Of a stretch of DNA of 64,000 nucleotides, positions 1 to 64,000 are shown piece after piece (position 1 is the first letter of the stretch; each line of letters opens with the position of its first letter). Both the position numbers and the translations under genes were made by a program. A model generated the notes under the pieces. It was not told where the DNA came from. It was given only the letters and a program-made list of their open reading frames with translations, and did no database searches. Source of the stretch: Rossellomorea marisflavi (lineage in GTDB: Bacteria > Bacillota > Bacilli > Bacillales > Bacillaceae_B); contig CP033051.1 in the NCBI GenBank assembly GCA_003667865.1, positions 2,382,501 through 2,446,500 of the forward strand. Direction: 5' to 3'.

Positions 1-76
1 GCGAAGTGGCTAAACGCGGCGGACTGTAAATCCGCTCCCTCAGGGTTCGGCGGTTCGAATCCGTCCCCCTCCACCA
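1..76 (+). tRNA. tRNA-Tyr (GTA), 5' truncated by window edge
   Basis: The anticodon loop reads CTGTAAA, so the anticodon is GTA. A long variable arm (class II), the GGTTCGAATCC T-arm and an encoded CCA at 74-76 are visible. About nine 5' acceptor bases lie before the window. The cluster probably continues upstream. Confidence 0.93.
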
Positions 77-120
77 AGATTTTTTCACAAAGTGAAAATA
101 ATCTACATTACTAATTTCAT

Positions 121-194
121 AGGGGCATAGTTTAACGGTAGAACGAAGGTCTCCAAAACCTTTGGTGTGGGTTCGATTCCTACTGCCCCTGCCA
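121..194 (+). tRNA. tRNA-Trp (CCA)
   Basis: The acceptor AGGGGCA pairs with TGCCCCT, the anticodon loop CTCCAAA gives CCA, and the 3' CCA is encoded. Confidence 0.96.
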
Positions 195-202
195 AAAAAT
201 AT

Positions 203-279
203 GGCGATTGTGGCGAAGTGGTTAACGCATCGGATTGTGGTTCCGACATTCGTGGGTTCGATTCCCATCAGTCGCCCCA
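203..279 (+). tRNA. tRNA-His (GTG)
   Basis: The anticodon loop TTGTGGT gives GTG. The acceptor stem has the extra G-1 opposite C73 that marks tRNA-His, followed by an encoded CCA. Confidence 0.96.
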
Positions 280-321
280 TACTTAGTCACAAATTCAATT
301 CCCAAACATATATTATATCAG

Positions 322-393
322 TGGGCTATAGCCAAGCGGTAAGGCATCGCACTTTGACTGCGACATGCGTTGGTTCGAATCCAGCTAGCCCAG
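322..393 (+). tRNA. tRNA-Gln (TTG)
   Basis: The acceptor TGGGCTA pairs with TAGCCCA, with discriminator G. The anticodon loop CTTTGAC gives TTG. The 3' CCA is not encoded, since the next bases are CTT, so it must be added by CCA-adding enzyme. Confidence 0.95.
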
Positions 394-396
394 CTT

Positions 397-471
397 GCGG
401 AAGTAGTTCAGTGGTAGAACACCACCTTGCCAAGGTGGGGGTCGCGGGTTCGAATCCCGTCTTCCGCTCCA
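397..471 (+). tRNA. tRNA-Gly (GCC)
   Basis: The acceptor GCGGAAG pairs with CTTCCGC. The anticodon is GCC and CCA is encoded. It starts only 3 bases after the tRNA-Gln discriminator base. Confidence 0.95.
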
Positions 472-478
472 TAATCAA

Positions 479-552
<74 letters not shown>

Positions 553-557
553 ATTGA

Positions 558-639
558 GCCGGTGTGGCGGAATTGGCAGACGCGCACGACTCAAAATCGT
601 GTTCCTTCTGGAGTGTCGGTTCGACCCCGACCACCGGTA
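558..639 (+). tRNA. tRNA-Leu (CAA)
   Basis: Class II tRNA with a long variable arm. The anticodon loop CTCAAAA gives CAA for UUG codons. The acceptor GCCGGTG pairs with CACCGGT, and the terminal CCA is not encoded. Confidence 0.94.
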
Positions 640-664
640 TTTTATAGATGTAACAGTTTTATTT

Positions 665-738
665 GCGGGTGTAGTTTAATGGTAAAACCTCAGCCTTCCA
701 AGCTGATGTCGTGGGTTCGATTCCCATCACCCGCTCCA
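665..738 (+). tRNA. tRNA-Gly (TCC)
   Basis: The acceptor GCGGGTG pairs with CACCCGC. The anticodon loop CTTCCAA gives TCC and CCA is encoded. It is the last gene of the cluster and is followed at once by a terminator. Confidence 0.96.
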
Positions 739-754
739 ACCTTACATATAATCG

Positions 755-782
755 ACCTTCCCATTTTTGGGAAGGTTTTTTG
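755..782 (+). terminator. Intrinsic terminator of the tRNA cluster
   Basis: An 8-bp stem ACCTTCCC/GGGAAGGT around ATTTTT, followed by a T-run. Confidence 0.9.
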
Positions 783-1081
783 GTTATCTACCTATACTTC
801 ACATATCCAACTAGCTGTATATCTTTTGCCTAATAGACGTAAATGAAACTTCACTGCTTCTCATTTGTTTCAAAAGAATGTTAAGAATAAAGTTTGTTTC
901 AATGGAAGGGATAAATATGGATATGTAATATGCATACTGATCAAACTTTTACTCCTATTGTTAAACAAGTCAAAATCTTTCACCCTTCTTCGTCAATCCT
1001 ATTCACCATCAGGAGACTAATTAGCTTATATAATATAAAGCAAGCGGTTATATTTGGTTTTTGGTGGTGATGGCAGTGAAT
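783..1081. other. AT-rich intergenic stretch, no gene seen
   Basis: No open frame with a credible ribosome binding site and no recognisable RNA was seen. It leads into the permease pseudogene and may hold that gene's old promoter. Confidence 0.5.
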
Positions 1082-1540
1082 ATGAAGTTAGAAACAGATG
1101 AAATTGAACTACAATTACAATTTGAAGTAGTTCCAACAAGAAAAATTAAGTATAAGAATTTTTTGTAGTATGTAGCTTTTGTTGGTCCTGCACTTTTATT
1201 TTTTAGTAATACAGATCGTACGTACTCTTTTTAAATGGGAAATCTATTATTCTTTTACTTCATGGAATGGAGTTAGTGAAGTTGTTGAATGGGTTGTAAC
1301 AGAATATTACATGAAGATTTTCACCGACGATTCAATCTTTTTTGATTCATTTTATGTTCACTACAAAGTTTATGCTAGCTGCATTAGTAATTAGTAATGT
1401 AATTGGTCTTAGCGTAGCTTTACTATAAAACACAGCGTTAAAAACACGAAATGTATTGAGGGCTATTTTCTTTATTCCGAATGTCACAGGGGACTGTTAT
1501 TAGGTTCTATCTGGCAATTATCTTTGTCATGAAGACACAA
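1082..1540 (+). pseudogene. Decayed sugar ABC transporter permease (MalF-type), 5' part only
   Basis: Reading across frames rebuilds the N-terminal half of a carbohydrate ABC permease. From the ATG at 1082 there is a short leader, an in-frame TAG, then YVAFVGPALLFF. A shift to another frame gives IYYSFTSWNGVSE and YMKIFTDDSIF. A further frame gives MLAALVISNVIGLSVALL, a TAA, then NTALKTRNVLRAIFFIPNV. A last shift gives LLLGSIWQ. These are the conserved first transmembrane segment, FTSWNG turn and membrane segments of binding-protein-dependent sugar permeases. At least two in-frame stops and two or more frameshifts are present. The C-terminal half with the EAA loop is absent, and no binding protein or partner permease is nearby. 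The gene is dead; the fragment boundaries are approximate. Confidence 0.8.
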
Positions 1541-1542
1541 TC

Positions 1543-1632
1543 ATGTCGATAGAGGAAGGGTTCCGTAGAGCTGTACAAAACTTAAAGCCCATTCTTATTG
1601 AGGAACAACTATCTGATACGTGGTGGGCGTAA
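1543..1632 (+). other. Short open frame of 29 residues, possible gene remnant
   Basis: An ATG frame encodes a 29-residue peptide containing NLKPILIEEQLSDTWWA. It has no clear ribosome binding site and lies in a region of decay just after the permease pseudogene. The composition looks protein-like, so it is more probably the fragment of a lost gene than a functional peptide. I do not recognise the family. Confidence 0.25.
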
Positions 1633-1698
1633 AAATAATAGACATGAGATTTATTTTTATGGGTAGACCAGTGTAGGAGTATTTAGTTATAAAGCACC

Positions 1699-1875
1699 GG
1701 ACATTTATTCCTCTATTATTAGTAAAAACATTGATTATGAGCTGCTAGGGGACATTTGTTCCGCTATTTATCAAAAATCAAGCACATTTGCTGAGATTTT
1801 CATTGAATAGCGGAATAAATGTCCATATAGCTATCAAAATGAGAGGTTTTAGTGAAAATAGCGGAATAAATGTCC
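1699..1875. repeat. Four copies of a 19-bp repeat, two in each orientation
   Basis: The core GGACATTTATTCCGCTATT occurs at 1699-1717 (CTCTATT variant) and 1750-1768 (TTGTTCC variant). It occurs inverted as AATAGCGGAATAAATGTCC at 1806-1824 and 1857-1875. The last two copies are identical. The arrangement lets the left and right pairs fold on each other. I recall similar motifs scattered in Bacillaceae intergenic DNA, but the function is unknown. Confidence 0.85.
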
Positions 1876-1996
1876 GCTTAGAAATATGGACTTATAGTCG
1901 TATTTCATCCTCTTCATTTGAAAGTATGAAATATCAAAAACGATTCCAGGTTGCCTCCTCTTTTAAAGTAAAATCATCTTTATTCCAGATATACAA

Positions 1997-2079
1997 TTTA
2001 TTATCGAAATGGCCTACTTTATTATTGAAATGACAATTTTATTATCAAAATCAACCAATGTATTATCGAAAATCGCAAT
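1997..2079. repeat. Degenerate tandem repeat, 20-21 bp period, four units
   Basis: Units starting near 1997, 2018, 2038 and 2059 share the core TTATTATCGAAAT with drift (TTATTATTGAAAT, TTATTATCAAAAT, GTATTATCGAAAA). It lies 120 bases after the other repeat cluster in the same gene-free stretch. Confidence 0.7.
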
Positions 2080-2140
2080 ATAAAGATTATTCGACAGGCA
2101 AACCCTCTCCCCCATCAGTTCATCACTTCAGAAGCAAAAC

Positions 2141-2170
2141 AAAAAAGCTCCCTACAAAGGAAGCCTTGAA
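2141..2170 (-). terminator. Terminator of the B3/4-domain gene
   Basis: On the minus strand GCTTCC-TTTGTA-GGGAGC is followed by TTTTTT, just after the stop codon of the gene at 2185. Confidence 0.6.
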
Positions 2171-2184
2171 AAAATATGTACAAC

Positions 2185-2853
2185 CTAGCCTATTACTACG
2201 TATTCTGCCTCACCGCCATGAATCTGTAAAAACATCTCCATCAGTGATTGTGTAAGCCTGCTACCTTCTTCAGAACTAAGACTAGGTTTTAGGAAGACGA
2301 TTTGGATTGCAGTATTCGTTTCCTCATTAACCGGTGCCCGTACTGAATCAACAAACGGACTTCCAAATGGTCCTGTTTCATCACATGCTATAATAAGGTT
2401 TTCTAAAGAATTTTCACGCCCATTTAATCCTTCATACTCCTCTTCTGACTGTCCAACACGTAATTCAATTGTGTCACCTTTCAGTTTGGAACAATCATAG
2501 ATTCCAATCGGAACTTCATATTGAAGAGAAAAGAAATTATTCAAGTCAATGGCTGAATTAATGGTCTGCAAATAATTCTGTTTCTTTATCCGACGATATA
2601 ATGCTTCAGCAGAGTGACGGTAACGATTTGGGTCTTTTCCCGTTTGCTTGAAAATGTCTCGCCATTGCTTAATCCCATCTATATCTGTAACGGAGTGATC
2701 TTGTAACTCAAAGTAGATAGACTCTTGAAATAGCTGCAACCTACCCTTTAACATTTGTGGAGATTCACCAACAACAATATCCTTGTATTGGATAAAACCA
2801 ACTTTAAAGTTTGGTATTGTATTCGAAACGGAAGAATCGATTGTTATTTCCAC
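2185..2853 (-). CDS. B3/B4 domain protein (PheRS beta-like, tRNA-editing-type fold)
   Basis: A 222-residue protein resembling the free-standing B3/B4 domain proteins, related to the editing domain of phenylalanyl-tRNA synthetase beta. Recognisable features are the DPNRYRHSAEALYRRI segment (about residues 75-90 of the GTG-start protein), then a hydrophobic stretch, YEVPIGIYDCSKLKGD and the late CDETGPFGSPFVDS segment. An upstream ATG at 2892 has no ribosome binding site. The GTG at 2853 is preceded by GGGAGG with 7-base spacing, so I take that start. It is transcribed divergently from queG. The family is thought to bind or edit aminoacyl-tRNA-like substrates, but the substrate is unknown. The family call rests on recalled sequence pattern only. 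Confidence 0.75.
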   Translation of the reverse strand: MEITIDSSVSNTIPNFKVGFIQYKDIVVGESPQMLKGRLQLFQESIYFELQDHSVTDIDGIKQWRDIFKQTGKDPNRYRHSAEALYRRIKKQNYLQTINSAIDLNNFFSLQYEVPIGIYDCSKLKGDTIELRVGQSEEEYEGLNGRENSLENLIIACDETGPFGSPFVDSVRAPVNEETNTAIQIVFLKPSLSSEEGSRLTQSLMEMFLQIHGGEAEYVVIG

Positions 2854-2950
2854 ATATTTTCCCTCCCAATTTCTTTTAAAATAGTTTATCATAATACACA
2901 GTCTGATTACACTAAAGTAATGTATCGTACATAGAAAGGAGGAGAGAGCA

Positions 2951-4090
2951 ATGAATTTTGATCACTTTAAACAAGAGATTATTGAGTATAGTAAAACGAT
3001 TGGAATCGATAAAATTGGCTTTACGACAGCGGATGAATTCACAGAAATGAAGAATCTATTAATTCGTCAAGAAATGCTAGGCTACCAATCTGGATTTGAA
3101 GAAAAGGATATAGAGAAAAGAGTTACCCCATCATTGATATCTGAGAGTCCACGCTCGATTATTTCGATTGCTCTCGCTTATCCTTCTAGACTTAAAAATG
3201 CTCCCAGAAGTGTCCGTGGCGAACGCCGAGGAATTTTCTGCAGAGCCTCTTGGGGATTAGATTATCATGACATATTAAGAGATCGCCTCCAAAAGCTAGA
3301 AGCTTTTATCGTATCAAAATGTCCCGAAGCAAAAGTGAAGTCTATGGTGGATACTGGTGAGTTGGTAGATCGTGCTGTAGCACAGCGAGCTGGAATTGGT
3401 TGGAGCGGGAAAAATTGTTCTATTATTACGCCTGAATTTGGATCATATATTTACTTAGGTGAAATGATAACAAGCCTACCATTTCAACCTGATGAACCGA
3501 TTGAGGACCAGTGTGGTAGCTGTAATAAATGTATTGATGTGTGTCCAACAGGAGCACTTGTTCAAGGTGGACAGCTTAATGCACAGAGATGTATTGCCTT
3601 TTTGACGCAAACAAAAGATTTTCTACCTGATGAGTTTCGTACAAAAATAGGAAACAGACTTTATGGCTGTGATACATGTCAAACCGTTTGTCCTAAAAAT
3701 AAAGGAAAAGACTTTCATTTTCATGATGAAATGGAAGCAGATCCAGAGCTTGTAAAACCACTATTAAAGCCACTATTAACCATGAGCAATCGTGAATTCA
3801 AAGAAAAATATGGTCCACTTTCAGGATCATGGCGAGGCAAAAAGCCGATTCAGAGAAATGCTATTATCGCCCTCGCACATTATAAGGATGATACGGCAAT
3901 AGATGACCTCATTTCGGTTATGAAAAATGATGTTCGTCCTGTTATAAGAGGTACGGCTGCTTGGGCTCTTGGGAAAATTGGCGGAGAGCAAGCGAGGGAA
4001 GCACTGATACAATTTCAACAGCGCGAAGAGGATGAGCAAGTACAAGTAGAAATTGAAAAAGGGTTAAGCCTTTTACAGGCAAACTCATGA
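2951..4090 (+). CDS. queG: Epoxyqueuosine reductase QueG
   Basis: Catalyses the last step of queuosine synthesis, reducing epoxyqueuosine in tRNA to queuosine with cobalamin and two [4Fe-4S] clusters; cytoplasmic. The catalytic Asp sits in VDTGELVDR (D134). The first ferredoxin-type motif CGSCNKCIDVCP has Cys at 188, 191, 194 and 198. The second set is C214 and CDTCQTVC (C240, C243, C247). A HEAT-like tail (about 320-375, RGTAAWALGKIGG) completes the family layout. At 379 residues the length is normal. The ATG follows GGAGGAGAG. B. subtilis places the orthologue yhbA in the same context, before yhbB and trmL. The stop codon overlaps the left arm of the downstream terminator. Confidence 0.97.
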   Translation: MNFDHFKQEIIEYSKTIGIDKIGFTTADEFTEMKNLLIRQEMLGYQSGFEEKDIEKRVTPSLISESPRSIISIALAYPSRLKNAPRSVRGERRGIFCRASWGLDYHDILRDRLQKLEAFIVSKCPEAKVKSMVDTGELVDRAVAQRAGIGWSGKNCSIITPEFGSYIYLGEMITSLPFQPDEPIEDQCGSCNKCIDVCPTGALVQGGQLNAQRCIAFLTQTKDFLPDEFRTKIGNRLYGCDTCQTVCPKNKGKDFHFHDEMEADPELVKPLLKPLLTMSNREFKEKYGPLSGSWRGKKPIQRNAIIALAHYKDDTAIDDLISVMKNDVRPVIRGTAAWALGKIGGEQAREALIQFQQREEDEQVQVEIEKGLSLLQANS

Positions 4091-4127
4091 GCTTAGATTA
4101 GGTGTTCTCTTAATCTAAGCTCTTTTT
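4089..4127 (+). terminator. Terminator after queG
   Basis: A 12-bp perfect stem GAGCTTAGATTA/TAATCTAAGCTC followed by TTTTT. Its left arm begins inside the queG stop codon. Confidence 0.93.
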
Positions 4128-4229
4128 AATGGAGAATAGGTTTCCCAAAAACATCGTAAAAGATTAAAAAAAGGTTTTGTACACACCAATTGTTACATAA
4201 AGATAAGGGTGAGGAGGGGAATCATAGAT

Positions 4230-5105
4230 ATGCTACGAAAAGCCATTGCTGAAAATATTGAAGAATTAGTGTCTAGTTTCGTGACAGACTCCAGGTATCG
4301 TGCAAACCATATAAAAGTGTTGAATAAAAGAGCCCTTTTTGAAAAAAGAGGAGCAGAAATTGTAAAAGTAACCGCAGAAGGTCAATTAACAGATATTCAA
4401 GAAGAAGAGGAGCTTACGATTTCGACTTACAAGGTTCATTATAAGTATCTTATAAAGCAAGGAAACCATATGTATCAAGAGGAAGAGGTTGAACATCGAA
4501 GAGCTACATTTGAGAATGGAGAATATGTACTAGATCAGGAAGTAGAGAGCCTAGAAGAGGAAGAGTTTGAATATATAGACCAGCAAGAAGACGAAGAAGT
4601 AGGTGAGCGAATTTCCTTTGAATATGACCGCTTAAAGGCTGTTCAATATGCAGAAAAATGGTGGGATAGCTATAATCCGGCATACAAAAAATTTGAGGTT
4701 GACTGCACAAATTATATCTCTCAGTGCTTACATGCAGGTGGAGCACCAATGCGAGGTGTCCCAAACCGAAGTAAAGGCTGGTGGATGAATAATAATAATT
4801 GGAGCTATAGCTGGTCTGTTGCGAATTCTATGAGATGGTTTCTTCCTTCTGCAAAGGTAGGGTTACGTGCAAAAGTAGTGAGTAAACCTGAAGACCTTAA
4901 GCTAGGAGATGTCATCTGCTATGATTTTCAAGGTGATGGACGATTTGATCATACAACAATTGTGACGGCTAAGGATGCAAATGGTATGCCTCTAGTAAAT
5001 GCTCACACATATAACAGTCGGTCACGTTATTGGAATTACGAAGACTCAACAGCGTATACCCCGAACATACAATATAAATTTTTTACAATAGTTGATGACC
5101 AATAA
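4230..5105 (+). CDS. yhbB: Putative amidase-domain protein (YhbB-like, amidase_6 family)
   Basis: A 291-residue protein whose C-terminal half matches the putative amidase domain (amidase_6, NlpC/P60-like fold). The Cys motif is VDCTNYISQCLHAGG (about residue 160), the His motif is FDHTTIVT (about 245), and aromatic WWMNNNNWSYSW lies between. The N-terminal half is acidic and charged and resembles a stalk or sensor region. No signal peptide or membrane segment is visible, so the protein is cytosolic or, in this spore-former, possibly spore-associated. GTG at 4209 is also open, but GAGGAGGGG lies 10 bases before ATG 4230. Synteny with B. subtilis queG(yhbA)-yhbB-trmL supports the name. The substrate is unknown; cleavage of a cell-wall amide bond is inferred from the family. 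Confidence 0.85.
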   Translation: MLRKAIAENIEELVSSFVTDSRYRANHIKVLNKRALFEKRGAEIVKVTAEGQLTDIQEEEELTISTYKVHYKYLIKQGNHMYQEEEVEHRRATFENGEYVLDQEVESLEEEEFEYIDQQEDEEVGERISFEYDRLKAVQYAEKWWDSYNPAYKKFEVDCTNYISQCLHAGGAPMRGVPNRSKGWWMNNNNWSYSWSVANSMRWFLPSAKVGLRAKVVSKPEDLKLGDVICYDFQGDGRFDHTTIVTAKDANGMPLVNAHTYNSRSRYWNYEDSTAYTPNIQYKFFTIVDDQ

Positions 5106-5265
5106 TCTTGCTCTGTTATAACTTAATGGTATAATGCCTATAGATATTTCTTAATAGTGTGTTTGGGTGGGATGTGAATCTTTACAGTATCTGGATAATA
5201 AATTTCCTATTCCACTGTAGACACTACTAGATGCTAGCTTTAAGTCTAAACGAGGTGAAAGATTT

Positions 5266-5739
5266 TTGGGAATACATGTTGTACTATACCAACCAGAAAT
5301 TCCAGCAAATACCGGAAACATTGCACGTACATGTGCAGCAACAGATACAACACTGCATCTGATCCGTCCATTAGGTTTTTCTACTGATGATAAAATGTTA
5401 AGAAGAGCAGGATTAGATTACTGGCAGTATGTTAATATTGTGTATCATGATTCACTAGATGAATTCTTTGAGAGTAACAAAAACGGTGAGTTTTTCTTTT
5501 TAACGAAGCATGGGAAGAAGCCACATTCTTCGTTTGATTATAGTAATCTGGATAAAGATTACTTCTTCATTTTTGGAAAAGAAACAACAGGATTACCGAG
5601 TGAGGTTCTTCAAGCCAACCACGAAAGATGTCTTCGTATTCCAATGAATGATAACGTACGATCACTGAATCTTTCAAATACGGCTGCAATCCTAGTATAT
5701 GAAGCACTTCGCCAACAGAATTTCTTGGATTTAATGTAA
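5266..5739 (+). CDS. trmL: tRNA (cytidine(34)-2'-O)-methyltransferase TrmL (CspR)
   Basis: A SPOUT-class methyltransferase that 2'-O-methylates the wobble base C34/cmnm5U34 of tRNA-Leu isoacceptors using SAM. Visible signatures are the N-terminal YQPEIPANTGNIARTCAA (residues 8-25), FGKETTGLP (about 104-112) and the trefoil-knot motif IPMNDNVRSLNLSNTAAI (about 125-142). The length of 157 residues is typical. The start is TTG at 5266, preceded by GAGGTGAAAG; no ATG fits the conserved N-terminus. It is the third member of the conserved queG-yhbB-trmL order. A tRNA-Leu gene (558-639) of the kind it would modify lies in the same window. Confidence 0.96.
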   Translation: MGIHVVLYQPEIPANTGNIARTCAATDTTLHLIRPLGFSTDDKMLRRAGLDYWQYVNIVYHDSLDEFFESNKNGEFFFLTKHGKKPHSSFDYSNLDKDYFFIFGKETTGLPSEVLQANHERCLRIPMNDNVRSLNLSNTAAILVYEALRQQNFLDLM

Positions 5740-5746
5740 GAGGAAA

Positions 5747-5784
5747 GGGAAGCAGAATCAAATGATTTTGCTCCCTTTTTTTTA
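5747..5784 (+). terminator. Terminator after trmL
   Basis: A GGGAAGCAGAATC/GATTTTGCTCCC hairpin around AAAT, followed by a long T-run. Confidence 0.88.
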
Positions 5785-5822
5785 TATGAGATAATATTGA
5801 AAAAATAAAGGGGTGAGAGTGG

Positions 5823-6569
5823 ATGAATTCAACAATAGAAACACTACTAAAACATCGTTCTATTCGTAAGTTTCTTGATCAACCACTTACAAAGGATGAA
5901 ATCCAAACCATTGTAACATCAGCTCAAGCTGCGAGTACATCCAGCTTTATTCAAGCTTATTCAATTATAGGAGTAAAAGATCCTGAAAAGAAAAGAGAAC
6001 TAGCAGATGCTGCTGGCGGTCAAAGCTATGTAGAAGAAAATGGCCACTTCTTTGTCTTCTGTGCTGACTTACATCGTCATGACATCCTAGGTGATCTTCA
6101 TGGTGCTGATTTACAGAATACATTAGAGAGTACTGAGAAATTTATGGTTGCTTTAATTGATGCTTCTTTGGCCGCGCAAAATGCAACGATCGCTGCTGAG
6201 TCAATGGGTCTCGGAATTTGCTATATTGGTGGAATTCGAAATGATCTTGAAAGAGTGAGCAGGCTATTAGAGCTTCCAGACCGTGTCATTCCATTGTTCG
6301 GTCTAGCTGTAGGTCACCCAGCACAAGATCCAGATGTAAAACCACGATTACCATTTGCGGAAGTGTATCACGAAGACCGTTATGAAACAGATGATGAAAT
6401 GAAAGCAAATTTGGAAGCCTATGACACATCCGTTTCAAAATATTATGAAGAACGTACAGGTGGAAAGAGACAAGACACGTGGACAGAGCAAATGGCAAAA
6501 ATGCTTTCAATGAAAAAGAGAATGTATATGAAGGATTTTGTTAAGGATAAAGGGTTTAATTTGAAATAA
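5823..6569 (+). CDS. NADPH-dependent FMN oxidoreductase (nitroreductase family, NfrA-type)
   Basis: A 248-residue flavoprotein of the nitroreductase superfamily, FRase I/NfrA branch. The opening HRSIRKFLDQPLTKDEI (residues 11-27) is the FMN-phosphate-binding signature. ASTSSFIQAYSIIGV (about 38-52) and GLGICYIGGIRND (about 130-142) are further conserved family segments, and GLAVGHPAQDP (about 160-170) precedes the charged C-terminal tail. It should reduce FMN, nitroaromatics or quinones with NADPH, in the cytoplasm. ATG 5823 follows GAGGTGAGAGTGG. It is a single gene flanked by terminators. The exact physiological substrate cannot be told from sequence. Confidence 0.9.
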   Translation: MNSTIETLLKHRSIRKFLDQPLTKDEIQTIVTSAQAASTSSFIQAYSIIGVKDPEKKRELADAAGGQSYVEENGHFFVFCADLHRHDILGDLHGADLQNTLESTEKFMVALIDASLAAQNATIAAESMGLGICYIGGIRNDLERVSRLLELPDRVIPLFGLAVGHPAQDPDVKPRLPFAEVYHEDRYETDDEMKANLEAYDTSVSKYYEERTGGKRQDTWTEQMAKMLSMKKRMYMKDFVKDKGFNLK

Positions 6570-6574
6570 AGACA

Positions 6575-6607
6575 AAGGGGGCAGGCTCAGAGGAGCTGCC
6601 CCTTTTT
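6575..6607 (+). terminator. Terminator after the nitroreductase
   Basis: A GGGGGCAGGCTC/GAGCTGCCCC-type hairpin with a short loop, followed by TTTTT. Confidence 0.85.
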
Positions 6608-6621
6608 AATGGTAAGTAGCA

Positions 6622-7095
6622 CTATTTTTGAAATGAAGCATGGTTATTTACTAGTAGTTTTATGACAGTGATTTGGCCTAGATGGTGTGCTTCGTGGAAT
6701 GCAGCCATATTTGCAAGTTCACCAATTGTTTGGAGTCCCATAAAGGGTTGCTTTAGGTTTTTATCGAATACGTCTGCTGGTATTGCTTGAATGCGTTCAA
6801 TTTGAGTCTGTAGATGTACTACTAACTCTTCTTTAGATGGCTTTACGTCTCTCCAGTCTCGAGGGCTAGTTCCATTTCCAAAGTATGAAAGATAAAATTC
6901 AGGTAGGTTTTTGGATTTACCAGGAAAGCCGAACAAGAATTGTTCTGTAGTGGTAAGAACATGTCCGATATGCCAACGAATGGTGTTATTTAATTCTTCT
7001 GGTTGTACATCTAGTAGATCCTCTTCTACTCCCTTAATAGTCTTTAGAAACATTTTCCTCGTTAAAGCAAACTGATTGAATAGTAAGTCATGCAT
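6622..7095 (-). CDS. DinB family protein (putative metal-dependent enzyme)
   Basis: A 157-residue four-helix protein of the DinB/YfiT-like superfamily. The likely divalent metal ligands are the His in IRWHIGHVLTTTEQ (about residue 40) and the pair in AAFHEAHHLGQI (about 137-148), the usual three-His layout. Members include thiol transferases using bacillithiol or mycothiol, so a bacillithiol-S-transferase role is possible in this Bacillaceae host, but it is not shown. The open frame extends upstream to 7134. GGGAGGG lies 6 bases before ATG 7095, which also gives the normal N-terminus, so that start is used. It ends close behind the convergent nitroreductase gene. Confidence 0.88.
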   Translation of the reverse strand: MHDLLFNQFALTRKMFLKTIKGVEEDLLDVQPEELNNTIRWHIGHVLTTTEQFLFGFPGKSKNLPEFYLSYFGNGTSPRDWRDVKPSKEELVVHLQTQIERIQAIPADVFDKNLKQPFMGLQTIGELANMAAFHEAHHLGQITVIKLLVNNHASFQK

Positions 7096-7187
7096 AAAGG
7101 ATCCCTCCCTTTTTATATTTATGTATTCATGCAAAAAGAGTAAAATCCTTTAATTTTATGAACAAACATACTAATAATGACAAATAA

Positions 7188-7215
7188 AAAAAGGATACAG
7201 AGTTGTATCCTTTTT
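7188..7215 (-). terminator. Terminator of the 29-residue membrane peptide gene
   Basis: A perfect 12-bp stem AAAAAGGATACA/TGTATCCTTTTT around 4 bases. On the minus strand it sits 15 bases after the stop of the small gene at 7231, with a T-run. Confidence 0.85.
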
Positions 7216-7230
7216 AATAAACTATAAAAA

Positions 7231-7320
7231 TTAGTGAGAACCCGGCTTGTCGTTATATCCAGCAGTAAAGATTGCTACAAGGAATGTTAACGATACACCT
7301 AAGATTAGAATTGTACCCAT
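7231..7320 (-). CDS. Small single-pass membrane peptide, 29 residues
   Basis: A small gene too short for usual gene callers. The ATG at 7320 is preceded by AAGGAGGA with 8-base spacing, one of the strongest ribosome binding sites in the window, and a terminator follows the stop. The peptide begins MGTILILGVSLTFLVAIF and ends TAGYNDKPGSH. One hydrophobic helix (residues 3-20) is followed by a short polar tail. It lies between the DinB gene and prkA, so expression in sporulation is conceivable but not shown. I do not recognise a family. Confidence 0.75.
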   Translation of the reverse strand: MGTILILGVSLTFLVAIFTAGYNDKPGSH

Positions 7321-7533
7321 CTATGTAATCCTCCTTAGAAAGAAATCGATAAAATAGTCTGTTCTTAGTATAGCTCATTTTTAATAAGAAGTGAACTGAA
7401 CAAAGGTATTTTTTTCTGCCAAAATTGTGTCATGAAAATTTAAACTGGATAGGTTATTCATCATTGCTTGCCAAAGAGCATAGAGTATATTAATTATCTT
7501 CAATACCTTACTACCTTACTAGGGGAGGAACGT

Positions 7534-9429
7534 ATGGATATCTTAAAAAAAATCGAAAACTACCGTGAAGAAGAAGAGAAGCTGAAGTGGGAAGGAACGT
7601 TTAGTGAATATTTAGAGTTGGTAAAAGAACGACCACTCGTGGCTCAATCAGCACATTCAAGAGTGTACAATATGATTAAAGATGCTGGGATTGAAGAGGT
7701 AAATGGAAAAAAACGTTATAACTTCTTTAGTAATCAACTATTTGGTCTTGAAGAAGCACTTGAAAGACTTGTGGAAGAATATGTTCACCCTTCTGCCAAA
7801 CGCCTTGACGTAAGAAAACGAATTCTTCTTCTAATGGGTCCTGTTAGTGGAGGAAAGTCGACACTAGTGACCATGTTAAAAAGAGGTATGGAACAGTATT
7901 CTAGAACAGATAATGGTGCCGTTTATGCGATTAAAGGATGTCCGATGCATGAAGATCCACTCCACTTAATCCCACAACACTTACGTGAAGATTTTTACCA
8001 AGAATATGGTATTCGAATTGAAGGGAATTTGTCACCTTTAAATACAATGAGATTAGAAAAAGAATACCATGGGCGTATTGAAGATGTGATGGTTGAGCGT
8101 ATCTTTTTCTCAGAAGATAAAAGGGTAGGGGTTGGAACGTTTAGTCCGTCTGATCCAAAATCACAGGATATTGCCGACCTAACAGGAAGCATTGATTTTT
8201 CAACCATTGCAGAATATGGATCGGAATCAGATCCACGTGCCTATCGATTTGATGGTGAGCTAAATAAAGCAAACCGTGGCTTAATGGAGTTCCAAGAGAT
8301 GTTAAAATGTGATGAGAAATTTCTTTGGCATTTACTTTCCTTAACACAGGAAGGGAATTTTAAAGCAGGACGCTTTGCACTCATTTCTGCTGATGAACTT
8401 ATTGTTGCTCATACAAATGAAACAGAATATCGTTCCTTTATTTCTAATAAGAAGAACGAAGCACTTCATTCTCGTATTATTGTCATGCCTGTTCCATATA
8501 ACTTGAAGGTGACTCAGGAAGAGCGTATCTATGAAAAGATGATCAATGAAAGTGATGTAGCCGATGTTCATATTGCACCTCACACCTTACGAGTTGCTGC
8601 TATGTTTACGATTCTCACCCGATTGAAAGAACCAAAGCGTGGTGACCTTGATCTTATTAAAAAGATGAGATTATATGATGGGGAAAATGTAGAAGGCTTT
8701 AATTCTGCAGATGTTGACGAATTAAAGAAAGAGTATACAGATGAAGGAATGAGTGGAATTGATCCACGTTATGTCATTAACCGAATTTCTTCAACGATTA
8801 TTCGCAAGGAAGTACCGACAATCAATGCCCTTGATGTTCTTCGCTCCTTGAAGGAAGGGTTAGATCAGCATCCTTCAATTACTCAAGAATTACGGGAAAA
8901 ATATTTAAACTTCATCTCTGTTGCACGTAAAGAATATGATGATATTGCAAAGAAAGAAGTACAAAAAGCATTTGTATACTCGTACGAAGAGTCAGCGAAA
9001 ACACTTATGGACAATTATTTAGATAATGTAGAGGCTTACTGTAATAAAGCAAAACTTCGTGACCCGCTAACAGGTGAGGAAATTAATCCAGATGAAAAGC
9101 TTATGCGTTCAATTGAGGAGCAAATTGGAATTTCTGAAAATGCGAAGAAAGCATTCCGTGAAGAAATTTTAATTCGTATTTCAGCGTATGCGCGTAAAGG
9201 GAAAAGATTTGATTACAACTCACATGATCGATTGCGTGAAGCCATTCAAAAGAAACTATTTGCAGACCTGAAAGATGTTGTTAAGATTACAACGTCAACA
9301 AAAACTCCAGATGAACAACAACTGAAGAAGATAAACGAGGTCGTTGCTAGACTCGTTGATGAGCATGGTTACAACTCAACATCAGCAAATGAATTGCTTC
9401 GATATGTTGGAAGTTTGTTAAATAGATAA
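7534..9429 (+). CDS. prkA: Serine protein kinase / AAA+ protein PrkA
   Basis: A 631-residue PrkA, the same length as the B. subtilis protein. The N-terminal AAA-type domain carries the Walker A loop GPVSGGKSTLV (residues 103-113), and the C-terminal part is the PrkA kinase-like domain. In B. subtilis it belongs to the SigE regulon and acts in sporulation; kinase or Lon-like activity has been proposed in the literature. Frame is open from 7468, but AGGGGAGGAACGT lies just before ATG 7534, which also gives the family N-terminus MDILKKIENY. yhbH follows after about 440 bases and a terminator, as in other Bacillaceae. The separation by a terminator suggests the two genes have separate promoters here. 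Confidence 0.97.
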   Translation: MDILKKIENYREEEEKLKWEGTFSEYLELVKERPLVAQSAHSRVYNMIKDAGIEEVNGKKRYNFFSNQLFGLEEALERLVEEYVHPSAKRLDVRKRILLLMGPVSGGKSTLVTMLKRGMEQYSRTDNGAVYAIKGCPMHEDPLHLIPQHLREDFYQEYGIRIEGNLSPLNTMRLEKEYHGRIEDVMVERIFFSEDKRVGVGTFSPSDPKSQDIADLTGSIDFSTIAEYGSESDPRAYRFDGELNKANRGLMEFQEMLKCDEKFLWHLLSLTQEGNFKAGRFALISADELIVAHTNETEYRSFISNKKNEALHSRIIVMPVPYNLKVTQEERIYEKMINESDVADVHIAPHTLRVAAMFTILTRLKEPKRGDLDLIKKMRLYDGENVEGFNSADVDELKKEYTDEGMSGIDPRYVINRISSTIIRKEVPTINALDVLRSLKEGLDQHPSITQELREKYLNFISVARKEYDDIAKKEVQKAFVYSYEESAKTLMDNYLDNVEAYCNKAKLRDPLTGEEINPDEKLMRSIEEQIGISENAKKAFREEILIRISAYARKGKRFDYNSHDRLREAIQKKLFADLKDVVKITTSTKTPDEQQLKKINEVVARLVDEHGYNSTSANELLRYVGSLLNR

Positions 9430-9865
9430 TCTGTGTTAGTAATCGTTCCTTTTGAAAAGTATGATGATACAGAGTGTCGTGTAATAAACTATATTATTAG
9501 TCAAAACGAGTGAACAAAGTAAGCCCAATAGATAAAACAAAAAAGTACGTTCCGGTATGGTGGAACGTACTTTTTTATCAAATAATAGCTAGAAAACATT
9601 TTTGATTATACAAGACTTTGTTTGCGATTTTATACTAGTATGAATGGCCCCATACATTAGAAGTGAGTAAAAAATGCATTAGTAGAAACAGGCTTGTCCA
9701 AGTTAGGCAATACCCTTAATTGTCAAAATAATTTGTAAATTTATTTAATCTTCTGCATAGTATAGAGTAATCTAACCTTATAGGTTTTATTGTAATTAGA
9801 CAGTCAACTTATCATATGCAGTTTCCTGAGGTTTTGTGCAATTAAATTCCGGGAGGGGAAACATA
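9430..9865. other. prkA-yhbH intergenic region
   Basis: Apart from the prkA terminator at 9541-9576 no gene or RNA was recognised. The region just before yhbH is AT-rich and presumably carries the yhbH promoter. A sporulation sigma-E type promoter is expected from B. subtilis, but I could not assign its boxes with confidence. Confidence 0.5.
9541..9576 (+). terminator. Terminator after prkA
   Basis: A 13-bp stem AAAAGTACGTTCC/GGAACGTACTTTT with loop GGTATGGT and a T-run. Confidence 0.93.
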
Positions 9866-11038
9866 ATGAGTGAGAAAAATCGTCATCAGTTTGTAATTTC
9901 AAAGGAAGACTGGTCCCTCCACCGCAAGGGTTTTGATGATCAGCAAAGGCATCAAGAAAAAGTCCAAGATGCAATCCGAAACAACCTACCTGACCTCATA
10001 ACCGAAGAAAGTATCGTTATGTCAAATGGGAAAGATGTTGTGAAGATTCCGATTCGATCACTGGACGAATACAAAATACGGTACAATTATGACAAAAACA
10101 AGCATGTTGGTCAGGGAGAGGGAGATAGCCAAGTCGGAGATGTCATTGCTCGTGATGGATCAGGACAACAAAAGGGTCCTGGTAAAGGTCAAGGAGCTGG
10201 AGACCAAGCGGGAGAGGACTACTACGAAGCGAATATATCAATGATGGAAATTGAAGAAGCATTGTTTAGCCAGTTAGAGCTACCAAACTTACAGCGTAAG
10301 GAACAAGACACTCTAACGGTTGAACATATTGAGTTTAATGATATAAGAAAAACTGGATTAATGGGGAATATCGACAAGAAGAAAACAATGATGTCTGCTT
10401 TTAAACGAAATGCTATGACAGGTAAGCCGAGTTTTCATCCCATTGTGACAGAAGATTTAAAGTTTAGAACATGGAATGAAGTGAAGAAACCAGATTCAAA
10501 AGCCGTTGTATTGGCTATGATGGATACTAGTGGGTCCATGGGAGTATGGGAAAAGTATATGGCAAGAAGCTTCTTTTTCTGGATGACACGATTCCTACGT
10601 ACGAAATATGAAACCGTAGATATTGAGTTTATTGCCCATCATACTGAAGCAAAAGTAGTATCAGAAGAAAATTTCTTTACAAAAGGTGAAAGTGGAGGGA
10701 CGATCTGTTCATCTGCTTATCGAAAAGCGTTAGAGTTGATAGACGCAAAATACCAACCAACCCGCTATAATATTTATCCTTTCCACTTTTCCGATGGAGA
10801 TAATCTAACCTCAGATAACAATCGCTGTATCAAGCTTGTTCAAGAATTAATGGAAAGATCGAGCATGTTTGGGTATGGTGAAGTCAATCAGTATAACCGC
10901 CACTCTACATTAATGTCCGCCTATAAAAACATCAAGGACGAACGATTCCGTCACTTTATTCTTAAACAGAAATCTGATGTGTTTCATGCGATGAGGCACT
11001 TTTTCCAAAAAAATGAAGAAAACAAGATGTATGCATAA
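9866..11038 (+). CDS. yhbH: Sporulation protein YhbH (DUF444, VWA-like)
   Basis: A 390-residue DUF444 protein, required for normal sporulation in B. subtilis and regularly paired with PrkA and, in other bacteria, SpoVR. The N-terminal part ([21 protein letters not shown]) is followed by a glycine/glutamine-rich linker (about residues 95-120). A von Willebrand A-like domain with MIDAS motif MDTSGSMG sits near residue 220, and FHFSDGDN near 310. The VWA fold suggests a metal-dependent protein-interaction role. A TTG-started extension at 9836 exists, but GGGAGGGG precedes ATG 9866. The downstream terminator is at 11038. Confidence 0.96.
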
Positions 11039-11062
11039 AGGGAGAGAATTCTCCCTTTTTTT
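11038..11062 (+). terminator. Terminator after yhbH
   Basis: A short GGGAGA-GAAT-TCTCCC hairpin starting in the yhbH stop region, followed by seven Ts. Confidence 0.85.
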
Positions 11063-11211
11063 CATTATCAAGTACTAGATAAAGGGTTTACGTATATGCT
11101 ATTTACGCCTAGTTAGTGAAGTTATAGTGAACTAGTGTTTAATGCTGTGGCTGAATAGTAGAGGGAATTGGTGGAATAGTAATAGGAGAGATTAAGCGGA
11201 GGTCATACACC

Positions 11212-12489
11212 ATGCCACGACACACACTCCAGTCTGCCAATATAAAGCCTCGCTATTCAAAAGGAGCATTATCAGCATTTGGAACAAACTCAGTATACCC
11301 TCGTATACCATGGGTAGCTGCCTGGTGGTCCTTTACTTTTCCTGGCTTTGGGCACATGTTTTTAGGCAGATATTTTCCAGGGTTTATTTTAATAATTTGG
11401 GAGCTCGTTGTTAACACACTGGCAAATTTAAATATGGGTATTGCCTTATCTATGCTAGGTAGATTTGAAGAGGCAAAAGCTGCAATCAATGAAGAATGGG
11501 TATTGCTTTATATGGCAGTTTTTGTGTTTAGTATTTGGGATAGTTATCGTAGCGCAGTTGAGATAAGTAAAAGCCATATCCTTTCAGAGGTCGAAGATGC
11601 TCCAGTCGCGCCTTCAGATGTCAGTTCCTTTGATATTGTTATTCTGGATAAGAAAAAGCCATGGTTAGGCGCAATTTGGTCAGCATTATCACCGGGATTG
11701 GGACAATTATATAGCGGCAGTACAATTGTTGGAACCTTTGTTTTAGCCTGGTGGATTTATGTTACTTATAAGGCAGGAACTATAAAAGCATGGTTCTATT
11801 CCTTTCATGGAGATTATAGTAGTGTTAGTGCAAGTGTGGACTGGCATTGGTTTTTATTTCTACCTTCAATGTATGCCTTTGCCATTTACCAGGCATATAC
11901 ATCCGTGAATGAAGGCAATACCGTATACGATATTGAACAAATAAGGTACCTTAGAGCGAGGGAAGCAAGCTTGGCACAGCAAAAACATAATCAATTAGAT
12001 AATGATACTGTAAAAATTATTTCAACATTTGATCACTCTCCCTTTGTTGAAATGTTTATTCACGATATAGAGACTTTAGGAGTACCACCTAAGGACATTG
12101 TTGCATTGCCATTAGAGAATCTCGAGTCACAAACACATGTTATAGACTCTTTGCATCGTGTAGACGGCAGAAGTATTCTGGACGGAGCTATGGTGAGTGC
12201 GACAATATTTATGCTTCTTGGTACTATTTATGGGTTTATACTAGATTGGGGTCCTGTTATTTGGGGGTTAATTGGAATTATAGGCGGATTCTTTTTTGGG
12301 CTAATCATAGAAATAGTCTTTCATAAACTGAAAAAAAGTAAGTTGAGATTGTTTACTAGGCCAAAAAGTGAGGTCATTATACAAGTTACTTGTCATGCAT
12401 CACTGCAGGACAAGCTAATTAATGTACTGAAAGTAAGAAAAGCAAGTGGATACTTAATTATGCCAGAAAGAATCACTTCAAAATCATAA
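11212..12489 (+). CDS. Multi-pass membrane protein with two TM2-like repeats, function unknown
   Basis: A 425-residue protein I do not recognise by name. It holds two related membrane modules: PWVAAWWSFTFPGFGHMFLG (about 34-53) and PWLGAIWSALSPGLGQLYSG (about 147-166). Each reads as a P-G-[FL]-G-[HQ] turn inside hydrophobic helices, like TM2 or DUF5683-type hairpins. A third hydrophobic pair follows (about 325-368, glycine-rich GLIGIIGGFFFGLII). A soluble stretch with FVEMFIHDIETLGVPPKDI lies before it and a cytoplasmic tail after it. ATG 11212 follows CGGAGGTC. The gene is monocistronic, and its downstream terminator was split by the IS element at 12526. A role in membrane organisation or sporulation is only a guess from the neighbours prkA/yhbH. 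Confidence 0.8.
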   Translation: MPRHTLQSANIKPRYSKGALSAFGTNSVYPRIPWVAAWWSFTFPGFGHMFLGRYFPGFILIIWELVVNTLANLNMGIALSMLGRFEEAKAAINEEWVLLYMAVFVFSIWDSYRSAVEISKSHILSEVEDAPVAPSDVSSFDIVILDKKKPWLGAIWSALSPGLGQLYSGSTIVGTFVLAWWIYVTYKAGTIKAWFYSFHGDYSSVSASVDWHWFLFLPSMYAFAIYQAYTSVNEGNTVYDIEQIRYLRAREASLAQQKHNQLDNDTVKIISTFDHSPFVEMFIHDIETLGVPPKDIVALPLENLESQTHVIDSLHRVDGRSILDGAMVSATIFMLLGTIYGFILDWGPVIWGLIGIIGGFFFGLIIEIVFHKLKKSKLRLFTRPKSEVIIQVTCHASLQDKLINVLKVRKASGYLIMPERITSKS

Positions 12490-12516
12490 AAGATGTGGTA
12501 TTTAGATTAGAAAGGG

Positions 12517-12525
12517 AGAAAAGGT
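12517..12525. repeat. Left target-site duplication of the IS element
   Basis: AGAAAAGGT ends directly before the left inverted repeat and is repeated at 14044-14052. Confidence 0.9.
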
Positions 12526-14043
12526 CACTAGCCTTGCAAAAGAGTTAACAGGTAGTGGCTAGCGAAGAGGTTTATGTATTATAAATACATTAATGTATAA
12601 TTTTACCATCGTATCTTTGTTCAGAAATTCCAAAAAGTCGATAGGTCAGTATTCAAACCCTCATTATCCATAAAATGTAAATTATCTTTTGAAGTATTTA
12701 GCTGTTTTTGATCGCTTTTCTCCAACAGGTTTTACAACGGCTACACCACAGTCGTCTTGAATTTCAGGGCCTCTTGGAAGATTATTTTTCCTTCGTCCCT
12801 TTGAAGTTCTTTCTGGATTACGATGGACTGCCTTTCGAAAGTCATGCCAGCATTGGTTAGCATAGATTTTTATTAACTCTAAAACACGCCACGGAGTTTT
12901 TCTTGATTCTTCAGTTATTTTTACATATAAGGCTAAGCAGTAAGCTGTCATGGCAAAAAATATTTGGTTCCAAATGCCTTGCGGCTTTGTGCTTTGGAGT
13001 CTTACCAATCTTAAATGCTGCTTTAGCCACTTGAAAAATAGCTCAATAATCCAGCGACATCTATATAACTCAGCTACTTCACTAGCCTTTAAGTCCCAAC
13101 GGCTTGTGGCAATTCGGTATAATCGTCCTTCATCATCTTTGAATTCTACTAACCTCAGGGCATGCTTCATGGGTTTGCTTCCTAAAACAACTCTTGCATC
13201 AGTGATTATTTTTGGATCTTCATTAGGGTACTTTTCTAAGTAAGTCGTTTTATGATTGTCATTTATTCTAAGAGCGAATTGAATCTTATTTTCTATCCAT
13301 TCATCGATCTTAGAATAATCAACATAACCTCTATCGAATAAGTAGGTAGCGTCAGGGTCAGTGACTAATTCCATCACGACCTCTCGTTCGTCCACGTTAC
13401 CTGTAGAGGGAATCACTTTATCTGGGAATACTTCTTCTGGAGAGGCAACAACCAATCGAGTGTGAATCTTAACTTGGTTCCGATTGTGTGTAACATATGC
13501 CCACTTACCAAAAGTAGGTCCCAAATGAAGACAAGAAGCATCCACTACATGGAGTTTACCGAAGGTAGGCAAACCTTTACTTGATTCGGTAACCTCTAAT
13601 AGTTTTCTTACAGCCATTAAAAACAAGCTCTGAGCTATTGTAGATGGAAGGGAATTCACTCGACGTGAAATCTGAGAACCACTAATACTTGTAAGGCCAA
13701 AGAGATCTATAGAATCCTTTCTGGCCCTTATCTGTTCCTCAATTTCTGTATAAGATTCCCATTTCCCTATCTGTGTAGCAATACAAATCCTTAATAGATT
13801 TGGGGTTGTTAACTTTTTAACACCACTATCAAGATATCCTGATGAAAAAGAATCAAAAGGTAATAAAGATAAACATTTACTCATTACAGAATTATTTGGT
13901 ATACTAACGTTATTCATGTGAAATCTCCTTTTTAGAAGTCACGGATAACGTGGGTTACAGCTTCTAGAATAGGAGATTTTTTTGTATTCGTCTAGAAAAT
14001 ATTTTAAGAGAAAACACCTGTGGATATATTTGCAAGGCTAGTG
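12526..14043. mobile_element. Complete IS4-family insertion sequence, 1518 bp
   Basis: The ends are perfect 15-bp inverted repeats: CACTAGCCTTGCAAA at 12526-12540 and its complement at 14029-14043. The similarity continues imperfectly to a shared ACAGGT about 28 bases in. A 9-bp target duplication AGAAAAGGT flanks it exactly. One intact transposase is carried on the minus strand. Joining the flanks restores the sequence reading into the hairpin AAAAGGTAGG/CCTACCTTTT. The element therefore landed in the left arm of an intrinsic terminator. Intact ends, duplication and gene suggest a recent insertion that may still be mobile. Confidence 0.95.
12682..13917 (-). CDS. IS4-family transposase (DDE)
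   Basis: A 411-residue transposase carrying the DDE catalytic triad: D126 in VVDAS, D195 in YLFDRGYVDY, and E292 in the YRCRWIIELFFKWLK signature, which is the Y-(2)-R-(3)-E-(6)-K motif of the IS4 family. The N-terminal region (MSKCLSLLPFD ... ISGSQISRRVN) resembles the helix-turn-helix DUF4372-type lead seen in these transposases. The C-terminus is basic. ATG 13917 follows AAAAAGGAGATTTCAC. The reading frame is intact. The protein should cut and paste the element bounded by the 15-bp inverted repeats. Confidence 0.96.
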   Translation of the reverse strand: MNNVSIPNNSVMSKCLSLLPFDSFSSGYLDSGVKKLTTPNLLRICIATQIGKWESYTEIEEQIRARKDSIDLFGLTSISGSQISRRVNSLPSTIAQSLFLMAVRKLLEVTESSKGLPTFGKLHVVDASCLHLGPTFGKWAYVTHNRNQVKIHTRLVVASPEEVFPDKVIPSTGNVDEREVVMELVTDPDATYLFDRGYVDYSKIDEWIENKIQFALRINDNHKTTYLEKYPNEDPKIITDARVVLGSKPMKHALRLVEFKDDEGRLYRIATSRWDLKASEVAELYRCRWIIELFFKWLKQHLRLVRLQSTKPQGIWNQIFFAMTAYCLALYVKITEESRKTPWRVLELIKIYANQCWHDFRKAVHRNPERTSKGRRKNNLPRGPEIQDDCGVAVVKPVGEKRSKTAKYFKR

Positions 14044-14052
14044 AGAAAAGGT
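14044..14052. repeat. Right target-site duplication of the IS element
   Basis: AGAAAAGGT follows the right inverted repeat directly, matching 12517-12525. Confidence 0.9.
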
Positions 14053-14072
14053 AGGAGAAATCCCTACCTTTT
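14046..14072. terminator. Bidirectional terminator restored by target duplication
   Basis: AAAAGGTAGG / CCTACCTTTT hairpin with A-rich left and T-rich right flanks, between convergent genes. It remains whole on the yhgE side because the 9-bp duplication regenerated its left arm. On the 11212 gene side only the duplicated left arm is left, so that gene now reads into the IS. Confidence 0.85.
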
Positions 14073-14095
14073 CGTTAATAATTAATTGATATGAA

Positions 14096-16390
14096 TTACT
14101 GTGCTTCAGTCTCTGAATCTAATAAAATTGTATGAAACTGTTTTTTATGCTTAAATACAAAAAATAATAAGCTTCCTATTAAGAAAACAACCATTGTCAC
14201 CAACAAGACGATGATATCGTGTGATAGGATAGAATAGTTTGCTGTTGAGATAACAGCTCGGAAAGCATCTACAGAATAACTCATTGGTAAAAAGTTATGA
14301 ATGTTTTGAAGAACATTTGGTACAAGTTCAAGTGGGAATGTACCTGCACTGCTAGTGAGCTGTAGAATTAGTATAATAACCGCAATAAAACGTCCTGGAT
14401 TTCCGAGTGTTGTAACAAGAAATTGAATGATTGACATAAAGGTTAAGCTTGTAATTATTGTTAATAGTAAAAACAACGGTACATTTTGTACATTCAATCC
14501 TAATCCATATAGAAGTATTACAGAAGCGATTATAGATTGAAGAATTCCTATAATAGCTAGTAACCCAAACTTACTAAAGAACCAACTGATCCCATTCTTA
14601 GGAGTAATCGGTGTTTCCAATAAAGGAAATACAATGGTTAGTAACAATGCTCCAACAAAAAGCCCTAATGATAGGAAATAGGGTGCAAGGCCAGTACCAT
14701 AATTTTTAACTTCATTAATCTTCTCGGTTCGAACTCCTACAGGCTCTGCAAACATACTATATGTTTCTTCATTAGCTGAAACAGAAGCTGCTTCCTTGGC
14801 CGCATCGGTAAGCTTGTTCGAGAGTTCATTGGATCCGTTTGAGATTTCAGCTAATCCATCAGATAATTCTGTGGATCCAGAATAGAGATCATTTGAACCA
14901 TTAGAGATTCTATGAAAACCTTCTTCTAATTTTTGTGTACCCTCAACGAAGTCAGAGGCACCTTCTTGTAACACTGTTGTTCCGGTGGAAAGCTCACTTG
15001 CACCTTGATACAATTTATGTGCACCAACGGAAGCATCTGATGATCTTTGTGATAGTGTTTCTATCCCCAATACCATTTCCTGACCACCAGCTTCTAGTAA
15101 TGTTGTACCGTTTACAAGTTCTTTGCTTCCTTCAAATAGCTTTGTAGCACCCTCATGGATAGCAACCTGTCCGTTTTCAAGTTCCTGTATCCCCTTTGAT
15201 AACTCGGTAGTCCCTACAGATAACTGCGAGGAAGTTGTGGCTAATTGCTCAACAGAATGAGCAACCTTTTCACTACCATTCACTAACTGCTTTAATGCTT
15301 GTGCTACTACTAATCTATTTTCTTCAGGTAATGTTTGTAATAATGGCTGGAACTGTGTTTGTAATGAGACCATTCCGTCGTTTAATTGCCTTGCACCTTC
15401 GCTCGATTGCTTAGCCCCTTGGTTCCATTCTTGTAATTTTGATGAAAGTTCTGTTACAAAAGAACTCAATTCTCTAGTACCTGTTGTAAGGTTGTCGATA
15501 GATAGAGACAACGCCTCTAATCCATCCTTTGTTTGCACTGTCCCAGTAGCAATCTCTTTCATTCCACTGTTTGCTTCCTGTGCTCGCTGCAATAGCTGGT
15601 TTTGACCTTGAGTCAATTGTTGTAATCCGTTATCTAAGTCCTTTAATCCACTAACCAATGGAGTGGATCCGTTATTAATTTTAACGGAACCGTCGTAAAA
15701 GCTTACTGCTTTACTTGCTAGAAGTGCCAAACTGTCATGAAATTCATATGTACCGTCTGCTAATTTTTTGGCACCGTCATTTAAGTCAGAGACACCACTA
15801 TTCGCACCCTCAATCCCTTCATTTAATTCAGTTGCTCCATCACTTGCTGATTGAAAGCCACTTGCTAGTTCTGTAATATTCGTGAATAAAGACTCTGCAT
15901 AGGTTTCAGTAATTTCCCTTGCTATAGATTCTTTAATTTGTTCTACTGCTTTATTTCCAATTTGTGAAGAAACATAGTTGAATCCTTCGTTTGGAACATA
16001 TTTTAGTTTTAGCTTTTCTGGATGATCATTTAATAACGTTGTAGCATTTTTCGAGAAATCTTTTGGAATCTCAACGACCATATAGAATTGTTGGTTTGCT
16101 AGTTTTTCATAGGCCGTGTCTTTATCTACAAAATGGTAAGAAAAATCATCATTTTCCTTTAGGTTATTAACAAGCTCTTCACCAAGTGCAAATTTTTTCC
16201 CTTCATAGTCAGCACTTACATCTTCATTTACGATTGCTACTGGTAAATCAGACACATGTCCATAAGGGTCCCAAAATGCCCATAAATAAGTACCTGCATA
16301 CATAATTGGAATAAATAATACAGCAAGAATGGGAATAAGAAGTTTTTTGCTTTTCATAATATGTTCTAATTCTTTAAAGAACAATTTCAC
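14096..16390 (-). CDS. yhgE: YhgE/Pip-family membrane protein (ABC-2-like, phage-receptor type)
   Basis: About 764 residues with the YhgE/Pip layout. There is one N-terminal membrane helix (LLIPILAVLFIPIMYAG, about 18-34), then a very long extracytoplasmic region built of repeated G-[AS]-x-x-L-x-x-G units (about 180-570) predicted to form a coiled coil. The C-terminus has about five or six membrane helices (from about 575). The family is related to ABC-2 type transporters and to the Lactococcus phage infection protein Pip. ATG 16399 lies only one base after the AGGAGG, while GTG 16390 sits 10 bases after it, so the GTG is preferred. A TetR-type gene lies directly upstream on the same strand, as in B. 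subtilis yhgD-yhgE, and matching operators precede both genes. Confidence 0.92.
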   Translation of the reverse strand: MKLFFKELEHIMKSKKLLIPILAVLFIPIMYAGTYLWAFWDPYGHVSDLPVAIVNEDVSADYEGKKFALGEELVNNLKENDDFSYHFVDKDTAYEKLANQQFYMVVEIPKDFSKNATTLLNDHPEKLKLKYVPNEGFNYVSSQIGNKAVEQIKESIAREITETYAESLFTNITELASGFQSASDGATELNEGIEGANSGVSDLNDGAKKLADGTYEFHDSLALLASKAVSFYDGSVKINNGSTPLVSGLKDLDNGLQQLTQGQNQLLQRAQEANSGMKEIATGTVQTKDGLEALSLSIDNLTTGTRELSSFVTELSSKLQEWNQGAKQSSEGARQLNDGMVSLQTQFQPLLQTLPEENRLVVAQALKQLVNGSEKVAHSVEQLATTSSQLSVGTTELSKGIQELENGQVAIHEGATKLFEGSKELVNGTTLLEAGGQEMVLGIETLSQRSSDASVGAHKLYQGASELSTGTTVLQEGASDFVEGTQKLEEGFHRISNGSNDLYSGSTELSDGLAEISNGSNELSNKLTDAAKEAASVSANEETYSMFAEPVGVRTEKINEVKNYGTGLAPYFLSLGLFVGALLLTIVFPLLETPITPKNGISWFFSKFGLLAIIGILQSIIASVILLYGLGLNVQNVPLFLLLTIITSLTFMSIIQFLVTTLGNPGRFIAVIILILQLTSSAGTFPLELVPNVLQNIHNFLPMSYSVDAFRAVISTANYSILSHDIIVLLVTMVVFLIGSLLFFVFKHKKQFHTILLDSETEAQ

Positions 16391-16409
16391 GTGATTCATG
16401 CCTCCTGAT

Positions 16410-16432
16410 TGACTATTTTGTTCATTTGGTCA
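16410..16432 (-). promoter_or_regulatory. Putative TetR (YhgD-like) operator before yhgE
   Basis: On the minus strand this reads TGACCAAATGAACA followed by AAATAGTCA. It matches 20 of 23 bases of the perfect palindrome at 17045-17067 upstream of the TetR gene. It lies between the regulator gene and yhgE, a few bases before the yhgE ribosome binding site. Confidence 0.8.
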
Positions 16433-16456
16433 ATTTTGTGTAATAGAAAAGGCCTA

Positions 16457-17029
16457 TCATTTCGATAACCCTTTAAAAATATATAATTCAAACAGCTCCG
16501 CAATTTTTTCCTTTTGTAATGGTTGATGATGTTTTTCCCAATCAAATATTAGTGTTACATATAATTTCAGCATAATAAATGCTGTGAGCTCAGGATCACA
16601 TTCTTTAATTTCACCCTTCTGTATCGCTCTTTCAACCTTCTCCTTTATATAATGGATGATTTCTTTTTCTAATTTGTCCATCATATTATGTACAATCTGT
16701 GTACCGAATTCACCTTTTTCTTGAAAGAGCTTAATCGTAAGTTGATGTTCTAATCTGAATTCTAAAATTTTATAAAGGGAGTGATGGGCATTTTCATAAA
16801 AAGTACGTGTTGGGTCAATGGCTTCATCAGCCGTTGTTTTCATCTCATCAATAAGACTTAGTATAATCTCCTCGAATAATTCCTCTTTATTTCTAAAGAA
16901 GGTGTAGATCGTTCCTTTTCCAACATCAGCTAATTTAGATACTTGATCCATGGTTGTTGCTTTATACCCAAACTGGGAGAAGGACTTTGTAGCAGCATCA
17001 ATGATTTGCTTTCTTCTATTTATACTCAT
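16457..17029 (-). CDS. yhgD: TetR/AcrR-family transcriptional regulator (YhgD-like)
   Basis: A 190-residue TetR-family repressor. The N-terminal helix-turn-helix is RKQIIDAATKSFSQFGYKAT (residues 6-25) followed by TMDQVSKLADVGKGTIYTFF (26-45). The remainder is an all-helical ligand-binding and dimer domain. ATG 17029 follows CGAGGTGAAGTA. It is upstream of yhgE on the same strand with a 66-base gap, and it carries its own operator-like palindrome just upstream. It probably represses itself and yhgE. The ligand is unknown; membrane or cell-wall stress agents are plausible given the target. Confidence 0.93.
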   Translation of the reverse strand: MSINRRKQIIDAATKSFSQFGYKATTMDQVSKLADVGKGTIYTFFRNKEELFEEIILSLIDEMKTTADEAIDPTRTFYENAHHSLYKILEFRLEHQLTIKLFQEKGEFGTQIVHNMMDKLEKEIIHYIKEKVERAIQKGEIKECDPELTAFIMLKLYVTLIFDWEKHHQPLQKEKIAELFELYIFKGLSK

Positions 17030-17044
17030 TACTTCACCTCGAAA

Positions 17045-17067
17045 TGACTAAATGAACAATTTAGTCA
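17045..17067 (-). promoter_or_regulatory. Putative TetR (YhgD-like) autoregulatory operator
   Basis: A perfect palindrome TGACTAAAT-GAACA-ATTTAGTCA, 15 bases upstream of the TetR-family start codon, with a near copy before yhgE. Confidence 0.85.
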
Positions 17068-17159
17068 GATTATATAAAGAAGAATATATCACAGTAATGA
17101 AAAAGATTCAATATGCATTGTTTGTTAGAATTTTAACAAACGAAAACGGCGAAAAAATA

Positions 17160-17202
17160 AAACCAGTGTTTGCCTGAATGTATTCAGAAAAAACACTGGT
17201 TT
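17160..17202 (-). terminator. Terminator of the nucleoside transporter gene
   Basis: Outer stem AAACCAGTGTTT/AAACACTGGTTT enclosing an inner stem CTGAAT-GT-ATTCAG, just downstream of the stop codon at 17231 on the minus strand. Confidence 0.88.
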
Positions 17203-17230
17203 ATAATCGGTATGAAGCCATTCATTTTGA

Positions 17231-18427
17231 TTAGACAAAGAACCCAACAATCGCAGCAGACAATAATGAGGCTAATGTTGCTCCCAAAAGAAGCTTTAAC
17301 CCAAAAGAAGCAATTATTTTTGATTGCTTATCGTTTAATGCTTTAACAGAACCAGCAATGATTCCGATACTACTAAAGTTTGCAAAACTGATTAAGAATG
17401 TAGAGACGACTGCAACGGTTCTTTCTGAGAAATTCTCGATCATTGGTTGGAATTGTGTCATCGCAACAAATTCATTCAGTACAACCTTTGTTGCCATAAT
17501 TCCACCAGCATCAATAACCTCACTCATTGGAATCCCAAGTAATAATGCAAATGGAGCAAAAACAAACCCTAAAATTTCTTGAAGTGTAATCGTTAATCCA
17601 AAAAGTTCTCCAAAAGCCATTACGATATAGTTAACAAATTCCATTAGTGCAATGTATCCAACGAGCATCGCACCAACGATTATGGCAATTTTGGCACCAT
17701 CTAATATAGCATTTGATAGCATTTCAAAGAAGCTAGTCTTTTCTTCTTCTACATGGATATGAATGACATCTTCTTCCTTGGGTACTTTAACCGGCATTAA
17801 TATTGAGGCAATAATTAAAGCACTAAACATATTTAATGGAATGGCAGCTAACACATACTGTGGAGGCAGCATTGTTAAATATGCTCCCATAATAGATGCA
17901 GATACTGACCCCATTGCACTTGCCGAAATCGTATATAAGCGTTGTCGACTTAACCCTGGTAGTTGATCTTTAATTGCCAGAAAGACTTCACTCTGTCCAA
18001 AAACCATTGCTGCTGATGCATTAAAGCTTTCAAGCTTCGGCATCATCGTAATTTTTGATACGACTGCCCCAACGATTCGAATAATAAAAGGTAGTACTTT
18101 TATATAATTGAGCACTCCAATAACAGCAGAGAAGAAAATAATAATTAATAAGACATTAAAAAAGAATACAGAATCACTTTCCGTTAGTCCGCCAAAAACA
18201 AATTGGACTCCTGCTAATCCAAACCCAATTAATTTGTCAAATACTAACGTAACATAATCTACTATTGCTTTTCCTACAGTTGTTTTGAACATAAATAATG
18301 TAATAATCAATTGAGATACGATCATGAGCCCGATTGATTTATAGTTTATGTCCTTCCGATTATTAGAGAGCAGTAGAGATAATCCTAAGATGGCTGCAAC
18401 CCCGATCATTCCTAATACAAAGTTCAT
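17231..18427 (-). CDS. Concentrative nucleoside transporter, NupC family
   Basis: A 398-residue CNT-family symporter importing nucleosides with H+ or Na+. It opens directly with a membrane helix (MNFVLGMIGVAAILGLSLLL). It carries the Nucleos_tra2 core with gate segment IMGAYLTMLPPQYVLAAIPL (about 200-219) and the conserved GIPMSEVIDAGGIMATKVVLNEF (in part about 317-339). About eight to nine membrane helices are visible. The open frame extends to 18490, but the family N-terminus begins at ATG 18427 after GAGGGAAAACAGT. It stands alone with its own terminator. It fits the purine salvage genes (guaC, the NCS2 permease) elsewhere in the window. Substrate range is not readable from sequence. Confidence 0.93.
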   Translation of the reverse strand: MNFVLGMIGVAAILGLSLLLSNNRKDINYKSIGLMIVSQLIITLFMFKTTVGKAIVDYVTLVFDKLIGFGLAGVQFVFGGLTESDSVFFFNVLLIIIFFSAVIGVLNYIKVLPFIIRIVGAVVSKITMMPKLESFNASAAMVFGQSEVFLAIKDQLPGLSRQRLYTISASAMGSVSASIMGAYLTMLPPQYVLAAIPLNMFSALIIASILMPVKVPKEEDVIHIHVEEEKTSFFEMLSNAILDGAKIAIIVGAMLVGYIALMEFVNYIVMAFGELFGLTITLQEILGFVFAPFALLLGIPMSEVIDAGGIMATKVVLNEFVAMTQFQPMIENFSERTVAVVSTFLISFANFSSIGIIAGSVKALNDKQSKIIASFGLKLLLGATLASLLSAAIVGFFV

Positions 18428-18800
18428 ACTGTTTTCCCTCGATTCTACGTTGTATGTTTCTATTATTTGCATCTTTAACTTAAGCATCATAACATGGATT
18501 TATATATAATCTAATAAAAAATAGTAAATGCAGAATTTTTATAATCGTATTAATTATCAAATGAAGTGTACACAATCAACTTGAAAATTTGCATAAAGCT
18601 AAAATAGAACCGATATATAATGAGAATCAATTAGGAGGATTATTTGAAGAAGGTAAGAAACTAGATGGATTATGTTTTTGCGAGATGCTAGTTTACCAGA
18701 AGTGGAGTGAAATATTTAAATAAAGATATGGTCAACTTTAAGTATTTTATATAGGATAGGGTTAGAAAAGGAAGTTGTGATAATTTGGAGGTGGCATGGA
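18428..18800 (+). other. Intergenic region with a possible gene remnant
   Basis: A frame without a start codon runs from about 18564 to 18722 and encodes a segment containing GGLFEEGKKLDGLCFCEMLVYQKW. It looks protein-like, but it has no start or ribosome binding site in frame, so I regard it as the decayed tail of a lost gene. No promoter for ogt was assigned. Confidence 0.3.
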
Positions 18801-19265
18801 ATGAATACCTACTATGGCTATTATCATTCACCCATTGGAATTCTAGAGATTGAAGCTTCCGATGAAGCAATCGTTTCTCTTATGTTCGTAGAGGAAGAGA
18901 TAGAAGATACCACTGAGACAGAGCTGGTACGAGAAGCTCTATATCAACTAGATGAGTACTTCAAAGGAGTACGAAAAGATTTTACAGTGACCTATAAGGT
19001 TGATGGGACTGATTTTCAAAAAAAAGCGTGGACTGCTTTAACTTCGATTCCATATGGTGAGACCCGTTCTTATAAAGAGCAAGCTATAAGTATAGGAAAT
19101 GTAAAGGCAACAAGAGCGGTAGGAAATGCAAATAGTAAAAATAAAATTAGCATTATCATTCCCTGTCATAGAGTGATTGGCTCAAACAAAACGTTAACAG
19201 GGTATGCTGGTGGGATGGATCGGAAGCAATGGCTATTAGAGCATGAGAAAAGTATGATGAAATAA
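18801..19265 (+). CDS. ogt: Methylated-DNA--protein-cysteine methyltransferase (Ogt type)
   Basis: A 154-residue suicide repair enzyme that removes O6-alkyl groups from guanine. The active-site motif IIPCHRVIGS has Cys at 122. The DNA-binding helix-turn-helix RAVGNANSKN (105-114) and YGETRSYKE (85-93) precede it, and YAGGMDRKQWLLEHE follows. It lacks the N-terminal Ada-type regulatory domain, so it is the constitutive Ogt form. GTG 18777 is in frame, but GGAGG lies 9 bases before ATG 18801. No ada or alkA gene is adjacent. Confidence 0.95.
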   Translation: MNTYYGYYHSPIGILEIEASDEAIVSLMFVEEEIEDTTETELVREALYQLDEYFKGVRKDFTVTYKVDGTDFQKKAWTALTSIPYGETRSYKEQAISIGNVKATRAVGNANSKNKISIIIPCHRVIGSNKTLTGYAGGMDRKQWLLEHEKSMMK

Positions 19266-19373
19266 ATGGTACTGGCTGACTCGTATTGTTTTGGAGTTAG
19301 CCAGTTTTTAGTTCTCATATAATTAGAAATGCATCTCAGTTTCATAGACGTAATAAAAAATCGTATGGATAAA

Positions 19374-20147
19374 TTAAATAATACCAAGTTCATTTAAAGC
19401 ATAATAAATTCCGTCTTCACTAGATTTCTTCGTTACAAAGTCTGCGATACGCTTAAGTTGATCATGACCATTCCCCATGGCGATTCCAAGACCAACTAAT
19501 TCCAACATATCAATATCATTTTCTCCATCCCCAAAGGCAATAGCCTCTGAAGGGTCAATATTAAAGTGGTCTAGCACTTTTAAAATAGCTCGTGACTTTG
19601 AAACCTCTTCTTGTAATACGTTAACTATATAAGGATGCCATCTTGAGAATGTTAACTGTGGAAATTTATGTGTAAACATCTCAACTGCCTCTTCATCGGC
19701 ATATAAACAAGTTAAATAGACTTCTTCTTCGTGAATGTTAATACTAGCGATAGGGTAGTCTTCTAAACCAAGTGTCTCCTTTAAAGCTTGTAGGATTCTT
19801 ATATTCTTTACTCCATTTGTACGAAATTCCTCAGTGAAAAAAGCCATACCATGATTGTGACTAAGAGCAAAGTCTGAGACTGCTTTCAATAGCTCTTGAT
19901 TCATAGAAACTTTATGTATAACGGTTTCATGATGCTTTGCATATCCTCCATTAGCTGTAATCAGTGTATCGATTCCAAGGTTCCTTATGTCATCACAAAG
20001 GGACAGGGGTCTGCCTGTAGCTGCTGCCACAATAATTCCTTTTTCCTTTAGTCTTTTAATGGCGGTCCGAGTATTTGATGAGATACTTCCATCTTCATGG
20101 TGTGTTAGCGTACCGTCGACATCAAAAAAGACAATTTTATAGTTCAT
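19374..20147 (-). CDS. HAD-superfamily sugar-phosphatase-like hydrolase (Cof type)
   Basis: A 257-residue Cof-type (class IIB) HAD phosphatase. Motif I is FFDVDGTLT with nucleophile Asp (about residues 7-15), motif II lies in VAAATGRPLSL (about 45-55), and motif IV is GDGENDIDML (about 208-217) for Mg2+ binding, followed by GLGIAMGNG. The C2-type cap domain lies between motifs II and III. ATG 20147 follows TTAGGAGCC. Substrates in this family are sugar phosphates, FMN, PLP and the like; the specific one cannot be told. Confidence 0.93.
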   Translation of the reverse strand: MNYKIVFFDVDGTLTHHEDGSISSNTRTAIKRLKEKGIIVAAATGRPLSLCDDIRNLGIDTLITANGGYAKHHETVIHKVSMNQELLKAVSDFALSHNHGMAFFTEEFRTNGVKNIRILQALKETLGLEDYPIASINIHEEEVYLTCLYADEEAVEMFTHKFPQLTFSRWHPYIVNVLQEEVSKSRAILKVLDHFNIDPSEAIAFGDGENDIDMLELVGLGIAMGNGHDQLKRIADFVTKKSSEDGIYYALNELGII

Positions 20148-20368
20148 GTAATAGGCTCCTAACATACTAAAATATGTAATTTCTATTATACGGAAAAAAT
20201 TAAAAGAAAATATGAATTCAAATTGAATTAAAACAATGAGCTAGAAGAAAAGGTCAAGTCCACATAGACTTGACCTTAGTTACACTATTAATGATTGTAT
20301 AATTTAGAACAATAGATGACACTTAAAAGCTCTATTTAGAAGCTTTTTCAATCCAGCAAAAGGAGGTG

Positions 20369-21352
20369 TTAGTACACTTTATCTCCATTAAAAATTGAAT
20401 TCTTCACAACAACATAATCTACATGGCGAATTGCGTCTAGGTTTTTACCACCAGCATAAGAAATAGAAGATTGCAGATCTTGTTCCATTTCGATAAGAGT
20501 GTCTTTTAAAGCCCCTTTATGCTCTACATACATTTTCTTTCCTTCAACATTCTTCTTTTCGCCTTTTTGAAATTCGGAAGCTGAACCAAAGTATTCTTTA
20601 AACAGCTTTCCATCCTTATCAATTGTTTGACCAGGAGACTCTTCGTGGCCAGCGAATAATGAACCAATCATCACCATGGTTGCTCCAAATCGAATGGATT
20701 TTGCTATATCACCATGTGTACGAATTCCGCCATCAGCGATGATCGGTTTGCTAGCAGCTTTTGCACACCAGCGCAGAGCAGCTAGCTGCCAACCACCTGT
20801 ACCGAAGCCTGTTTTAATTTTTGTAATACATACTTTACCCGGTCCAATTCCAACCTTTGTTGCATCTGCACCAGCATGCTCTAGTTCACGAACTGCTTCA
20901 GGAGTACCTACATTCCCAGCAATAACAAATGAATTCGGTAAATATTTTTTTATATGTTGAATCATATTGATGACAGCATTTGAATGACCATGTGCAATAT
21001 CGATTGTTATATAGTCGGGTAGCAAGTTTTCATCAGCTACCTGTTTTACAAATTCATATTCTTCTTCTTTTACACCAACACTAATAGAAGAAATCAATCC
21101 TCGTTTGTTCATATCTTTAATAAAGTCAATGCGTGTATTTGGTTCAAAGCGGTGCATGATATAGAAGTAGCCATTTTCAGCTAAAAAAACAGCAATCTTC
21201 TCGTCAATAATTGTCTGCATATTAGCAGGAACGACTGGTAGTTTAAATGTATTTTTACCTAATGTTACAGTTGTATCACATTCAGAACGGCTGTTAACCA
21301 CACATTTTGCAGGAATTAACTGAATATCTTCATAATCAAAAACGTTTTCCAT
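20369..21352 (-). CDS. guaC: GMP reductase GuaC
   Basis: A 327-residue NADPH-dependent reductase turning GMP into IMP and ammonia, linking guanine and adenine nucleotide pools. It has the IMPDH/GMPR barrel: catalytic Cys in [11 protein letters not shown] (C175), NADPH/nucleotide loop [19 protein letters not shown] (about 207-225) and [11 protein letters not shown] (about 233-243). The length is that of the bacterial GuaC2 group. ATG 21352 follows AGGGGTGTAACTC. A pair of inverted CGAA boxes lies just upstream, matched by a pair before the purine permease at 60794, which suggests PurR control. Confidence 0.96.
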
Positions 21353-21369
21353 GAGTTACACCCCTAAAT

Positions 21370-21407
21370 ACGAATATTTTTATTGTTGTTGATAAAAAAC
21401 GTTCGTC
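21370..21407 (-). promoter_or_regulatory. Putative PurR box pair upstream of guaC
   Basis: On the minus strand ACGAACGTTTT and AATATTCGTATT form inverted CGAA cores 27 bases apart, close to the spacing of B. subtilis PurBox pairs. The same words in the same layout occur before the NCS2 permease gene. Confidence 0.65.
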
Positions 21408-21639
21408 CATAAGGTAATTTACATCATTATGGTTCTTATGTCAAAGTATATTTACCCTAATAATGAATTTTTGAGTAATTGTTGATTCGTTCTTCAGTTT
21501 CTATCACTAAAACAAACAACTTCTTCCATGAATATTCATTGCTGTTTAAATGAATGATGACAAAGGTCTTTCGACAAAAAACGCTAAAAACCCTTTACCA
21601 CCAATCGTTAAAAGCTTCAAGAGCTTTACTAATTTAATT

Positions 21640-21661
21640 ATGACAACATGGTGAATGACAA
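21640..21661 (+). promoter_or_regulatory. Putative MtlR binding repeats
   Basis: Two direct ATGACAA repeats spaced 15 bases apart, starting 34 bases before the last base of the mtlA -35 box region. A third copy lies at 21557-21563 and the inverted word TTGTCAT at 23437-23443 before mtlR. Assignment to MtlR is inferred from position. Confidence 0.4.
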
Positions 21662-21679
21662 AAACCATTTTTCTTTAAA

Positions 21680-21708
21680 TTGAAAACGCTTCACATTGAA
21701 ATTATGAT
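21680..21708 (+). promoter_or_regulatory. mtlA promoter with cre-like element
   Basis: TTGAAA, a 17-bp spacer and TATGAT form a good sigma-A promoter. The TGAAAACGCTT overlapping the -35 box resembles the left half of a CcpA cre site, with a weak right half. Confidence 0.65.
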
Positions 21709-21768
21709 AGAGACAGTTCAGGGAATCATAATTTTGATACGTTTTATAGATGAAAGGAGAATGAGACG

Positions 21769-23196
21769 ATGGCAAATACAACAGAAGCGCAAAAGCCAGA
21801 TGTTCGTGTTCGTATTCAACGTTTCGGTAGTTATTTAAGTGGTATGATTATGCCAAATATCGGAGCCTTTATTGCATGGGGGATTATTACAGCATTATTT
21901 ATCCCAACTGGATGGGCACCAAATGAAGAATTAGCAAAACTAGTCGGTCCAATGATCACATACCTACTTCCTTTATTGATTGGTTATACTGGAGGTAAAA
22001 TGATCTATGATGGTCGTGGTGGAGTTGTAGGGGCTACGGCAACAATGGGGGTAATCGTTGGATCTGATATTCCAATGTTCCTTGGAGCTATGATTATGGG
22101 ACCGCTTGGTGGTTGGTTAATTAAAAAGGTTGACCAATTTATCCAGCCAAAGGTAAGACAAGGATTTGAAATGCTAGTCAACAACTTCTCTGCTGGTATT
22201 TTAGCTGGTATTCTAACACTTTTAGCTTTTTTAGGTATTGGACCAGTTGTAGAAGCATTAAATGAAGTCTTAGCTGCTGGAGTAGAAGTCATTGTTGAGG
22301 CTGGGCTATTACCATTAGCAAATATCTTTATTGAACCAGCAAAAGTATTATTCTTAAATAATGCGATTAACCATGGTATCCTGAGTCCACTTGGCGCTGA
22401 GCAAGCAGCAGATGCTGGGAAATCGATCTTATTTTTACTAGAAACAAACCCTGGACCAGGTTTAGGAATTCTATTAGCATTTATGGTCTTTGGAAAAGGT
22501 ACAGCAAGACAAACTTCACCAGGTGCAGCAATTATTCATTTCTTTGGTGGTATTCATGAGATCTACTTCCCTTATATTTTAATGAGACCATTATTAATCC
22601 TTGCAGCAATCGCAGGTGGCGTAAGTGGAGTGTTCACATTCTCAATATTTAACGTAGGGTTAGTTGCTCCTCCATCACCAGGAAGTATCTTTGCTTTACT
22701 AGCGATGACGCCTAAAGGTGGCGGACATCTTGGAGTTATCCTAGGTGTGCTTGTAGCAGCAGCCGTATCATTCGCTGTAGCGGCACTTATCTTAAAAACA
22801 GGAAAACAAGCTGAAGAGGAAGATATTACGGAAGCAGCTGCTAAAATGCAAGAGATGAAAGGTAAGAAAAGCTCTGTTGCAAACACATTTGAAGCACCGA
22901 AAGCAGAAAGCTTTGATGCAGCAAATGTAAACAAAATTATCTTTGCTTGTGATGCAGGAATGGGTTCAAGTGCAATGGGTGCATCTATCCTGAAAAATAA
23001 AGCAAAGAAAGAAAATCTGAATATCGATATTACAAACACATCTATTAATAACATTCCAAGTGATGCAGATATCGTTATAACGCATAAAGATTTAACTTCT
23101 CGTGCAAAAGAAAAGTTACCAACTGCACTTCATATTTCAGTAGATAACTTCTTAAATAGTCCCAAATACGATGAGTTAATCGACCGTTTAAAATAA
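21769..23196 (+). CDS. mtlA: PTS mannitol transporter subunit IICB (MtlA)
   Basis: A 475-residue mannitol-specific EIICB that imports mannitol and phosphorylates it to mannitol-1-phosphate. The membrane IIC domain (about 15-345) contains the family motifs SGMIMPNIGAFIAWG (24-38) and the active-site segment GGIHEIYFPYI (260-270). A linker leads to the IIB domain (about 385-475) with phospho-Cys C394 in IFACDAGMGSSAMG. The IIA domain is absent and supplied by mtlF, as in Gram-positives with split EII. ATG 21769 follows GAAAGGAGAATGAGACG. It is the first gene of mtlA-mtlR-mtlF-mtlD. The terminator hairpin after it probably lowers read-through into mtlR. Confidence 0.97.
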   Translation: MANTTEAQKPDVRVRIQRFGSYLSGMIMPNIGAFIAWGIITALFIPTGWAPNEELAKLVGPMITYLLPLLIGYTGGKMIYDGRGGVVGATATMGVIVGSDIPMFLGAMIMGPLGGWLIKKVDQFIQPKVRQGFEMLVNNFSAGILAGILTLLAFLGIGPVVEALNEVLAAGVEVIVEAGLLPLANIFIEPAKVLFLNNAINHGILSPLGAEQAADAGKSILFLLETNPGPGLGILLAFMVFGKGTARQTSPGAAIIHFFGGIHEIYFPYILMRPLLILAAIAGGVSGVFTFSIFNVGLVAPPSPGSIFALLAMTPKGGGHLGVILGVLVAAAVSFAVAALILKTGKQAEEEDITEAAAKMQEMKGKKSSVANTFEAPKAESFDAANVNKIIFACDAGMGSSAMGASILKNKAKKENLNIDITNTSINNIPSDADIVITHKDLTSRAKEKLPTALHISVDNFLNSPKYDELIDRLK

Positions 23197-23204
23197 TTTT
23201 TTTC

Positions 23205-23245
23205 AACAAGACTGACTTACTATAATAAGTCGGTCTTGTTTTTAT
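23205..23245 (+). terminator. Terminator between mtlA and mtlR
   Basis: A 14-bp stem built from ACAAGACTGACTTA and TAAGTCGGTCTTGT with loop CTATAA and a T-run. Confidence 0.9.
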
Positions 23246-23495
23246 TTGAATAATCTTAGAGTTAAGTTGAAATTTGGAAAAAGGACGGTTGCTTTCTGAA
23301 CTTGTGTAGTGGAGACACCAATTAATACTGAAATTTAATAATGGCAACAACATTCATGACGAATTTGTATTTTTCTTTTATTGATAAAGGAATTTTGTAA
23401 CAATATCATAGAAGTGAAGAATAAACTTCTTCATAATTGTCATCAACTTTGCTCATAATATGTCATGATGGATTGCTGAATGTGGAGTGAGTCTG

Positions 23496-25598
23496 ATGTA
23501 TATTTCTGCAAGGGAAAGAAAGATATTAGAACGATTACTTGAAACACGCGAAGATACAACGGTAAAAGAAATAGCACTATTACTTGAGGTTAGTTCCCGT
23601 ACGGTTCACCGTGATCTAAAAGGGGTAGAGGAAGTACTACAAGAGTATGAGCTTGAACTTAATAAGAAGTCTGGTATTGGGATTGGTATTGTAGGGGATG
23701 AAGATAAAAAGGAAAAGCTCCAACTCTTTCTGTATAATCTTTCACACAATGAATATACCCCTGAGGAACGACAAACGATTATCCTTGCGTCTTTGTTAGA
23801 CACAAGAGAACCTGTTAAACTACTGTCACTTGCAAATGACCTTAATGTAACAATAGCCACAATCAGTAATGACCTTAATAAAGTAGAGGAAAGAATAGAG
23901 CCATTTCAGTTATCTTTGCTAAGGAAAAGAGGGTATGGGGTCGAAATTAATGGGTCAGAGTCAAACAAGCGAAAGGCTATGAGTAAACTAATCCTTGACC
24001 AGTTAGATGAGTATGAATTTATTTCTATTATAAAGGAGAATATTCAAAAAAAATCTGCTCAAAGCTTAGATACGATTACCGACAGGCTACTCGGCCTAGT
24101 AGATAAAAAGAAGCTTCTTATAATTGAAAAGCAAATTGATGATATTAAAGAAGAATTACCATATAGTATTGCAGATAGTGCTTATATAGGACTTGTCGTG
24201 CACCTTGCTTTGGCAATTGAACGCATACAACAAGGTGAAGAGATTAATTTTGATGAAGAAACGTTAAGAAGCTTAGAGGGCACAAAGGAATACAAAGTAG
24301 CTAAAAAAATAGTAGTTGGTCTTGAAGAGGTTTTCCGAATAACCATTTCAACTGGAGAAATCGGCTATATTACAATGCATCTGATGGGAGCAAAGCTTCG
24401 AAATGATCATGGAGATTTATTTGAAGATACTCATTTGCATGTAGGAATAACAGCTCAAAAATTAATTCGCTATGTAAGTAATGGAATAGGCTATGATTTA
24501 ACGAATAATGCCTCTCTATTTCAAGGACTTGTTGCCCACTTAAGACCTGCATTGTATCGGTTAAAACAAAATATGGGGATTTCGAACCCACTCCTGCCTA
24601 GAATCCAACAGGATTACCTTGAGATGTTTGAGGTAATCGAAAAGGGAGTGCAGGAGATTCTTCCAGAACTGAAGATTCCAAAAGAAGAGATTGGATATTT
24701 GGTCATGCATTTTGCCTCTGCTATGTTAAATAAAGGGGAACAGCAAGAAATTCATACATTGGTTGTGTGTTCAAGTGGCATTGGGACATCAAAGATTCTT
24801 TCGACGAAATTGCAGCAAGAAATACCTGGTTTAAAAACAGTAAATGCCTCTCTATTTGATTTAACTGAAATGGATACAGAATCATATGACATGATTGTTT
24901 CAACCATTCCTCTCAAAAATTTTAAAGGGGATTATTTCGTAGTAAGTCCACTACTAACAGTAGAAGAAATAGGGAAGATTAAAAAATATTTAGTAGACAA
25001 ACAGCATGATATAGGTACGAAGAAACAATCCGTTATGCCAATAAAGAGAAACACATTATCAGCCGATCAATTTTTATCAGAAATAATTAAAATTAGAAAT
25101 TACTCTGCTTCTATATGTACGATTTTAGAGGGCTTTAAAGTGTCTGAAATCTCAATGGCTTCAACTCTAGAAAAGGCATTAGAAGAAGCCTGTAAGAACT
25201 TAGAAACACAACTCGTCCTTGAGGATTCTCATATTGTGTTAGAGGAATTGAAAAAAAGGGAAAGCATTGGTGGCCTAGGGATTCCTGGTACTAGTCTTTC
25301 ACTTTATCATACAAAAAGTGATGTCGTCCTTGTCCCTTCCTTTACGATAATAAGGCTAAATCAAAAGATAACGGTAAAAGCTATGGATGACACAGACATT
25401 AAAATTGATACCATTTTATTAATGCTTTCTCCTTTAAACACCAACAGCGAAACACTAGAACTGTTGAGTGGAATTAGTTCTCTTATTATACGTGACGAAG
25501 AAACGATTGAGGCCTTTCAAACGAAGGATGAGAAGGAATTACGAACCATTATTGCAACTGAATTTAAAGAGCTATTTGAACATAAGACTTATAAATAA
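23496..25598 (+). CDS. mtlR: Mannitol operon transcriptional activator MtlR
   Basis: A 700-residue PRD-type activator. In order: a DeoR-like HTH (ARERKILERLLETRED, residues 4-19, then EIALLLEVSSRTVHRDLKG), a second HTH_11/Mga-like region (about 85-150), PRD1 (about 200-300), PRD2 (about 310-410), a EIIB-Gat-like domain with Cys in VVCSSGIGTSKIL (about 422-434), and an EIIA-like domain with GIPGTSLSLYHTKSD (about 590). In B. subtilis and Geobacillus the PTS phosphorylates these domains to tune mtl transcription. ATG 23496 is placed 8 bases after GGAG; GTG 23487 would leave no space. It has its own upstream gap after a terminator, and mtlF follows 15 bases downstream. Confidence 0.96.
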   Translation: MYISARERKILERLLETREDTTVKEIALLLEVSSRTVHRDLKGVEEVLQEYELELNKKSGIGIGIVGDEDKKEKLQLFLYNLSHNEYTPEERQTIILASLLDTREPVKLLSLANDLNVTIATISNDLNKVEERIEPFQLSLLRKRGYGVEINGSESNKRKAMSKLILDQLDEYEFISIIKENIQKKSAQSLDTITDRLLGLVDKKKLLIIEKQIDDIKEELPYSIADSAYIGLVVHLALAIERIQQGEEINFDEETLRSLEGTKEYKVAKKIVVGLEEVFRITISTGEIGYITMHLMGAKLRNDHGDLFEDTHLHVGITAQKLIRYVSNGIGYDLTNNASLFQGLVAHLRPALYRLKQNMGISNPLLPRIQQDYLEMFEVIEKGVQEILPELKIPKEEIGYLVMHFASAMLNKGEQQEIHTLVVCSSGIGTSKILSTKLQQEIPGLKTVNASLFDLTEMDTESYDMIVSTIPLKNFKGDYFVVSPLLTVEEIGKIKKYLVDKQHDIGTKKQSVMPIKRNTLSADQFLSEIIKIRNYSASICTILEGFKVSEISMASTLEKALEEACKNLETQLVLEDSHIVLEELKKRESIGGLGIPGTSLSLYHTKSDVVLVPSFTIIRLNQKITVKAMDDTDIKIDTILLMLSPLNTNSETLELLSGISSLIIRDEETIEAFQTKDEKELRTIIATEFKELFEHKTYK

Positions 25599-25613
25599 AA
25601 AGGAGTGCTCAAC

Positions 25614-26051
25614 ATGACAAATCAAATCTTAAAGGAAGAAAATATCGTACTAAATGCTAGTTTTACTTCAAAAGAAGAAGCCATTCGAAGCACAGGACAA
25701 ATTTTAGTAGACAAAGGATATGTAGAGCAAGCTTATATTGAAAAAATGTTAGAACGTGAAGAATTAACGTCTACATATATGGGGAATTTCGTAGCAATCC
25801 CTCATGGAACTGAGGATGCTAAAAAATCAGTTATAACATCTGGTCTTTCTATTATTCAAGTACCAAACGGTGTTGATTTCGGAGACGGTAATATTGTAAA
25901 AGTATTAATTGGTATTGCTGGTAAAGATGGTGAGCATTTGGAAATCTTATCTCAAATTGCGATCGTGTGTTCAGAAGAGGAGAACATCAATAAAATTGTT
26001 GAAGCTAGTTCTGCTGGTGAAATTATAAGCATTTTTGATGAGGTGAACTAA
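25614..26051 (+). CDS. mtlF: PTS mannitol transporter subunit IIA (MtlF)
   Basis: A 145-residue EIIA of the mannitol/fructose family. It passes phosphate from HPr to the IIB domain of MtlA. The phosphorylated His is H64 in FVAIPHGTEDAK, and LIGIAGKDGEHLEILSQIA (about 102-120) is the second conserved block. The ATG at 25614 follows AAAAAGGAGTGCTCAAC; an in-frame upstream start at 25605 lacks spacing. The stop codon is directly followed by the ATG of mtlD, so the two are translationally coupled. Confidence 0.97.
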   Translation: MTNQILKEENIVLNASFTSKEEAIRSTGQILVDKGYVEQAYIEKMLEREELTSTYMGNFVAIPHGTEDAKKSVITSGLSIIQVPNGVDFGDGNIVKVLIGIAGKDGEHLEILSQIAIVCSEEENINKIVEASSAGEIISIFDEVN

Positions 26052-27194
26052 ATGTTAGCTGTACATTTTGGAGCAGGTAATATTGGAAGAGGATTTATCG
26101 GGAGCCTGCTATCTGATGCAGGCTATGAAGTGTGTTTTGTAGATGTTAATGCAGATATTGTAAACCTTTTAAATGAAAAAGGGGAATACCGTGTAGTCCT
26201 AGCAGATGAAAATAGTCAGGAAACAACGGTGAAAAATGTGCGAGCAATAAATAGCATTGAAAATCCTGAAGCAGTCATGGAGGCCATTGCATCTTCAGAT
26301 CTTGTGACGACAGCAGTTGGACCCAATGTATTGGCGATTATCTCAAGTATAATCGCAAAAGGATTACGTAAAAGAGCTCAAGAGTCACAAAAGCCTCTTA
26401 ATATAATTGCTTGTGAAAACATGATTGGTGGAAGTGCTTTCCTTAAAGAAAAGGTATATGAAACATTAACAGATGATGAAAAACAGCAGTTTGAGCAACA
26501 ATTTGCTTTTCCTAATGCTGCAGTTGATCGTATTGTACCGAATCAGACAAATGAAGATAAGTTAATGGTATCTGTAGAGCCTTTCTACGAGTGGGTAGTA
26601 GATCGCTCAACCATCATTGGAGAAGTTCCAAGTATCGAGGGTGCGACGTTTGTTGATGACTTAACCCCATTTATTGAACGAAAGCTCTTTACTGTTAATA
26701 CGGGACATGCTGCTGCTGCCTATCTAGGATATAGGGCTGGTTTAAAAACAATTAAGGATGCGATGGATCATACTGAAGTTCTAGAAGCGGTAAAAGCAAC
26801 TCTTCACGAAACAGGAAATGTTCTAGTGAAAAAATATACGTTTCATTCAGAAGAACACTTTCGTTATGTGGAGAAGATTGTAGGTCGGTTTACAAATCCT
26901 TATATTAATGATGAGATCCCACGAGTTGCCAGAGGACCACTTCGCAAATTAGGACCAAATGATCGTTTAATCAGTCCTGCAAAACAATATTACGAATTTG
27001 TAGATGGACAACCTGAGAACTTAGCAAACGTAATCGCAGCAGCACTTCAATATGATTTTTCACAAGATGAAGAAGCTGTTGCATTACAAAAGAAAGTAAA
27101 AGAACTAGGCTATAAACAGACAATGCTAGAAGTTTGTGGACTTGAAGAAAGCCATCCTCTAGTAGCGTTAGTTCTTCAACAATTACCAAAATAA
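26052..27194 (+). CDS. mtlD: Mannitol-1-phosphate 5-dehydrogenase MtlD
   Basis: A 380-residue NAD-dependent dehydrogenase converting mannitol-1-phosphate to fructose-6-phosphate. The Rossmann motif VHFGAGNIGRGFIG lies at residues 4-17. IIACENMIGGS (about 117-127), PNAAVDRIVP (about 154-163) and the catalytic-site helix LFTVNTGHAAAAYLGY (about 212-227) are family hallmarks of long-chain polyol dehydrogenases. It starts immediately after the mtlF stop, with GAGGTG of the mtlF end as ribosome binding site. It ends the operon before a strong terminator. Confidence 0.97.
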   Translation: MLAVHFGAGNIGRGFIGSLLSDAGYEVCFVDVNADIVNLLNEKGEYRVVLADENSQETTVKNVRAINSIENPEAVMEAIASSDLVTTAVGPNVLAIISSIIAKGLRKRAQESQKPLNIIACENMIGGSAFLKEKVYETLTDDEKQQFEQQFAFPNAAVDRIVPNQTNEDKLMVSVEPFYEWVVDRSTIIGEVPSIEGATFVDDLTPFIERKLFTVNTGHAAAAYLGYRAGLKTIKDAMDHTEVLEAVKATLHETGNVLVKKYTFHSEEHFRYVEKIVGRFTNPYINDEIPRVARGPLRKLGPNDRLISPAKQYYEFVDGQPENLANVIAAALQYDFSQDEEAVALQKKVKELGYKQTMLEVCGLEESHPLVALVLQQLPK

Positions 27195-27198
27195 AAGA

Positions 27199-27248
27199 GA
27201 GGAGAGGGACGGACCTTGGCAAAGGTCCGTCCCTCTCTCTCTTTTTTT
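27199..27248 (+). terminator. Terminator of the mtl operon
   Basis: A perfect 15-bp stem AGAGGGACGGACCTT/AAGGTCCGTCCCTCT with loop GGCA and a long T-run. Its GGTCCGTCCC core is shared with the terminator at 56131. Confidence 0.95.
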
Positions 27249-27307
27249 ATGTTTTGTTTTATGGTTTTGGTAAAAGATAGTAGTAGTATTTGAAAAGGAG
27301 ATCGATT

Positions 27308-28033
27308 ATGTTACTAGCTTTAATGTGGGGAGCCGTTGCAGGTTCAGCTGTTTTTATGGGGGCATTGGTTGGAATTTTTGTGAAGATTCAAAAGAAAATG
27401 ATTGGATATATTATGGCTTTTGGTACAGGAGTGCTATTAGGAGCTGCATCATTTGAACTATTAAATGAATCGATTGAGTTAGGTGGATTATTCATAACAT
27501 CAATTGGATTCTTACTAGGAGCGGGTGTTTTTACAGTTATTGATTTGATCATCGCCTCAAAGGGTGGTCAAGAACGGAAGCGGTCTAAGCAAAATCCTGG
27601 AAATCACGCAGGGCTTGCAATCTTTTTTGGAACACTTTTAGATGCTATACCTGAGTCGGTCATTATTGGTGTAAGCCTTATCGGGAATAATGTGAGCTGG
27701 CTATTGGTAATTGCCATTTTTATTAGTAATTTTCCTGAAGGGTTGTCTAGCAGCATTGGGTTAAAAGAGGATGGATACTCGAATAAAAGAATACTCTTAT
27801 TATGGTCAACCGTGCTTGTTTTATCATCGCTTTGTTCTGTACTTGGCTATGTGTTTTTACAAGATGTAACCGAAGGTGTCATTAGTGGAATTAATGCATT
27901 TGCTGCTGGAGGAATTGTTGCCATGATATCATCTACTATGATGCCCGAAGCACATGAAGAGGGTGGACCGGTTACAGGTATGATATCTGCACTTGGACTT
28001 ATATGTGCGGTCTATTTAACTTCGATGGGGTAG
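27308..28033 (+). CDS. ZIP-family metal transporter
   Basis: A 241-residue ZIP-type permease for zinc or another divalent cation. Eight hydrophobic helices are readable. The conserved metal-site helix IV reads LLDAIPESVIIGVSL (about 112-126) and helix V FISNFPEGLSSSIG (about 143-156); these are the usual H/D-x-x-P-E-x positions, with Asp where many ZIPs have His. The loop between helices III and IV is charged (GGQERKRSKQNPGNHAG). A TTG at 27290 is in frame, but AAAAGGAGATCGATT directly precedes ATG 27308. It stands alone between terminator and ldh. The direction and metal are not known from sequence. Confidence 0.9.
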   Translation: MLLALMWGAVAGSAVFMGALVGIFVKIQKKMIGYIMAFGTGVLLGAASFELLNESIELGGLFITSIGFLLGAGVFTVIDLIIASKGGQERKRSKQNPGNHAGLAIFFGTLLDAIPESVIIGVSLIGNNVSWLLVIAIFISNFPEGLSSSIGLKEDGYSNKRILLLWSTVLVLSSLCSVLGYVFLQDVTEGVISGINAFAAGGIVAMISSTMMPEAHEEGGPVTGMISALGLICAVYLTSMG

Positions 28034-28202
28034 AAATAAAATAATGAATTCCTCATTGGTTACATTTTAAAATAAACGATGCAAGGATCTCTTGTTCTTT
28101 ATTTGTCATGAATCTTTGACAAGTTTTATTCTTATTGGTACATAAATTCTATAAAATAGTAAGAAAATGTAATGAATACTGTTAGTCCGAGGAGGAATGT
28201 AT

Positions 28203-29147
28203 GTGTTGGAATCAAAGAGTATGAAGGTTGTTGTGATTGGTGCTGGAGCTGTTGGATCAAGCTTTGCCTATGCCCTATTAAATCAAGGCTTTGTAAGAGA
28301 CTTGGTGATTATAGATTTAGACCATGAAAAAGCTGAAGGAGATGCAATGGATCTGTTGCATGGGGTGCCATTTTCTTACCCAATGAATATTTGGGCTGGT
28401 AGCTACGAAGACTGTAGGGATGCAGATTTGGTTGTTAATTGTGCTGGTGCGAATCAAGGACCAGGAGAAACAAGACTAGACCTTCTAGAAAAAAATACAA
28501 GAATCTTTAAGTCCATTGTCGATTCAGTTATGAAATCAGGATTTAAAGGGATTTTTCTTGTTGCAACCAATCCAGTAGATGTTCTAACATATGCAACATG
28601 GAAATTCTCTGGTCTGCCTTCAAACCAAGTAATTGGTTCGGGCACTGTGCTTGACACAGCGAGATTTCGGTATTCCCTAGCTAATAAGTTCAAGGTTGAT
28701 GCTCGAAATATTCATGCATATATTATGGGGGAACATGGAGATTCGTCTCTACCTGTTTGGAGTCATGTAACGGTTGGAGGAAAGCCGTTACATCATTTTG
28801 ATGATCAGCATAGACCGAACGATAAGGAGTTGGAAGAGACCTTTATTAAGGTTCGAGATGCTGCTTATGAAATCATTAAGAAAAAGGGTGCCACATATTA
28901 TGGGATTGGTATGGGTCTAGCAAGAATTACGAAGGCTATCGCTAAGAATGAAGATGCTGTATTACCTGTTTCAGCACTATTAAATGGAGAGTACGGTCAT
29001 TCTGACGTATATATCGGTGTACCTGCAGTAATCAATTCAAATGGTGTAAGAGAATTAGTTGAATTAAAATTAGATGAAAAAGAAAGCAATCAGTTTCATC
29101 ATTCAGTACAAGTATTAAAAGATTATATTGATAAAATTTTTAAATGA
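28203..29147 (+). CDS. ldh: L-lactate dehydrogenase
   Basis: About 314 residues. Interconverts pyruvate and L-lactate with NADH; cytoplasmic. The Rossmann motif [17 protein letters not shown] is at the N-terminus (about residues 9-25), followed by the substrate loop [16 protein letters not shown] (about 85-100), [10 protein letters not shown] and the catalytic His in [13 protein letters not shown] (about 178-190). ATG 28197 lies right on the GGAGG, so GTG 28203, spaced 7 bases from it, is the better start; TTG 28206 is also possible. The gene is monocistronic. No Rex site could be assigned with confidence in the upstream 160 bases. Confidence 0.95.
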
Positions 29148-29165
29148 ATAGGGTGCAATAAAATA

Positions 29166-29192
29166 ACCGAGGAGGCCATAAGCCTTCTCGGT
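29166..29192 (-). terminator. Hairpin between ldh and the convergent small ORF
   Basis: ACCGAGGAGGC/GCCTTCTCGGT stem around CATAA. The T-rich side follows it on the minus strand, so it mainly serves the gene at 29200. Confidence 0.7.
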
Positions 29193-29199
29193 ATGCATA

Positions 29200-29439
29200 C
29201 TACTTACTTCTACTTTTTCTTTTATTGTATTGGGTCAATGTCCCCAACTCCGAATTGATTAAAACTTCCATTTCCTCTAAATCAGACTTGATGACTTCAG
29301 GGTCTTTTTCACTCCAGTTTACAACATATACAAAATAATAATCGTTGATTTGTCTAAAAATCACAACAGAATTTGGACATGTAGAAAATATTGCTTTAAT
29401 ATTATACCTTTTTGTATAGGACCACTTTAAAAGCTCCAT
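29200..29439 (-). CDS. Small hypothetical protein, 79 residues
   Basis: I do not recognise a family. The protein has a mixed alpha/beta composition with IFRQINDYYFVYVVNW in the middle and a basic tail (YNKRKSRSK). No signal peptide or membrane helix is present. ATG 29439 follows CCAGGTGATTAC, an adequate ribosome binding site, and a hairpin follows the stop, which together support a real gene. It lies convergent to ldh and divergent from the lipoprotein operon at 29697. Confidence 0.65.
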   Translation of the reverse strand: MELLKWSYTKRYNIKAIFSTCPNSVVIFRQINDYYFVYVVNWSEKDPEVIKSDLEEMEVLINSELGTLTQYNKRKSRSK

Positions 29440-29696
29440 GTAATCACCTGGTAGATTAATAATAGTATCCGTATTCCTTATTACTATAACATGACTTTGA
29501 ATCGTTAACAGATAGAAGATTTTGTGTATGCTTTTTGTACTTGATAGATGAAATGTATTTTGATTCTGGATTATCCAAATGAATTGTGTTAAAAGTATAA
29601 GTTAGAGTAAATTTCACACTTATTTCATAATTTTTTACTAAAATAAGGATATTAAAAACATTAAATAACGATTGTAAATAGAAGGAAGGTTTTTTT

Positions 29697-30155
29697 ATGG
29701 TAAGGAAATTCTTAATGTTTTTTGGGCTACTACTCGTACTTGTCGGGTGCCAATCAACCGATGACAGTAATCATGATGAGCATGATAGCTTAAGTATGGT
29801 AGAAGTAGACCTAATGCTGAAGCCCGAAAATCCGGCTGCAAATGAAGAGGTTACGTTTACTGCACATGTAACACAAGATGGAGAAAATGTTGAAGATGCG
29901 AACGAAGTAATGTTTGAGATTTATATGGATGGACAAGAAGAAGACCACGATATGATTGAAGTAGAACATTCAGGTGATGGGGAGTACACGTTTACAAAGT
30001 CATTTGAGATGGAAGGGAAGTATTTTGTAATCTCACATGTAACAGCGAGAGACATGCATAATATGCCCAGAAAAGAATTTCATGTTGGTGAAATGTCAGA
30101 GAATAGCTCAACTGGAACGGAAGCAAATACAGAAAAAGAAAGTTCGCATCACTAA
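29697..30155 (+). CDS. YtkA/FixH-like lipoprotein
   Basis: A 152-residue secreted lipoprotein. The signal peptide MVRKFLMFFGLLLVLVGC ends in the lipobox LVGC with Cys 18. A Ser/His/Asp-rich linker precedes a YtkA-like beta-sandwich (about 33-130) with KPENPAANEEVTFTAHVTQD and GDGEYTFTKSFEMEGKYFV, the pattern of FixH/YtkA extracellular domains. His and Met residues (DHDMIEVEHSG, ARDMHNMPRKEF) could bind copper, which is inference only. ATG 29697 follows GAAGGAAGG. It is the first gene of a four-gene unit with a second lipoprotein and a two-component system. Confidence 0.87.
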   Translation: MVRKFLMFFGLLLVLVGCQSTDDSNHDEHDSLSMVEVDLMLKPENPAANEEVTFTAHVTQDGENVEDANEVMFEIYMDGQEEDHDMIEVEHSGDGEYTFTKSFEMEGKYFVISHVTARDMHNMPRKEFHVGEMSENSSTGTEANTEKESSHH

Positions 30156-30172
30156 AGAAGTGAGGGTTGATA

Positions 30173-31144
30173 ATGAAGAAGCCAAAATTAAGAAGGACAA
30201 TAGTTGTAATTGTCCTTTTCTTTATGTTAGCTGGTTGTAATTCAAGGATTTCATTACCAACAAAAGAAGACTATATGCTCATTACACATATAAAGGATTC
30301 GGTCATCTCAATATTTGATCCGAGTGAATTAAAAGTGATTGATACGATTGATATTGATTTCACTATCAATGCAATTGGAAAACAAGATTCTAATCATCTA
30401 CTATTTACAAAGGAAAATGATACTGGATTGTTTACACTAAATTTAGAATCAGGTGAAATAAAAGAAATTGTCAACACACTCGGAAGTGGAGTTACGAATA
30501 TTTATGATCCAATAGAATCGGACTATATTTTTCTAGCGGATTCGAACCTGAATCAAGTGCTGTTTTATCATAAAAAGGAACAAGAAATTACTGATAGAAT
30601 AAGTGTAGAACTGTCTCCAATGTCGATGACAATGAACACAGAAGAGAATCTCCTATATGTTACGAATATTGGAAGTGCTTCCATGTCAGTTATAAATCTA
30701 GAAGAAAAGCGTGTTGTCAAGACATTTCCAATTATAGACCGTCCTTCTGGGGTGTTCTACGATGGATCCTTTGTATGGGTAGGAGGACATGGACCGTACG
30801 GAGAATTGAATAAATTCATATACGGCTTCGACCCAGAAACAGGAGAAGAAATTGGGAGAATAGAAGTTGGTTTAATGCCAATTGCATTATATGGATCGGA
30901 ATCATCAGAGCTTTACGTTGTATGCCACGGCTCACACGAAGTATACAAAGTAAACACGGAAGCACAAACCGTTGAAGGACAAATTGAAGTAGGTCAAAAC
31001 CCGTATCATCTAATCTATGATGAACCATACCTTTATACTACCAGTATAGATGGAAACAATATTTCCATAATTGAAAAAGAACCGTTTATACTTAAACAAC
31101 AAATTAACCTACCTCTAGGTCCTTATCTAATAGAAATGAGGTGA
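30173..31144 (+). CDS. Beta-propeller (YncE-like) lipoprotein
   Basis: A 323-residue exported protein. The signal peptide (TIVVIVLFFMLAGC) carries the lipobox LAGC at about residue 24. The rest is made of repeated blade motifs of the YncE/40-residue YVTN type, for example LLYVTNIGSASMSVINLEE, WVGGHGPYGELNKFIYGFDP, ELYVVCHGSHEVYKVN and YLYTTSIDGNNISIIE. Such surface propellers act as binding scaffolds. ATG 30173 is chosen over TTG 30167, spaced from GTGAGGG. It lies 17 bases after the YtkA-like gene and 4 bases before the response regulator, so it belongs to one operon. A sensory role feeding the histidine kinase is my inference. Confidence 0.85.
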   Translation: MKKPKLRRTIVVIVLFFMLAGCNSRISLPTKEDYMLITHIKDSVISIFDPSELKVIDTIDIDFTINAIGKQDSNHLLFTKENDTGLFTLNLESGEIKEIVNTLGSGVTNIYDPIESDYIFLADSNLNQVLFYHKKEQEITDRISVELSPMSMTMNTEENLLYVTNIGSASMSVINLEEKRVVKTFPIIDRPSGVFYDGSFVWVGGHGPYGELNKFIYGFDPETGEEIGRIEVGLMPIALYGSESSELYVVCHGSHEVYKVNTEAQTVEGQIEVGQNPYHLIYDEPYLYTTSIDGNNISIIEKEPFILKQQINLPLGPYLIEMR

Positions 31145-31148
31145 TGTC

Positions 31149-31823
31149 TTGAAACCATATCATATATTGATAGCAGATGATGAGGAACAGATGCGTTCCC
31201 TTGTAACCTCTTATCTTGAGAAAGAAGGACACTATGTTGTACAAGCTTCTGACGGTCAAGAAGCATTAGATCGAATGACTGACCGGATTGATCTCGTTGT
31301 TCTTGATGTGATGATGCCAGTTATAGATGGATTTTCTGCTTGTAGAGAAATTCGAAAGCAATCAAACGTCCCGATAATTATGCTTACAGCAAAAGGTGGA
31401 GAAGCAGACAAAGTTCAAGGCCTCAGGATTGGGGCAGATGACTATATTGTAAAACCATTCAGTCCAAAAGAGTTGGTGGCAAGAATAGAAGCACTATTAC
31501 GAAGGTCAAGTGGATTTAAACAACACACAAATTCGATTACGATCAATGAACTCTCCATAGATTTAGACGGACATTCCATATCTGTTAAGGGAGCTAACGT
31601 TACCTTAACAAAAAAAGAATTTCTTTTACTAGAGTTTTTAGTGAAAAATAAAGGTCAGGTTTTTTCCAGAGATCAACTATTAGATCATATTTGGGGATTT
31701 GATAGTCTTGGAACTGCTCGGACTGTCGACACCCACATTAAAACACTACGATTGAAGCTAAACGATGCTGGATCATACATTAAAACAGTGTGGGGTGTAG
31801 GATATAAATTTGATGTTTACTAA
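31149..31823 (+). CDS. OmpR/PhoB-family response regulator
   Basis: A 224-residue two-domain regulator. The receiver domain (residues 1-120) has acidic pair DD at 10-11, phospho-acceptor D53 in VVLDVMMP, Thr in MLTAKG and Lys in IVKPFSP. The C-terminal winged helix (about 128-224) ends in the ARTVDTHIKTLRLKL recognition region and GVGYKF. The start is TTG 31149 after GAGGTGATGTC. It overlaps the kinase gene by 11 bases, so the pair is translationally coupled. It is expected to control its own operon, but no site was identified. Confidence 0.96.
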   Translation: MKPYHILIADDEEQMRSLVTSYLEKEGHYVVQASDGQEALDRMTDRIDLVVLDVMMPVIDGFSACREIRKQSNVPIIMLTAKGGEADKVQGLRIGADDYIVKPFSPKELVARIEALLRRSSGFKQHTNSITINELSIDLDGHSISVKGANVTLTKKEFLLLEFLVKNKGQVFSRDQLLDHIWGFDSLGTARTVDTHIKTLRLKLNDAGSYIKTVWGVGYKFDVY

Positions 31824-33216
31824 ACAATTAAGTATCAAAAGGAAAATTTGGCTCACCATTACCTTAGTGTCATTCCTAATGATCGTGCTTGGTGTTACCT
31901 TGACCTACTTCTTATATGAACGACTGTATGTCGATAAGCAGATTGACCTTCTAGAGAAGCAAGGGGCAATGCTGAAAAAAGAGTATGTGAGCGACAGCAA
32001 AGGTAAAGCCTATGAACAATTATCAGCGTGGGTACAAGAAAGCTTAAATATTAATGTTGTAGTTACAGAGGATCCGATGCAGCTTAGTGCAGGAATTCCT
32101 TTTCATGGTGTATTTGATGAAAATCTTATTACATTTGAAGAACGCCAGCAGTTATTAGAAGGCTCAGATGTATTAATGATCCGAGATCATCCAAGGTTTG
32201 ATCAAAAGGTATTAGCTTTAGCATTACCTATATTCGAAAAAGATGTACTACAAGGAGTTATCTTTTTGTATATGTCTGTAGACGTTGTTTATGAACCATT
32301 TAAACCAGTACAAACCATCCTTTTCATTACCTTAAGTTTTATATTTGTTGTCTTGATTTGGCTTGCCAACAGGATCACCATCTCAATCATAAGCCCTTTA
32401 AAGGAGATGGAAAAGGTATCAGAGCAAATGGCTAAAGGAGATCTAACTAAAAGGATTACTATCAATCATAAGGATGAGATCGGAAAACTGGCCACAAGTC
32501 TAAATGAGATGGCGCAATCATTAGAAATAGTAGAAGCCCAACGTAGCGAATTTTTACAAAATGTATCGCATGAATTACGCACACCTTTAAGCTATATAAA
32601 AGGGTATACGGAAGCGATCCAAGAGGGAGTAGTCCAAGGTGAACAGGTAGAGCAATACCTAGGCATCATACAGAAGGAAACAGAACGCTTAAGAAGGCTC
32701 GTGCATGATTTATTGGATTTAGCTCAGCTTGAAGGTAATTCTTACCCTATGAAAGAAGAACCAATTGCTTATTCTCAATTAATAGAAGAAGTGAGTCAGA
32801 GATTTACACTTAGGTCTCAACAAAAGGGAATTAACATAAGGCTAGATTTAGATGAAGACATTATTATCAAGGGAGATTCAGATAGGTTAGAGCAGGTTAT
32901 TTCAAATTTACTTGATAATGCAATACGTTATACATCAACAAATGAATCTGTTGAATTGATTCTTACCTCAAATAAATCTTATGCCTTTTTAGAGGTGAAA
33001 GACAAGGGACCGGGAATACCTTCAAACGAATTGCAGAGAATATTTGAACGCTTTTACCGAGTAGAGAAATCTCGTACTCGGAAAGAAGGAGGAACAGGGT
33101 TAGGTCTTTCAATTGCACAGCATATTGTACAGAAGCATGGAGGAAAACTAGAGGTAGCATCAGATGAACAACTTGGGACGACCTTTACAATTATACTGCC
33201 AGTGATAACTGAATAG
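31813..33216 (+). CDS. Membrane sensor histidine kinase (HAMP, HisKA, HATPase)
   Basis: About 467 residues. First membrane helix at about 11-33, an extracytoplasmic sensor region of about 130 residues, second helix at about 165-186, HAMP (about 187-240), HisKA with phospho-His in NVSHELRTPLSYIKG (about 252-266), and a HATPase domain with N box (SNLLDNAIRYTS), G1 box DKGPGIP, F box FERFYRVEKSR and G2 box GGTGLGLSIA. ATG 31813 lies inside the end of the regulator gene. The two upstream lipoproteins in the same operon may present the signal. The signal is unknown. Confidence 0.95.
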   Translation: MFTKQLSIKRKIWLTITLVSFLMIVLGVTLTYFLYERLYVDKQIDLLEKQGAMLKKEYVSDSKGKAYEQLSAWVQESLNINVVVTEDPMQLSAGIPFHGVFDENLITFEERQQLLEGSDVLMIRDHPRFDQKVLALALPIFEKDVLQGVIFLYMSVDVVYEPFKPVQTILFITLSFIFVVLIWLANRITISIISPLKEMEKVSEQMAKGDLTKRITINHKDEIGKLATSLNEMAQSLEIVEAQRSEFLQNVSHELRTPLSYIKGYTEAIQEGVVQGEQVEQYLGIIQKETERLRRLVHDLLDLAQLEGNSYPMKEEPIAYSQLIEEVSQRFTLRSQQKGINIRLDLDEDIIIKGDSDRLEQVISNLLDNAIRYTSTNESVELILTSNKSYAFLEVKDKGPGIPSNELQRIFERFYRVEKSRTRKEGGTGLGLSIAQHIVQKHGGKLEVASDEQLGTTFTIILPVITE

Positions 33217-33221
33217 AAATA

Positions 33222-33248
33222 GAAAGCCGAACCAGTGGTTCGGCTTTT
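33222..33248. terminator. Bidirectional terminator between kinase and catalase
   Basis: AAAGCCGAACC/GGTTCGGCTTT with loop AGT, flanked by A and T runs, between the convergent genes. Confidence 0.9.
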
Positions 33249-33258
33249 CTTCATCTTA

Positions 33259-34821
33259 TTAATATGGATCAGAAACTTGACCCATTTCTTCTGCTTGTTG
33301 TACAGCTTGTTCCATTTTGTCTGCTTGTTTTCCTGCCATTTTTATTCCTTCTGCAATTCGTTTTCCGTAATCTTCATCACATTGTGTTAGCATATCGATC
33401 ATACGGTCTTGAATCTCTTTTCGGCAGGATGCTAGTGCGCCAGACAGATTTGAGATGAGTTCATTACGCTCCCAATCATTTAATCGTCTGTATGTTTCAC
33501 CAGCTTGACCAAAGTTATTTTCGCGAGAGATTTTTTCTCGTTTTAAGTTGCCTTCAACATATGGCTCATGTTCTTTTCCAGGATTTTGTGCTTCTTTTAA
33601 TCCACCAAGAAGAGATGGCTCATAGTTTACATGTGGATTCTTGTCTTTACCATAATCAGTTCGGTAATCCATTTGTCCAGCACTTTGGTTTGTTGCAATA
33701 TGTTTCTTTGGCTTATTAATCGGAAGTTGTAGGTAGTTAGACCCGACACGATAACGTTGTGTATCAGAATACGAGAACGTTCTTCCTTGTAGTAGCTTAT
33801 CATCTGAGAAATCTAATCCGTCAACTAAAACTCCTGTACCAAAGGCAGATTGTTCCACCTCAGCAAAGTAGTTTTCTGGGTTTTTATTTAATACCATTTT
33901 CCCAACTTTATGCCATGGATAATCCTCTTTATACCATAGCTTTGTAGGGTCAAGTGGATCAAAATCAAGTTCAGGATGTTCGCTATCCTCCATGATCTGT
34001 ACATAAAGCTCCCACTCTGGATATTCACCTTTTTCAATGGCTTCGTATAAATCCTGTGTAGCATGATTAAAATTCATTGATTGAATTTTATCAGCTTCTT
34101 TTTGAGAAAGGTTTCGAATTCCTTGAACAGGCTCCCAATGATATTTTACAAGATGGCCTTTCCCTTCTTCATTGACCCATTTATAAGCATGTACACCAGA
34201 ACCTTGCATTTCTCTATAGTTTGCAGGAATGCCCCATGGTGAGAATAAGAATGTAATCATATGCATGGATTCAGGGGTTTGACATAGAAAATCAAACATT
34301 CTTTCATTATCGGCTACATTTGTTACAGGATCAGGCTTAAAGGAATGAACCATATCAGGGAACTTCAGTGGATCACGGATAAAGAATATTTTCAGATTGT
34401 TTCCTACTAAATCCCAGTTTCCATCCTCGGTGTAAAATTTAATTGCAAAACCACGTGGATCTCGTAACGTTTCAGGAGAGTGACCTCCGTGTACGACGGT
34501 AGAGAACCTCACAAATACAGGGGTTTGTTTCTCTGTATTCGTAAACACCTTAGCACGTGTGTATTTTGAAATTGGTTCACCATTTACCGTTCCATACGAT
34601 TCGAAATAGCCATGTGCTCCAGCACCACGGGCGTGAACAACACGCTCTGGAGTACGCTCACGGTCAAAATGACTAATCTTTTCAAGAAAATCATAGTTTT
34701 CAAGCGTGGTTGGACCGCGATTTCCCACAGTTCTGACATTCTGATTATCGGTTACCGGGTGACCTTGTCGGTTCGTTAAGGTACTGTCAGATTGATTTTG
34801 TTTATTTTGATCTTCCTTCAT
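33259..34821 (-). CDS. katA: Heme catalase KatA (clade 3-type small subunit)
   Basis: A 520-residue monofunctional heme catalase that converts hydrogen peroxide to water and oxygen. The distal His lies in [18 protein letters not shown] (about residues 57-74), the Asn-containing segment is [15 protein letters not shown] (about 138-152), and the proximal Tyr motif region [15 protein letters not shown] (about 335-349) carries the conserved R-x-x-x-Y. ATG 34821 follows AAAGGAGGGTTTATC. It is divergent from an acetyltransferase gene. A palindrome at 34902-34918 lies in the shared control region; no clear PerR box was seen. A non-heme Mn catalase gene lies 2.5 kb downstream on the same strand. Confidence 0.97.
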
Positions 34822-34901
34822 GATAAACCCTCCTTTTATGTACAAGAATCATTTTTACCAAAATAAGGAGGGATATAACTAAGAACAGAGAATTATTTTG
34901 T

Positions 34902-34918
34902 ATGACATCATATGTCAT
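34902..34918. promoter_or_regulatory. Palindrome in the katA-acetyltransferase divergent region
   Basis: ATGACAT-CAT-ATGTCAT is a perfect 7-bp inverted repeat with a 3-base spacer. It lies 80 bases upstream of the katA start and 50 bases upstream of the acetyltransferase start. It is a likely operator for an unidentified regulator. Confidence 0.5.
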
Positions 34919-34968
34919 GAGAAACGGATATAATTTAGTAAGTAAGATTTTGGGAGAAGAGGGAGTTT

Positions 34969-35445
34969 GTGAATATTAGATTAGTAGAAGTAACAGAAGA
35001 GAACTTTATGGACGTTGTGAAATTAAAATCTGACAAAATACAAGAAGAACGAATTCAAATCTTTGAGAGATGGGTTGGATCAAATGCGTTCTTTTTAGGG
35101 TTGAGCCAAGTATATGGATTTATTCCAAAAGCAATTTATGATGAAGATACATTAATTGGTTTTACAAGCTATGGCTATCGGATTGATTTAAAACGATATG
35201 ATCTTGTTAGTATCATGTTAGGGCATGCGTCTCAAGGCAAAGGCTATGGAAAAATTGTTATACAAATGGTGATAGATGAAATGATTGAGCAATTTGACTG
35301 TGAAGAGATTTATCTTTCTGTGATTGAGGATAATATAAATGCAATTAAGGTGTACGAGCAGTTAGGCTTTAAGCCCACTGGTGAAGTCGAACAAGGAAAC
35401 CATCCAGAACCTGTTTATTGCTTGAAAATAAGAGAAACCAATTAA
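34969..35445 (+). CDS. GNAT-family N-acetyltransferase (polyamine/BltD-like)
   Basis: A 158-residue GNAT enzyme. The acetyl-CoA loop reads SIMLGHASQGKGYGKIVIQ (about residues 81-99), with the C-terminal NINAIKVYEQLGFKPTGEVE typical of spermidine/diamine acetyltransferases such as BltD and PaiA-like proteins. The start is GTG 34969, after GAGGGAG with short spacing. It is divergent from katA and closed by a terminator at 35457. Acetylation of a polyamine would fit the speD gene 6 kb away, but the substrate is inferred. Confidence 0.87.
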   Translation: MNIRLVEVTEENFMDVVKLKSDKIQEERIQIFERWVGSNAFFLGLSQVYGFIPKAIYDEDTLIGFTSYGYRIDLKRYDLVSIMLGHASQGKGYGKIVIQMVIDEMIEQFDCEEIYLSVIEDNINAIKVYEQLGFKPTGEVEQGNHPEPVYCLKIRETN

Positions 35446-35456
35446 CTTAACTATCG

Positions 35457-35497
35457 AGTTGTCCCAAGAGATCATAATAAGATAGGGACAACTTTTA
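35457..35497. terminator. Terminator between acetyltransferase and LysE-type gene
   Basis: AGTTGTCCC/GGGACAACT stem with a 19-base loop, T-rich on the plus side, between convergent genes. Confidence 0.75.
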
Positions 35498-35498
35498 T

Positions 35499-36137
35499 CT
35501 ATAGTAATAGGTTCACTAATTGGTTTATAAAATGAACAGTGAAACCTAAGAGGCAAATACCAGCACTAAAGGTAATAAACTTAATTGCCTTTTCATTCAT
35601 AAGTTGTTTGGAAAAATGTACGGTAAAGATCACATTTAAATTCCATAAAAAAAGTCCCAAAATAATAGCAAAGCTACAAACAATGGATGTAGTGAATGTA
35701 TGTGTGGCTGTTAATGATTGCAGGGATGTCCCATAAACGCCAAACCAGAACACAAGATTTATCGGATTTGCTAAAGCAATAATGAATCCAGTTAAATATG
35801 GGTGGGCGGATTGCTTTTTTAAACCTTTTTCCTTGTAAATAGCCTTTGTAGAGAATGTAGAAATAATACTATTAACACCTAGATATCCTAGCATAAAGAT
35901 TCCTACAAGATACATCAGAATTTTTATTAGTATCAATTCCATGAACTGAGCAAAGCCAAAATAAATAGCTAATAATAGTAAAATATCACCTGTTATACCT
36001 CCAAGGCCAACAAGCCATGAGCGGAACAATCCTTCTGTTAGCCCTCTTTTCATTACTTCAATATTCATAGGTCCTACAGGAGCAGCAAGGCTTAACCCTA
36101 GAACGATAAAATGTATAAATGTTATTAGATTTTCCAA
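35499..36137 (-). CDS. LysE-family amino-acid exporter
   Basis: A 212-residue permease of the LysE/RhtB superfamily. It opens with GLSLAAPVGPMNIEVMKRGL (about 13-32), the family signature P-[VI]-G-P, and shows about six membrane helices, with the conserved ANPINLVFWFGVYG (about 121-134). Such proteins export amino acids or their analogues. ATG 36170 is in frame but has no binding site. GGAGGAAATCATC precedes TTG 36137, which gives the family N-terminus, so TTG is used. The substrate is not predictable. Confidence 0.9.
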   Translation of the reverse strand: MENLITFIHFIVLGLSLAAPVGPMNIEVMKRGLTEGLFRSWLVGLGGITGDILLLLAIYFGFAQFMELILIKILMYLVGIFMLGYLGVNSIISTFSTKAIYKEKGLKKQSAHPYLTGFIIALANPINLVFWFGVYGTSLQSLTATHTFTTSIVCSFAIILGLFLWNLNVIFTVHFSKQLMNEKAIKFITFSAGICLLGFTVHFINQLVNLLL

Positions 36138-36623
36138 GATGATTTCCTCCAGTAATACTTGTCTACTCATCTATATGCTGGAGGTTGTCCTTCTCATGAT
36201 AATGAATAGGTAAGAATGAATCACAACTTATGACTTTTTTATATAGTTGAATGATACAGGTAATGATTGAACAACCAGACATAGCTTTGTAAAACCTTGC
36301 TAAGGAACATTAAATCGATTTTAAAAAGTACGAGCATAAGGGAATGAATTTAATGAGGAAAGGGTATGTTTAAAAAGAATTATTATGTTATTTAATGAAA
36401 ACTCCAACTTAGCAGTAGTATGAACCTAACGTAAATAGCTTTAAAATTTCCTAGATTCAAGCAGATTACTTGTTTCTTTCCCACCAGAGTTATATTGAAT
36501 GAAGAGCAATTACATAATACACTAGGCTATTTTCAGAAGATGTGAATGGAATTTAATTGCCGATGGCACGTTAATGGAACAGATAAGACTTTCTAAATAT
36601 AAAGATATAGGAGAGTGGTGTTA
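36138..36623. other. Gene-free stretch of about 490 bases
   Basis: AT-rich DNA with no credible open frame, RNA structure or repeat that I could recognise. It separates the divergent LysE-type and acetyltransferase genes and must hold their promoters. Confidence 0.5.
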
Positions 36624-37301
36624 GTGGAGATGGAATACAGAGAAATCACGTCTATTGAAGATCCGCTATTTAAAAAGATGCATGTTCTCATGCAGGATGT
36701 TTTCCCAGCAGAAGAGATTCTAGCATTTGAGTTGTGGAGAGAGCCTCTTGAGGATCCAGGAATTTATGTCTATGTTGCACTTCAGGAAGAGGAAGTAGTG
36801 GGTGCTACTGAATATCGGTATTATAAAGATTTTAACGTAGCAATGACGGATTTTACGATTATCGGAAAAGACGGATTAGGAGTTGGACCATTTTTAGCTA
36901 GAAAGCGTTTAGAGCATTTGCATGAATTAGCGAAAAAAGCAGGAAATGAATTAGCTGGTATGTTTGCTGAGATTTATAACCCCTATCTAGTGGAAGAGGT
37001 TCGATTTGGTGGGATAAAATCAATGGATCCTTACGTTAGAAGAGAAGTGTTATCGCATCTTGGCTATAGGAAAGTAGATGTTTATTATGTTCACCCTTCA
37101 TGGAAAGATGATGGAGAGGCTGTTACGGGATTAGATCTTTGTTATATGCCAATCGGCGAAAAAGTTGATGACATTTCAGCGGATTTAGTCGTGCAATTCT
37201 TAAAACGCTACTATTCAGTATTACCAAACAAACCAAGGTCTTGGGAAGAAATGGTTAAGGATTTGGGTGCAAAGGAAAGGGTAGCTCTAAGTGTCATATA
37301 G
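36624..37301 (+). CDS. GNAT-like acetyltransferase, 225 residues
   Basis: A GNAT-fold protein longer than usual for the family. The central sheet includes YVYVALQEEEVVGATEYRYY (about residues 49-68) and TIIGKDGLGVGPFLARKRLE (about 78-97), the latter standing where the acetyl-CoA loop should be, in a divergent form. The C-terminal half (GLDLCYMPIGEKVDDISADL) is unlike common GNATs. Starts GTG 36615, 36618, 36624 and ATG 36630 are all in frame. AGGAG at 36609 is spaced 10 bases from GTG 36624, so I choose it. It stands alone before a strong palindromic terminator. The substrate is unknown. Confidence 0.75.
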   Translation: MEMEYREITSIEDPLFKKMHVLMQDVFPAEEILAFELWREPLEDPGIYVYVALQEEEVVGATEYRYYKDFNVAMTDFTIIGKDGLGVGPFLARKRLEHLHELAKKAGNELAGMFAEIYNPYLVEEVRFGGIKSMDPYVRREVLSHLGYRKVDVYYVHPSWKDDGEAVTGLDLCYMPIGEKVDDISADLVVQFLKRYYSVLPNKPRSWEEMVKDLGAKERVALSVI

Positions 37302-37339
37302 AAAAAAATGCAGAGAATACGTATTCTCTGCATTTTTTT
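37302..37339. terminator. Perfect palindromic bidirectional terminator
   Basis: A 19-bp perfect arm, AAAAAAATGCAGAGAATAC facing its exact complement with no loop base between, located between convergent genes. Confidence 0.95.
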
Positions 37340-37353
37340 GTTCTATTGTGAAA

Positions 37354-38241
37354 TTACTGTAAAAAAGATTGATCTGTTGTTTGTGTCGGCTCCATTTTTC
37401 CTTGACCTTGCATGATTCTCATATCAAGTGGAGGTGTTCCGTGGATATACTTTGGACCAGGCTGTAGCTCTGGTTTTTGTCCCATTGCTTGTGGGTTTTG
37501 AATGTATTCAAAGTTTGCTTGTCCATCTAGAGTTGGACCGTTTGCCCATCTGCCAGTGCTGCTATCCTCTCCCTCAGAATAGTTCATAAAGGAGTATGAA
37601 ACCTCTTGCTTTTCATATTCTTGGTTAAATGTACTTGGTACTACAGCACCTTGCGTTTGTTCCAACTCCTCAATAGCGGCCATCCATTGGTTTTGGTGCA
37701 TCGTATCACGAGCAATTAGGAACGAGAGCATATCACGTACTCCAGGATCTGTCGTCATTTCATATAGTCGACAAACCTGAAGACGACCTTGAGACTCTGC
37801 ATTTAAGTTTGCTCGGAAATCAGCAAGTAGATTTCCACTTGCAACAGTGTAGCGGGCAGTCCATGGGAAGCCAACACTATCATTAGGTTGTGCACCAAGA
37901 CCATTTACAATGGCATGCTGTGGATTCATTCCTCCAAGCACTGCTTCTACTGCAGGGTCCTTCGCTCCTTGTTCTTGGTCATGAGCAGGTGCACCATCTA
38001 GAAGCTGTGCAATCATTGTTGCAATCATCTCAACGTGAGCAATTTCCTCTGTCGCAATATCAAGTATCATATCACGATATTTTCCTTCCGCTCGACAATT
38101 CCAACCTTGAAATAGGTATTGCATCATAACAGACATTTCTCCATACTGTCCGCCTAATATTTCTTGAAGCTTTTTCGCATACACAGGATCGGGTTGACTT
38201 GGTTTTGCGTTATATTGTAATTCTTTAACATGATAAAACAT
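37354..38241 (-). CDS. Manganese (non-heme) catalase family protein
   Basis: A 295-residue di-manganese catalase of the ferritin-like fold, related to CotJC and YdbD/YjqC of B. subtilis. The metal helices show QYGEMSVMMQYLFQGWNC (about 32-49), TEEIAHVEMIATMIAQLL (about 64-81, E-x-x-H) and a later helix pair with MTTDPGVRDMLSFLIARD (around 160-180) before HQNQW. The C-terminal 70 residues are proline- and glycine-rich (ELQPGPKYIHGTPPLDM). ATG 38241 is preceded by AAGGAGGAATGCCAC; the longer frame to 38292 lacks one. It should break down hydrogen peroxide, possibly in the spore or mother cell. It adds a second, heme-independent catalase to katA. Confidence 0.93.
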   Translation of the reverse strand: MFYHVKELQYNAKPSQPDPVYAKKLQEILGGQYGEMSVMMQYLFQGWNCRAEGKYRDMILDIATEEIAHVEMIATMIAQLLDGAPAHDQEQGAKDPAVEAVLGGMNPQHAIVNGLGAQPNDSVGFPWTARYTVASGNLLADFRANLNAESQGRLQVCRLYEMTTDPGVRDMLSFLIARDTMHQNQWMAAIEELEQTQGAVVPSTFNQEYEKQEVSYSFMNYSEGEDSSTGRWANGPTLDGQANFEYIQNPQAMGQKPELQPGPKYIHGTPPLDMRIMQGQGKMEPTQTTDQSFLQ

Positions 38242-38459
38242 GTGGCATTCCTCCTTAAAGTCTTTCCTATTTATTATTTGGAATTGAATCATTTGTACTT
38301 GTGAGAATTTATCCCATACGACTTGTTCTAGATTTCCCTTGAAAAGTACTATTAAAAAGAAGCTTTTTCACTTTAATACTGTTTTACCAAAACGACCCAA
38401 TACTTGAAATAATTATGATAAAATTAAAAGCATAAATGTAGAAGGATTGGGTGAGGAGT

Positions 38460-39242
38460 ATGGATTCACAAAAAATACTGGTTATTAAAGACTTACAGAA
38501 AAACTATGGAAATAAGCAGGTATTAAAAGGAATTGATCTGGAGGTTTCGCGTGGAGAGATTATAGGATATATAGGTCCAAATGGAGCTGGCAAAAGTACG
38601 ACAGTTAAACTTATGCTTGGTCTTGAAAGTGGATATTCTGGTGAGATTTCCATATTTGGAGAAAGTATTGCTGCAGGCGATGTTGCGTATAAAAAGAAGA
38701 TCGGATATATTCCAGAGGTTTCTGATATGTATGACAATCTTACTGCTTGTGAATATCTTACTTTCATAGGAGAACTGTATGGCATGAACCCAGATATTGC
38801 AGAACAAAAAGCAGAAAGATTGGCTGGGATTTTTGGACTTGATCAGGCTTTCCATTCAAGAATCGCCTCATTCTCTAAAGGAATGAAACAAAAGACTTTA
38901 ATTATTTCTTCTCTTTTACATAATCCAGATTTGTTATTTTTAGATGAGCCTTTAACAGGACTTGATGCCAATAGTGTAATGGTATTTAAAGAAATATTAG
39001 CTGAGCTTTCTAAGCAAGGAAAAACGATTTTCTATTCCTCACACATTATGGATGTTGTTGAAAAGATTAGTAATCGAATCATCCTATTGCATAACGGAGT
39101 AATTGTCGCCGATGGAAGCTTTAGTGAATTAAAAGAACAGAACAAAGAAGGGACACTTGAAACAATTTTCAATCAATTAACAGGCTTTAATGAACATGAA
39201 GAACAGGCACATCAGTTTGTTTCAATTGTTCAAGAGGTGTGA
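38460..39242 (+). CDS. ABC transporter ATP-binding protein
   Basis: About 260 residues. Walker A GPNGAGKSTT (about 37-46), Q-loop region IGYIPEVSDMYDNLTACEYL, ABC signature FSKGMKQKT (about 138-146) and Walker B LLFLDEPLTGLD (about 158-169) are all intact. It belongs to the ABC-2 exporter type that works with a large permease. GTG 38451 is in frame upstream; ATG 38460 was chosen though its Shine-Dalgarno spacing is tight, so the start is uncertain by three codons. The permease gene follows with start 39245, right behind the stop. Confidence 0.93.
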   Translation: MDSQKILVIKDLQKNYGNKQVLKGIDLEVSRGEIIGYIGPNGAGKSTTVKLMLGLESGYSGEISIFGESIAAGDVAYKKKIGYIPEVSDMYDNLTACEYLTFIGELYGMNPDIAEQKAERLAGIFGLDQAFHSRIASFSKGMKQKTLIISSLLHNPDLLFLDEPLTGLDANSVMVFKEILAELSKQGKTIFYSSHIMDVVEKISNRIILLHNGVIVADGSFSELKEQNKEGTLETIFNQLTGFNEHEEQAHQFVSIVQEV

Positions 39243-39244
39243 GT

Positions 39245-40867
39245 ATGAAGGATTTTTTTATTTTAAAACTCTTAGACCTTTTCCGCAGAGTATTTATAGT
39301 AGCAGGTATAGATTATCCAGTTTTGAGAAGAATTCTCCAAGTCAAGCTTACGATGGATCAACGAAGGAAGCCTACTATTTTTCAACAGCAAGGGAAAAAG
39401 AAGAAGCATAAGGAGGATGAAAATCAATTTTATAAATCGTTAATCTTCTATGCAATTATGGGATTAATCTTACTGCCATTTTTATTTTTAAAAGAAAACT
39501 ATCTTTTTCAAGTAAGCACAATGGTAGGAATCTTTATGTTTATTATCATGACATCACTGATATCGGATTTTTCCTCAGTTTTATTGGATATTCGTGATAA
39601 AAGTGTTCTCTCAACAAAACCGATAACGGATAAAACCATTAGTATTGCCAAAACATTACATATTTGCATTTATATTACCTATATTTCCGTTGCTGTATCT
39701 GCAATCCCCTTAATCGTTAGTATTTTTGTTCAAGGAATTATATTCTTCTTATTATTCGTATTCACTTTAATGTGGGTTAATATGTTAGTTATTTCTGTTA
39801 CAGCTTTATTTTATCTAGTAATCCTGCGCTTTTTCGATGGAGAAAAACTAAAGGACATCATTAACTATGCGCAGATTGTACTATCTATGGCAGTGTTTAT
39901 CGGATATCAGCTTGTTGCTAGATCCTTTGAATTAGTAACTATTGATATTGTGATGAAGCCAGAATGGTGGCAGCTATTGATTCCACCAATTTGGTTTGGC
40001 TCTATGTTTGATACTGTTTTAAATGGGGAAATCTCTTTACTACACATGTCCTATACAGTGCTAGCCATCATTGGGCCAATTGTATCTCTCATGATTTATT
40101 ACAGATTTATTCCAGTTTTTGAACATCAATTACAGAAACTGGCTAATCATAGTTCGAATAGTAAAGGGAAGAAGAGAAGAAAAAACTTTGGTATTCTGAA
40201 GCTGTTTCTTAAAAGTCATGAAGAAAGAACATTTTTTAGATTTGCTAGCAAGATGATTCGCAATGAACGCGAATTCAAACTTAAGGTTTATCCTTCTTTG
40301 GGGTTTGCGATTGTAATTCCGTTTATTTTTATGCTAAACACGATTACAGGTGATGAATCCTGGGAATCTGTTTTTACTGGGAAATCCTATATGACGATCT
40401 ATGGATCTTTTCTCGTGATCCCTTCGTCGGTATTAATGCTACAGTATTCTGGAACGTATAAAGGAGCATGGATTTATAATACAACTCCAATTACAAGCTT
40501 TGTTCCATTATATAAAGGGGCACTTAAGGCATTCATGTTTCAATTGTTTCTCCCGATTTTTGGTTTTCTCGCGGTGTTGTTTGCAATATTATTTGGACCA
40601 CACATTGTGATTCATTTACTTATTGCGCTAGTCAGTGCAGCGTTATATACGGTAATATGCTTTAAATTAAACAATGAAGTAGCACCTTTTACAGAATCGT
40701 TTAGTTCAATGGAACAGAGTGAAGGCTGGAAGGTTTTCTTACATATACTCTTTATCCCTTTATTTGTAGGACTTCACTTTTTAAGTCAACTAATACCATT
40801 CGGAGAGTATGGCTACTGTTTTGTACTTATTTTTATAAACTGGTTATCCTGGAAATCGATAAAGTAG
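39245..40867 (+). CDS. ABC transporter permease, large (540 residues)
   Basis: An integral membrane partner of the preceding ATPase. Membrane helices are readable at about 60-78, 85-105, 135-155, 160-190, 215-235, 265-285, 365-385, 400-415, 440-490 and 505-540. A basic cytoplasmic stretch (NSKGKKRRKNFG, around 305) separates two membrane halves. The sequence resembles the uncharacterised Bacillaceae ABC-2-like permeases with no known substrate. ATG 39245 follows GAGGTG inside the ATPase gene end, so the two are translationally coupled. No substrate-binding protein or regulator is adjacent. Confidence 0.85.
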   Translation: MKDFFILKLLDLFRRVFIVAGIDYPVLRRILQVKLTMDQRRKPTIFQQQGKKKKHKEDENQFYKSLIFYAIMGLILLPFLFLKENYLFQVSTMVGIFMFIIMTSLISDFSSVLLDIRDKSVLSTKPITDKTISIAKTLHICIYITYISVAVSAIPLIVSIFVQGIIFFLLFVFTLMWVNMLVISVTALFYLVILRFFDGEKLKDIINYAQIVLSMAVFIGYQLVARSFELVTIDIVMKPEWWQLLIPPIWFGSMFDTVLNGEISLLHMSYTVLAIIGPIVSLMIYYRFIPVFEHQLQKLANHSSNSKGKKRRKNFGILKLFLKSHEERTFFRFASKMIRNEREFKLKVYPSLGFAIVIPFIFMLNTITGDESWESVFTGKSYMTIYGSFLVIPSSVLMLQYSGTYKGAWIYNTTPITSFVPLYKGALKAFMFQLFLPIFGFLAVLFAILFGPHIVIHLLIALVSAALYTVICFKLNNEVAPFTESFSSMEQSEGWKVFLHILFIPLFVGLHFLSQLIPFGEYGYCFVLIFINWLSWKSIK

Positions 40868-40969
40868 CTTATTGAACCTTGTTCTTTTTATGTATGAAAT
40901 GAATAGTATTGTTCTTTTAATAAAACAATATCATTATGGAACCATTAAAGAGTATGGAGGGGAATTGTG

Positions 40970-41788
40970 ATGAGTTTAACTCCAAAGCAACGTGTTGAGT
41001 TACATGGATTTAACAATTTAACGAAATCACTTTCATTTAATATGTATGATGTTTGTTATACAAGAAACAAAGAAGAGAGAGAAGCATACCTAAATTATAT
41101 TGATGAACAATATAATGCTGACCGTTTGACTACTATTTGTCAGACTGTTGCAGATATCATTGGGGCTCATATTCTAAACACAGCGAAACAAGACTATATT
41201 CCTCAAGGTGCTAGTGTAACATTACTTGTATCAGAAGGGCCTGTGGATGAGTCAGAAGCGGAATCATTTGAGGAGTCTCCTGGACCGATACCGGGGCACG
41301 TTGTGAATCAGTTAGATAAGAGTCATATTACGGTACATACGTATCCTGAATTTCACCCAGATGAGGGAATTAGTACGTTTCGAGCAGATATTGATGTATC
41401 CACATGCGGAGAAATTTCTCCATTAAAAGCATTGAATTTTTTAATTCATTCCTTTGAAACAGATGTGATGACGATGGATTATCGCGTGCGTGGTTTTACA
41501 AGGGATGTTAGTGGGCATAAACTATTTATTGACCATGAAATCAACTCTATACAAAACTATATACCTGATGAGGTCTATGATCAGTACCATATGATTGATG
41601 TAAATGTTTATCAAGAAAATATCTTCCATACAAAATGTAAGCTGAAGGAATTTGATTTAGATAATTATTTGTTTGGATATAATAAGGACGCTATTTCTGT
41701 GGAAGAACAACAATCGATCACAAAGAAAATTAACCGTGAGATGGACGAAATTTTCTATGGACGTAATATGTCAGAGGTTTATGACTGA
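40970..41788 (+). CDS. speD: S-adenosylmethionine decarboxylase proenzyme, E. coli SpeD type
   Basis: A 272-residue proenzyme that makes the aminopropyl donor for spermidine. The self-cleavage site is [12 protein letters not shown] with Lys117-Ser118, where Ser becomes the pyruvoyl group as in E. coli (Lys-Ser). The catalytic region [20 protein letters not shown], then [32 protein letters not shown] and the end YGRNMSEV match enteric SpeD nearly block for block. The common B. subtilis SpeH enzyme is about 126 residues, so this is the long class. ATG 40970 lies 7 bases after GGAGGGG. No spermidine synthase gene is adjacent. Confidence 0.95.
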
Positions 41789-41930
41789 AATATCTATAGA
41801 ATAACAATGAAAGCTGACTGTTTCTAAGTAATAGCTTGCTCTGTTAGGAGTTAACTATATCTTATGGAGCAGTCTTTTTTCATGCCATTTTGTTAGCTAA
41901 TAAGAAAATTTTTTGAATGAATTTGGTTGT

Positions 41931-41950
41931 TTATGATTATTTATGATTAT
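41931..41950 (+). promoter_or_regulatory. Tandem direct repeat upstream of fruR, possible FruR operator
   Basis: TTATGATTAT occurs twice head to tail (41931-41940, 41941-41950), just upstream of the fruR promoter, with a related AATGATTGA at 41962. Binding by FruR is inferred from position. Confidence 0.45.
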
Positions 41951-41966
41951 TTTTGAAAGAAAATGA

Positions 41967-41995
41967 TTGAAAAATGAAAGGGCTTTCCTTATAAT
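41967..41995 (+). promoter_or_regulatory. fruR operon promoter with cre-like spacer
   Basis: TTGAAA, a 17-bp spacer and TATAAT make a near-consensus sigma-A promoter. The spacer contains GAAAGGGCTTTC, a CcpA cre-like palindrome with GG in place of the usual CG centre. Confidence 0.75.
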
Positions 41996-42030
41996 AAGTA
42001 ACAAGGGATCCCAATTAATGAGGTGGAAAT

Positions 42031-42783
42031 ATGCTAACCCCTGAAAGACATCGTATCATTCTCGAGTTATTACAAGAAAAAGAATTAGTGAAAATTCAAG
42101 AACTGGTAGAGGCAACATTGTCTTCAGAATCAACCATTCGTCGAGACTTAAGTCAGCTTGAAGAAAGTAAAAAATTGAAACGAGTTCACGGTGGTGCTTC
42201 GTTAATTAAGCAAAAGGGTGAAGAGCCCAGTATAGTAGAAAAAACGACGCAACATACAGATGAAAAAGATAAAATAGCGAGATTGGCAGCAAGCTTTATC
42301 CGTGATCGAGATTGTATCTATCTAGATGCAGGAACGACAACTTTAAATATGATCCGTTATATAAATGCAAAAGAAATTAAGGTCGTAACAAATGGCTTAC
42401 CTCATCTTCAAGAGCTACTAGAGTGTCACATTGATGCTTATGTGGTCGGTGGCTACTTGAAGAAGAGGACGGGTGCCTTCATTGGACGTGGAGCTATCGA
42501 AGGAATGAAACGATACCATTTTGATAAAGCGTTTATTGGTGTTAATGGTATTCATTCTGTAATGGGCTATACGACACCTGATCCTGAAGAGGCAATTTTG
42601 AAAAAGACCGCCATTGAACTTTCACAAGATGCTTACGTGCTAGCTGACCATTCAAAATTCCATGAAGTAACGTTTGCAAACATTGCTTCATTAAAAGATG
42701 CCATCATTATCACAGATTTGATGGATGAGGATATAGCAGGAGATATAATTGACAAAACCAACATAGAGGTTGTGACATCATGA
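42031..42783 (+). CDS. fruR: DeoR-family fructose operon repressor FruR
   Basis: A 250-residue DeoR regulator. The N-terminal winged HTH (LTPERHRIILELLQEKELV, then SESTIRRDLSQLEESKKLKRVHGGA, residues 2-56) carries the DeoR signature. The C-terminal sugar-phosphate sensor contains IYLDAGTTTLNMIRYI (about 93-108) and KAFIGVNGIH (about 168-177). In the family the effector is fructose-1-phosphate. ATG 42031 follows GAGGTGGAAAT. The stop overlaps the fruK start by four bases (ATGA), so fruR-fruK-fruA is one operon under the promoter at 41967. Confidence 0.95.
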   Translation: MLTPERHRIILELLQEKELVKIQELVEATLSSESTIRRDLSQLEESKKLKRVHGGASLIKQKGEEPSIVEKTTQHTDEKDKIARLAASFIRDRDCIYLDAGTTTLNMIRYINAKEIKVVTNGLPHLQELLECHIDAYVVGGYLKKRTGAFIGRGAIEGMKRYHFDKAFIGVNGIHSVMGYTTPDPEEAILKKTAIELSQDAYVLADHSKFHEVTFANIASLKDAIIITDLMDEDIAGDIIDKTNIEVVTS

Positions 42784-43694
42784 TTTATACGTGTACATTA
42801 AATCCATCAATCGACTATCTAGTTGAAATGGATCAATTAGAAATTGGTAGATTAAATCGCTCAAATCATACAAGCTTTTTTCCAGGTGGAAAAGGAATTA
42901 ACGTATCCAGAGTATTAAAAAATATCGGAATCGACAGTATTGCATTAGGATTTATTGGTGGTTTTACCGGTGCATTTATTCGAGATTCATTAACAACCCT
43001 GAAAATCAATCATCAATTTATTGAGCATGAAGCACCAACACGAATTAATGTGAAAGTAAAAGCAAACGAAGAGACAGAGATAAACGGTACAGGGGCAATC
43101 ATTTCTGAAGAAGCACGCGAAAGGTTACTTGAACAAGTTCGCTTGCTTCATTCAGAGGATTACTTTGTACTGGCTGGCAGTATACCTGCCTCCATATCAA
43201 CAGATTTCTACGAATCTCTTATCGCAACTTGCAGGGAAAATGGAGTTCAAGTTCTTGTAGATGTTTCAGGACCCGTAATCCAGAAGGTTTTACCGTATAA
43301 ACCATTCTTACTGAAGCCAAATCAGCATGAATTAGGTGAACTATTTGGTGTAGAGGTTTTAACGAAGCAAGACGCAATTTACTATGGAAATAAACTAGTA
43401 GAGCAAGGGGTTCAAAACGTGATTGTTTCGCTCGGTGGAGATGGAGCGGTATTCATAAACCATGATACAGTTGCGGTTGCAGAAGTTCCTAAGGGAACAG
43501 TAAAAAATTCGGTAGGCGCAGGAGACTCAACGGTTGCAGGGTTTTTAGCTTCATATGTACAAACGGGTGATGTCTTACAGTCATTTCAGTATGGATTAGC
43601 AGCAGGAAGTGCAACAGCATTTTCTTCAGATTTGTGTGAAAAAGGACTAATAGACGAATTATTACATCAAGTTAAGATTGAAAAGGTCCAATAA
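42780..43694 (+). CDS. fruK: 1-phosphofructokinase FruK
   Basis: A 304-residue PfkB-family kinase converting fructose-1-phosphate to fructose-1,6-bisphosphate with ATP. The opening MIYTCTLNPSIDYLVEMD and GGKGINVSRVLKNIG (about 37-51) define the 1-PFK/tagatose-6-P kinase subgroup. The catalytic Asp lies in the PfkB signature VGAGDSTVAGFLASY (about 244-258). It starts in ATGA overlap with fruR and is followed 12 bases later by fruA, whose product supplies its substrate. Confidence 0.97.
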   Translation: MIYTCTLNPSIDYLVEMDQLEIGRLNRSNHTSFFPGGKGINVSRVLKNIGIDSIALGFIGGFTGAFIRDSLTTLKINHQFIEHEAPTRINVKVKANEETEINGTGAIISEEARERLLEQVRLLHSEDYFVLAGSIPASISTDFYESLIATCRENGVQVLVDVSGPVIQKVLPYKPFLLKPNQHELGELFGVEVLTKQDAIYYGNKLVEQGVQNVIVSLGGDGAVFINHDTVAVAEVPKGTVKNSVGAGDSTVAGFLASYVQTGDVLQSFQYGLAAGSATAFSSDLCEKGLIDELLHQVKIEKVQ

Positions 43695-43706
43695 GGAGGG
43701 TTTATA

Positions 43707-45581
43707 ATGAAAATTACAGATTTATTAAAAGCTGACACAATCGTGTTGGATTTACAAGCTAGCAGCAAACAACAGGTAATTGATGAATTAGCCCATAAGC
43801 TTCATGCTGCAGGTAGATTAGTAGATAAAAAGGCATTCACTGATGCCATTTTAGCTCGTGAAGCACAAAGTACAACAGGCATTGGAGAAGGAATTGCTAT
43901 TCCTCACGCAAAAACAAATGCTGTAAAAATTCCCGCGATCGCTTTTGGTCGCTCGGTAAAAGGGATTGATTATGAGGCACTTGATGGTCAGCCAAGTCAT
44001 TTATTCTTTATGATTGCTGCTAGTGAAGGTGCAAATAACGAGCACTTAGAAACATTATCTCGATTATCCTCATTCTTAATGGATACAAACTTCCGCAGTA
44101 AGCTTGAAACGGCTACTTCAATAGACGAGATCTTACAAGTCATTGATGAAAAAGAACGTGAGGAAGCAGGAGACAAAGTGGAGCCAGTTGCAGGTGGAAA
44201 GAGTAAAGTCCTTGCTGTGACAGCTTGTCCAACAGGGATTGCACATACGTATATGGCAGCAGATTCACTGAAAAATAAAGCACGTGAGCTGGGTATTGAT
44301 ATTAAAGTTCAAACGAATGGATCAAGTGGTGTGAAAAATAAACTGACTGCTAACGATATCGCAGAAGCAGATGCCATTATTGTAGCTGCAGATACGCAGG
44401 TTGATATGAGTCCATTTGCAGGTAAGCCTGTCATTCAAGTTCCAGTAGCAGCTGCAATTAAAAAGCCACAGGAATTGTTAGAGAAAGCTGTGAAAAAGGA
44501 TGCTCCTCTATATCAGGGAACAGGAGGCGGTTCTACTGAACAAGGAGAGAATAAACGAGCTGAGAGAAACGGATTCTATAAGCACCTAATGAGCGGTGTA
44601 TCCAACATGCTTCCATTCGTAGTTGGTGGAGGTATCCTAATTGCACTGTCATTTATCTTTGGTATTGAGGCGCACAAGCCTGATCATGAGACCTATCATC
44701 CTCTTGCAGAAGCGTTAATGACAATTGGTGGAGGAAATGCATTTGGCTTAATGATTCCGGTACTAGCAGGATTCATCGCAATGAGTATTGCAGACCGACC
44801 TGGTTTTGCTCCAGGTATGGTTGGTGGATTCATGGCAGCTACTGGTGGAGCCGGATTCTTAGGTGGTTTAATTGCAGGTTTCTTAGCTGGTTATCTTGTG
44901 ATTCTAATTAAGAAGGCATTTTCAGGTTTACCACAATCGCTTGAAGGAATAAAACCTGTTCTGTTGTATCCTGTGTTTGGAATTTTAATTACAGGCTTAA
45001 TTATGATGTATGTCGTTATTGAACCAGTAAAAGCATTAAATGATGGTTTAACTGTTTGGTTAGATGGATTAGGCACTAGTAACTTAGTTCTATTAGGATT
45101 AGTATTAGGTGGAATGATGGCTGTTGATATGGGTGGTCCGATTAATAAAGCAGCATTTACATTTGGGATTGCGATGATTGATGCAGGTAACTTAGCACCA
45201 CATGCCGCAATCATGGCAGGAGGAATGGTACCACCATTAGGCTTAGCTTTAGCAACAACATTATTTAAGCGTAAGTTTACGAAATCAGAGCGTGATGCAG
45301 GGAAAACAAATTATGTTATGGGATTCTCTTTTATTACAGAAGGAGCTATTCCATTCGCTGCGGCTGATCCGGGTCGTGTTATCCCTTCTATTATCGTTGG
45401 TTCTGCAGTAGCAGGTGCGTTATCGATGATGTTCGGAATTGGATTACCTGCACCACATGGTGGCGTGTTTGTTATCTGGTCTGTTAATGGAAATCCGTTC
45501 TTATATCTTTTAGCAATCATTATTGGTGCGATTATTACCGCATTAATGGTTGGTTTATTGAAAAAAGATGTTCAAAAATAA
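43707..45581 (+). CDS. fruA: PTS fructose transporter subunit IIABC (FruA)
   Basis: A 624-residue fused enzyme II that imports fructose as fructose-1-phosphate. The IIA domain (1-150) has phospho-His H67 in GIAIPHAKTN. The IIB domain (about 167-265) has phospho-Cys C174 in VTACPTGIAHTYMAA. The IIC membrane domain (about 290-620) includes GVSNMLPFVVGGGILIA, MADRP-like IADRPGFAPGMVGGF and AVDMGGPINKAAFTFG. The domain order A-B-C is typical of Bacillus FruA. ATG 43707 follows AAGGAGGGTTTATA. It ends the operon before a terminator at 45595. Confidence 0.97.
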   Translation: MKITDLLKADTIVLDLQASSKQQVIDELAHKLHAAGRLVDKKAFTDAILAREAQSTTGIGEGIAIPHAKTNAVKIPAIAFGRSVKGIDYEALDGQPSHLFFMIAASEGANNEHLETLSRLSSFLMDTNFRSKLETATSIDEILQVIDEKEREEAGDKVEPVAGGKSKVLAVTACPTGIAHTYMAADSLKNKARELGIDIKVQTNGSSGVKNKLTANDIAEADAIIVAADTQVDMSPFAGKPVIQVPVAAAIKKPQELLEKAVKKDAPLYQGTGGGSTEQGENKRAERNGFYKHLMSGVSNMLPFVVGGGILIALSFIFGIEAHKPDHETYHPLAEALMTIGGGNAFGLMIPVLAGFIAMSIADRPGFAPGMVGGFMAATGGAGFLGGLIAGFLAGYLVILIKKAFSGLPQSLEGIKPVLLYPVFGILITGLIMMYVVIEPVKALNDGLTVWLDGLGTSNLVLLGLVLGGMMAVDMGGPINKAAFTFGIAMIDAGNLAPHAAIMAGGMVPPLGLALATTLFKRKFTKSERDAGKTNYVMGFSFITEGAIPFAAADPGRVIPSIIVGSAVAGALSMMFGIGLPAPHGGVFVIWSVNGNPFLYLLAIIIGAIITALMVGLLKKDVQK

Positions 45582-45594
45582 GTAATCACTATTT

Positions 45595-45626
45595 AGCAGC
45601 CCTCGAATGTAGGGCTGCTGTTTTTA
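45595..45626 (+). terminator. Terminator of the fru operon
   Basis: AGCAGCCCT/AGGGCTGCT stem around CGAATGT, followed by GTTTTTAT. Confidence 0.92.
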
Positions 45627-45671
45627 TTTAGGATTTTTTCTTTTAGGAGTTATAGACTTTATAAAGGGGCC

Positions 45672-45795
45672 GTTGCTTTCCACTCCAGGGTACTTGCTTT
45701 CCGCGGGGCGGGAGTGAGCCTCCTCGCTTCGCTGTGGGGTCTCACTATTCCCGCTATTTCCCGCAGGAGTCAAGTACCCTTCCGTTCCAAGCAAC
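45672..45795 (-). repeat. Dispersed Bacillaceae palindromic repeat, copy 1 (124 bp)
   Basis: It runs from GTTGCTTTCCACTCC to CCGTTCCAAGCAAC. It contains CCGCGGGGCGGGAGTGAGCC, GAGGCTCAC-type and CCCGCAGGAGTCAAG blocks. These are unusually GC-rich for this genome and complementary end to end. Copy 2 lies 243 bases away in opposite orientation, and copy 3 is at 60408. Confidence 0.9.
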
Positions 45796-46038
45796 TCTGT
45801 AATAGTCCAAATAGCATTTTTAATTCTAATAGACTCAAATAGAATTTATAAAAGAGAGTATTACTAATAACGAGTCATTTATATATAGAAAGTTATTTGA
45901 ATATTAAAATTCACTACTTCTTAAAAAAATTCATACAGAACAAAATTAGTTACTTTTGCCTTCTTCATATTCTTCACTAAGGTTTCATGAATGTTTCTAA
46001 TCTTGTATGTTAATAAATAATTCCTTTAAAACTACGGA
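45796..46038. other. AT-rich spacer between two inverted repeat copies
   Basis: 243 bases with no credible gene. With the flanking opposed copies it forms a 495-bp inverted-repeat structure between fruA and an acetyltransferase gene. Confidence 0.6.
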
Positions 46039-46166
46039 GTTGCTTGGAACGGAAGGTGTTTGACTCCTGCGGGAACAGCAGGTCAGGTGAGACCCCGCAG
46101 GAACGAAGTGACGAGGAGGCTCACCGCCTGCCCCGCGGAAAGCAAACACCTGGAGTGGAAAGCAAC
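46039..46166 (+). repeat. Dispersed Bacillaceae palindromic repeat, copy 2 (128 bp)
   Basis: It runs from GTTGCTTGGAACGGAAGG through GACTCCTGCGGGAACAGCAG, GTGAGACCCCGCAGGAACG and GACGAGGAGGCTCACCGCC to GGAGTGGAAAGCAAC. It ends 48 bases before the start codon of the following acetyltransferase, so it may be transcribed in its leader. Confidence 0.9.
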
Positions 46167-46214
46167 GGACAATTAAAATAATATTAAACATAGTTTAAAA
46201 ACCGGAGGGGTATT

Positions 46215-46775
46215 ATGGGGAAGGGTAGTATGAATGTTTTAAAAAATGGATTAATGCTTCGAGAGTTTGAAGGTCGTGATTGGAAGGATGTTCATGAGTA
46301 TGCTTCACTTGAAATTGTTTGTAAACATCAACCATGGGGTCCTAATACAGAAGCAGAATCACAGGAATTTGTTCAAGGAGTTTTGAATGACCTGGAGGCA
46401 ATCCCACGTACTCGATTTGCATTTGCGCTTGAAGACCCTGCAACACATAAAGTGATAGGAACAGGGGAATTGAATATAAGAGATTTTCACAATAGAACTG
46501 GTGAGATAGGATATATTGTCCATCCAGATTATTGGGGAAAAGGAATTGCTACAGAGCTTGGAAGGTTTCTATTGCACTATGGATTCCAAGAACATAACCT
46601 TCATCGTATTTATGCTACATGTGAACCAAAAAATAGTGGATCTAAAAAGGTATTAGAAAAATTAGGGATGATACAAGAAGGCCGTATGCGAGAACATTTA
46701 AAGTTACAGAATGGTTGGCGTGACTCATTGTTGTTTAGTATTTTGGAGCATGAATGGACAAACATTACTGAGTAA
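46215..46775 (+). CDS. GNAT-family acetyltransferase (RimJ/RimL type)
   Basis: A 186-residue acetyltransferase of the RimJ/RimL group, which N-acetylates proteins or small amines. The acetyl-CoA loop is GYIVHPDYWGKGIATELGRF (about 97-116), followed by HRIYATCEPKNSGSKKVLEK (about 125-144), LGMIQEGRMREHLKLQ and the closing WRDSLLFSILEHEW, all hallmarks of the subgroup. ATG 46215 follows CGGAGGGGTATT. It sits just behind a repeat element. The substrate is unknown. Confidence 0.93.
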   Translation: MGKGSMNVLKNGLMLREFEGRDWKDVHEYASLEIVCKHQPWGPNTEAESQEFVQGVLNDLEAIPRTRFAFALEDPATHKVIGTGELNIRDFHNRTGEIGYIVHPDYWGKGIATELGRFLLHYGFQEHNLHRIYATCEPKNSGSKKVLEKLGMIQEGRMREHLKLQNGWRDSLLFSILEHEWTNITE

Positions 46776-46984
46776 GCACTAATGAAAGGCTATTTTTACC
46801 TAACTGGATTCATCACCCATTCCAACTAGCTTTTCCCAGAATAAAGTGAGACGCATCTATGGTAAGATAAAGGAGTCTGGCTAGTACTCCTATAGAAATT
46901 AAAGAATAGGAATATGTGGTGATAGACTGTAAGGTAATAAACCACTAAAATATAATATAGTTTCTTAGAAAAATAAATATTATA
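46776..46984. other. Leader region before the riboswitch
   Basis: About 200 AT-rich bases with no gene. They should carry the terminator of the acetyltransferase gene and the promoter of the riboswitch-controlled unit. I could not fix either. Confidence 0.4.
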
Positions 46985-47080
46985 AAAGACGTTAAAGGCA
47001 AACTTACTGAAAGGTAAGGACGCAAAGCTACGAGTCTAAGCTATAGATAGAGTATGATCGTCGGGCTACCAGCTTTATTT
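46985..47080 (+). promoter_or_regulatory. Cyclic di-GMP-I (GEMM) riboswitch
   Basis: The conserved core is present in order: AAAGGCAAAC, a CTTAC-TGAAAG-GTAAG hairpin with GNRA-like loop, GGACGCAAAGCTACGAGTCTA, a variable arm, then TGATCGTCGGGCTACC. These are the hallmarks of the GEMM-I aptamer that binds c-di-GMP. A short hairpin with U-run (47081-47109) directly follows and is the likely expression platform. Downstream are a YvyF-like gene and an HD-GYP gene, the latter from a family of c-di-GMP phosphodiesterases. Confidence 0.93.
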
Positions 47081-47109
47081 GGCTATTTCATTTATTGGAA
47101 TAGCCTTTT
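47081..47109 (+). terminator. Expression-platform terminator of the c-di-GMP riboswitch
   Basis: GGCTATT/AATAGCC stem around an 11-base loop, followed by TTTT, directly after the aptamer. Confidence 0.75.
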
Positions 47110-47192
47110 ATATTCCAAGCTATTCTTGCTTTTACGTTATTTTTTACAGTTACTCTAGTTAAAACTACTTTTTGAAAAAGGGGTGAATCCCT

Positions 47193-47408
47193 ATGCAGCT
47201 AAACTGTGAAATCTGTCATTCTTTATTGAAAGCAGCTGATCGACAACAAGAAATATGTAAAGATTGTTCAGAAATAGAAAGAACTGAATTTCAAAAATTA
47301 AAGCGTTATTTAATAAAAAAACCAAAAGCTACCATTTTAGATATAAAAGCTGACACGACAATATCAATGGATTTAGTCCAAAGGTGGAAACGTCAAAAGC
47401 GAATATAA
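47193..47408 (+). CDS. Small YvyF-like zinc-ribbon protein, 71 residues
   Basis: A 71-residue protein with CEIC (Cys 5, 8) and CKDC (Cys 22, 25) motifs that can bind one zinc. A C-terminal helix-turn-helix-like segment (ILDIKADTTISMDLVQRWKRQKRI) follows. The layout resembles YvyF (the TIGR03826 flagellar-region proteins of Bacilli), which has the same CxxC pair and ends in a ...LLYKWIRKGRL-type helix. ATG 47193 follows AAAAGGGGTGAATCCCT. It is the first gene behind the c-di-GMP riboswitch and 28 bases before the HD-GYP gene. A role in motility or regulation is inferred from these links. Confidence 0.75.
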   Translation: MQLNCEICHSLLKAADRQQEICKDCSEIERTEFQKLKRYLIKKPKATILDIKADTTISMDLVQRWKRQKRI

Positions 47409-47436
47409 GAATAGAACAAAGTAAAGGAAGAGTGAA

Positions 47437-48411
47437 ATGAGATTTATAGATATCACACAATATGATTATGAAACAATGCAATTGGCAAAGCCTGTTTATG
47501 ATAAGATGAGAAGGATTTTACTTACTGCTGGGAGAACCATTCATCCGACGGTATTAAAAAGAATACAGGATATGGGCATTTCTACATTAGTGGTAGAAGA
47601 TGCTGAATCCGAAGGCATTACGTTAGATGAAATGATGGACATGCCTACTTGGATGGATATTGTAGAGGTTGTCCAGCAGGCATATGAGGATGTACAAAAT
47701 AAGAAAAAATTAAACATTATGGCTATTAGTAAAGCTGTAGGAAAACTAATTCTTGAATCCTCGAACCATAAGATTGTATTAACCATCCCTACTAGCACTG
47801 TATCAAAAGAGTTAGTAGACTATGCACATGCTGTCAATGTTACCCTTATTGCTTTACAGATGGGGAAGAAACTAAATTTCACAGGAATTCAATTGAAGGA
47901 TCTAGCTATAGGGACTTTATTACATGATATTGGAAAAGCTCTTTCCTCGAATGAAGAGGAGCATCCTCAAAAGGGGTTTGAGTTCCTTCGTGAAATTAGG
48001 GAATTCAGCCTGCTGTCGGCACATGTTGCCTATCAGCATCATGAAATTATGACAGGAGAAGGATTCCCTAGAGGACTGTCTGGTAAAGACATTTTAGATT
48101 TCCCTCAGGTTTGCGGAGTGGCAAATTTATATGAGAACTTAATTTCAAAAGAGAAGATGAACCCGAATGATGCACTTGAGCTAATTATGAGTAAGAGCGG
48201 AGGAGAATATAAAGCAGAAGTCATTCAAGCTTTTGTTGATAGTATTCCTTCTTATTTACCGGGTACAAAGGTAGAGCTTCATTCAGGAGAAAATGCCATT
48301 GTAACAGGTATCAAATCAAATTTACACAGGCCGATTATACGCTATATGAGCTCTGACAAGGAAGTAGATCTTGCTCAGAATCCAACGATTATCATATCCA
48401 AGGTTATATGA
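47437..48411 (+). CDS. HD-GYP-domain protein with divergent active site
   Basis: A 324-residue protein. The N-terminal 90 residues resemble the DUF3391-like lead of Bacillus HD-GYP proteins (YDKMRRILLTAGRTI). The HD-GYP part (about 125-300) has H131 in DYAHAVNVTLIAL, HDIGK (163-167), HPQKG (176-180), H196 and HHE (201-203). Two signature positions differ: the usual DGxGYP reads TGEGFP (206-211), and the later VAD Asp is Asn (VAN, 230). The family hydrolyses c-di-GMP, and here the gene stands under a c-di-GMP riboswitch, suggesting feedback. The substitutions leave activity uncertain. The start follows AAAGGAAGAGTGAA, and a terminator lies at 48425. Confidence 0.88.
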   Translation: MRFIDITQYDYETMQLAKPVYDKMRRILLTAGRTIHPTVLKRIQDMGISTLVVEDAESEGITLDEMMDMPTWMDIVEVVQQAYEDVQNKKKLNIMAISKAVGKLILESSNHKIVLTIPTSTVSKELVDYAHAVNVTLIALQMGKKLNFTGIQLKDLAIGTLLHDIGKALSSNEEEHPQKGFEFLREIREFSLLSAHVAYQHHEIMTGEGFPRGLSGKDILDFPQVCGVANLYENLISKEKMNPNDALELIMSKSGGEYKAEVIQAFVDSIPSYLPGTKVELHSGENAIVTGIKSNLHRPIIRYMSSDKEVDLAQNPTIIISKVI

Positions 48412-48424
48412 AAAATAAATCTTC

Positions 48425-48454
48425 AAGGCACATTCCATTAGGTATGTGCCTTTT
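48425..48454 (+). terminator. Terminator of the riboswitch-controlled unit
   Basis: AAGGCACAT/ATGTGCCTT stem followed by TT, 14 bases after the HD-GYP stop codon. Confidence 0.85.
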
Positions 48455-48738
48455 CTATGAAAACATGTTGGTAAAGTGATTCCAGATGAAATATATAGTG
48501 ACATAAATACCGAACTAGCATTAGAAATTTGAAAACAAAAACAATAGTAGTAAATACAAGAATGCAAGAAGGCTATTACTTTTAGACTCTACTATTTTTT
48601 TCATTTTATTTCCTCCTAATCTTTTTTGTTACATTCATTATAGAAGGAATTTAGCATTATTCCGCCGTATAAAAGAAGGAATGTAGTTCATCCTTTTGTC
48701 TGATAAAAAACTAGTACGAGTAGAAAGGAAGAGAGAAC
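48455..48738. other. Intergenic stretch before trmO
   Basis: AT-rich DNA with no gene or clear RNA element recognised. Confidence 0.45.
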
Positions 48739-49194
48739 GTGTATAACGTACATCCTGTTGCAAAAGTAACAAATAGTCGAAGTGAAATGGAAGATGATTT
48801 CTGGGGAGAGGTTGTTTCCGTTATTGAATTAGACGATTCCTTGGAAGAGGACAGCTTAGATGACATTGAATCCTTTTCTCATCTTGAGGTATTGTTTATT
48901 TTTGATAAAGTAGATGATGATCAGGTTCAATATGGTTCAAGACATCCTCGAAATAATGAGGATTGGCCAAAGGTAGGTATTTTTGCACAAAGGGGAAAAA
49001 ATCGACCAAATAAAATTGGAGCAACGATTGTTACCTTACGAAAAAAAGAGGGAAGGAAATTATATGTATCTAATCTAGATGCTATTGATGGAACGCCTAT
49101 TATTGATATTAAACCTGTAATGAAGGAATTCTTACCTGATGGGGAAGTAAGGCAGCCAAAATGGTCAACAGAGCTTATGAAGGACTATTGGTGA
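48739..49194 (+). CDS. TrmO/YaeB-family SAM-dependent methyltransferase
   Basis: A 151-residue protein of the UPF0066/TsaA-like family, whose E. coli member TrmO N6-methylates threonylcarbamoyladenosine-37 of tRNA using SAM. The beta-barrel core has SHLEVLFIFDKVDDD (about 47-61), the SAM-site segment RHPRNNEDWPKVGIFAQRG (about 69-87), RPNKIGATIVTLRK (about 90-103) and the closing LDAIDGTPIIDIKPVM (about 114-129). It lacks the C-terminal domain of E. coli TrmO, as short family members do, so the exact substrate is uncertain. The start is GTG 48739 after GAAGAGAGAA. Confidence 0.87.
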   Translation: MYNVHPVAKVTNSRSEMEDDFWGEVVSVIELDDSLEEDSLDDIESFSHLEVLFIFDKVDDDQVQYGSRHPRNNEDWPKVGIFAQRGKNRPNKIGATIVTLRKKEGRKLYVSNLDAIDGTPIIDIKPVMKEFLPDGEVRQPKWSTELMKDYW

Positions 49195-49210
49195 GTCAGT
49201 ATTCGTTTAA

Positions 49211-49246
49211 AGAGAGAGATTGCCTATCATAGACAATCTCTCTAAA
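49211..49246. terminator. Bidirectional terminator
   Basis: AGAGAGATTG/CAATCTCTCT stem with an 11-base loop between the convergent methyltransferase and DUF3231 genes. Confidence 0.85.
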
Positions 49247-49252
49247 CAGAAT

Positions 49253-50257
49253 CTATTTAGAAAGCTGGTCACGATCCGGTGATTTAGGTGGCTGCTCTAA
49301 CCAGCCATTTTGAATCATGATTTCGGTTCCATCCTCAGCGTATAATAATAGCTCTTGAATTAATCGTTCATAGTGTACACCTAAGTCTCTTCTGGGACTC
49401 GCTGCAAGAGCCTGTCCATAATAGCCGATGCTTAGGCTGATAAGAGCTACTATATAAAAAAGTATTAGCTTGTCTGAGAACGTAAAGGAAGTGGAATCTG
49501 TTGGTAGCATTGTCCAAGATAATGGTGCAGGGAGATCACTTTCCTCAAGCACTGATTGGAAAATCTTCTCGTGTTTTTTTGAAATGCCCTTACCTCTAGA
49601 AATAAATTCCTTTATTTCTTTTGCTTGAGCAACTTGATTGAATCCCATTAAAGCACTAGTCCCAAAAGCATTTCTTTCAAAATTAGCAAACAATTGATTG
49701 ATTTCGACACTTGTTAATGTCCGTCTCTTTCCTAAAAAACCTGTAAGGAATGACTCCTTTTTTATAAAGTCAATTTGTTTTGGAACTGGGATTTGTGGTG
49801 GCCGAACATATATACCTTTGTTTAAAAGAAGCTCGTTTGCTCGTCTTAATAGTTCTGCTGACTCTGTTACACATTCATAAAAGTAACTATATATGTCAGG
49901 ACGAACTGAGTAACTTAGGCTCAAGCTATACGTCTGTAGGGCGATTCTACTCATATGACAAATATAATATAAGTTGAAACTATCCGGAAATAATTTAGGT
50001 GCTGATAGATCAACATCCTCTTCAATGTTAAACCCACGAGGAATCGGAAATTTATAGTTACTAAAAATCTCCTTAAGTGTTTTTAAGTGTGCATCAGAAA
50101 GTTCACATGCATGTAGGAGAATTGCTTTTATTTCACGATCCTCACTAGCTTGCTCAAACTGTCTTAATTGACAAAGAAGAGCACTATCATTATTATATGC
50201 TCCCCATAATTGAGATATTTCAGATGTTGTAAGTCCACTAGTATGTTCTTGCTCCAT
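49253..50257 (-). CDS. DUF3231 protein, copy B (334 residues)
   Basis: A protein with two tandem DUF3231 ferritin-like helical units. Unit 1 is about residues 8-150 (LTTSEISQLWGAYNNDSALLC ...) and unit 2 about 175-325 (LTSVEINQLFANFERNAFGTS ...). Each has the SEIsqLW-like start, the HLxxLKEIF or SKKHEKIFQ helix and a late R-R-D-L turn (SPRRDLGVHYERLIQE). It ends WLEQPPKSPDRDQLSK. GGAG lies 10 bases before ATG 50257; the upstream extension to 50299 is unlikely. It is the second gene of a pair with the DUF3231 gene at 50308, 50 bases apart on the same strand. The function is unknown. Confidence 0.85.
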   Translation of the reverse strand: MEQEHTSGLTTSEISQLWGAYNNDSALLCQLRQFEQASEDREIKAILLHACELSDAHLKTLKEIFSNYKFPIPRGFNIEEDVDLSAPKLFPDSFNLYYICHMSRIALQTYSLSLSYSVRPDIYSYFYECVTESAELLRRANELLLNKGIYVRPPQIPVPKQIDFIKKESFLTGFLGKRRTLTSVEINQLFANFERNAFGTSALMGFNQVAQAKEIKEFISRGKGISKKHEKIFQSVLEESDLPAPLSWTMLPTDSTSFTFSDKLILFYIVALISLSIGYYGQALAASPRRDLGVHYERLIQELLLYAEDGTEIMIQNGWLEQPPKSPDRDQLSK

Positions 50258-50307
50258 TTCACAATCACTCCTTATAAAACATTTCCAATTATGCCACAAC
50301 TTCAGAT

Positions 50308-51315
50308 TTATTTAATATTATTTCCAAGCTGATCACGACTAGGTGGTCCGGGAGGCTCCTCTAGCCATTTGTTATGAATCATCATGTTAGCACCATCTTT
50401 TGCATACTGCGCGATTTCCAATGACATTCGTTCATAATTGACAACCAAATCACTTCTTTGACTTGCTGAAGCAGCAGTAGCATAATTGCCAAGCCCTGCA
50501 GAGCTTAGAAAACTCATTTGATTCATCATTAGCTTTTCAGAAAAAATATTTGTTGTACTATCTGTTACTGCATGATCTGCTGATATGGGTGCTTGAACAT
50601 CATCCTTTAGCAAGATGTCAGATAGAATTTGAATATGCTTTTTTGAAATTTCTTTTCCTCTTTTCATATATTTCCTTACTTCATCGGATTGTGCGGTCTG
50701 CATGTAAGCGGACGAAAGCATGACACCAATCTGGTTTGTTTCAACGTTTAAGCTTAAATGTGTAATCTCAACTGAATTCAAAACGCGATGTTTTTTTAGA
50801 GGATTAAGCCCACTTAAATAATTTTTATCATTTACAAATTTTTGCTCTTTAGGGTACGGTATGTATGGCCTTTTCAAGTAAAGTCCTTTTTTTAATGAGA
50901 CATCAGAAGAAAGTTGATAAAGATTTTGAACACGAGTCAGGCAATCTCCAAAATACTTACGTATATCCCCTCGTGCTGAAACTGATAAATTCCCTGTATG
51001 TGTGAGCATACCAACTCGTCCCATATGTAAAAGGAAGGTTAGCTTAAATGTATCGGTAAAGAGGTCGGGTGCATGAATCTCTACGTCCTTCTCAGTAAAA
51101 CCATATGGGATGGGGAGCTTCTCCATCTTATAGATGTCTTCTAATTTCTCAACGTGTAAATTTGCGATTTTAAGTCCTTCTTGAACAACAGGAGCAATAT
51201 CTTGATCCTTAACCTTTGCATTCATAAATCTCAGCATTTGAAGTGTCATACTATCGTATATATAAGAAGCCCATAGGCTTCCAATTTCTGAAGCCGTTAA
51301 ATCTATTTTTGCCAT
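50308..51315 (-). CDS. DUF3231 protein, copy A (335 residues)
   Basis: A paralogue of the following gene with the same duplicated layout: unit 1 LTASEIGSLWASYIYDSMTL (about 6-25) and unit 2 LNSVEITHLSLNVETNQIGV (about 178-197), with GKEISKKHIQILSDIL and SQRSDLVVNYERM in the second unit. It ends WLEEPPGPPSRDQLGNN, nearly the same tail as copy B. The repeated EI...H helix pattern suggests a four-helix, possibly metal-binding bundle. ATG 51315 follows AAAGGAGATTTCAAAA. Members are common in spore-formers, so a sporulation role is plausible but not shown. Confidence 0.87.
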   Translation of the reverse strand: MAKIDLTASEIGSLWASYIYDSMTLQMLRFMNAKVKDQDIAPVVQEGLKIANLHVEKLEDIYKMEKLPIPYGFTEKDVEIHAPDLFTDTFKLTFLLHMGRVGMLTHTGNLSVSARGDIRKYFGDCLTRVQNLYQLSSDVSLKKGLYLKRPYIPYPKEQKFVNDKNYLSGLNPLKKHRVLNSVEITHLSLNVETNQIGVMLSSAYMQTAQSDEVRKYMKRGKEISKKHIQILSDILLKDDVQAPISADHAVTDSTTNIFSEKLMMNQMSFLSSAGLGNYATAASASQRSDLVVNYERMSLEIAQYAKDGANMMIHNKWLEEPPGPPSRDQLGNNIK

Positions 51316-51510
51316 TTTTGAAATCTCCTTTTAAGGTGACTGCTTTTTTCATACTTATTCAATTATTATTTGAATTCAATATATAAGTTATACACTAATC
51401 AGTAACGATGTGTACCGTTGATATTGTCTATTAGGAATATCAATTAGCAGGATTGAAATAACCTCTTATAGAACTCTAATAGGTAGACTATAGAAAAGGT
51501 CGTGTGACAA

Positions 51511-52383
51511 TTGGAACAAAGACTCCTATTAGAAAACAACATGAGAATAAACGTCTCTTATAAAAAACAAGACAAACCAACGATTCTCCTCCTACATTTT
51601 AGTGGAGGAACACTACAAATGTGGAACGGTGTTATGCCAATATTTGAAGAAAGCTACTCAATAATTGCTCCAGACATTCGGGGGCATGGGAAGTCAGATA
51701 AGCCTTTGGAAGGATATCATATTGAAGATATGGCAGAGGACTTGTATTTTCTTCTAAAAAAGCTAGAGGTTTCGTCTTGTCATATTATTGGGAGTTCAAT
51801 GGGTGCGGAAATTGGACTTTGTCTTGCAGCAAGGCATCCAGAATTGGTCTTATCACTTGTGTGCGAGGGTGCATTTTATAATGAATTTGGACAATATGGT
51901 TTATTCAATGGAAGTGCCGAAGAAATACAAGCAGAGAAAGATCGGCAGCAAAAGCAGTTGGTAGCCCGAGAGCTGAAGGAGTATTCTTCAAAAGAAGAGT
52001 TTGTACGTTCCACTGAAGAGCAATTTAAGGCACAAGGGTTTTGGAATAACTATTTTAGAGTATATGTTGATAGCCTAGCTGACGAAACAGAAGAAGGTAT
52101 GTATACCTCTCATTATAAAAATTATGTGCGAATACAGTACATCCAAAACTATTGGGACTTACGTTTTGAAGAATACTATAAAAATATAAAATGCCCCATT
52201 TTATTCCTACCAAGTAACGAAGAATTCGAAAATGTAAAGATTAAAGAAAGTCTAAAAGCCTTTACAGAGCTTGTTTCAAAATACGAGGTTCGACAAGTTG
52301 ATCATACCTCACATGCTTACGTTTGGATGCAGGAACCACGAAAAGCATCGTCTCTTGTTAAGAATTTTTTAGAGTCTTTGTAA
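51511..52383 (+). CDS. Alpha/beta hydrolase, unknown substrate
   Basis: A 290-residue alpha/beta-hydrolase fold protein. The oxyanion region is LLLHFSGGTLQMW (about residues 26-38). RGHGKSDKP (57-65) is typical of the fold. The nucleophile elbow is IIGSSMGAEIG with Ser96, and the catalytic His lies in QVDHTSHAYVWM (about 265-276). A helical lid is at about 130-175. The start is TTG 51511. Its binding site (AAAGG) is weak and the spacing long, so the start is uncertain. It stands alone between DUF3231 and the YebC-family gene. No substrate can be assigned. Confidence 0.85.
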   Translation: MEQRLLLENNMRINVSYKKQDKPTILLLHFSGGTLQMWNGVMPIFEESYSIIAPDIRGHGKSDKPLEGYHIEDMAEDLYFLLKKLEVSSCHIIGSSMGAEIGLCLAARHPELVLSLVCEGAFYNEFGQYGLFNGSAEEIQAEKDRQQKQLVARELKEYSSKEEFVRSTEEQFKAQGFWNNYFRVYVDSLADETEEGMYTSHYKNYVRIQYIQNYWDLRFEEYYKNIKCPILFLPSNEEFENVKIKESLKAFTELVSKYEVRQVDHTSHAYVWMQEPRKASSLVKNFLESL

Positions 52384-52528
52384 ATGGATTAGTGAAACAA
52401 ATTGCAGCACACTCTCGTAATACCTTTAGGTTTTGATGTATAATAGTTTAGTGTCTATAAACCGTATTTTTTGTTTGAATATATGAAAGCCAATTTATAA
52501 GATTCAAAGTTGAAAGTGAGTGAACATA

Positions 52529-53248
52529 ATGGGTCGTAAGTGGAACAACATTAAAGAAAAGAAGGCAGCAAAAGATAAAAATACGAGTCGTATTTATGCG
52601 AAGTTTGGTCGTGAGATCTATGTTGCAGCAAAACAAGGTGAGCCAGATCCAGAGTTAAACCAAAATTTAAAATTCGTGTTAGAGCGTGCGAAAACATATA
52701 ATGTACCGAAACATATTATCGACCGAGCAATTGAAAAAGCAAAAGGTGGAGCCGAGGAGAACTACGATGAGCTACGCTATGAAGGATTTGGACCTAATGG
52801 ATCCATGGTGATCGTGGATGCATTAACGAATAATGTGAATCGTACAGCTTCTGAAGTACGTGCTGCCTTTGGTAAAAATGGTGGGAATATGGGTGTAAGT
52901 GGCTCTGTATCATATATGTTTGATGCTACAGCAGTTATTGGTGTCGAAGGAAAATCAGCAGATGAAGTGTTAGAAATTCTTATGGAAGCTGATGTCGATG
53001 CTCGAGACATTTTTGAAGAAGAAGAAGCAGTAATTGTGTATGCGGAGCCTGACCAATTCCATGCTGTTCAAGAAGCATTTAAAGGTGCAGGAATTACAGA
53101 TTTTACAGTAGCGGAGTTAACAATGCTTGCTCAGAGTGATGTCACACTTCCAGAAGATGCTCAGCAACAATTTGAAAAAATGATTGATGCAATTGAGGAT
53201 TTAGAGGATGTTCAACAAGTGTACCATAATGTTGATTTAGGAGAATAA
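52529..53248 (+). CDS. YebC/PmpR-family transcriptional regulatory protein (YeeN-like)
   Basis: A 239-residue protein of the YebC family, which includes transcription regulators and, more recently, translation factors for proline-rich stalls. The N-terminus [20 protein letters not shown] matches the YeeN/YeeI subgroup rather than canonical Yeb[30 protein letters not shown] and [19 protein letters not shown] (about 80-98) follow, then [18 protein letters not shown] 52520 is upstream in frame; ATG 52529 gives the conserved N-terminus after GTGAGTGAACATA. It is monocistronic with a terminator at 53256. Confidence 0.94.
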
Positions 53249-53255
53249 TAACAGT

Positions 53256-53292
53256 AAAAAGCAGACGCCTTAATAAAGGGTCTGCTTTTTTT
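53256..53292 (+). terminator. Terminator of the YebC-family gene
   Basis: AAAAAGCAGACGCCT/AGGGTCTGCTTTTT imperfect stem with a T-run. Confidence 0.85.
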
Positions 53293-53313
53293 GGTGTATC
53301 CTACTGATTGTAT

Positions 53314-53811
53314 TTAACGTCTTATATATACTCTTGTACCATTAGGCACAAGATTTGCTAGCTCTAAAACGTCTTCATTATACATTCGGATACATCCCTG
53401 TGAAACAGCTTTTCCTATAGAAGATGGGTTATTTGTTCCGTGAATACCATAGTGGTTTTTTGAAAGAGTTAACCACATAGCTCCGAATGGGCCGCCAGGG
53501 TTCGGAGCACGGTTCACAATAACAAAGTCACCAACAGGCGTCCTAGAGACCATTTGACCAACTGCAATTGGATACGTTTTTACTGTACTACCATTTTTCT
53601 TAAGTGTTAATGTTCGGTTTGCAGTTGATATGTGAACACTATACGGAATGGTGTCAGGGTTGGGGATAGTAGGAATCGTAATGGCTTGCCCTACATAAAT
53701 GACACTAGGGTTCGCAATCTGATTTACTTGTACTAGCTTTTGAAAGGAAACTCTATAATCCTGTGAGATGGACCATAATGTTTCATTAGGCTTCACGATA
53801 TGCTGATACAT
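53314..53811 (-). CDS. LysM plus L,D-transpeptidase (YkuD-like)
   Basis: A 165-residue cell-wall enzyme close in size to B. subtilis YkuD (spore-associated). An N-terminal LysM domain (residues 2-46, [19 protein letters not shown]) binds peptidoglycan. The YkuD domain (about 57-165) has catalytic His 124 in [13 protein letters not shown] and Cys 140 in [11 protein letters not shown]. No signal peptide is visible, as in YkuD, so in sporulation it may act from the mother cell or be exported otherwise. ATG 53811 follows AAGGAGGTCAATATTT. Confidence 0.95.
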
Positions 53812-54042
53812 AAATATTGACCTCCTTATTCATACTCCCTTACATTATTGATATGTAGATTTATAGGATAAGGAACCAGTATATAGATTGGTAAGTTCTA
53901 AGTCTAAGCTTATAAGCTAACGTATTCCTCGTTAGTATTGTTGTTGATAAAATTAGAATGAAACATAATGAAACGAATTTGATGCTATAGGTACACGTGC
54001 ATAATATAAGTAAATAGCCCATTGGAAAGCAGGAAAATGGAA

Positions 54043-54966
54043 ATGAAGAAGATCTATAAGAATTATGATGATATTAAAAATGAGCATACATTTCATGATT
54101 TTATAAAATGGTCAAGGGAAAGAAGGGCAAATAAGAAGGATTTATCTGTAGGGATTGAACAATATGAACAGAAAGAAATTGAAAAATTGCAAGAGAATCG
54201 GACGAAAATATCTATTACATGGATAGGGCATTCCACATTCCTTATTCAAGCAAACGGTTTGAACATTTTAACAGATCCTGTTTGGGCAAATCGAATGGGT
54301 GCGCAAAAAAGGTTGACCAAGCCTGGTCTTGCCCTATCGGAACTTCCCCCAATTGATATTATTTTAATCTCTCATGGGCACTATGACCACCTTCATTTTG
54401 GATCAATTCGAAGGATAAAAGGGGAGCCTACGATTTATGTACCGATAGGTTTAAAGTCAGCATTTACACGAAGAGGCTATAAAAAAGTTATAGAAGCAAA
54501 TTGGTGGGATGACTTCAAACATAAAGAACTTCACCTTCATTTTGTCCCAGCACAGCATTGGACAAAGAGAACACTAAATGATACAAATACCTCTCACTGG
54601 GGAGGTTGGGTACTTCAAGGTGCTACGAAAGATCAGCCTTCTATTTATTTTGTTGGTGATACAGGTTATTTTAGAGGTTTTAAAGAAATACAAGAGAGAT
54701 ACTCGTTAGACTACGTTTTAATGCCAATTGGTGCTTATGAACCAGAATGGTTTATGGCTGTATCGCATATTAATCCTGAAGATGCAGTAAAGGCATTTCT
54801 AGAGTTGAAAGGGAAATATTTTATTCCCATGCACTACGGAGCATACCGATTGGCAGATGATACAGGACCAGAGGCATTGGCTCGATTAACAAAGGAATGG
54901 GAGAGACTACAATTAGAAGAAGAAAAGTTAAAGGCTCTTCTAATCGGGGAAACGTTATGGGTTTGA
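54043..54966 (+). CDS. MBL-fold metal-dependent hydrolase (NAPE-PLD/UlaG-like)
   Basis: About 307 residues of the metallo-beta-lactamase superfamily. The metal motif is LISHGHYDHLHFGSIRR (about residues 112-128). The leading WIGHSTFLIQANGLNILTDP (about 65-84) and the following VPAQHWTKRTLNDTNTSHWGG are typical of the NAPE-phospholipase D-like branch, and FVGDTGYF and IPMHYGAY give further metal ligands. No signal peptide is present. TTG 54022 and ATG 54037 are also in frame; AGGA is spaced 8 bases from ATG 54043. The substrate is unknown, with a lipid or cyclic phosphodiester as the family candidates. Confidence 0.9.
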   Translation: MKKIYKNYDDIKNEHTFHDFIKWSRERRANKKDLSVGIEQYEQKEIEKLQENRTKISITWIGHSTFLIQANGLNILTDPVWANRMGAQKRLTKPGLALSELPPIDIILISHGHYDHLHFGSIRRIKGEPTIYVPIGLKSAFTRRGYKKVIEANWWDDFKHKELHLHFVPAQHWTKRTLNDTNTSHWGGWVLQGATKDQPSIYFVGDTGYFRGFKEIQERYSLDYVLMPIGAYEPEWFMAVSHINPEDAVKAFLELKGKYFIPMHYGAYRLADDTGPEALARLTKEWERLQLEEEKLKALLIGETLWV

Positions 54967-55020
54967 ATTTTCGATTATGATATGATTAGTTCGGATATAT
55001 AAGAGATAAGAGGGGATATA

Positions 55021-56127
55021 ATGGGTTCTCGTATACAAAAACTAGCGAAAAATGTTATTGAGTATTCGCTTGACGTTCAATTGGGTGAAAATGTTCTAAT
55101 ACAATCGTTAAATGTAAAAGATGAATATGCACTTTCTGCCTTCATTGAAGAGATTCATAACAGGGGTGGTCATGCATTTGTTGATATTGCTGATTTTACT
55201 GTAAGACGAAAGCTGCAAATGAAAGGGACTGAAGAGCAGTTTAAGCTCGAAGCTCGTTTGCGTTTAGAGAGAATGAAAGAAATGGATGCCGTTTTATTAT
55301 TTTTAGGTGAAGACAACTTATCAGAGTTTTCCGATGTTCCAGCAGAGCAAAGTGATCTCTATCAAAACATCCATAAGCCAGTAAATGATGAAATGATGAA
55401 AAAGAAATGGGTTATTTTAAATTATCCAACAAAAGCTTATGCACAAATGGCTGAAATGAGTATGGAGGCATATACAGACTTTTTATTTAAGACGTGTTCA
55501 ATAGACTATAGTAAAATGTCAAAAGCAATGGATGCACTAGTCGATAAAATGAATCGAACAGAACAAGTTCGAATTGTAGCGCCGAATACAGATTTATCTT
55601 TCTCCATTAAAGGCATGCCAGCAATAAAATGTGATGGGAAAATCAATCTTCCAGATGGAGAAGTATTTACAGCTCCTATTCTCGACTCTGTAAATGGCAC
55701 AATTACTTTTAATACAAAGTCTATTTATCGGGGGCATACCTTCCAAAACATTTCATTATCATTTAAGAATGGGAAGGTTATTGATTTTTCTAGTGATAAT
55801 AATGAAAAATTAAGAGCACTACTTGACTCAGATGAAGGTTCACGCTTTATAGGAGAATTTGCTATTGGTGTAAATCCTTATATTAATCGAATCATGAACG
55901 ATATCGGCTTCGATGAGAAGATTAATGGAAGCATCCACTTTGCATTAGGTGAAGCCTATGAGGTCGCAGATAACGGAAACAAATCAACCGTTCACTGGGA
56001 TATTGTTCAATTACATAAGCCTGAATATGGTGGAGGAGAAATCTATTTTGATAACACTCTGATCAGCAAGGACGGCTTATTTGTTATTGAAGAATTAATA
56101 CCCTTAAACCCAGAAAATTTGCTATAA
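55021..56127 (+). CDS. M29-family aminopeptidase (AmpS/PepS-like)
   Basis: A 368-residue leucyl-type aminopeptidase of family M29, somewhat shorter than the usual 410. The N-terminal domain (about 1-180) has VIEYSLDVQLGENVLIQ. The metal-binding C-terminal domain contains GEFAIGVNPYINRIMNDIGF (about 279-298, Glu), SIHFALGEAYE (about 306-316, His and Glu) and STVHWDIVQ (about 324-332, His and Asp), which supply the double cobalt/zinc site. ATG 55021 follows AAGAGGGGATATA. It lies 54 bases after the MBL gene and may be co-transcribed. It ends before a strong terminator. Confidence 0.92.
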   Translation: MGSRIQKLAKNVIEYSLDVQLGENVLIQSLNVKDEYALSAFIEEIHNRGGHAFVDIADFTVRRKLQMKGTEEQFKLEARLRLERMKEMDAVLLFLGEDNLSEFSDVPAEQSDLYQNIHKPVNDEMMKKKWVILNYPTKAYAQMAEMSMEAYTDFLFKTCSIDYSKMSKAMDALVDKMNRTEQVRIVAPNTDLSFSIKGMPAIKCDGKINLPDGEVFTAPILDSVNGTITFNTKSIYRGHTFQNISLSFKNGKVIDFSSDNNEKLRALLDSDEGSRFIGEFAIGVNPYINRIMNDIGFDEKINGSIHFALGEAYEVADNGNKSTVHWDIVQLHKPEYGGGEIYFDNTLISKDGLFVIEELIPLNPENLL

Positions 56128-56130
56128 CAT

Positions 56131-56166
56131 AAAGGTCCGTCCCCACTTTATAGGGACGGACCTTTA
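56131..56166. terminator. Terminator sharing the GGTCCGTCCC motif
   Basis: AAAGGTCCGTCCC/GGGACGGACCTTT perfect 13-bp stem with a 9-base loop, between convergent genes. The stem core equals that of the mtl operon terminator at 27199. Confidence 0.9.
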
Positions 56167-56198
56167 TCGTTATGGATGTTTTTCATTTAGTCTGTTTT

Positions 56199-57023
56199 CT
56201 ATTCTCGATGAAGAGGAAGCGTTGAACAGCGGAAGGAGCCTCCAGACTTTGCGACTTCACTCATGTCAATTTCAATGATCGTATATCCTTTTTTCTTTAG
56301 AACTTCATTGATTTGCTTATTTTGAAGCTGGCTTATGATTCGTTTATTTCCAATAGATAGGAGATTGGGTCCAAGCACCTGATCTGTTTCGGAAACAGGA
56401 ATTAGTTCATAACGACTTGCTAAAAGCTTTTCCACTTTCTTATCAATAACTCCTGGGAGGAATAGGGCCTCTGTAGGGGATATAATATTAAAAACGCAAT
56501 CTAGATGGAGATACTTCTCGTGAAAAGGAACAGCAGTAACCTCATAGTGGGGTAAAATCTTTTGTATATGCTCTATAGCTTTTATGCTCGTTCGGTTGCT
56601 CACTCCAATATACACATGCTTGTTATCAATCAAAACGTCTCCACCCTCAATAGTATCACCAATTAATGTGTAATAGGATAGGTGTTCTTTCTCTAACCAC
56701 TTTTTTAAAACCTCTTCCTCGCCTGTCCTTACATCATGTGCTAGTCTTGAAACAAACATAATGTGACCAATAACAAATCCTACATCTCTCATGAAGACTT
56801 GTTCAGGATATTTTTTTCTTTGCCGGAGGTTTACGATGTTCACTCCATTTTCCTTTAATGCTTTCACAAAATGCTTATGCTGTTTGACAGCTAGCTTTCG
56901 ATTGAATTCTTTGTTTTTACTTCCCTTTATTGCCATTGTCATGTGCTTTGGAGTTGTGACAATGACATTCTGTAATGCATCATATTCAGTAGAGCAAGAA
57001 ATAGTATGAACCTGTTTATTCAT
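56199..57023 (-). CDS. Amidinotransferase/DDAH-family hydrolase
   Basis: A 274-residue protein of the guanidino-group-modifying (pentein) superfamily, near dimethylarginine dimethylaminohydrolases. The substrate-binding Asp is in FMRDVGFVIG (about 77-86), the Glu in DTIEGGDVLI (about 123-132), the catalytic His in LHLDCVFNIISP (about 170-181), and the nucleophile Cys266 in GGSFRCSTLPL at the C-terminus. All catalytic positions are present, so it should hydrolyse a guanidino compound such as methylated arginine or arginine itself. ATG 57023 follows AAGGGAGATTTTTA. It is a single gene with no arginine pathway gene beside it, though a RocB-like gene ends the window. Confidence 0.87.
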   Translation of the reverse strand: MNKQVHTISCSTEYDALQNVIVTTPKHMTMAIKGSKNKEFNRKLAVKQHKHFVKALKENGVNIVNLRQRKKYPEQVFMRDVGFVIGHIMFVSRLAHDVRTGEEEVLKKWLEKEHLSYYTLIGDTIEGGDVLIDNKHVYIGVSNRTSIKAIEHIQKILPHYEVTAVPFHEKYLHLDCVFNIISPTEALFLPGVIDKKVEKLLASRYELIPVSETDQVLGPNLLSIGNKRIISQLQNKQINEVLKKKGYTIIEIDMSEVAKSGGSFRCSTLPLHRE

Positions 57024-57222
57024 TAAAAATCTCCCTTATGTGCAAAGATATATGTAGTATGCTCTAGTTAATGGTTTTTTTATAATTCGTTTTTAGAATT
57101 TATCATTAGCTTCTAACATAAGGTAGTGACTTTAATAATTCGTACAAGTTTTCACAAGAACATGAAAAATAACACATTGAGTTAGTATAATAGCAAATTC
57201 ATTTTCACCTAGGAGGTATAAT

Positions 57223-57501
57223 ATGGAATGGATCACAACACAATCGTATGTTGAGGTTGACCGTAAAATTGAAGATGGAGAGCAGAAGTCATTTGAAATT
57301 GAGCAAAGTCTATTCTTATCAACAGAAAAAATCGTAAGTTCTGGCCATCAATTTACGATCGAAGAGGTGTACGACATCTCTTTTCGAAAACTGTCACAGA
57401 CATATGGATGGCTTTATTTGCACACGAACCAAGGGGTGTTTCCTTTCCGAACTAAATCAAATCCGGAATTTTTTATTAGTGAATTTAAAAAGCTGAAATA
57501 A
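57223..57501 (+). CDS. Small conserved-looking hypothetical protein, 92 residues
   Basis: A 92-residue protein without signal or membrane segment. The pattern (FEIEQSLFLSTEKIVSSGH, then VYDISFRKLSQTYGWLYLHTNQGVFPFRTKSNP) reads as beta strands ending in a helix, reminiscent of small PH-like domains such as those of YokE-type proteins, but I do not recognise the family firmly. ATG 57223 has an excellent AGGAGGTATAAT ribosome binding site. It is monocistronic or leads the following 35-residue frame. Confidence 0.8.
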   Translation: MEWITTQSYVEVDRKIEDGEQKSFEIEQSLFLSTEKIVSSGHQFTIEEVYDISFRKLSQTYGWLYLHTNQGVFPFRTKSNPEFFISEFKKLK

Positions 57502-57606
57502 AACGTATTGGCTATATGAAGGGAATTAAGTTACACGAAAGAATAAAGGATTTTAAAAATACATAGCGAACATATAAAGCAATTAATGTAGGACTGAGGT
57601 GTTCGT

Positions 57607-57714
57607 ATGGAACAATGGATTGAAAAGCTATTTTCTGAGCAATTTCTATTTCAGGCTACAAGTAAGAATCATGCAGATGCAACTCAGGCTAAAAAACAGC
57701 GTCATTTTTTATAA
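57607..57714 (+). CDS. Possible small protein, 35 residues
   Basis: A 35-codon ATG frame with GAGGTG 6 bases upstream, encoding MEQWIEKLFSEQFLFQATS followed by a polar tail ending KKQRHFL. It has an amphipathic N-terminal helix and a basic C-terminus. It lies between two well-supported genes in a 300-base gap. Short size and absent family make it tentative. Confidence 0.5.
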   Translation: MEQWIEKLFSEQFLFQATSKNHADATQAKKQRHFL

Positions 57715-57801
57715 AGATCTGGATTCTATCGTAATGTTTTGTCTTACTCTTTCTGCATCTGTATAATGAGAAACTAGAAATAATGAAGGGAGAGTGAGCC
57801 A

Positions 57802-58620
57802 ATGGAACATAAGGTTGGTTTTATTGGGTGTGGAAATATGGCTAGAGCCATTATGGGTGGATTGTTATACTCTGAGCTTTTAAAGCCTGCTGACGTAATA
57901 GTCAGTGCCAGAACAGATCAGACATTACATTATATACAAGATACATATTCAGTGCGTGTAACGAAAGATAATAAAGAGGTAGCCCAACAAGCGAATATCT
58001 TGTTTTTAGCGGTGAAGCCTGATGATTATGCAACGATTATTGAAGAAGTAAAAGAGCAAATCAATAAAGAAAAGACCATTATCGTAACGATTGCAGCTGG
58101 TCTGACGATCGAGTGGGTACAGAACAAATTTGGTGCTTCAGACTTAAAAGTAGTTCGTACTATGCCAAATACCCCTTCGCTTGTTCGACAAGGAATGACT
58201 GCGTTTAGCTGTAGCGAATCTATGAACAACGATGAGCAAACATTAATTGAACATGTATTAAATAGCTTTGGGAAATCAGAGCGAATTTCAGAGACGTTAA
58301 TGGATTCAATCCCAGCAGTTAGTGGGTCATCACCTGCTTATGTTTTTATGTTCATTGAAGCATTAGCAGATGGCGCTGTAAAACAAGGTGTATCGAGAGA
58401 TAAAGCATATCAATTGGCCGCTCAAGCAGTAAAGGGTGCAGCAGAGATGGTACTCGAAACGGGAAAACACCCTGGTGTGTTAAAGGATCAAGTATGCTCT
58501 CCTGGAGGTGCAACCATTGAAGCTGTTGCGACCTTAGAAAAAAACGGCTTTCGTGGAGCTGTACTTGAAGCGATGGAACAATGTTACCAGAAAATCATTG
58601 AATTAGGTAAGCAAACGTAG
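57802..58620 (+). CDS. proC: Pyrroline-5-carboxylate reductase (ProC family)
   Basis: A 272-residue NADPH-dependent reductase forming L-proline from pyrroline-5-carboxylate. The N-terminal dinucleotide motif GFIGCGNMARAIMGG is at residues 5-19. The C-terminal proline-site segment is PAVSGSSPAYVFMFIEALAD (about 173-192), followed by CSPGGATIEAVATLE (about 233-247). Bacillus genomes carry several paralogues (proG, proH, proI, comER), and the sequence alone does not tell which one this is. ATG 57802 follows GGGAGAGTGAGCCA. Confidence 0.95.
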   Translation: MEHKVGFIGCGNMARAIMGGLLYSELLKPADVIVSARTDQTLHYIQDTYSVRVTKDNKEVAQQANILFLAVKPDDYATIIEEVKEQINKEKTIIVTIAAGLTIEWVQNKFGASDLKVVRTMPNTPSLVRQGMTAFSCSESMNNDEQTLIEHVLNSFGKSERISETLMDSIPAVSGSSPAYVFMFIEALADGAVKQGVSRDKAYQLAAQAVKGAAEMVLETGKHPGVLKDQVCSPGGATIEAVATLEKNGFRGAVLEAMEQCYQKIIELGKQT

Positions 58621-58658
58621 TGGATGTATTGTGTTATTTTGGGCGTTGATTTAGAAAT

Positions 58659-58695
58659 AAAGAACTGGCTTCTTAAAAAAAGAGCCAGTTCTTTA
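58659..58695. terminator. Bidirectional terminator between proC-type gene and coat gene
   Basis: AAAGAACTGGCT/AGCCAGTTCTTT perfect 12-bp stem with an A/T-rich loop between convergent genes. Confidence 0.93.
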
Positions 58696-58699
58696 TTAT

Positions 58700-59362
58700 T
58701 TATTGAAGAATGTTTCCTTGCTGTTGTGTTTTACCTTGTGGGAATTGTGGTGTTCCATTACTTGGTGCATATCCTTGTAACATTTGCTGCATATCTTGTT
58801 CGTTTAGACGTGGCACCTGATAGTATCCTCTTTTGTTCTGATATAAGAAAATCTCATACGCCATCTCAACGACATTTGGAACACTATCAGCAATAACACG
58901 ACGAACAACGGGATTCGTTACTTCTAATGCTGACATTGTTAGAAGAGATGCATTTGATTTTACTAAGCCTAACATCTGTGTAGAGATACATTGATCCGAG
59001 ATTTCATTAATGTTTTGAGCTGGCTTTCTTGGTTGAGACGGTTTTAAGCCATATACAACATCATTGTTTTGATTCATATTATAGACTTGAGTGGGAGTTG
59101 AAGGCTTTTGTCCAGTCTGGAAGCATTCAACTAGTGTGTTATATGTTTGGGTTAAAAATTGGTGCTGGTTTTGACAAATCGTTTTTAGTTCTGAATCTTG
59201 AATATGTTGGGAAAGCATTAAATATTGGTCAAGAACATCTATTAAACCTGATAAATCCTCATGAACATCGAATAGTTCATGTCCACCATGATTATATTGA
59301 GGTGCTTGTGTAGTCGGTGGTGTTTGATTGTGCATGTTTGTTTGATTCATTTGGTTGTCCAT
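58700..59362 (-). CDS. CotF-like spore coat protein
   Basis: A 220-residue coat protein. The N-terminus is Asn/Gln/His-rich (MDNQMNQTNMHNQTPPTTQ). The helical core resembles the CotF/coat protein F family (YhcQ type) with LSGLIDVLDQYLMLSQHIQD and QCISTQMLGLVKSNASLLTM plus EVTNPVVRRVIADSVPN (about 145-161). The tail is Gln/Gly-rich. Low-complexity ends and lack of signal peptide fit coat assembly from the mother cell. ATG 59362 follows AGGAGGGACTCAA. A mother-cell promoter is expected but was not located. Confidence 0.88.
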   Translation of the reverse strand: MDNQMNQTNMHNQTPPTTQAPQYNHGGHELFDVHEDLSGLIDVLDQYLMLSQHIQDSELKTICQNQHQFLTQTYNTLVECFQTGQKPSTPTQVYNMNQNNDVVYGLKPSQPRKPAQNINEISDQCISTQMLGLVKSNASLLTMSALEVTNPVVRRVIADSVPNVVEMAYEIFLYQNKRGYYQVPRLNEQDMQQMLQGYAPSNGTPQFPQGKTQQQGNILQ

Positions 59363-59522
59363 TTGAGTCCCTCCTGAAAGAACTAAATTTTTCTTACTTA
59401 GTTATTTTGGAATTTAGACAAGTTTCTATGTAAGGATTTTAAGCATAAAAAAAATAATTAAATCCAATAGTGGTTTTAATTATATAGGATATAAATAAAT
59501 ATAATTCTTTATATGTGTATCA

Positions 59523-60197
59523 CTAAGGTACAGACATAAATTCAACAAATATATCTGCGGTTACACCTATCTGACCTGGCTGTACCTCAGTAGGAGTTTC
59601 TGAAGATTTTACCATTGTTGTAAATTGCATAGGTGATGGAGTTGGCTCTGAGGATTCAACGATTTTTTTAGGCTGAGGAAATAATTGCTGTCTAGAAGCC
59701 TTCGCTAATACTTGTGCTTTCTCAAATGCCTTTTCATATGCTTTAACTAATGCCAATTTATACGTTTGTTGTGTCTGAGAGTGCTTGAAATTTATATTTT
59801 GTACAATATTTGCTCCACTAGCAATGGCTGCATCAATGACGTTGCCAATTTTATCAATAACATTTATCGTTATCTGGAATAGCTGCCTGACTTCATATCC
59901 CGTAAACACTTGTTTCCCGTTTTCATAATTATATTGAGGATACACTTGGTAATTTAATGTTTGAATTTGTTGTTCAGGTATTCCTTGCTGTAGTATAGCT
60001 TGAATAATCCTTTGCGAAGTCGAATTGTTTTCCTGCTGGGCGACGGAAAGCTCCATATTCTGTGTGACAACCCCAAGAGTCACGATTGCCTGGTTTGGAG
60101 ACAGATACTCTGTATGCTCAGCGCGCACTTGGATCACATGGGAATGCTTTGCGCCTTCATGATTATGAACTCGTTGATAACCATACATATGATACAT
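59523..60197 (-). CDS. SIMPL (DUF541) domain protein
   Basis: A 224-residue SIMPL-domain protein. The conserved start VRAEHTEYLSPNQAIVTLGV (about 24-43), LQQGIPEQQIQTLNYQVYPQ (about 68-87) and GYEVRQLFQITI (about 99-110) follow the family pattern, and KAYEKAFEKAQVLAKA (about 151-166) is the typical late helix. Unlike many relatives such as E. coli YggE it has no signal peptide and begins with a Tyr/His-rich leader (MYHMYGYQRVHNHEGAKHS), which may suit coat or spore location. ATG 60197 follows GAGGGGTGTAGTCG. It lies upstream of the CotF-like gene on the same strand. Confidence 0.88.
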   Translation of the reverse strand: MYHMYGYQRVHNHEGAKHSHVIQVRAEHTEYLSPNQAIVTLGVVTQNMELSVAQQENNSTSQRIIQAILQQGIPEQQIQTLNYQVYPQYNYENGKQVFTGYEVRQLFQITINVIDKIGNVIDAAIASGANIVQNINFKHSQTQQTYKLALVKAYEKAFEKAQVLAKASRQQLFPQPKKIVESSEPTPSPMQFTTMVKSSETPTEVQPGQIGVTADIFVEFMSVP

Positions 60198-60407
60198 CGA
60201 CTACACCCCTCTTATAGCTTCTTTTCTTATACTTATGAAGCAACTACACTGGAATGCATGTCTTAAAAAAATGAATAGGAATTTTTTTCTGGTTTTGTCG
60301 AAAAAATTTGTTCGGAAGGGTAGTAATCAATTCAATTTACCTTGCTATTCTTGTAGCGGGTTTTTTTGTAGCAAATAAATACTTTACAGTAATATTGAGA
60401 CTACAAA
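60198..60407. other. Spacer before repeat copy 3
   Basis: AT-rich stretch carrying the promoter side of the SIMPL gene; no gene recognised. Confidence 0.4.
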
Positions 60408-60735
60408 GTTGCTTGGAGCGGAAGGTGCTTGATTCCTGCGGGAAATAGCGGGATTAGTGAGACCAAGTTCCGTACCCACTGGAACGGAACCCCGCAGCGA
60501 AGCGATGTCTAGCTCCGATTCGCAGGGACTAGTGGATTTCACAAAGGAGAGGAAGGTATCGTTCCAGTAGGTACGATACCCAGATAAGTCAACATCGACT
60601 CACTTCGTTCGCCGTGTATCCTTTATCTCGTGCGGTTTGCTCCAATCCATACGTCCCTAACCGCTCACCTCCGCTTTTCGGTGAGGAGGCTCACTCCCGC
60701 CCCGCGGAAAGCAAGCACCTGGAGCGGAAAGCAAC
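60408..60735 (+). repeat. Dispersed palindromic repeat, copy 3, interrupted (328 bp)
   Basis: The ends (GTTGCTTGGAGCGGAAGG ... GGAGCGGAAAGCAAC) and inner blocks (CTGCGGGAAATAGCGG, GTGAGACC, GAGGAGGCTCACTCCCGCC, CCCGCGGAAAGCAAGCACC) match copies 1 and 2. It is 200 bases longer because extra sequence sits after GTGAGACC (about 60465-60488, a small palindrome TTCCGT...ACGGAA) and at 60506-60682. Confidence 0.88.
60506..60682. repeat. Second repeat type inserted within repeat copy 3 (177 bp)
   Basis: A segment from TGTCTAGCTCC to CGCTTTTCGGT, GC-richer than the genome, breaks copy 3 between its GCGAAGCGA and GAGGAGGCTCAC blocks. It contains the internal inverted repeat GGTATCGTTCC-AGTAGG-TACGATACC and CACTTCGTTCG. 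Its termini resemble another dispersed Bacillus intergenic element that I recall starting TGTCTAGCTCC and ending near GCTTTT. Identity as a mobile element is inferred. Confidence 0.65.
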
Positions 60736-60751
60736 GGCCACGTATATATAC

Positions 60752-60784
60752 AAAAAAAACACCCTGTCTCAATGAACAAGGTGC
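60752..60784 (-). terminator. Terminator of the purine permease gene
   Basis: On the minus strand CACCTTGT/ACAGGGTG stem is followed by eight Ts, just after the stop codon at 60794. Confidence 0.88.
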
Positions 60785-60793
60785 TCCAAATCT

Positions 60794-62092
60794 CTAGTGT
60801 GGTAAAAATACCAACTGATATAAGAATAATACTGCAAAGATATAAAGAAGTGGGTGAACCTGCTTCCATTTCCCTTTTACTACTTTTAATAAAGGATAAG
60901 AGATAAACCCTAAAGCAATCCCTGTTGCGATACTTGATGTTAACGGCATGCTTAAGATAATCAGAAAGGCTGGGAATGCTTCATCTAGCTCGCTCCAATT
61001 GATTTCCGCTATACTGCTAATCATTAAGCTACCAACAATGATTAATGCTGGGGCAGTAATTGCCGACAAGCCAGATACAGCACTTACAAGTGGTCCAAAA
61101 AAGGCAGCTAACATAAACAATATTGAAACGGTTAGAGTCGTTAAACCTGTTCTTCCACCTGCAGCGACACCAGCAGAGGATTCAATATAAGCAGATGTTG
61201 GACTTGTTCCGAACATGGCACCAGCAGTTGTTGCGATCGAATCAGCTAACAGTGCTTGACGTGCACGTGGTAATGTATTTCCTTTCATTAGACCTGCCTG
61301 TTGAGCAACTCCAACCATAGTTCCCGTTGTATCGAAAATTGTAACAAGTAAGAATGAGAAAACAACCGCATATAATCCATATTGAATAACATCACCAAGA
61401 GCTGTAACGGGATTCCACACAAGCAGTTCTGGTAGTGCTGGAAGAGCAACAAAGCCTTCTTTAAAAGAAAGTTGGTCTGTTACAATGGCGATAATAGCAG
61501 TTATGATCATTCCAATAAACAAAGCTCCATGAATACGACGAACCATTAGAACGAGTGTAATGGCTAAACCAACAAATGCCAAAATTACGGATGGATTGTG
61601 CAAATCACCAAGTTTTACAAGATTCACAGGGTCTGCTTCAATAATCTTTGTTAGACGTAACCCAATAAAAGCAATAAATAGTCCAATACCAGCAGTAATA
61701 CCGTGCTTAAGGTTGTCAGGAATTGATTTTATTAGACTTTCACGAAAAGGTGTTAGTGATAAGATAACAAAAATAATACCGGCAATAAATACTGCTGAAA
61801 ATGCAACGGTATAAGTGATTTCCTCATTTGCCGCCACAACAGAATATGTAAAATAAGCATTTAATCCCATTCCTGGTGCAATGGCAATGGGATAGTTTGC
61901 CATGAGTGCCATCCATAATGTCCCAATTATTGCGGAGATAATGGTTGCCATGAAAACCTGATCAAAGGGTACCCCTGCATCAGCTAAAATAATGGGATTC
62001 ACAACGACGATATACGCCATTGTTAGGAAGGTTGTAATCCCTGCCATAATTTCTGTTTTAATCGTTGATCCTTGTTCTTTTATACGAAACAT
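60794..62092 (-). CDS. NCS2-family purine permease (adenine/guanine/hypoxanthine, PbuG/PbuO-like)
   Basis: A 432-residue proton symporter for purine bases in the AzgA-like branch of NCS2. The family signatures are AIAPGMGLNAYFTYSVV (about residues 72-88), FLLVTIFDTTGTMVGVAQQAG (about 247-267) and GTSPTSAYIESSAGVAAGGR (about 294-313). About 12-14 membrane helices cover the chain. GGAGG lies 9 bases before ATG 62092, which gives the normal N-terminus MFRIKEQGS; the longer frame to 62134 is not used. A PurR-type box pair lies upstream, matching that of guaC. It carries a hairpin terminator. Confidence 0.95.
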   Translation of the reverse strand: MFRIKEQGSTIKTEIMAGITTFLTMAYIVVVNPIILADAGVPFDQVFMATIISAIIGTLWMALMANYPIAIAPGMGLNAYFTYSVVAANEEITYTVAFSAVFIAGIIFVILSLTPFRESLIKSIPDNLKHGITAGIGLFIAFIGLRLTKIIEADPVNLVKLGDLHNPSVILAFVGLAITLVLMVRRIHGALFIGMIITAIIAIVTDQLSFKEGFVALPALPELLVWNPVTALGDVIQYGLYAVVFSFLLVTIFDTTGTMVGVAQQAGLMKGNTLPRARQALLADSIATTAGAMFGTSPTSAYIESSAGVAAGGRTGLTTLTVSILFMLAAFFGPLVSAVSGLSAITAPALIIVGSLMISSIAEINWSELDEAFPAFLIILSMPLTSSIATGIALGFISYPLLKVVKGKWKQVHPLLYIFAVLFLYQLVFLPH

Positions 62093-62112
62093 GCTGTATA
62101 ACCTCCAGAAAA

Positions 62113-62152
62113 ATACGAACGTTTTTAGACACATCCTCTATAATATTCGTTA
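62113..62152 (-). promoter_or_regulatory. Putative PurR box pair upstream of the purine permease
   Basis: On the minus strand ACGAATATTAT and AAAACGTTCGTATTT form inverted CGAA cores 26 bases apart. The same words flank the guaC pair at 21370-21407, where the two half-sites occur in swapped order. Confidence 0.65.
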
Positions 62153-62340
62153 ATATCATAGATTTCAAGAGAGAATTTAAATCTTTTCATGAATGTAAGA
62201 AATTTCAACTGCATTGTTTTAACATATTAAGCAAAGGGAAAACGTGATATATGTATGTAAAATCGTTTATAACAATAGAATTTACATAAATAGTTTTTCT
62301 AGTAGAAGCTTTTTCATTTAGTATCGAAGGGAGTTAGAAA

Positions 62341-63996
62341 ATGTTTGATCGGTTAAAGGGGAAGCCCTTAGCAGAACAAGTAGAGCTTCTGACAAGGGAG
62401 CTTGTAGCAATCAAAAGCTATAATCACACAAAAGGTGAAGCAGAAAAAGCCGAACACATCTATAACATCATTAAATCCTATCCATATTTCCAAAAACACC
62501 CTGAACATGTTTGGCTTCAGGAAATACCAGATGACCCTTTAGGAAGAAAAAATGTATTTGCAAGACTGGAAGGAAAGACAGCTAAAACGGTCCTATTTCA
62601 TGCGCATTATGACACAGTTGGTACAGAGGATTTCGGTTCCCTTCAATCCATTGCCCACGATCCAATCGCTCTTTTAGAGTACTTTAAAAACTATGAAGCA
62701 GAAGAAAGAGTACATAAAGATGCATGTTCAGATGAATGGATGTTTGGTAGAGGTGCATTGGACATGCAAAGTGGCATTGCTGTTCACTTAACCAATATGC
62801 TGTATTTTTCAGAAAAGCTAGATTCATTAGAAGGAAATATGGTGTTTCTCTTTAATGCAGATGAAGAAAGTGGACATGCGGGGATTATGGCAGCGTTATC
62901 TGAAATAAAGCGGTTAAAAGAAGAGGCGGATTACTCCTATATTGCAGCTATTAACAATGATTTTATTTCGCCAATCTATGATGGAGACAATAAAAGATAT
63001 ATCTATACGGGTGCTGCAGGGAAACTACTGCCTAGCTTTTATATCTATGGAAAGGAAGCACATGTTGGAGATGTATTGACATCAATTGATCCAACCGTCA
63101 TTGCTTCTAAGATTAATGTAAGAGTAAATCAAAGCTTAGATTTACTTGAAGAGATACCGAGTGAATTTACACTTCCACCATCTTGTCTTTATTTTAAGGA
63201 GCAAAAGAAATCTTATAACGTCCAAACCCCTTTAACAACAAGGTTATACTTTAATTATTTTATTTATGAGAAGACTGCACAAGACGTGCTTGCAGAAATG
63301 AAAGAAGTAGCAGAACAAGTTGTAACCGAACTTGAAGAAACCTCTAGAAAAAGGTTTGAGCAATATCGTCAACTTCATCAATATCCTGTTCGAGAGGTGT
63401 ATTGGAATGTAGAGGTAGTTACTCTAGAAGAGTACCTCCTATGGTTAGAAGGTCAGGAGATTCCATATATGGAGATAATACAAACCACTTGGAATGAATT
63501 CAAGGAAGAGGATCCTAGAGAGGTAGCTTTTAGGATTGTTGAAGCACTTCAGCTCCTTGATCCGAGCCGAAAACCTAGAGTCCTCGTCTTTTTCGCACCA
63601 CCATATTTACCTCATAATTATATACAGGAACATGACCAAGTAGGAAAAAGAATAAAGGATACTTTGGAAAAGTGCTTACAAGAAGTGTCAAAAAGTACAG
63701 GTGAGGTATTTGAGATCAAGAAGTTCTTTCCTTATTTAGCAGATGGAAGTTTTTTATCTTTACATGATGATGATAAAGAGATTGATTCTTTTAAGAAAAA
63801 TCTACCTTACTTAGAAAAGCTTTATCCCATCCCGATTGAGAACATTCGGTCTCTAAACATCCCATCCATTAATATCGGGGTATATGGTAAAGATGGACAT
63901 CAATGGACAGAAAGAGTGTATAAACCGTATTCGTTTTCAACCTTACCGAGCATCATTCAAAAGGTGGCACTTGAGTTATTCAAAATAGATTCATGA
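62341..63996 (+). CDS. M20-family peptidase, RocB-like
   Basis: A 551-residue M20 metallopeptidase close to B. subtilis RocB (arginine utilisation protein). Zinc ligands are seen in FHAHYDTVG (about residues 81-89), GRGALDMQSG (about 137-146, bridging Asp) and FNADEESGHAG (about 170-180, catalytic Glu and ligand). A lid domain with YIYTGAAGKLLPSFYIYGKE (about 222-241) follows, and VYGKDGHQWTERVY near the C-terminus gives the last ligand. ATG 62341 follows GAAGGGAGTTAGAA. The stop TGA at 63994 lies just inside the window, so the gene is complete. No other roc genes are in view, and the substrate is unproven. Confidence 0.93.
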   Translation: MFDRLKGKPLAEQVELLTRELVAIKSYNHTKGEAEKAEHIYNIIKSYPYFQKHPEHVWLQEIPDDPLGRKNVFARLEGKTAKTVLFHAHYDTVGTEDFGSLQSIAHDPIALLEYFKNYEAEERVHKDACSDEWMFGRGALDMQSGIAVHLTNMLYFSEKLDSLEGNMVFLFNADEESGHAGIMAALSEIKRLKEEADYSYIAAINNDFISPIYDGDNKRYIYTGAAGKLLPSFYIYGKEAHVGDVLTSIDPTVIASKINVRVNQSLDLLEEIPSEFTLPPSCLYFKEQKKSYNVQTPLTTRLYFNYFIYEKTAQDVLAEMKEVAEQVVTELEETSRKRFEQYRQLHQYPVREVYWNVEVVTLEEYLLWLEGQEIPYMEIIQTTWNEFKEEDPREVAFRIVEALQLLDPSRKPRVLVFFAPPYLPHNYIQEHDQVGKRIKDTLEKCLQEVSKSTGEVFEIKKFFPYLADGSFLSLHDDDKEIDSFKKNLPYLEKLYPIPIENIRSLNIPSINIGVYGKDGHQWTERVYKPYSFSTLPSIIQKVALELFKIDS

Positions 63997-64000
63997 CATG

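Follow-up and report, generated by a model that had tools for sequence, protein, structure and literature searches.

The window, meaning the whole 64,000-nucleotide stretch of Rossellomorea marisflavi DNA that was analysed, contains a c-di-GMP-I riboswitch followed on the same strand by two open reading frames (ORFs), which encode a small YvyF-like protein and an unconventional HD-GYP protein (Table 1). The initial annotation had placed a GEMM-I aptamer and a hairpin with a U-run ahead of these two genes, and this arrangement was borne out: in a covariance scan (cmscan) the aptamer matches the full RF01051 model, is not truncated, and scores above the gathering threshold of 35 bits. A hairpin downstream of the HD-GYP stop codon (−15.3 kcal/mol, z −3.4), followed by a T-run, looks like the end of the operon. 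Promoter-like sites are no commoner than in shuffled sequences, and the candidate promoter upstream of the aptamer is weak. A cluster of eight tRNA genes occupies the left edge of the window (1-735).

Table 1. Features of the riboswitch locus, in window coordinates.
Feature	Position	Strand	Evidence
Possible sigma-A-type promoter (TAGACT-17-TAAAAT)	46923..46951	+	9/12 consensus match; weak
c-di-GMP-I (GEMM-I) riboswitch aptamer	46987..47073	+	RF01051, 80.2 bits, E 3.6e-14, model 1-87
Intrinsic terminator hairpin (expression platform)	47081..47105	+	U-run 47106-47109; terminator scan and folding
71-aa YvyF-like small protein, two CxxC motifs	47193..47408	+	TIGR03826 partial match
324-aa unconventional HD-GYP protein	47437..48411	+	Pfam HD_5/HD, AF2 model, PDB match, 46 relatives
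Probable operon terminator	48425..48452 (about)	+	Hairpin GGCACAT...ATGTGCC and TTTT

With a G at 46997 and CC at 47069-47070 in its alignment to the model, the aptamer seems to belong to the c-di-GMP type instead of the A20/cGAMP type; it is predicted to bind c-di-GMP. Position 46997 is what we take, from the alignment and established knowledge, to be the equivalent of G20 in Vc2, where an A instead of a G would suggest the cGAMP type. Seven nucleotides separate the end of the aptamer from the terminator stem, which is stable (−13.7 kcal/mol, z −4.6 versus shuffles) and is followed directly on its 3′ side by TTTTATATT. A complete aptamer, a G20-type position and a downstream intrinsic terminator are also found in two characterized switches, Bc2 of B. 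thuringiensis, which is turned ON by c-di-GMP (PMC4933901), and Cdi1_3 of C. difficile, which is turned OFF (PMC3649979); the window riboswitch differs from both in its target gene.

The direction of switching was approached by folding. Enforcing the aptamer leaves the terminator free to form, and in a transcript of intermediate length the fold model contains an alternative pairing that competes with the terminator and uses the P3 strand of the aptamer. Because the terminator can coexist with the bound aptamer while the competing pairing draws on P3, the modeling leans slightly towards c-di-GMP promoting termination (OFF). In a weak energy model the probability of the terminator is 0.99 free versus 1.00 bound for the window leader and 0.99 versus 0.94 for the leader from Aneurinibacillus; the Paenibacillus validus leader alone shows a real shift, from 0.57 to 0.93 on binding.

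The first gene of the putative operon encodes a protein that the initial annotation had called a YvyF-type protein with two CxxC motifs. Its position between the riboswitch and the HD-GYP gene stands; the family assignment is partial, as the ORF matches only the first half of TIGR03826 (positions 5-72, E 6e-12, 45.7 bits) and falls below the curated cut-off of 124.15 bits. The full-length YvyF of the source genome is encoded elsewhere (G000:C1:476108), and another genome of the same order (G044) carries a comparable lone short YvyF-like gene without an HD-GYP neighbor. No YvyF-like ORF was found on either strand within 1.5 kb of the HD-GYP homologs checked (4 kb for two named records), which argues that the 71-residue protein is probably an accessory of the source genome and not a conserved partner of the HD-GYP gene.

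The second protein comprises an N-terminal domain, an HD-GYP-like domain at about 120-270 and a C-terminal beta domain, and is recognized by the Pfam families HD_5 (5.9e-12) and HD (1.4e-10). Its motifs HDIGK, QHHE, TGEGFP and VAN are as first read, and the metal ligands of the pattern H..HD..H..HH are present as H131, H163, D164, H176, H201 and H202. The terminal Asp ligand (D305 in PmGH) is replaced by N230, the GYP triad reads GFP at 209-211, and V127 occupies the position of PmGH E185, which is mostly R or Q in relatives, so that the E/D-T-G motif is absent. An AF2 model of the protein (pLDDT 92.6) has the HD-GYP fold, with Foldseek matches to Bd1817, PA4781, DvhD, PmGH and V-cGAP3 at prob 1.00; the best full-length PDB match is Bd1817, over 313-321 columns at a TM of 0.52-0.58.

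These substitutions were followed through an alignment, in PmGH numbering, of 47 subfamily members across Bacilli (the window protein and 46 relatives), in which one N-terminus (L084) is short owing to the chosen start codon. The ligands H189, H221, D222, H250, H276 and H277 are kept in all 47 members where the sequence covers them, and the HDxGK lysine, K225, in 46, with Arg in the remaining one. The position of D305 carries Asn in 44 members, Asp in two (L079 among them) and Ser in one; the lone Ser belongs to a protein encoded inside a chemosensory cluster (L143), and sister sequences of a single genus have Asp (L059) versus Asn (L060). At the GYP Tyr position, Tyr occurs in 21 members, Phe in 15 and other residues in 11. 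The equivalents of E185, R314 and K317 have been lost in the subfamily, Glu usually replaces D308, Asn replaces R192, and 34/47 have an acidic residue at the D183 position. The subfamily also has a shortened stretch between HD and the third His, which in the window protein spans 12 residues versus 28 in PmGH, a difference of 16. Decay peculiar to the window copy was considered and rejected, Asn being the state of the subfamily. Asn is also found at the D305 position in 10 of 15 related paralogs aligned from other genomes, and the source genome itself contains about nine further HD-GYP-like matches.

Characterized HD-GYP proteins offer three points of comparison. PmGH (4MCW), along with other active phosphodiesterases, has the H..HD..H..HH ligands, the HDxGK lysine and the overall fold in common with the window protein; the latter differs in lacking E185, so that no trinuclear site is expected, in the change of D305 to Asn, in the loss of R314 and K317, and in having GFP for GYP. 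In PmGH, activity is little changed by the mutations Y285A, R314A and K317A, is lowered but still present in D305A and E185A, and is essentially abolished by K225A, D183A, D308A and mutation of the other ligands (PMC4159591). Another example is Bd1817 of Bdellovibrio (PDB 3TM8), which has Asn for the last Asp and a degraded GYP motif without Tyr, and is inactive on c-di-GMP (PMC8177086, PMC4159591). Bd1817 resembles the window protein in its binuclear ligands, the Asp-to-Asn change and the missing Tyr; however, the two are only about 18% identical, Bd1817 has a longer HD-to-His segment, as in PmGH, and the cited literature describes no riboswitch or chemosensory context for it. DvhD of Desulfovibrio (9RBZ) is an inactive HD-GYP protein shown to be a c-di-GMP receptor (PMC13090378), and it sets a precedent for a receptor role. 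DvhD has the HD-GYP fold and, by alignment, Asn at the D305 position; its HD and HH ligands, which the window subfamily keeps, are gone, and it needs no metal for binding.

The initial annotation had proposed a weakened enzyme or a receptor, on account of both TGEGFP and VAN. This is plausible because Bd1817 combines the same Asp-to-Asn change and the absence of the GYP Tyr with inactivity, but such changes are widespread in the subfamily, since Tyr is absent from 26/47 members and Asn predominates. GFP says little about activity because mutation of the Tyr hardly affects PmGH (PMC4159591). With D305 and the guanine contacts lost and the nearest structural relative inactive, the balance tilts towards a predicted receptor or very weak enzyme in preference to an efficient phosphodiesterase. 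Catalysis could equally have persisted, given the kept metal ligands and lysine and the Asp/Asn swap between the two sister sequences.

The subfamily is thinly spread. Among 35 congeneric genomes no ortholog of the HD-GYP protein was found, only paralogs at ≤36% identity; sequences 53-56% identical to it are present in Bacillus pinisoli, Aneurinibacillus tyrosinisolvens and P. validus. Profile searches of 299 genomes from the order recovered 28 members, with further members in the class; one sample of Paenibacillaceae yielded 4/396, and a second sample of the order, which overlaps the first one, yielded 33/397. Scores with the first profile were 309-612 bits for members (the value of 309 being one partial match, L084) and below 235 for paralogs. 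Judged from these searches, the subfamily is discrete, patchy and single-copy. A comparison with congeners for an empty site gave no clean insertion site, the flanking TrmO gene having other neighbors in the genus.

A riboswitch lies ahead of the HD-GYP gene in 7/47 members from several families: the window, A. tyrosinisolvens, P. validus and four further loci (L076, L079, L081, L084). A terminator-like hairpin stands 3′ of the aptamer in all six leaders examined (the window and five related). No riboswitch was found ahead of the gene in the other own-order members scanned or in four further Paenibacillaceae, so the gene does not invariably come with one. Recurring before the gene in several families, the association of riboswitch and HD-GYP gene is, as far as these genomes indicate, real and recurrent but not obligatory. 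On a tree the riboswitch state needs 1-3 changes, with the window protein on a long branch, and may have a single origin. A conserved trio of riboswitch, small protein and HD-GYP gene, as initially suggested, did not hold up: among the loci checked, the source genome alone has a YvyF-like ORF beside the gene.

Several relatives are encoded among chemosensory genes. In two Paenibacillaceae (G704 and G687) the HD-GYP gene lies within a cluster of CheX, CheY, the HD-GYP gene, CheW and CheA; genes for MCPs and for CheR or CheB are close by. Four genomes of family f28 have it immediately after a solitary CheY gene, and the order in P. validus is riboswitch, HD-GYP, CheY, the last directly adjoining and likewise solitary. 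Most members, including that of the window, are without chemosensory neighbors. Given the independent placements beside Che genes, the best guess for the window protein, by analogy with its homologs, is a function in chemotaxis or a similar sensory pathway. In three other families (f6, f42 and f45; L054, L058 and L052) a gene for a PHP-domain phosphoesterase is conserved upstream of the HD-GYP gene; that it acts on the product pGpG is a guess.

Taken together, the locus is somewhat more readily explained as a short operon under c-di-GMP control whose predicted product, a metal-dependent effector of c-di-GMP (receptor or weak phosphodiesterase), would tune chemotaxis or motility. Transcription would start upstream of 46987, at a putative promoter, and the nascent RNA would fold the aptamer and then either stop at the terminator or be extended into a presumed joint transcript for the YvyF-like and HD-GYP proteins. 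The HD-GYP protein would recognize c-di-GMP and, as suggested by the relatives in or next to chemosensory genes, would act on the chemotaxis or motility pathway in a dose set by c-di-GMP itself. If the receptor reading is true, c-di-GMP works at two levels, RNA and protein. The wider proposal, that the Bacilli subfamily is a metal-bound c-di-GMP receptor feeding CheA/CheY signaling, with synthesis also set by a riboswitch in several lineages, is tentative and rather doubtful.

An active c-di-GMP phosphodiesterase transcribed according to the level of its substrate, with Asn replacing Asp as a ligand, is a credible but lesser possibility; feedback would be homeostatic with an ON switch and bistable with an OFF switch. 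Six of the seven binuclear ligands and the catalytic-type lysine are kept, the D183 position is mostly acidic, PmGH retains activity as D305A and is nearly normal as Y285A, and Asp and Asn interchange within one genus. A riboswitch over genes for c-di-GMP turnover also has a precedent in the B. methanolicus operon BMMGA3_04760-04765 (PMC4342826), which resembles the window locus in that riboswitch and target share the messenger c-di-GMP. Against efficient catalysis, however, stand the near-uniform Asn, with Ser once and then inside a chemosensory cluster, the loss of the guanine-binding Arg and Lys, and the inactivity of Bd1817.

Two further explanations concern the RNA and its target. A riboswitch that binds c-di-GMP and no longer controls read-through would resemble Bc1 of B. 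thuringiensis, which binds c-di-GMP while downstream expression is unchanged (PMC11218506), and in the fold model the terminator does dominate with or without a bound aptamer; yet a high-scoring aptamer still comes with a terminator ahead of homologous genes from several families, and we consider loss of control unlikely. That the riboswitch mainly serves the YvyF-like protein, the HD-GYP gene being an operon passenger, is more improbable still. In its favor, the terminator is followed first by the YvyF-like ORF, and YvyF is a family of the flagellar region. However, six other genomes have the riboswitch ahead of the HD-GYP gene with no YvyF-like ORF found, and the lone short gene of G044 exists without an HD-GYP neighbor.

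Both elements have precedents: riboswitches have already been reported over genes for c-di-GMP turnover, and unconventional HD-GYP proteins are known. What is new, to the extent checked, is the delineation of an Asn-bearing subfamily in Bacilli in which control by a riboswitch and a place among chemosensory genes both recur. Altered metal ligands are common among HD-GYP proteins, and which of these proteins still cut c-di-GMP is seldom known. The subfamily offers natural Asp, Asn and Ser variants at one ligand, some controlled by riboswitches and some in chemosensory operons, so that one can test directly whether such proteins are enzymes or receptors and how c-di-GMP is tied to chemotaxis in Gram-positive bacteria.

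The 4.59-Mb source genome contains 11 c-di-GMP-I riboswitches, including that of the window. By inspection of translated ORFs, others (L001, L003, L006, L009 and L010) precede a CheW-like gene with an MCP gene, two further MCP genes and two GGDEF genes, and the predicted c-di-GMP regulon appears chemotaxis-heavy. Another of them, a match of 46 bits (L011/L105; G000:C1:802216-802302, minus strand), lies before a short SinI-like ORF adjoined by a SinR-like gene. The 3′ part of this aptamer appears about 100 nt or more farther on, which suggests a long insertion inside P3; a c-di-GMP riboswitch ahead of sinI has been reported in B. methanolicus (PMC4342826). Near the Aneurinibacillus locus, a second c-di-GMP-I riboswitch (L043, 790-872) lies ahead of a short ORF and a ComFC-like gene.
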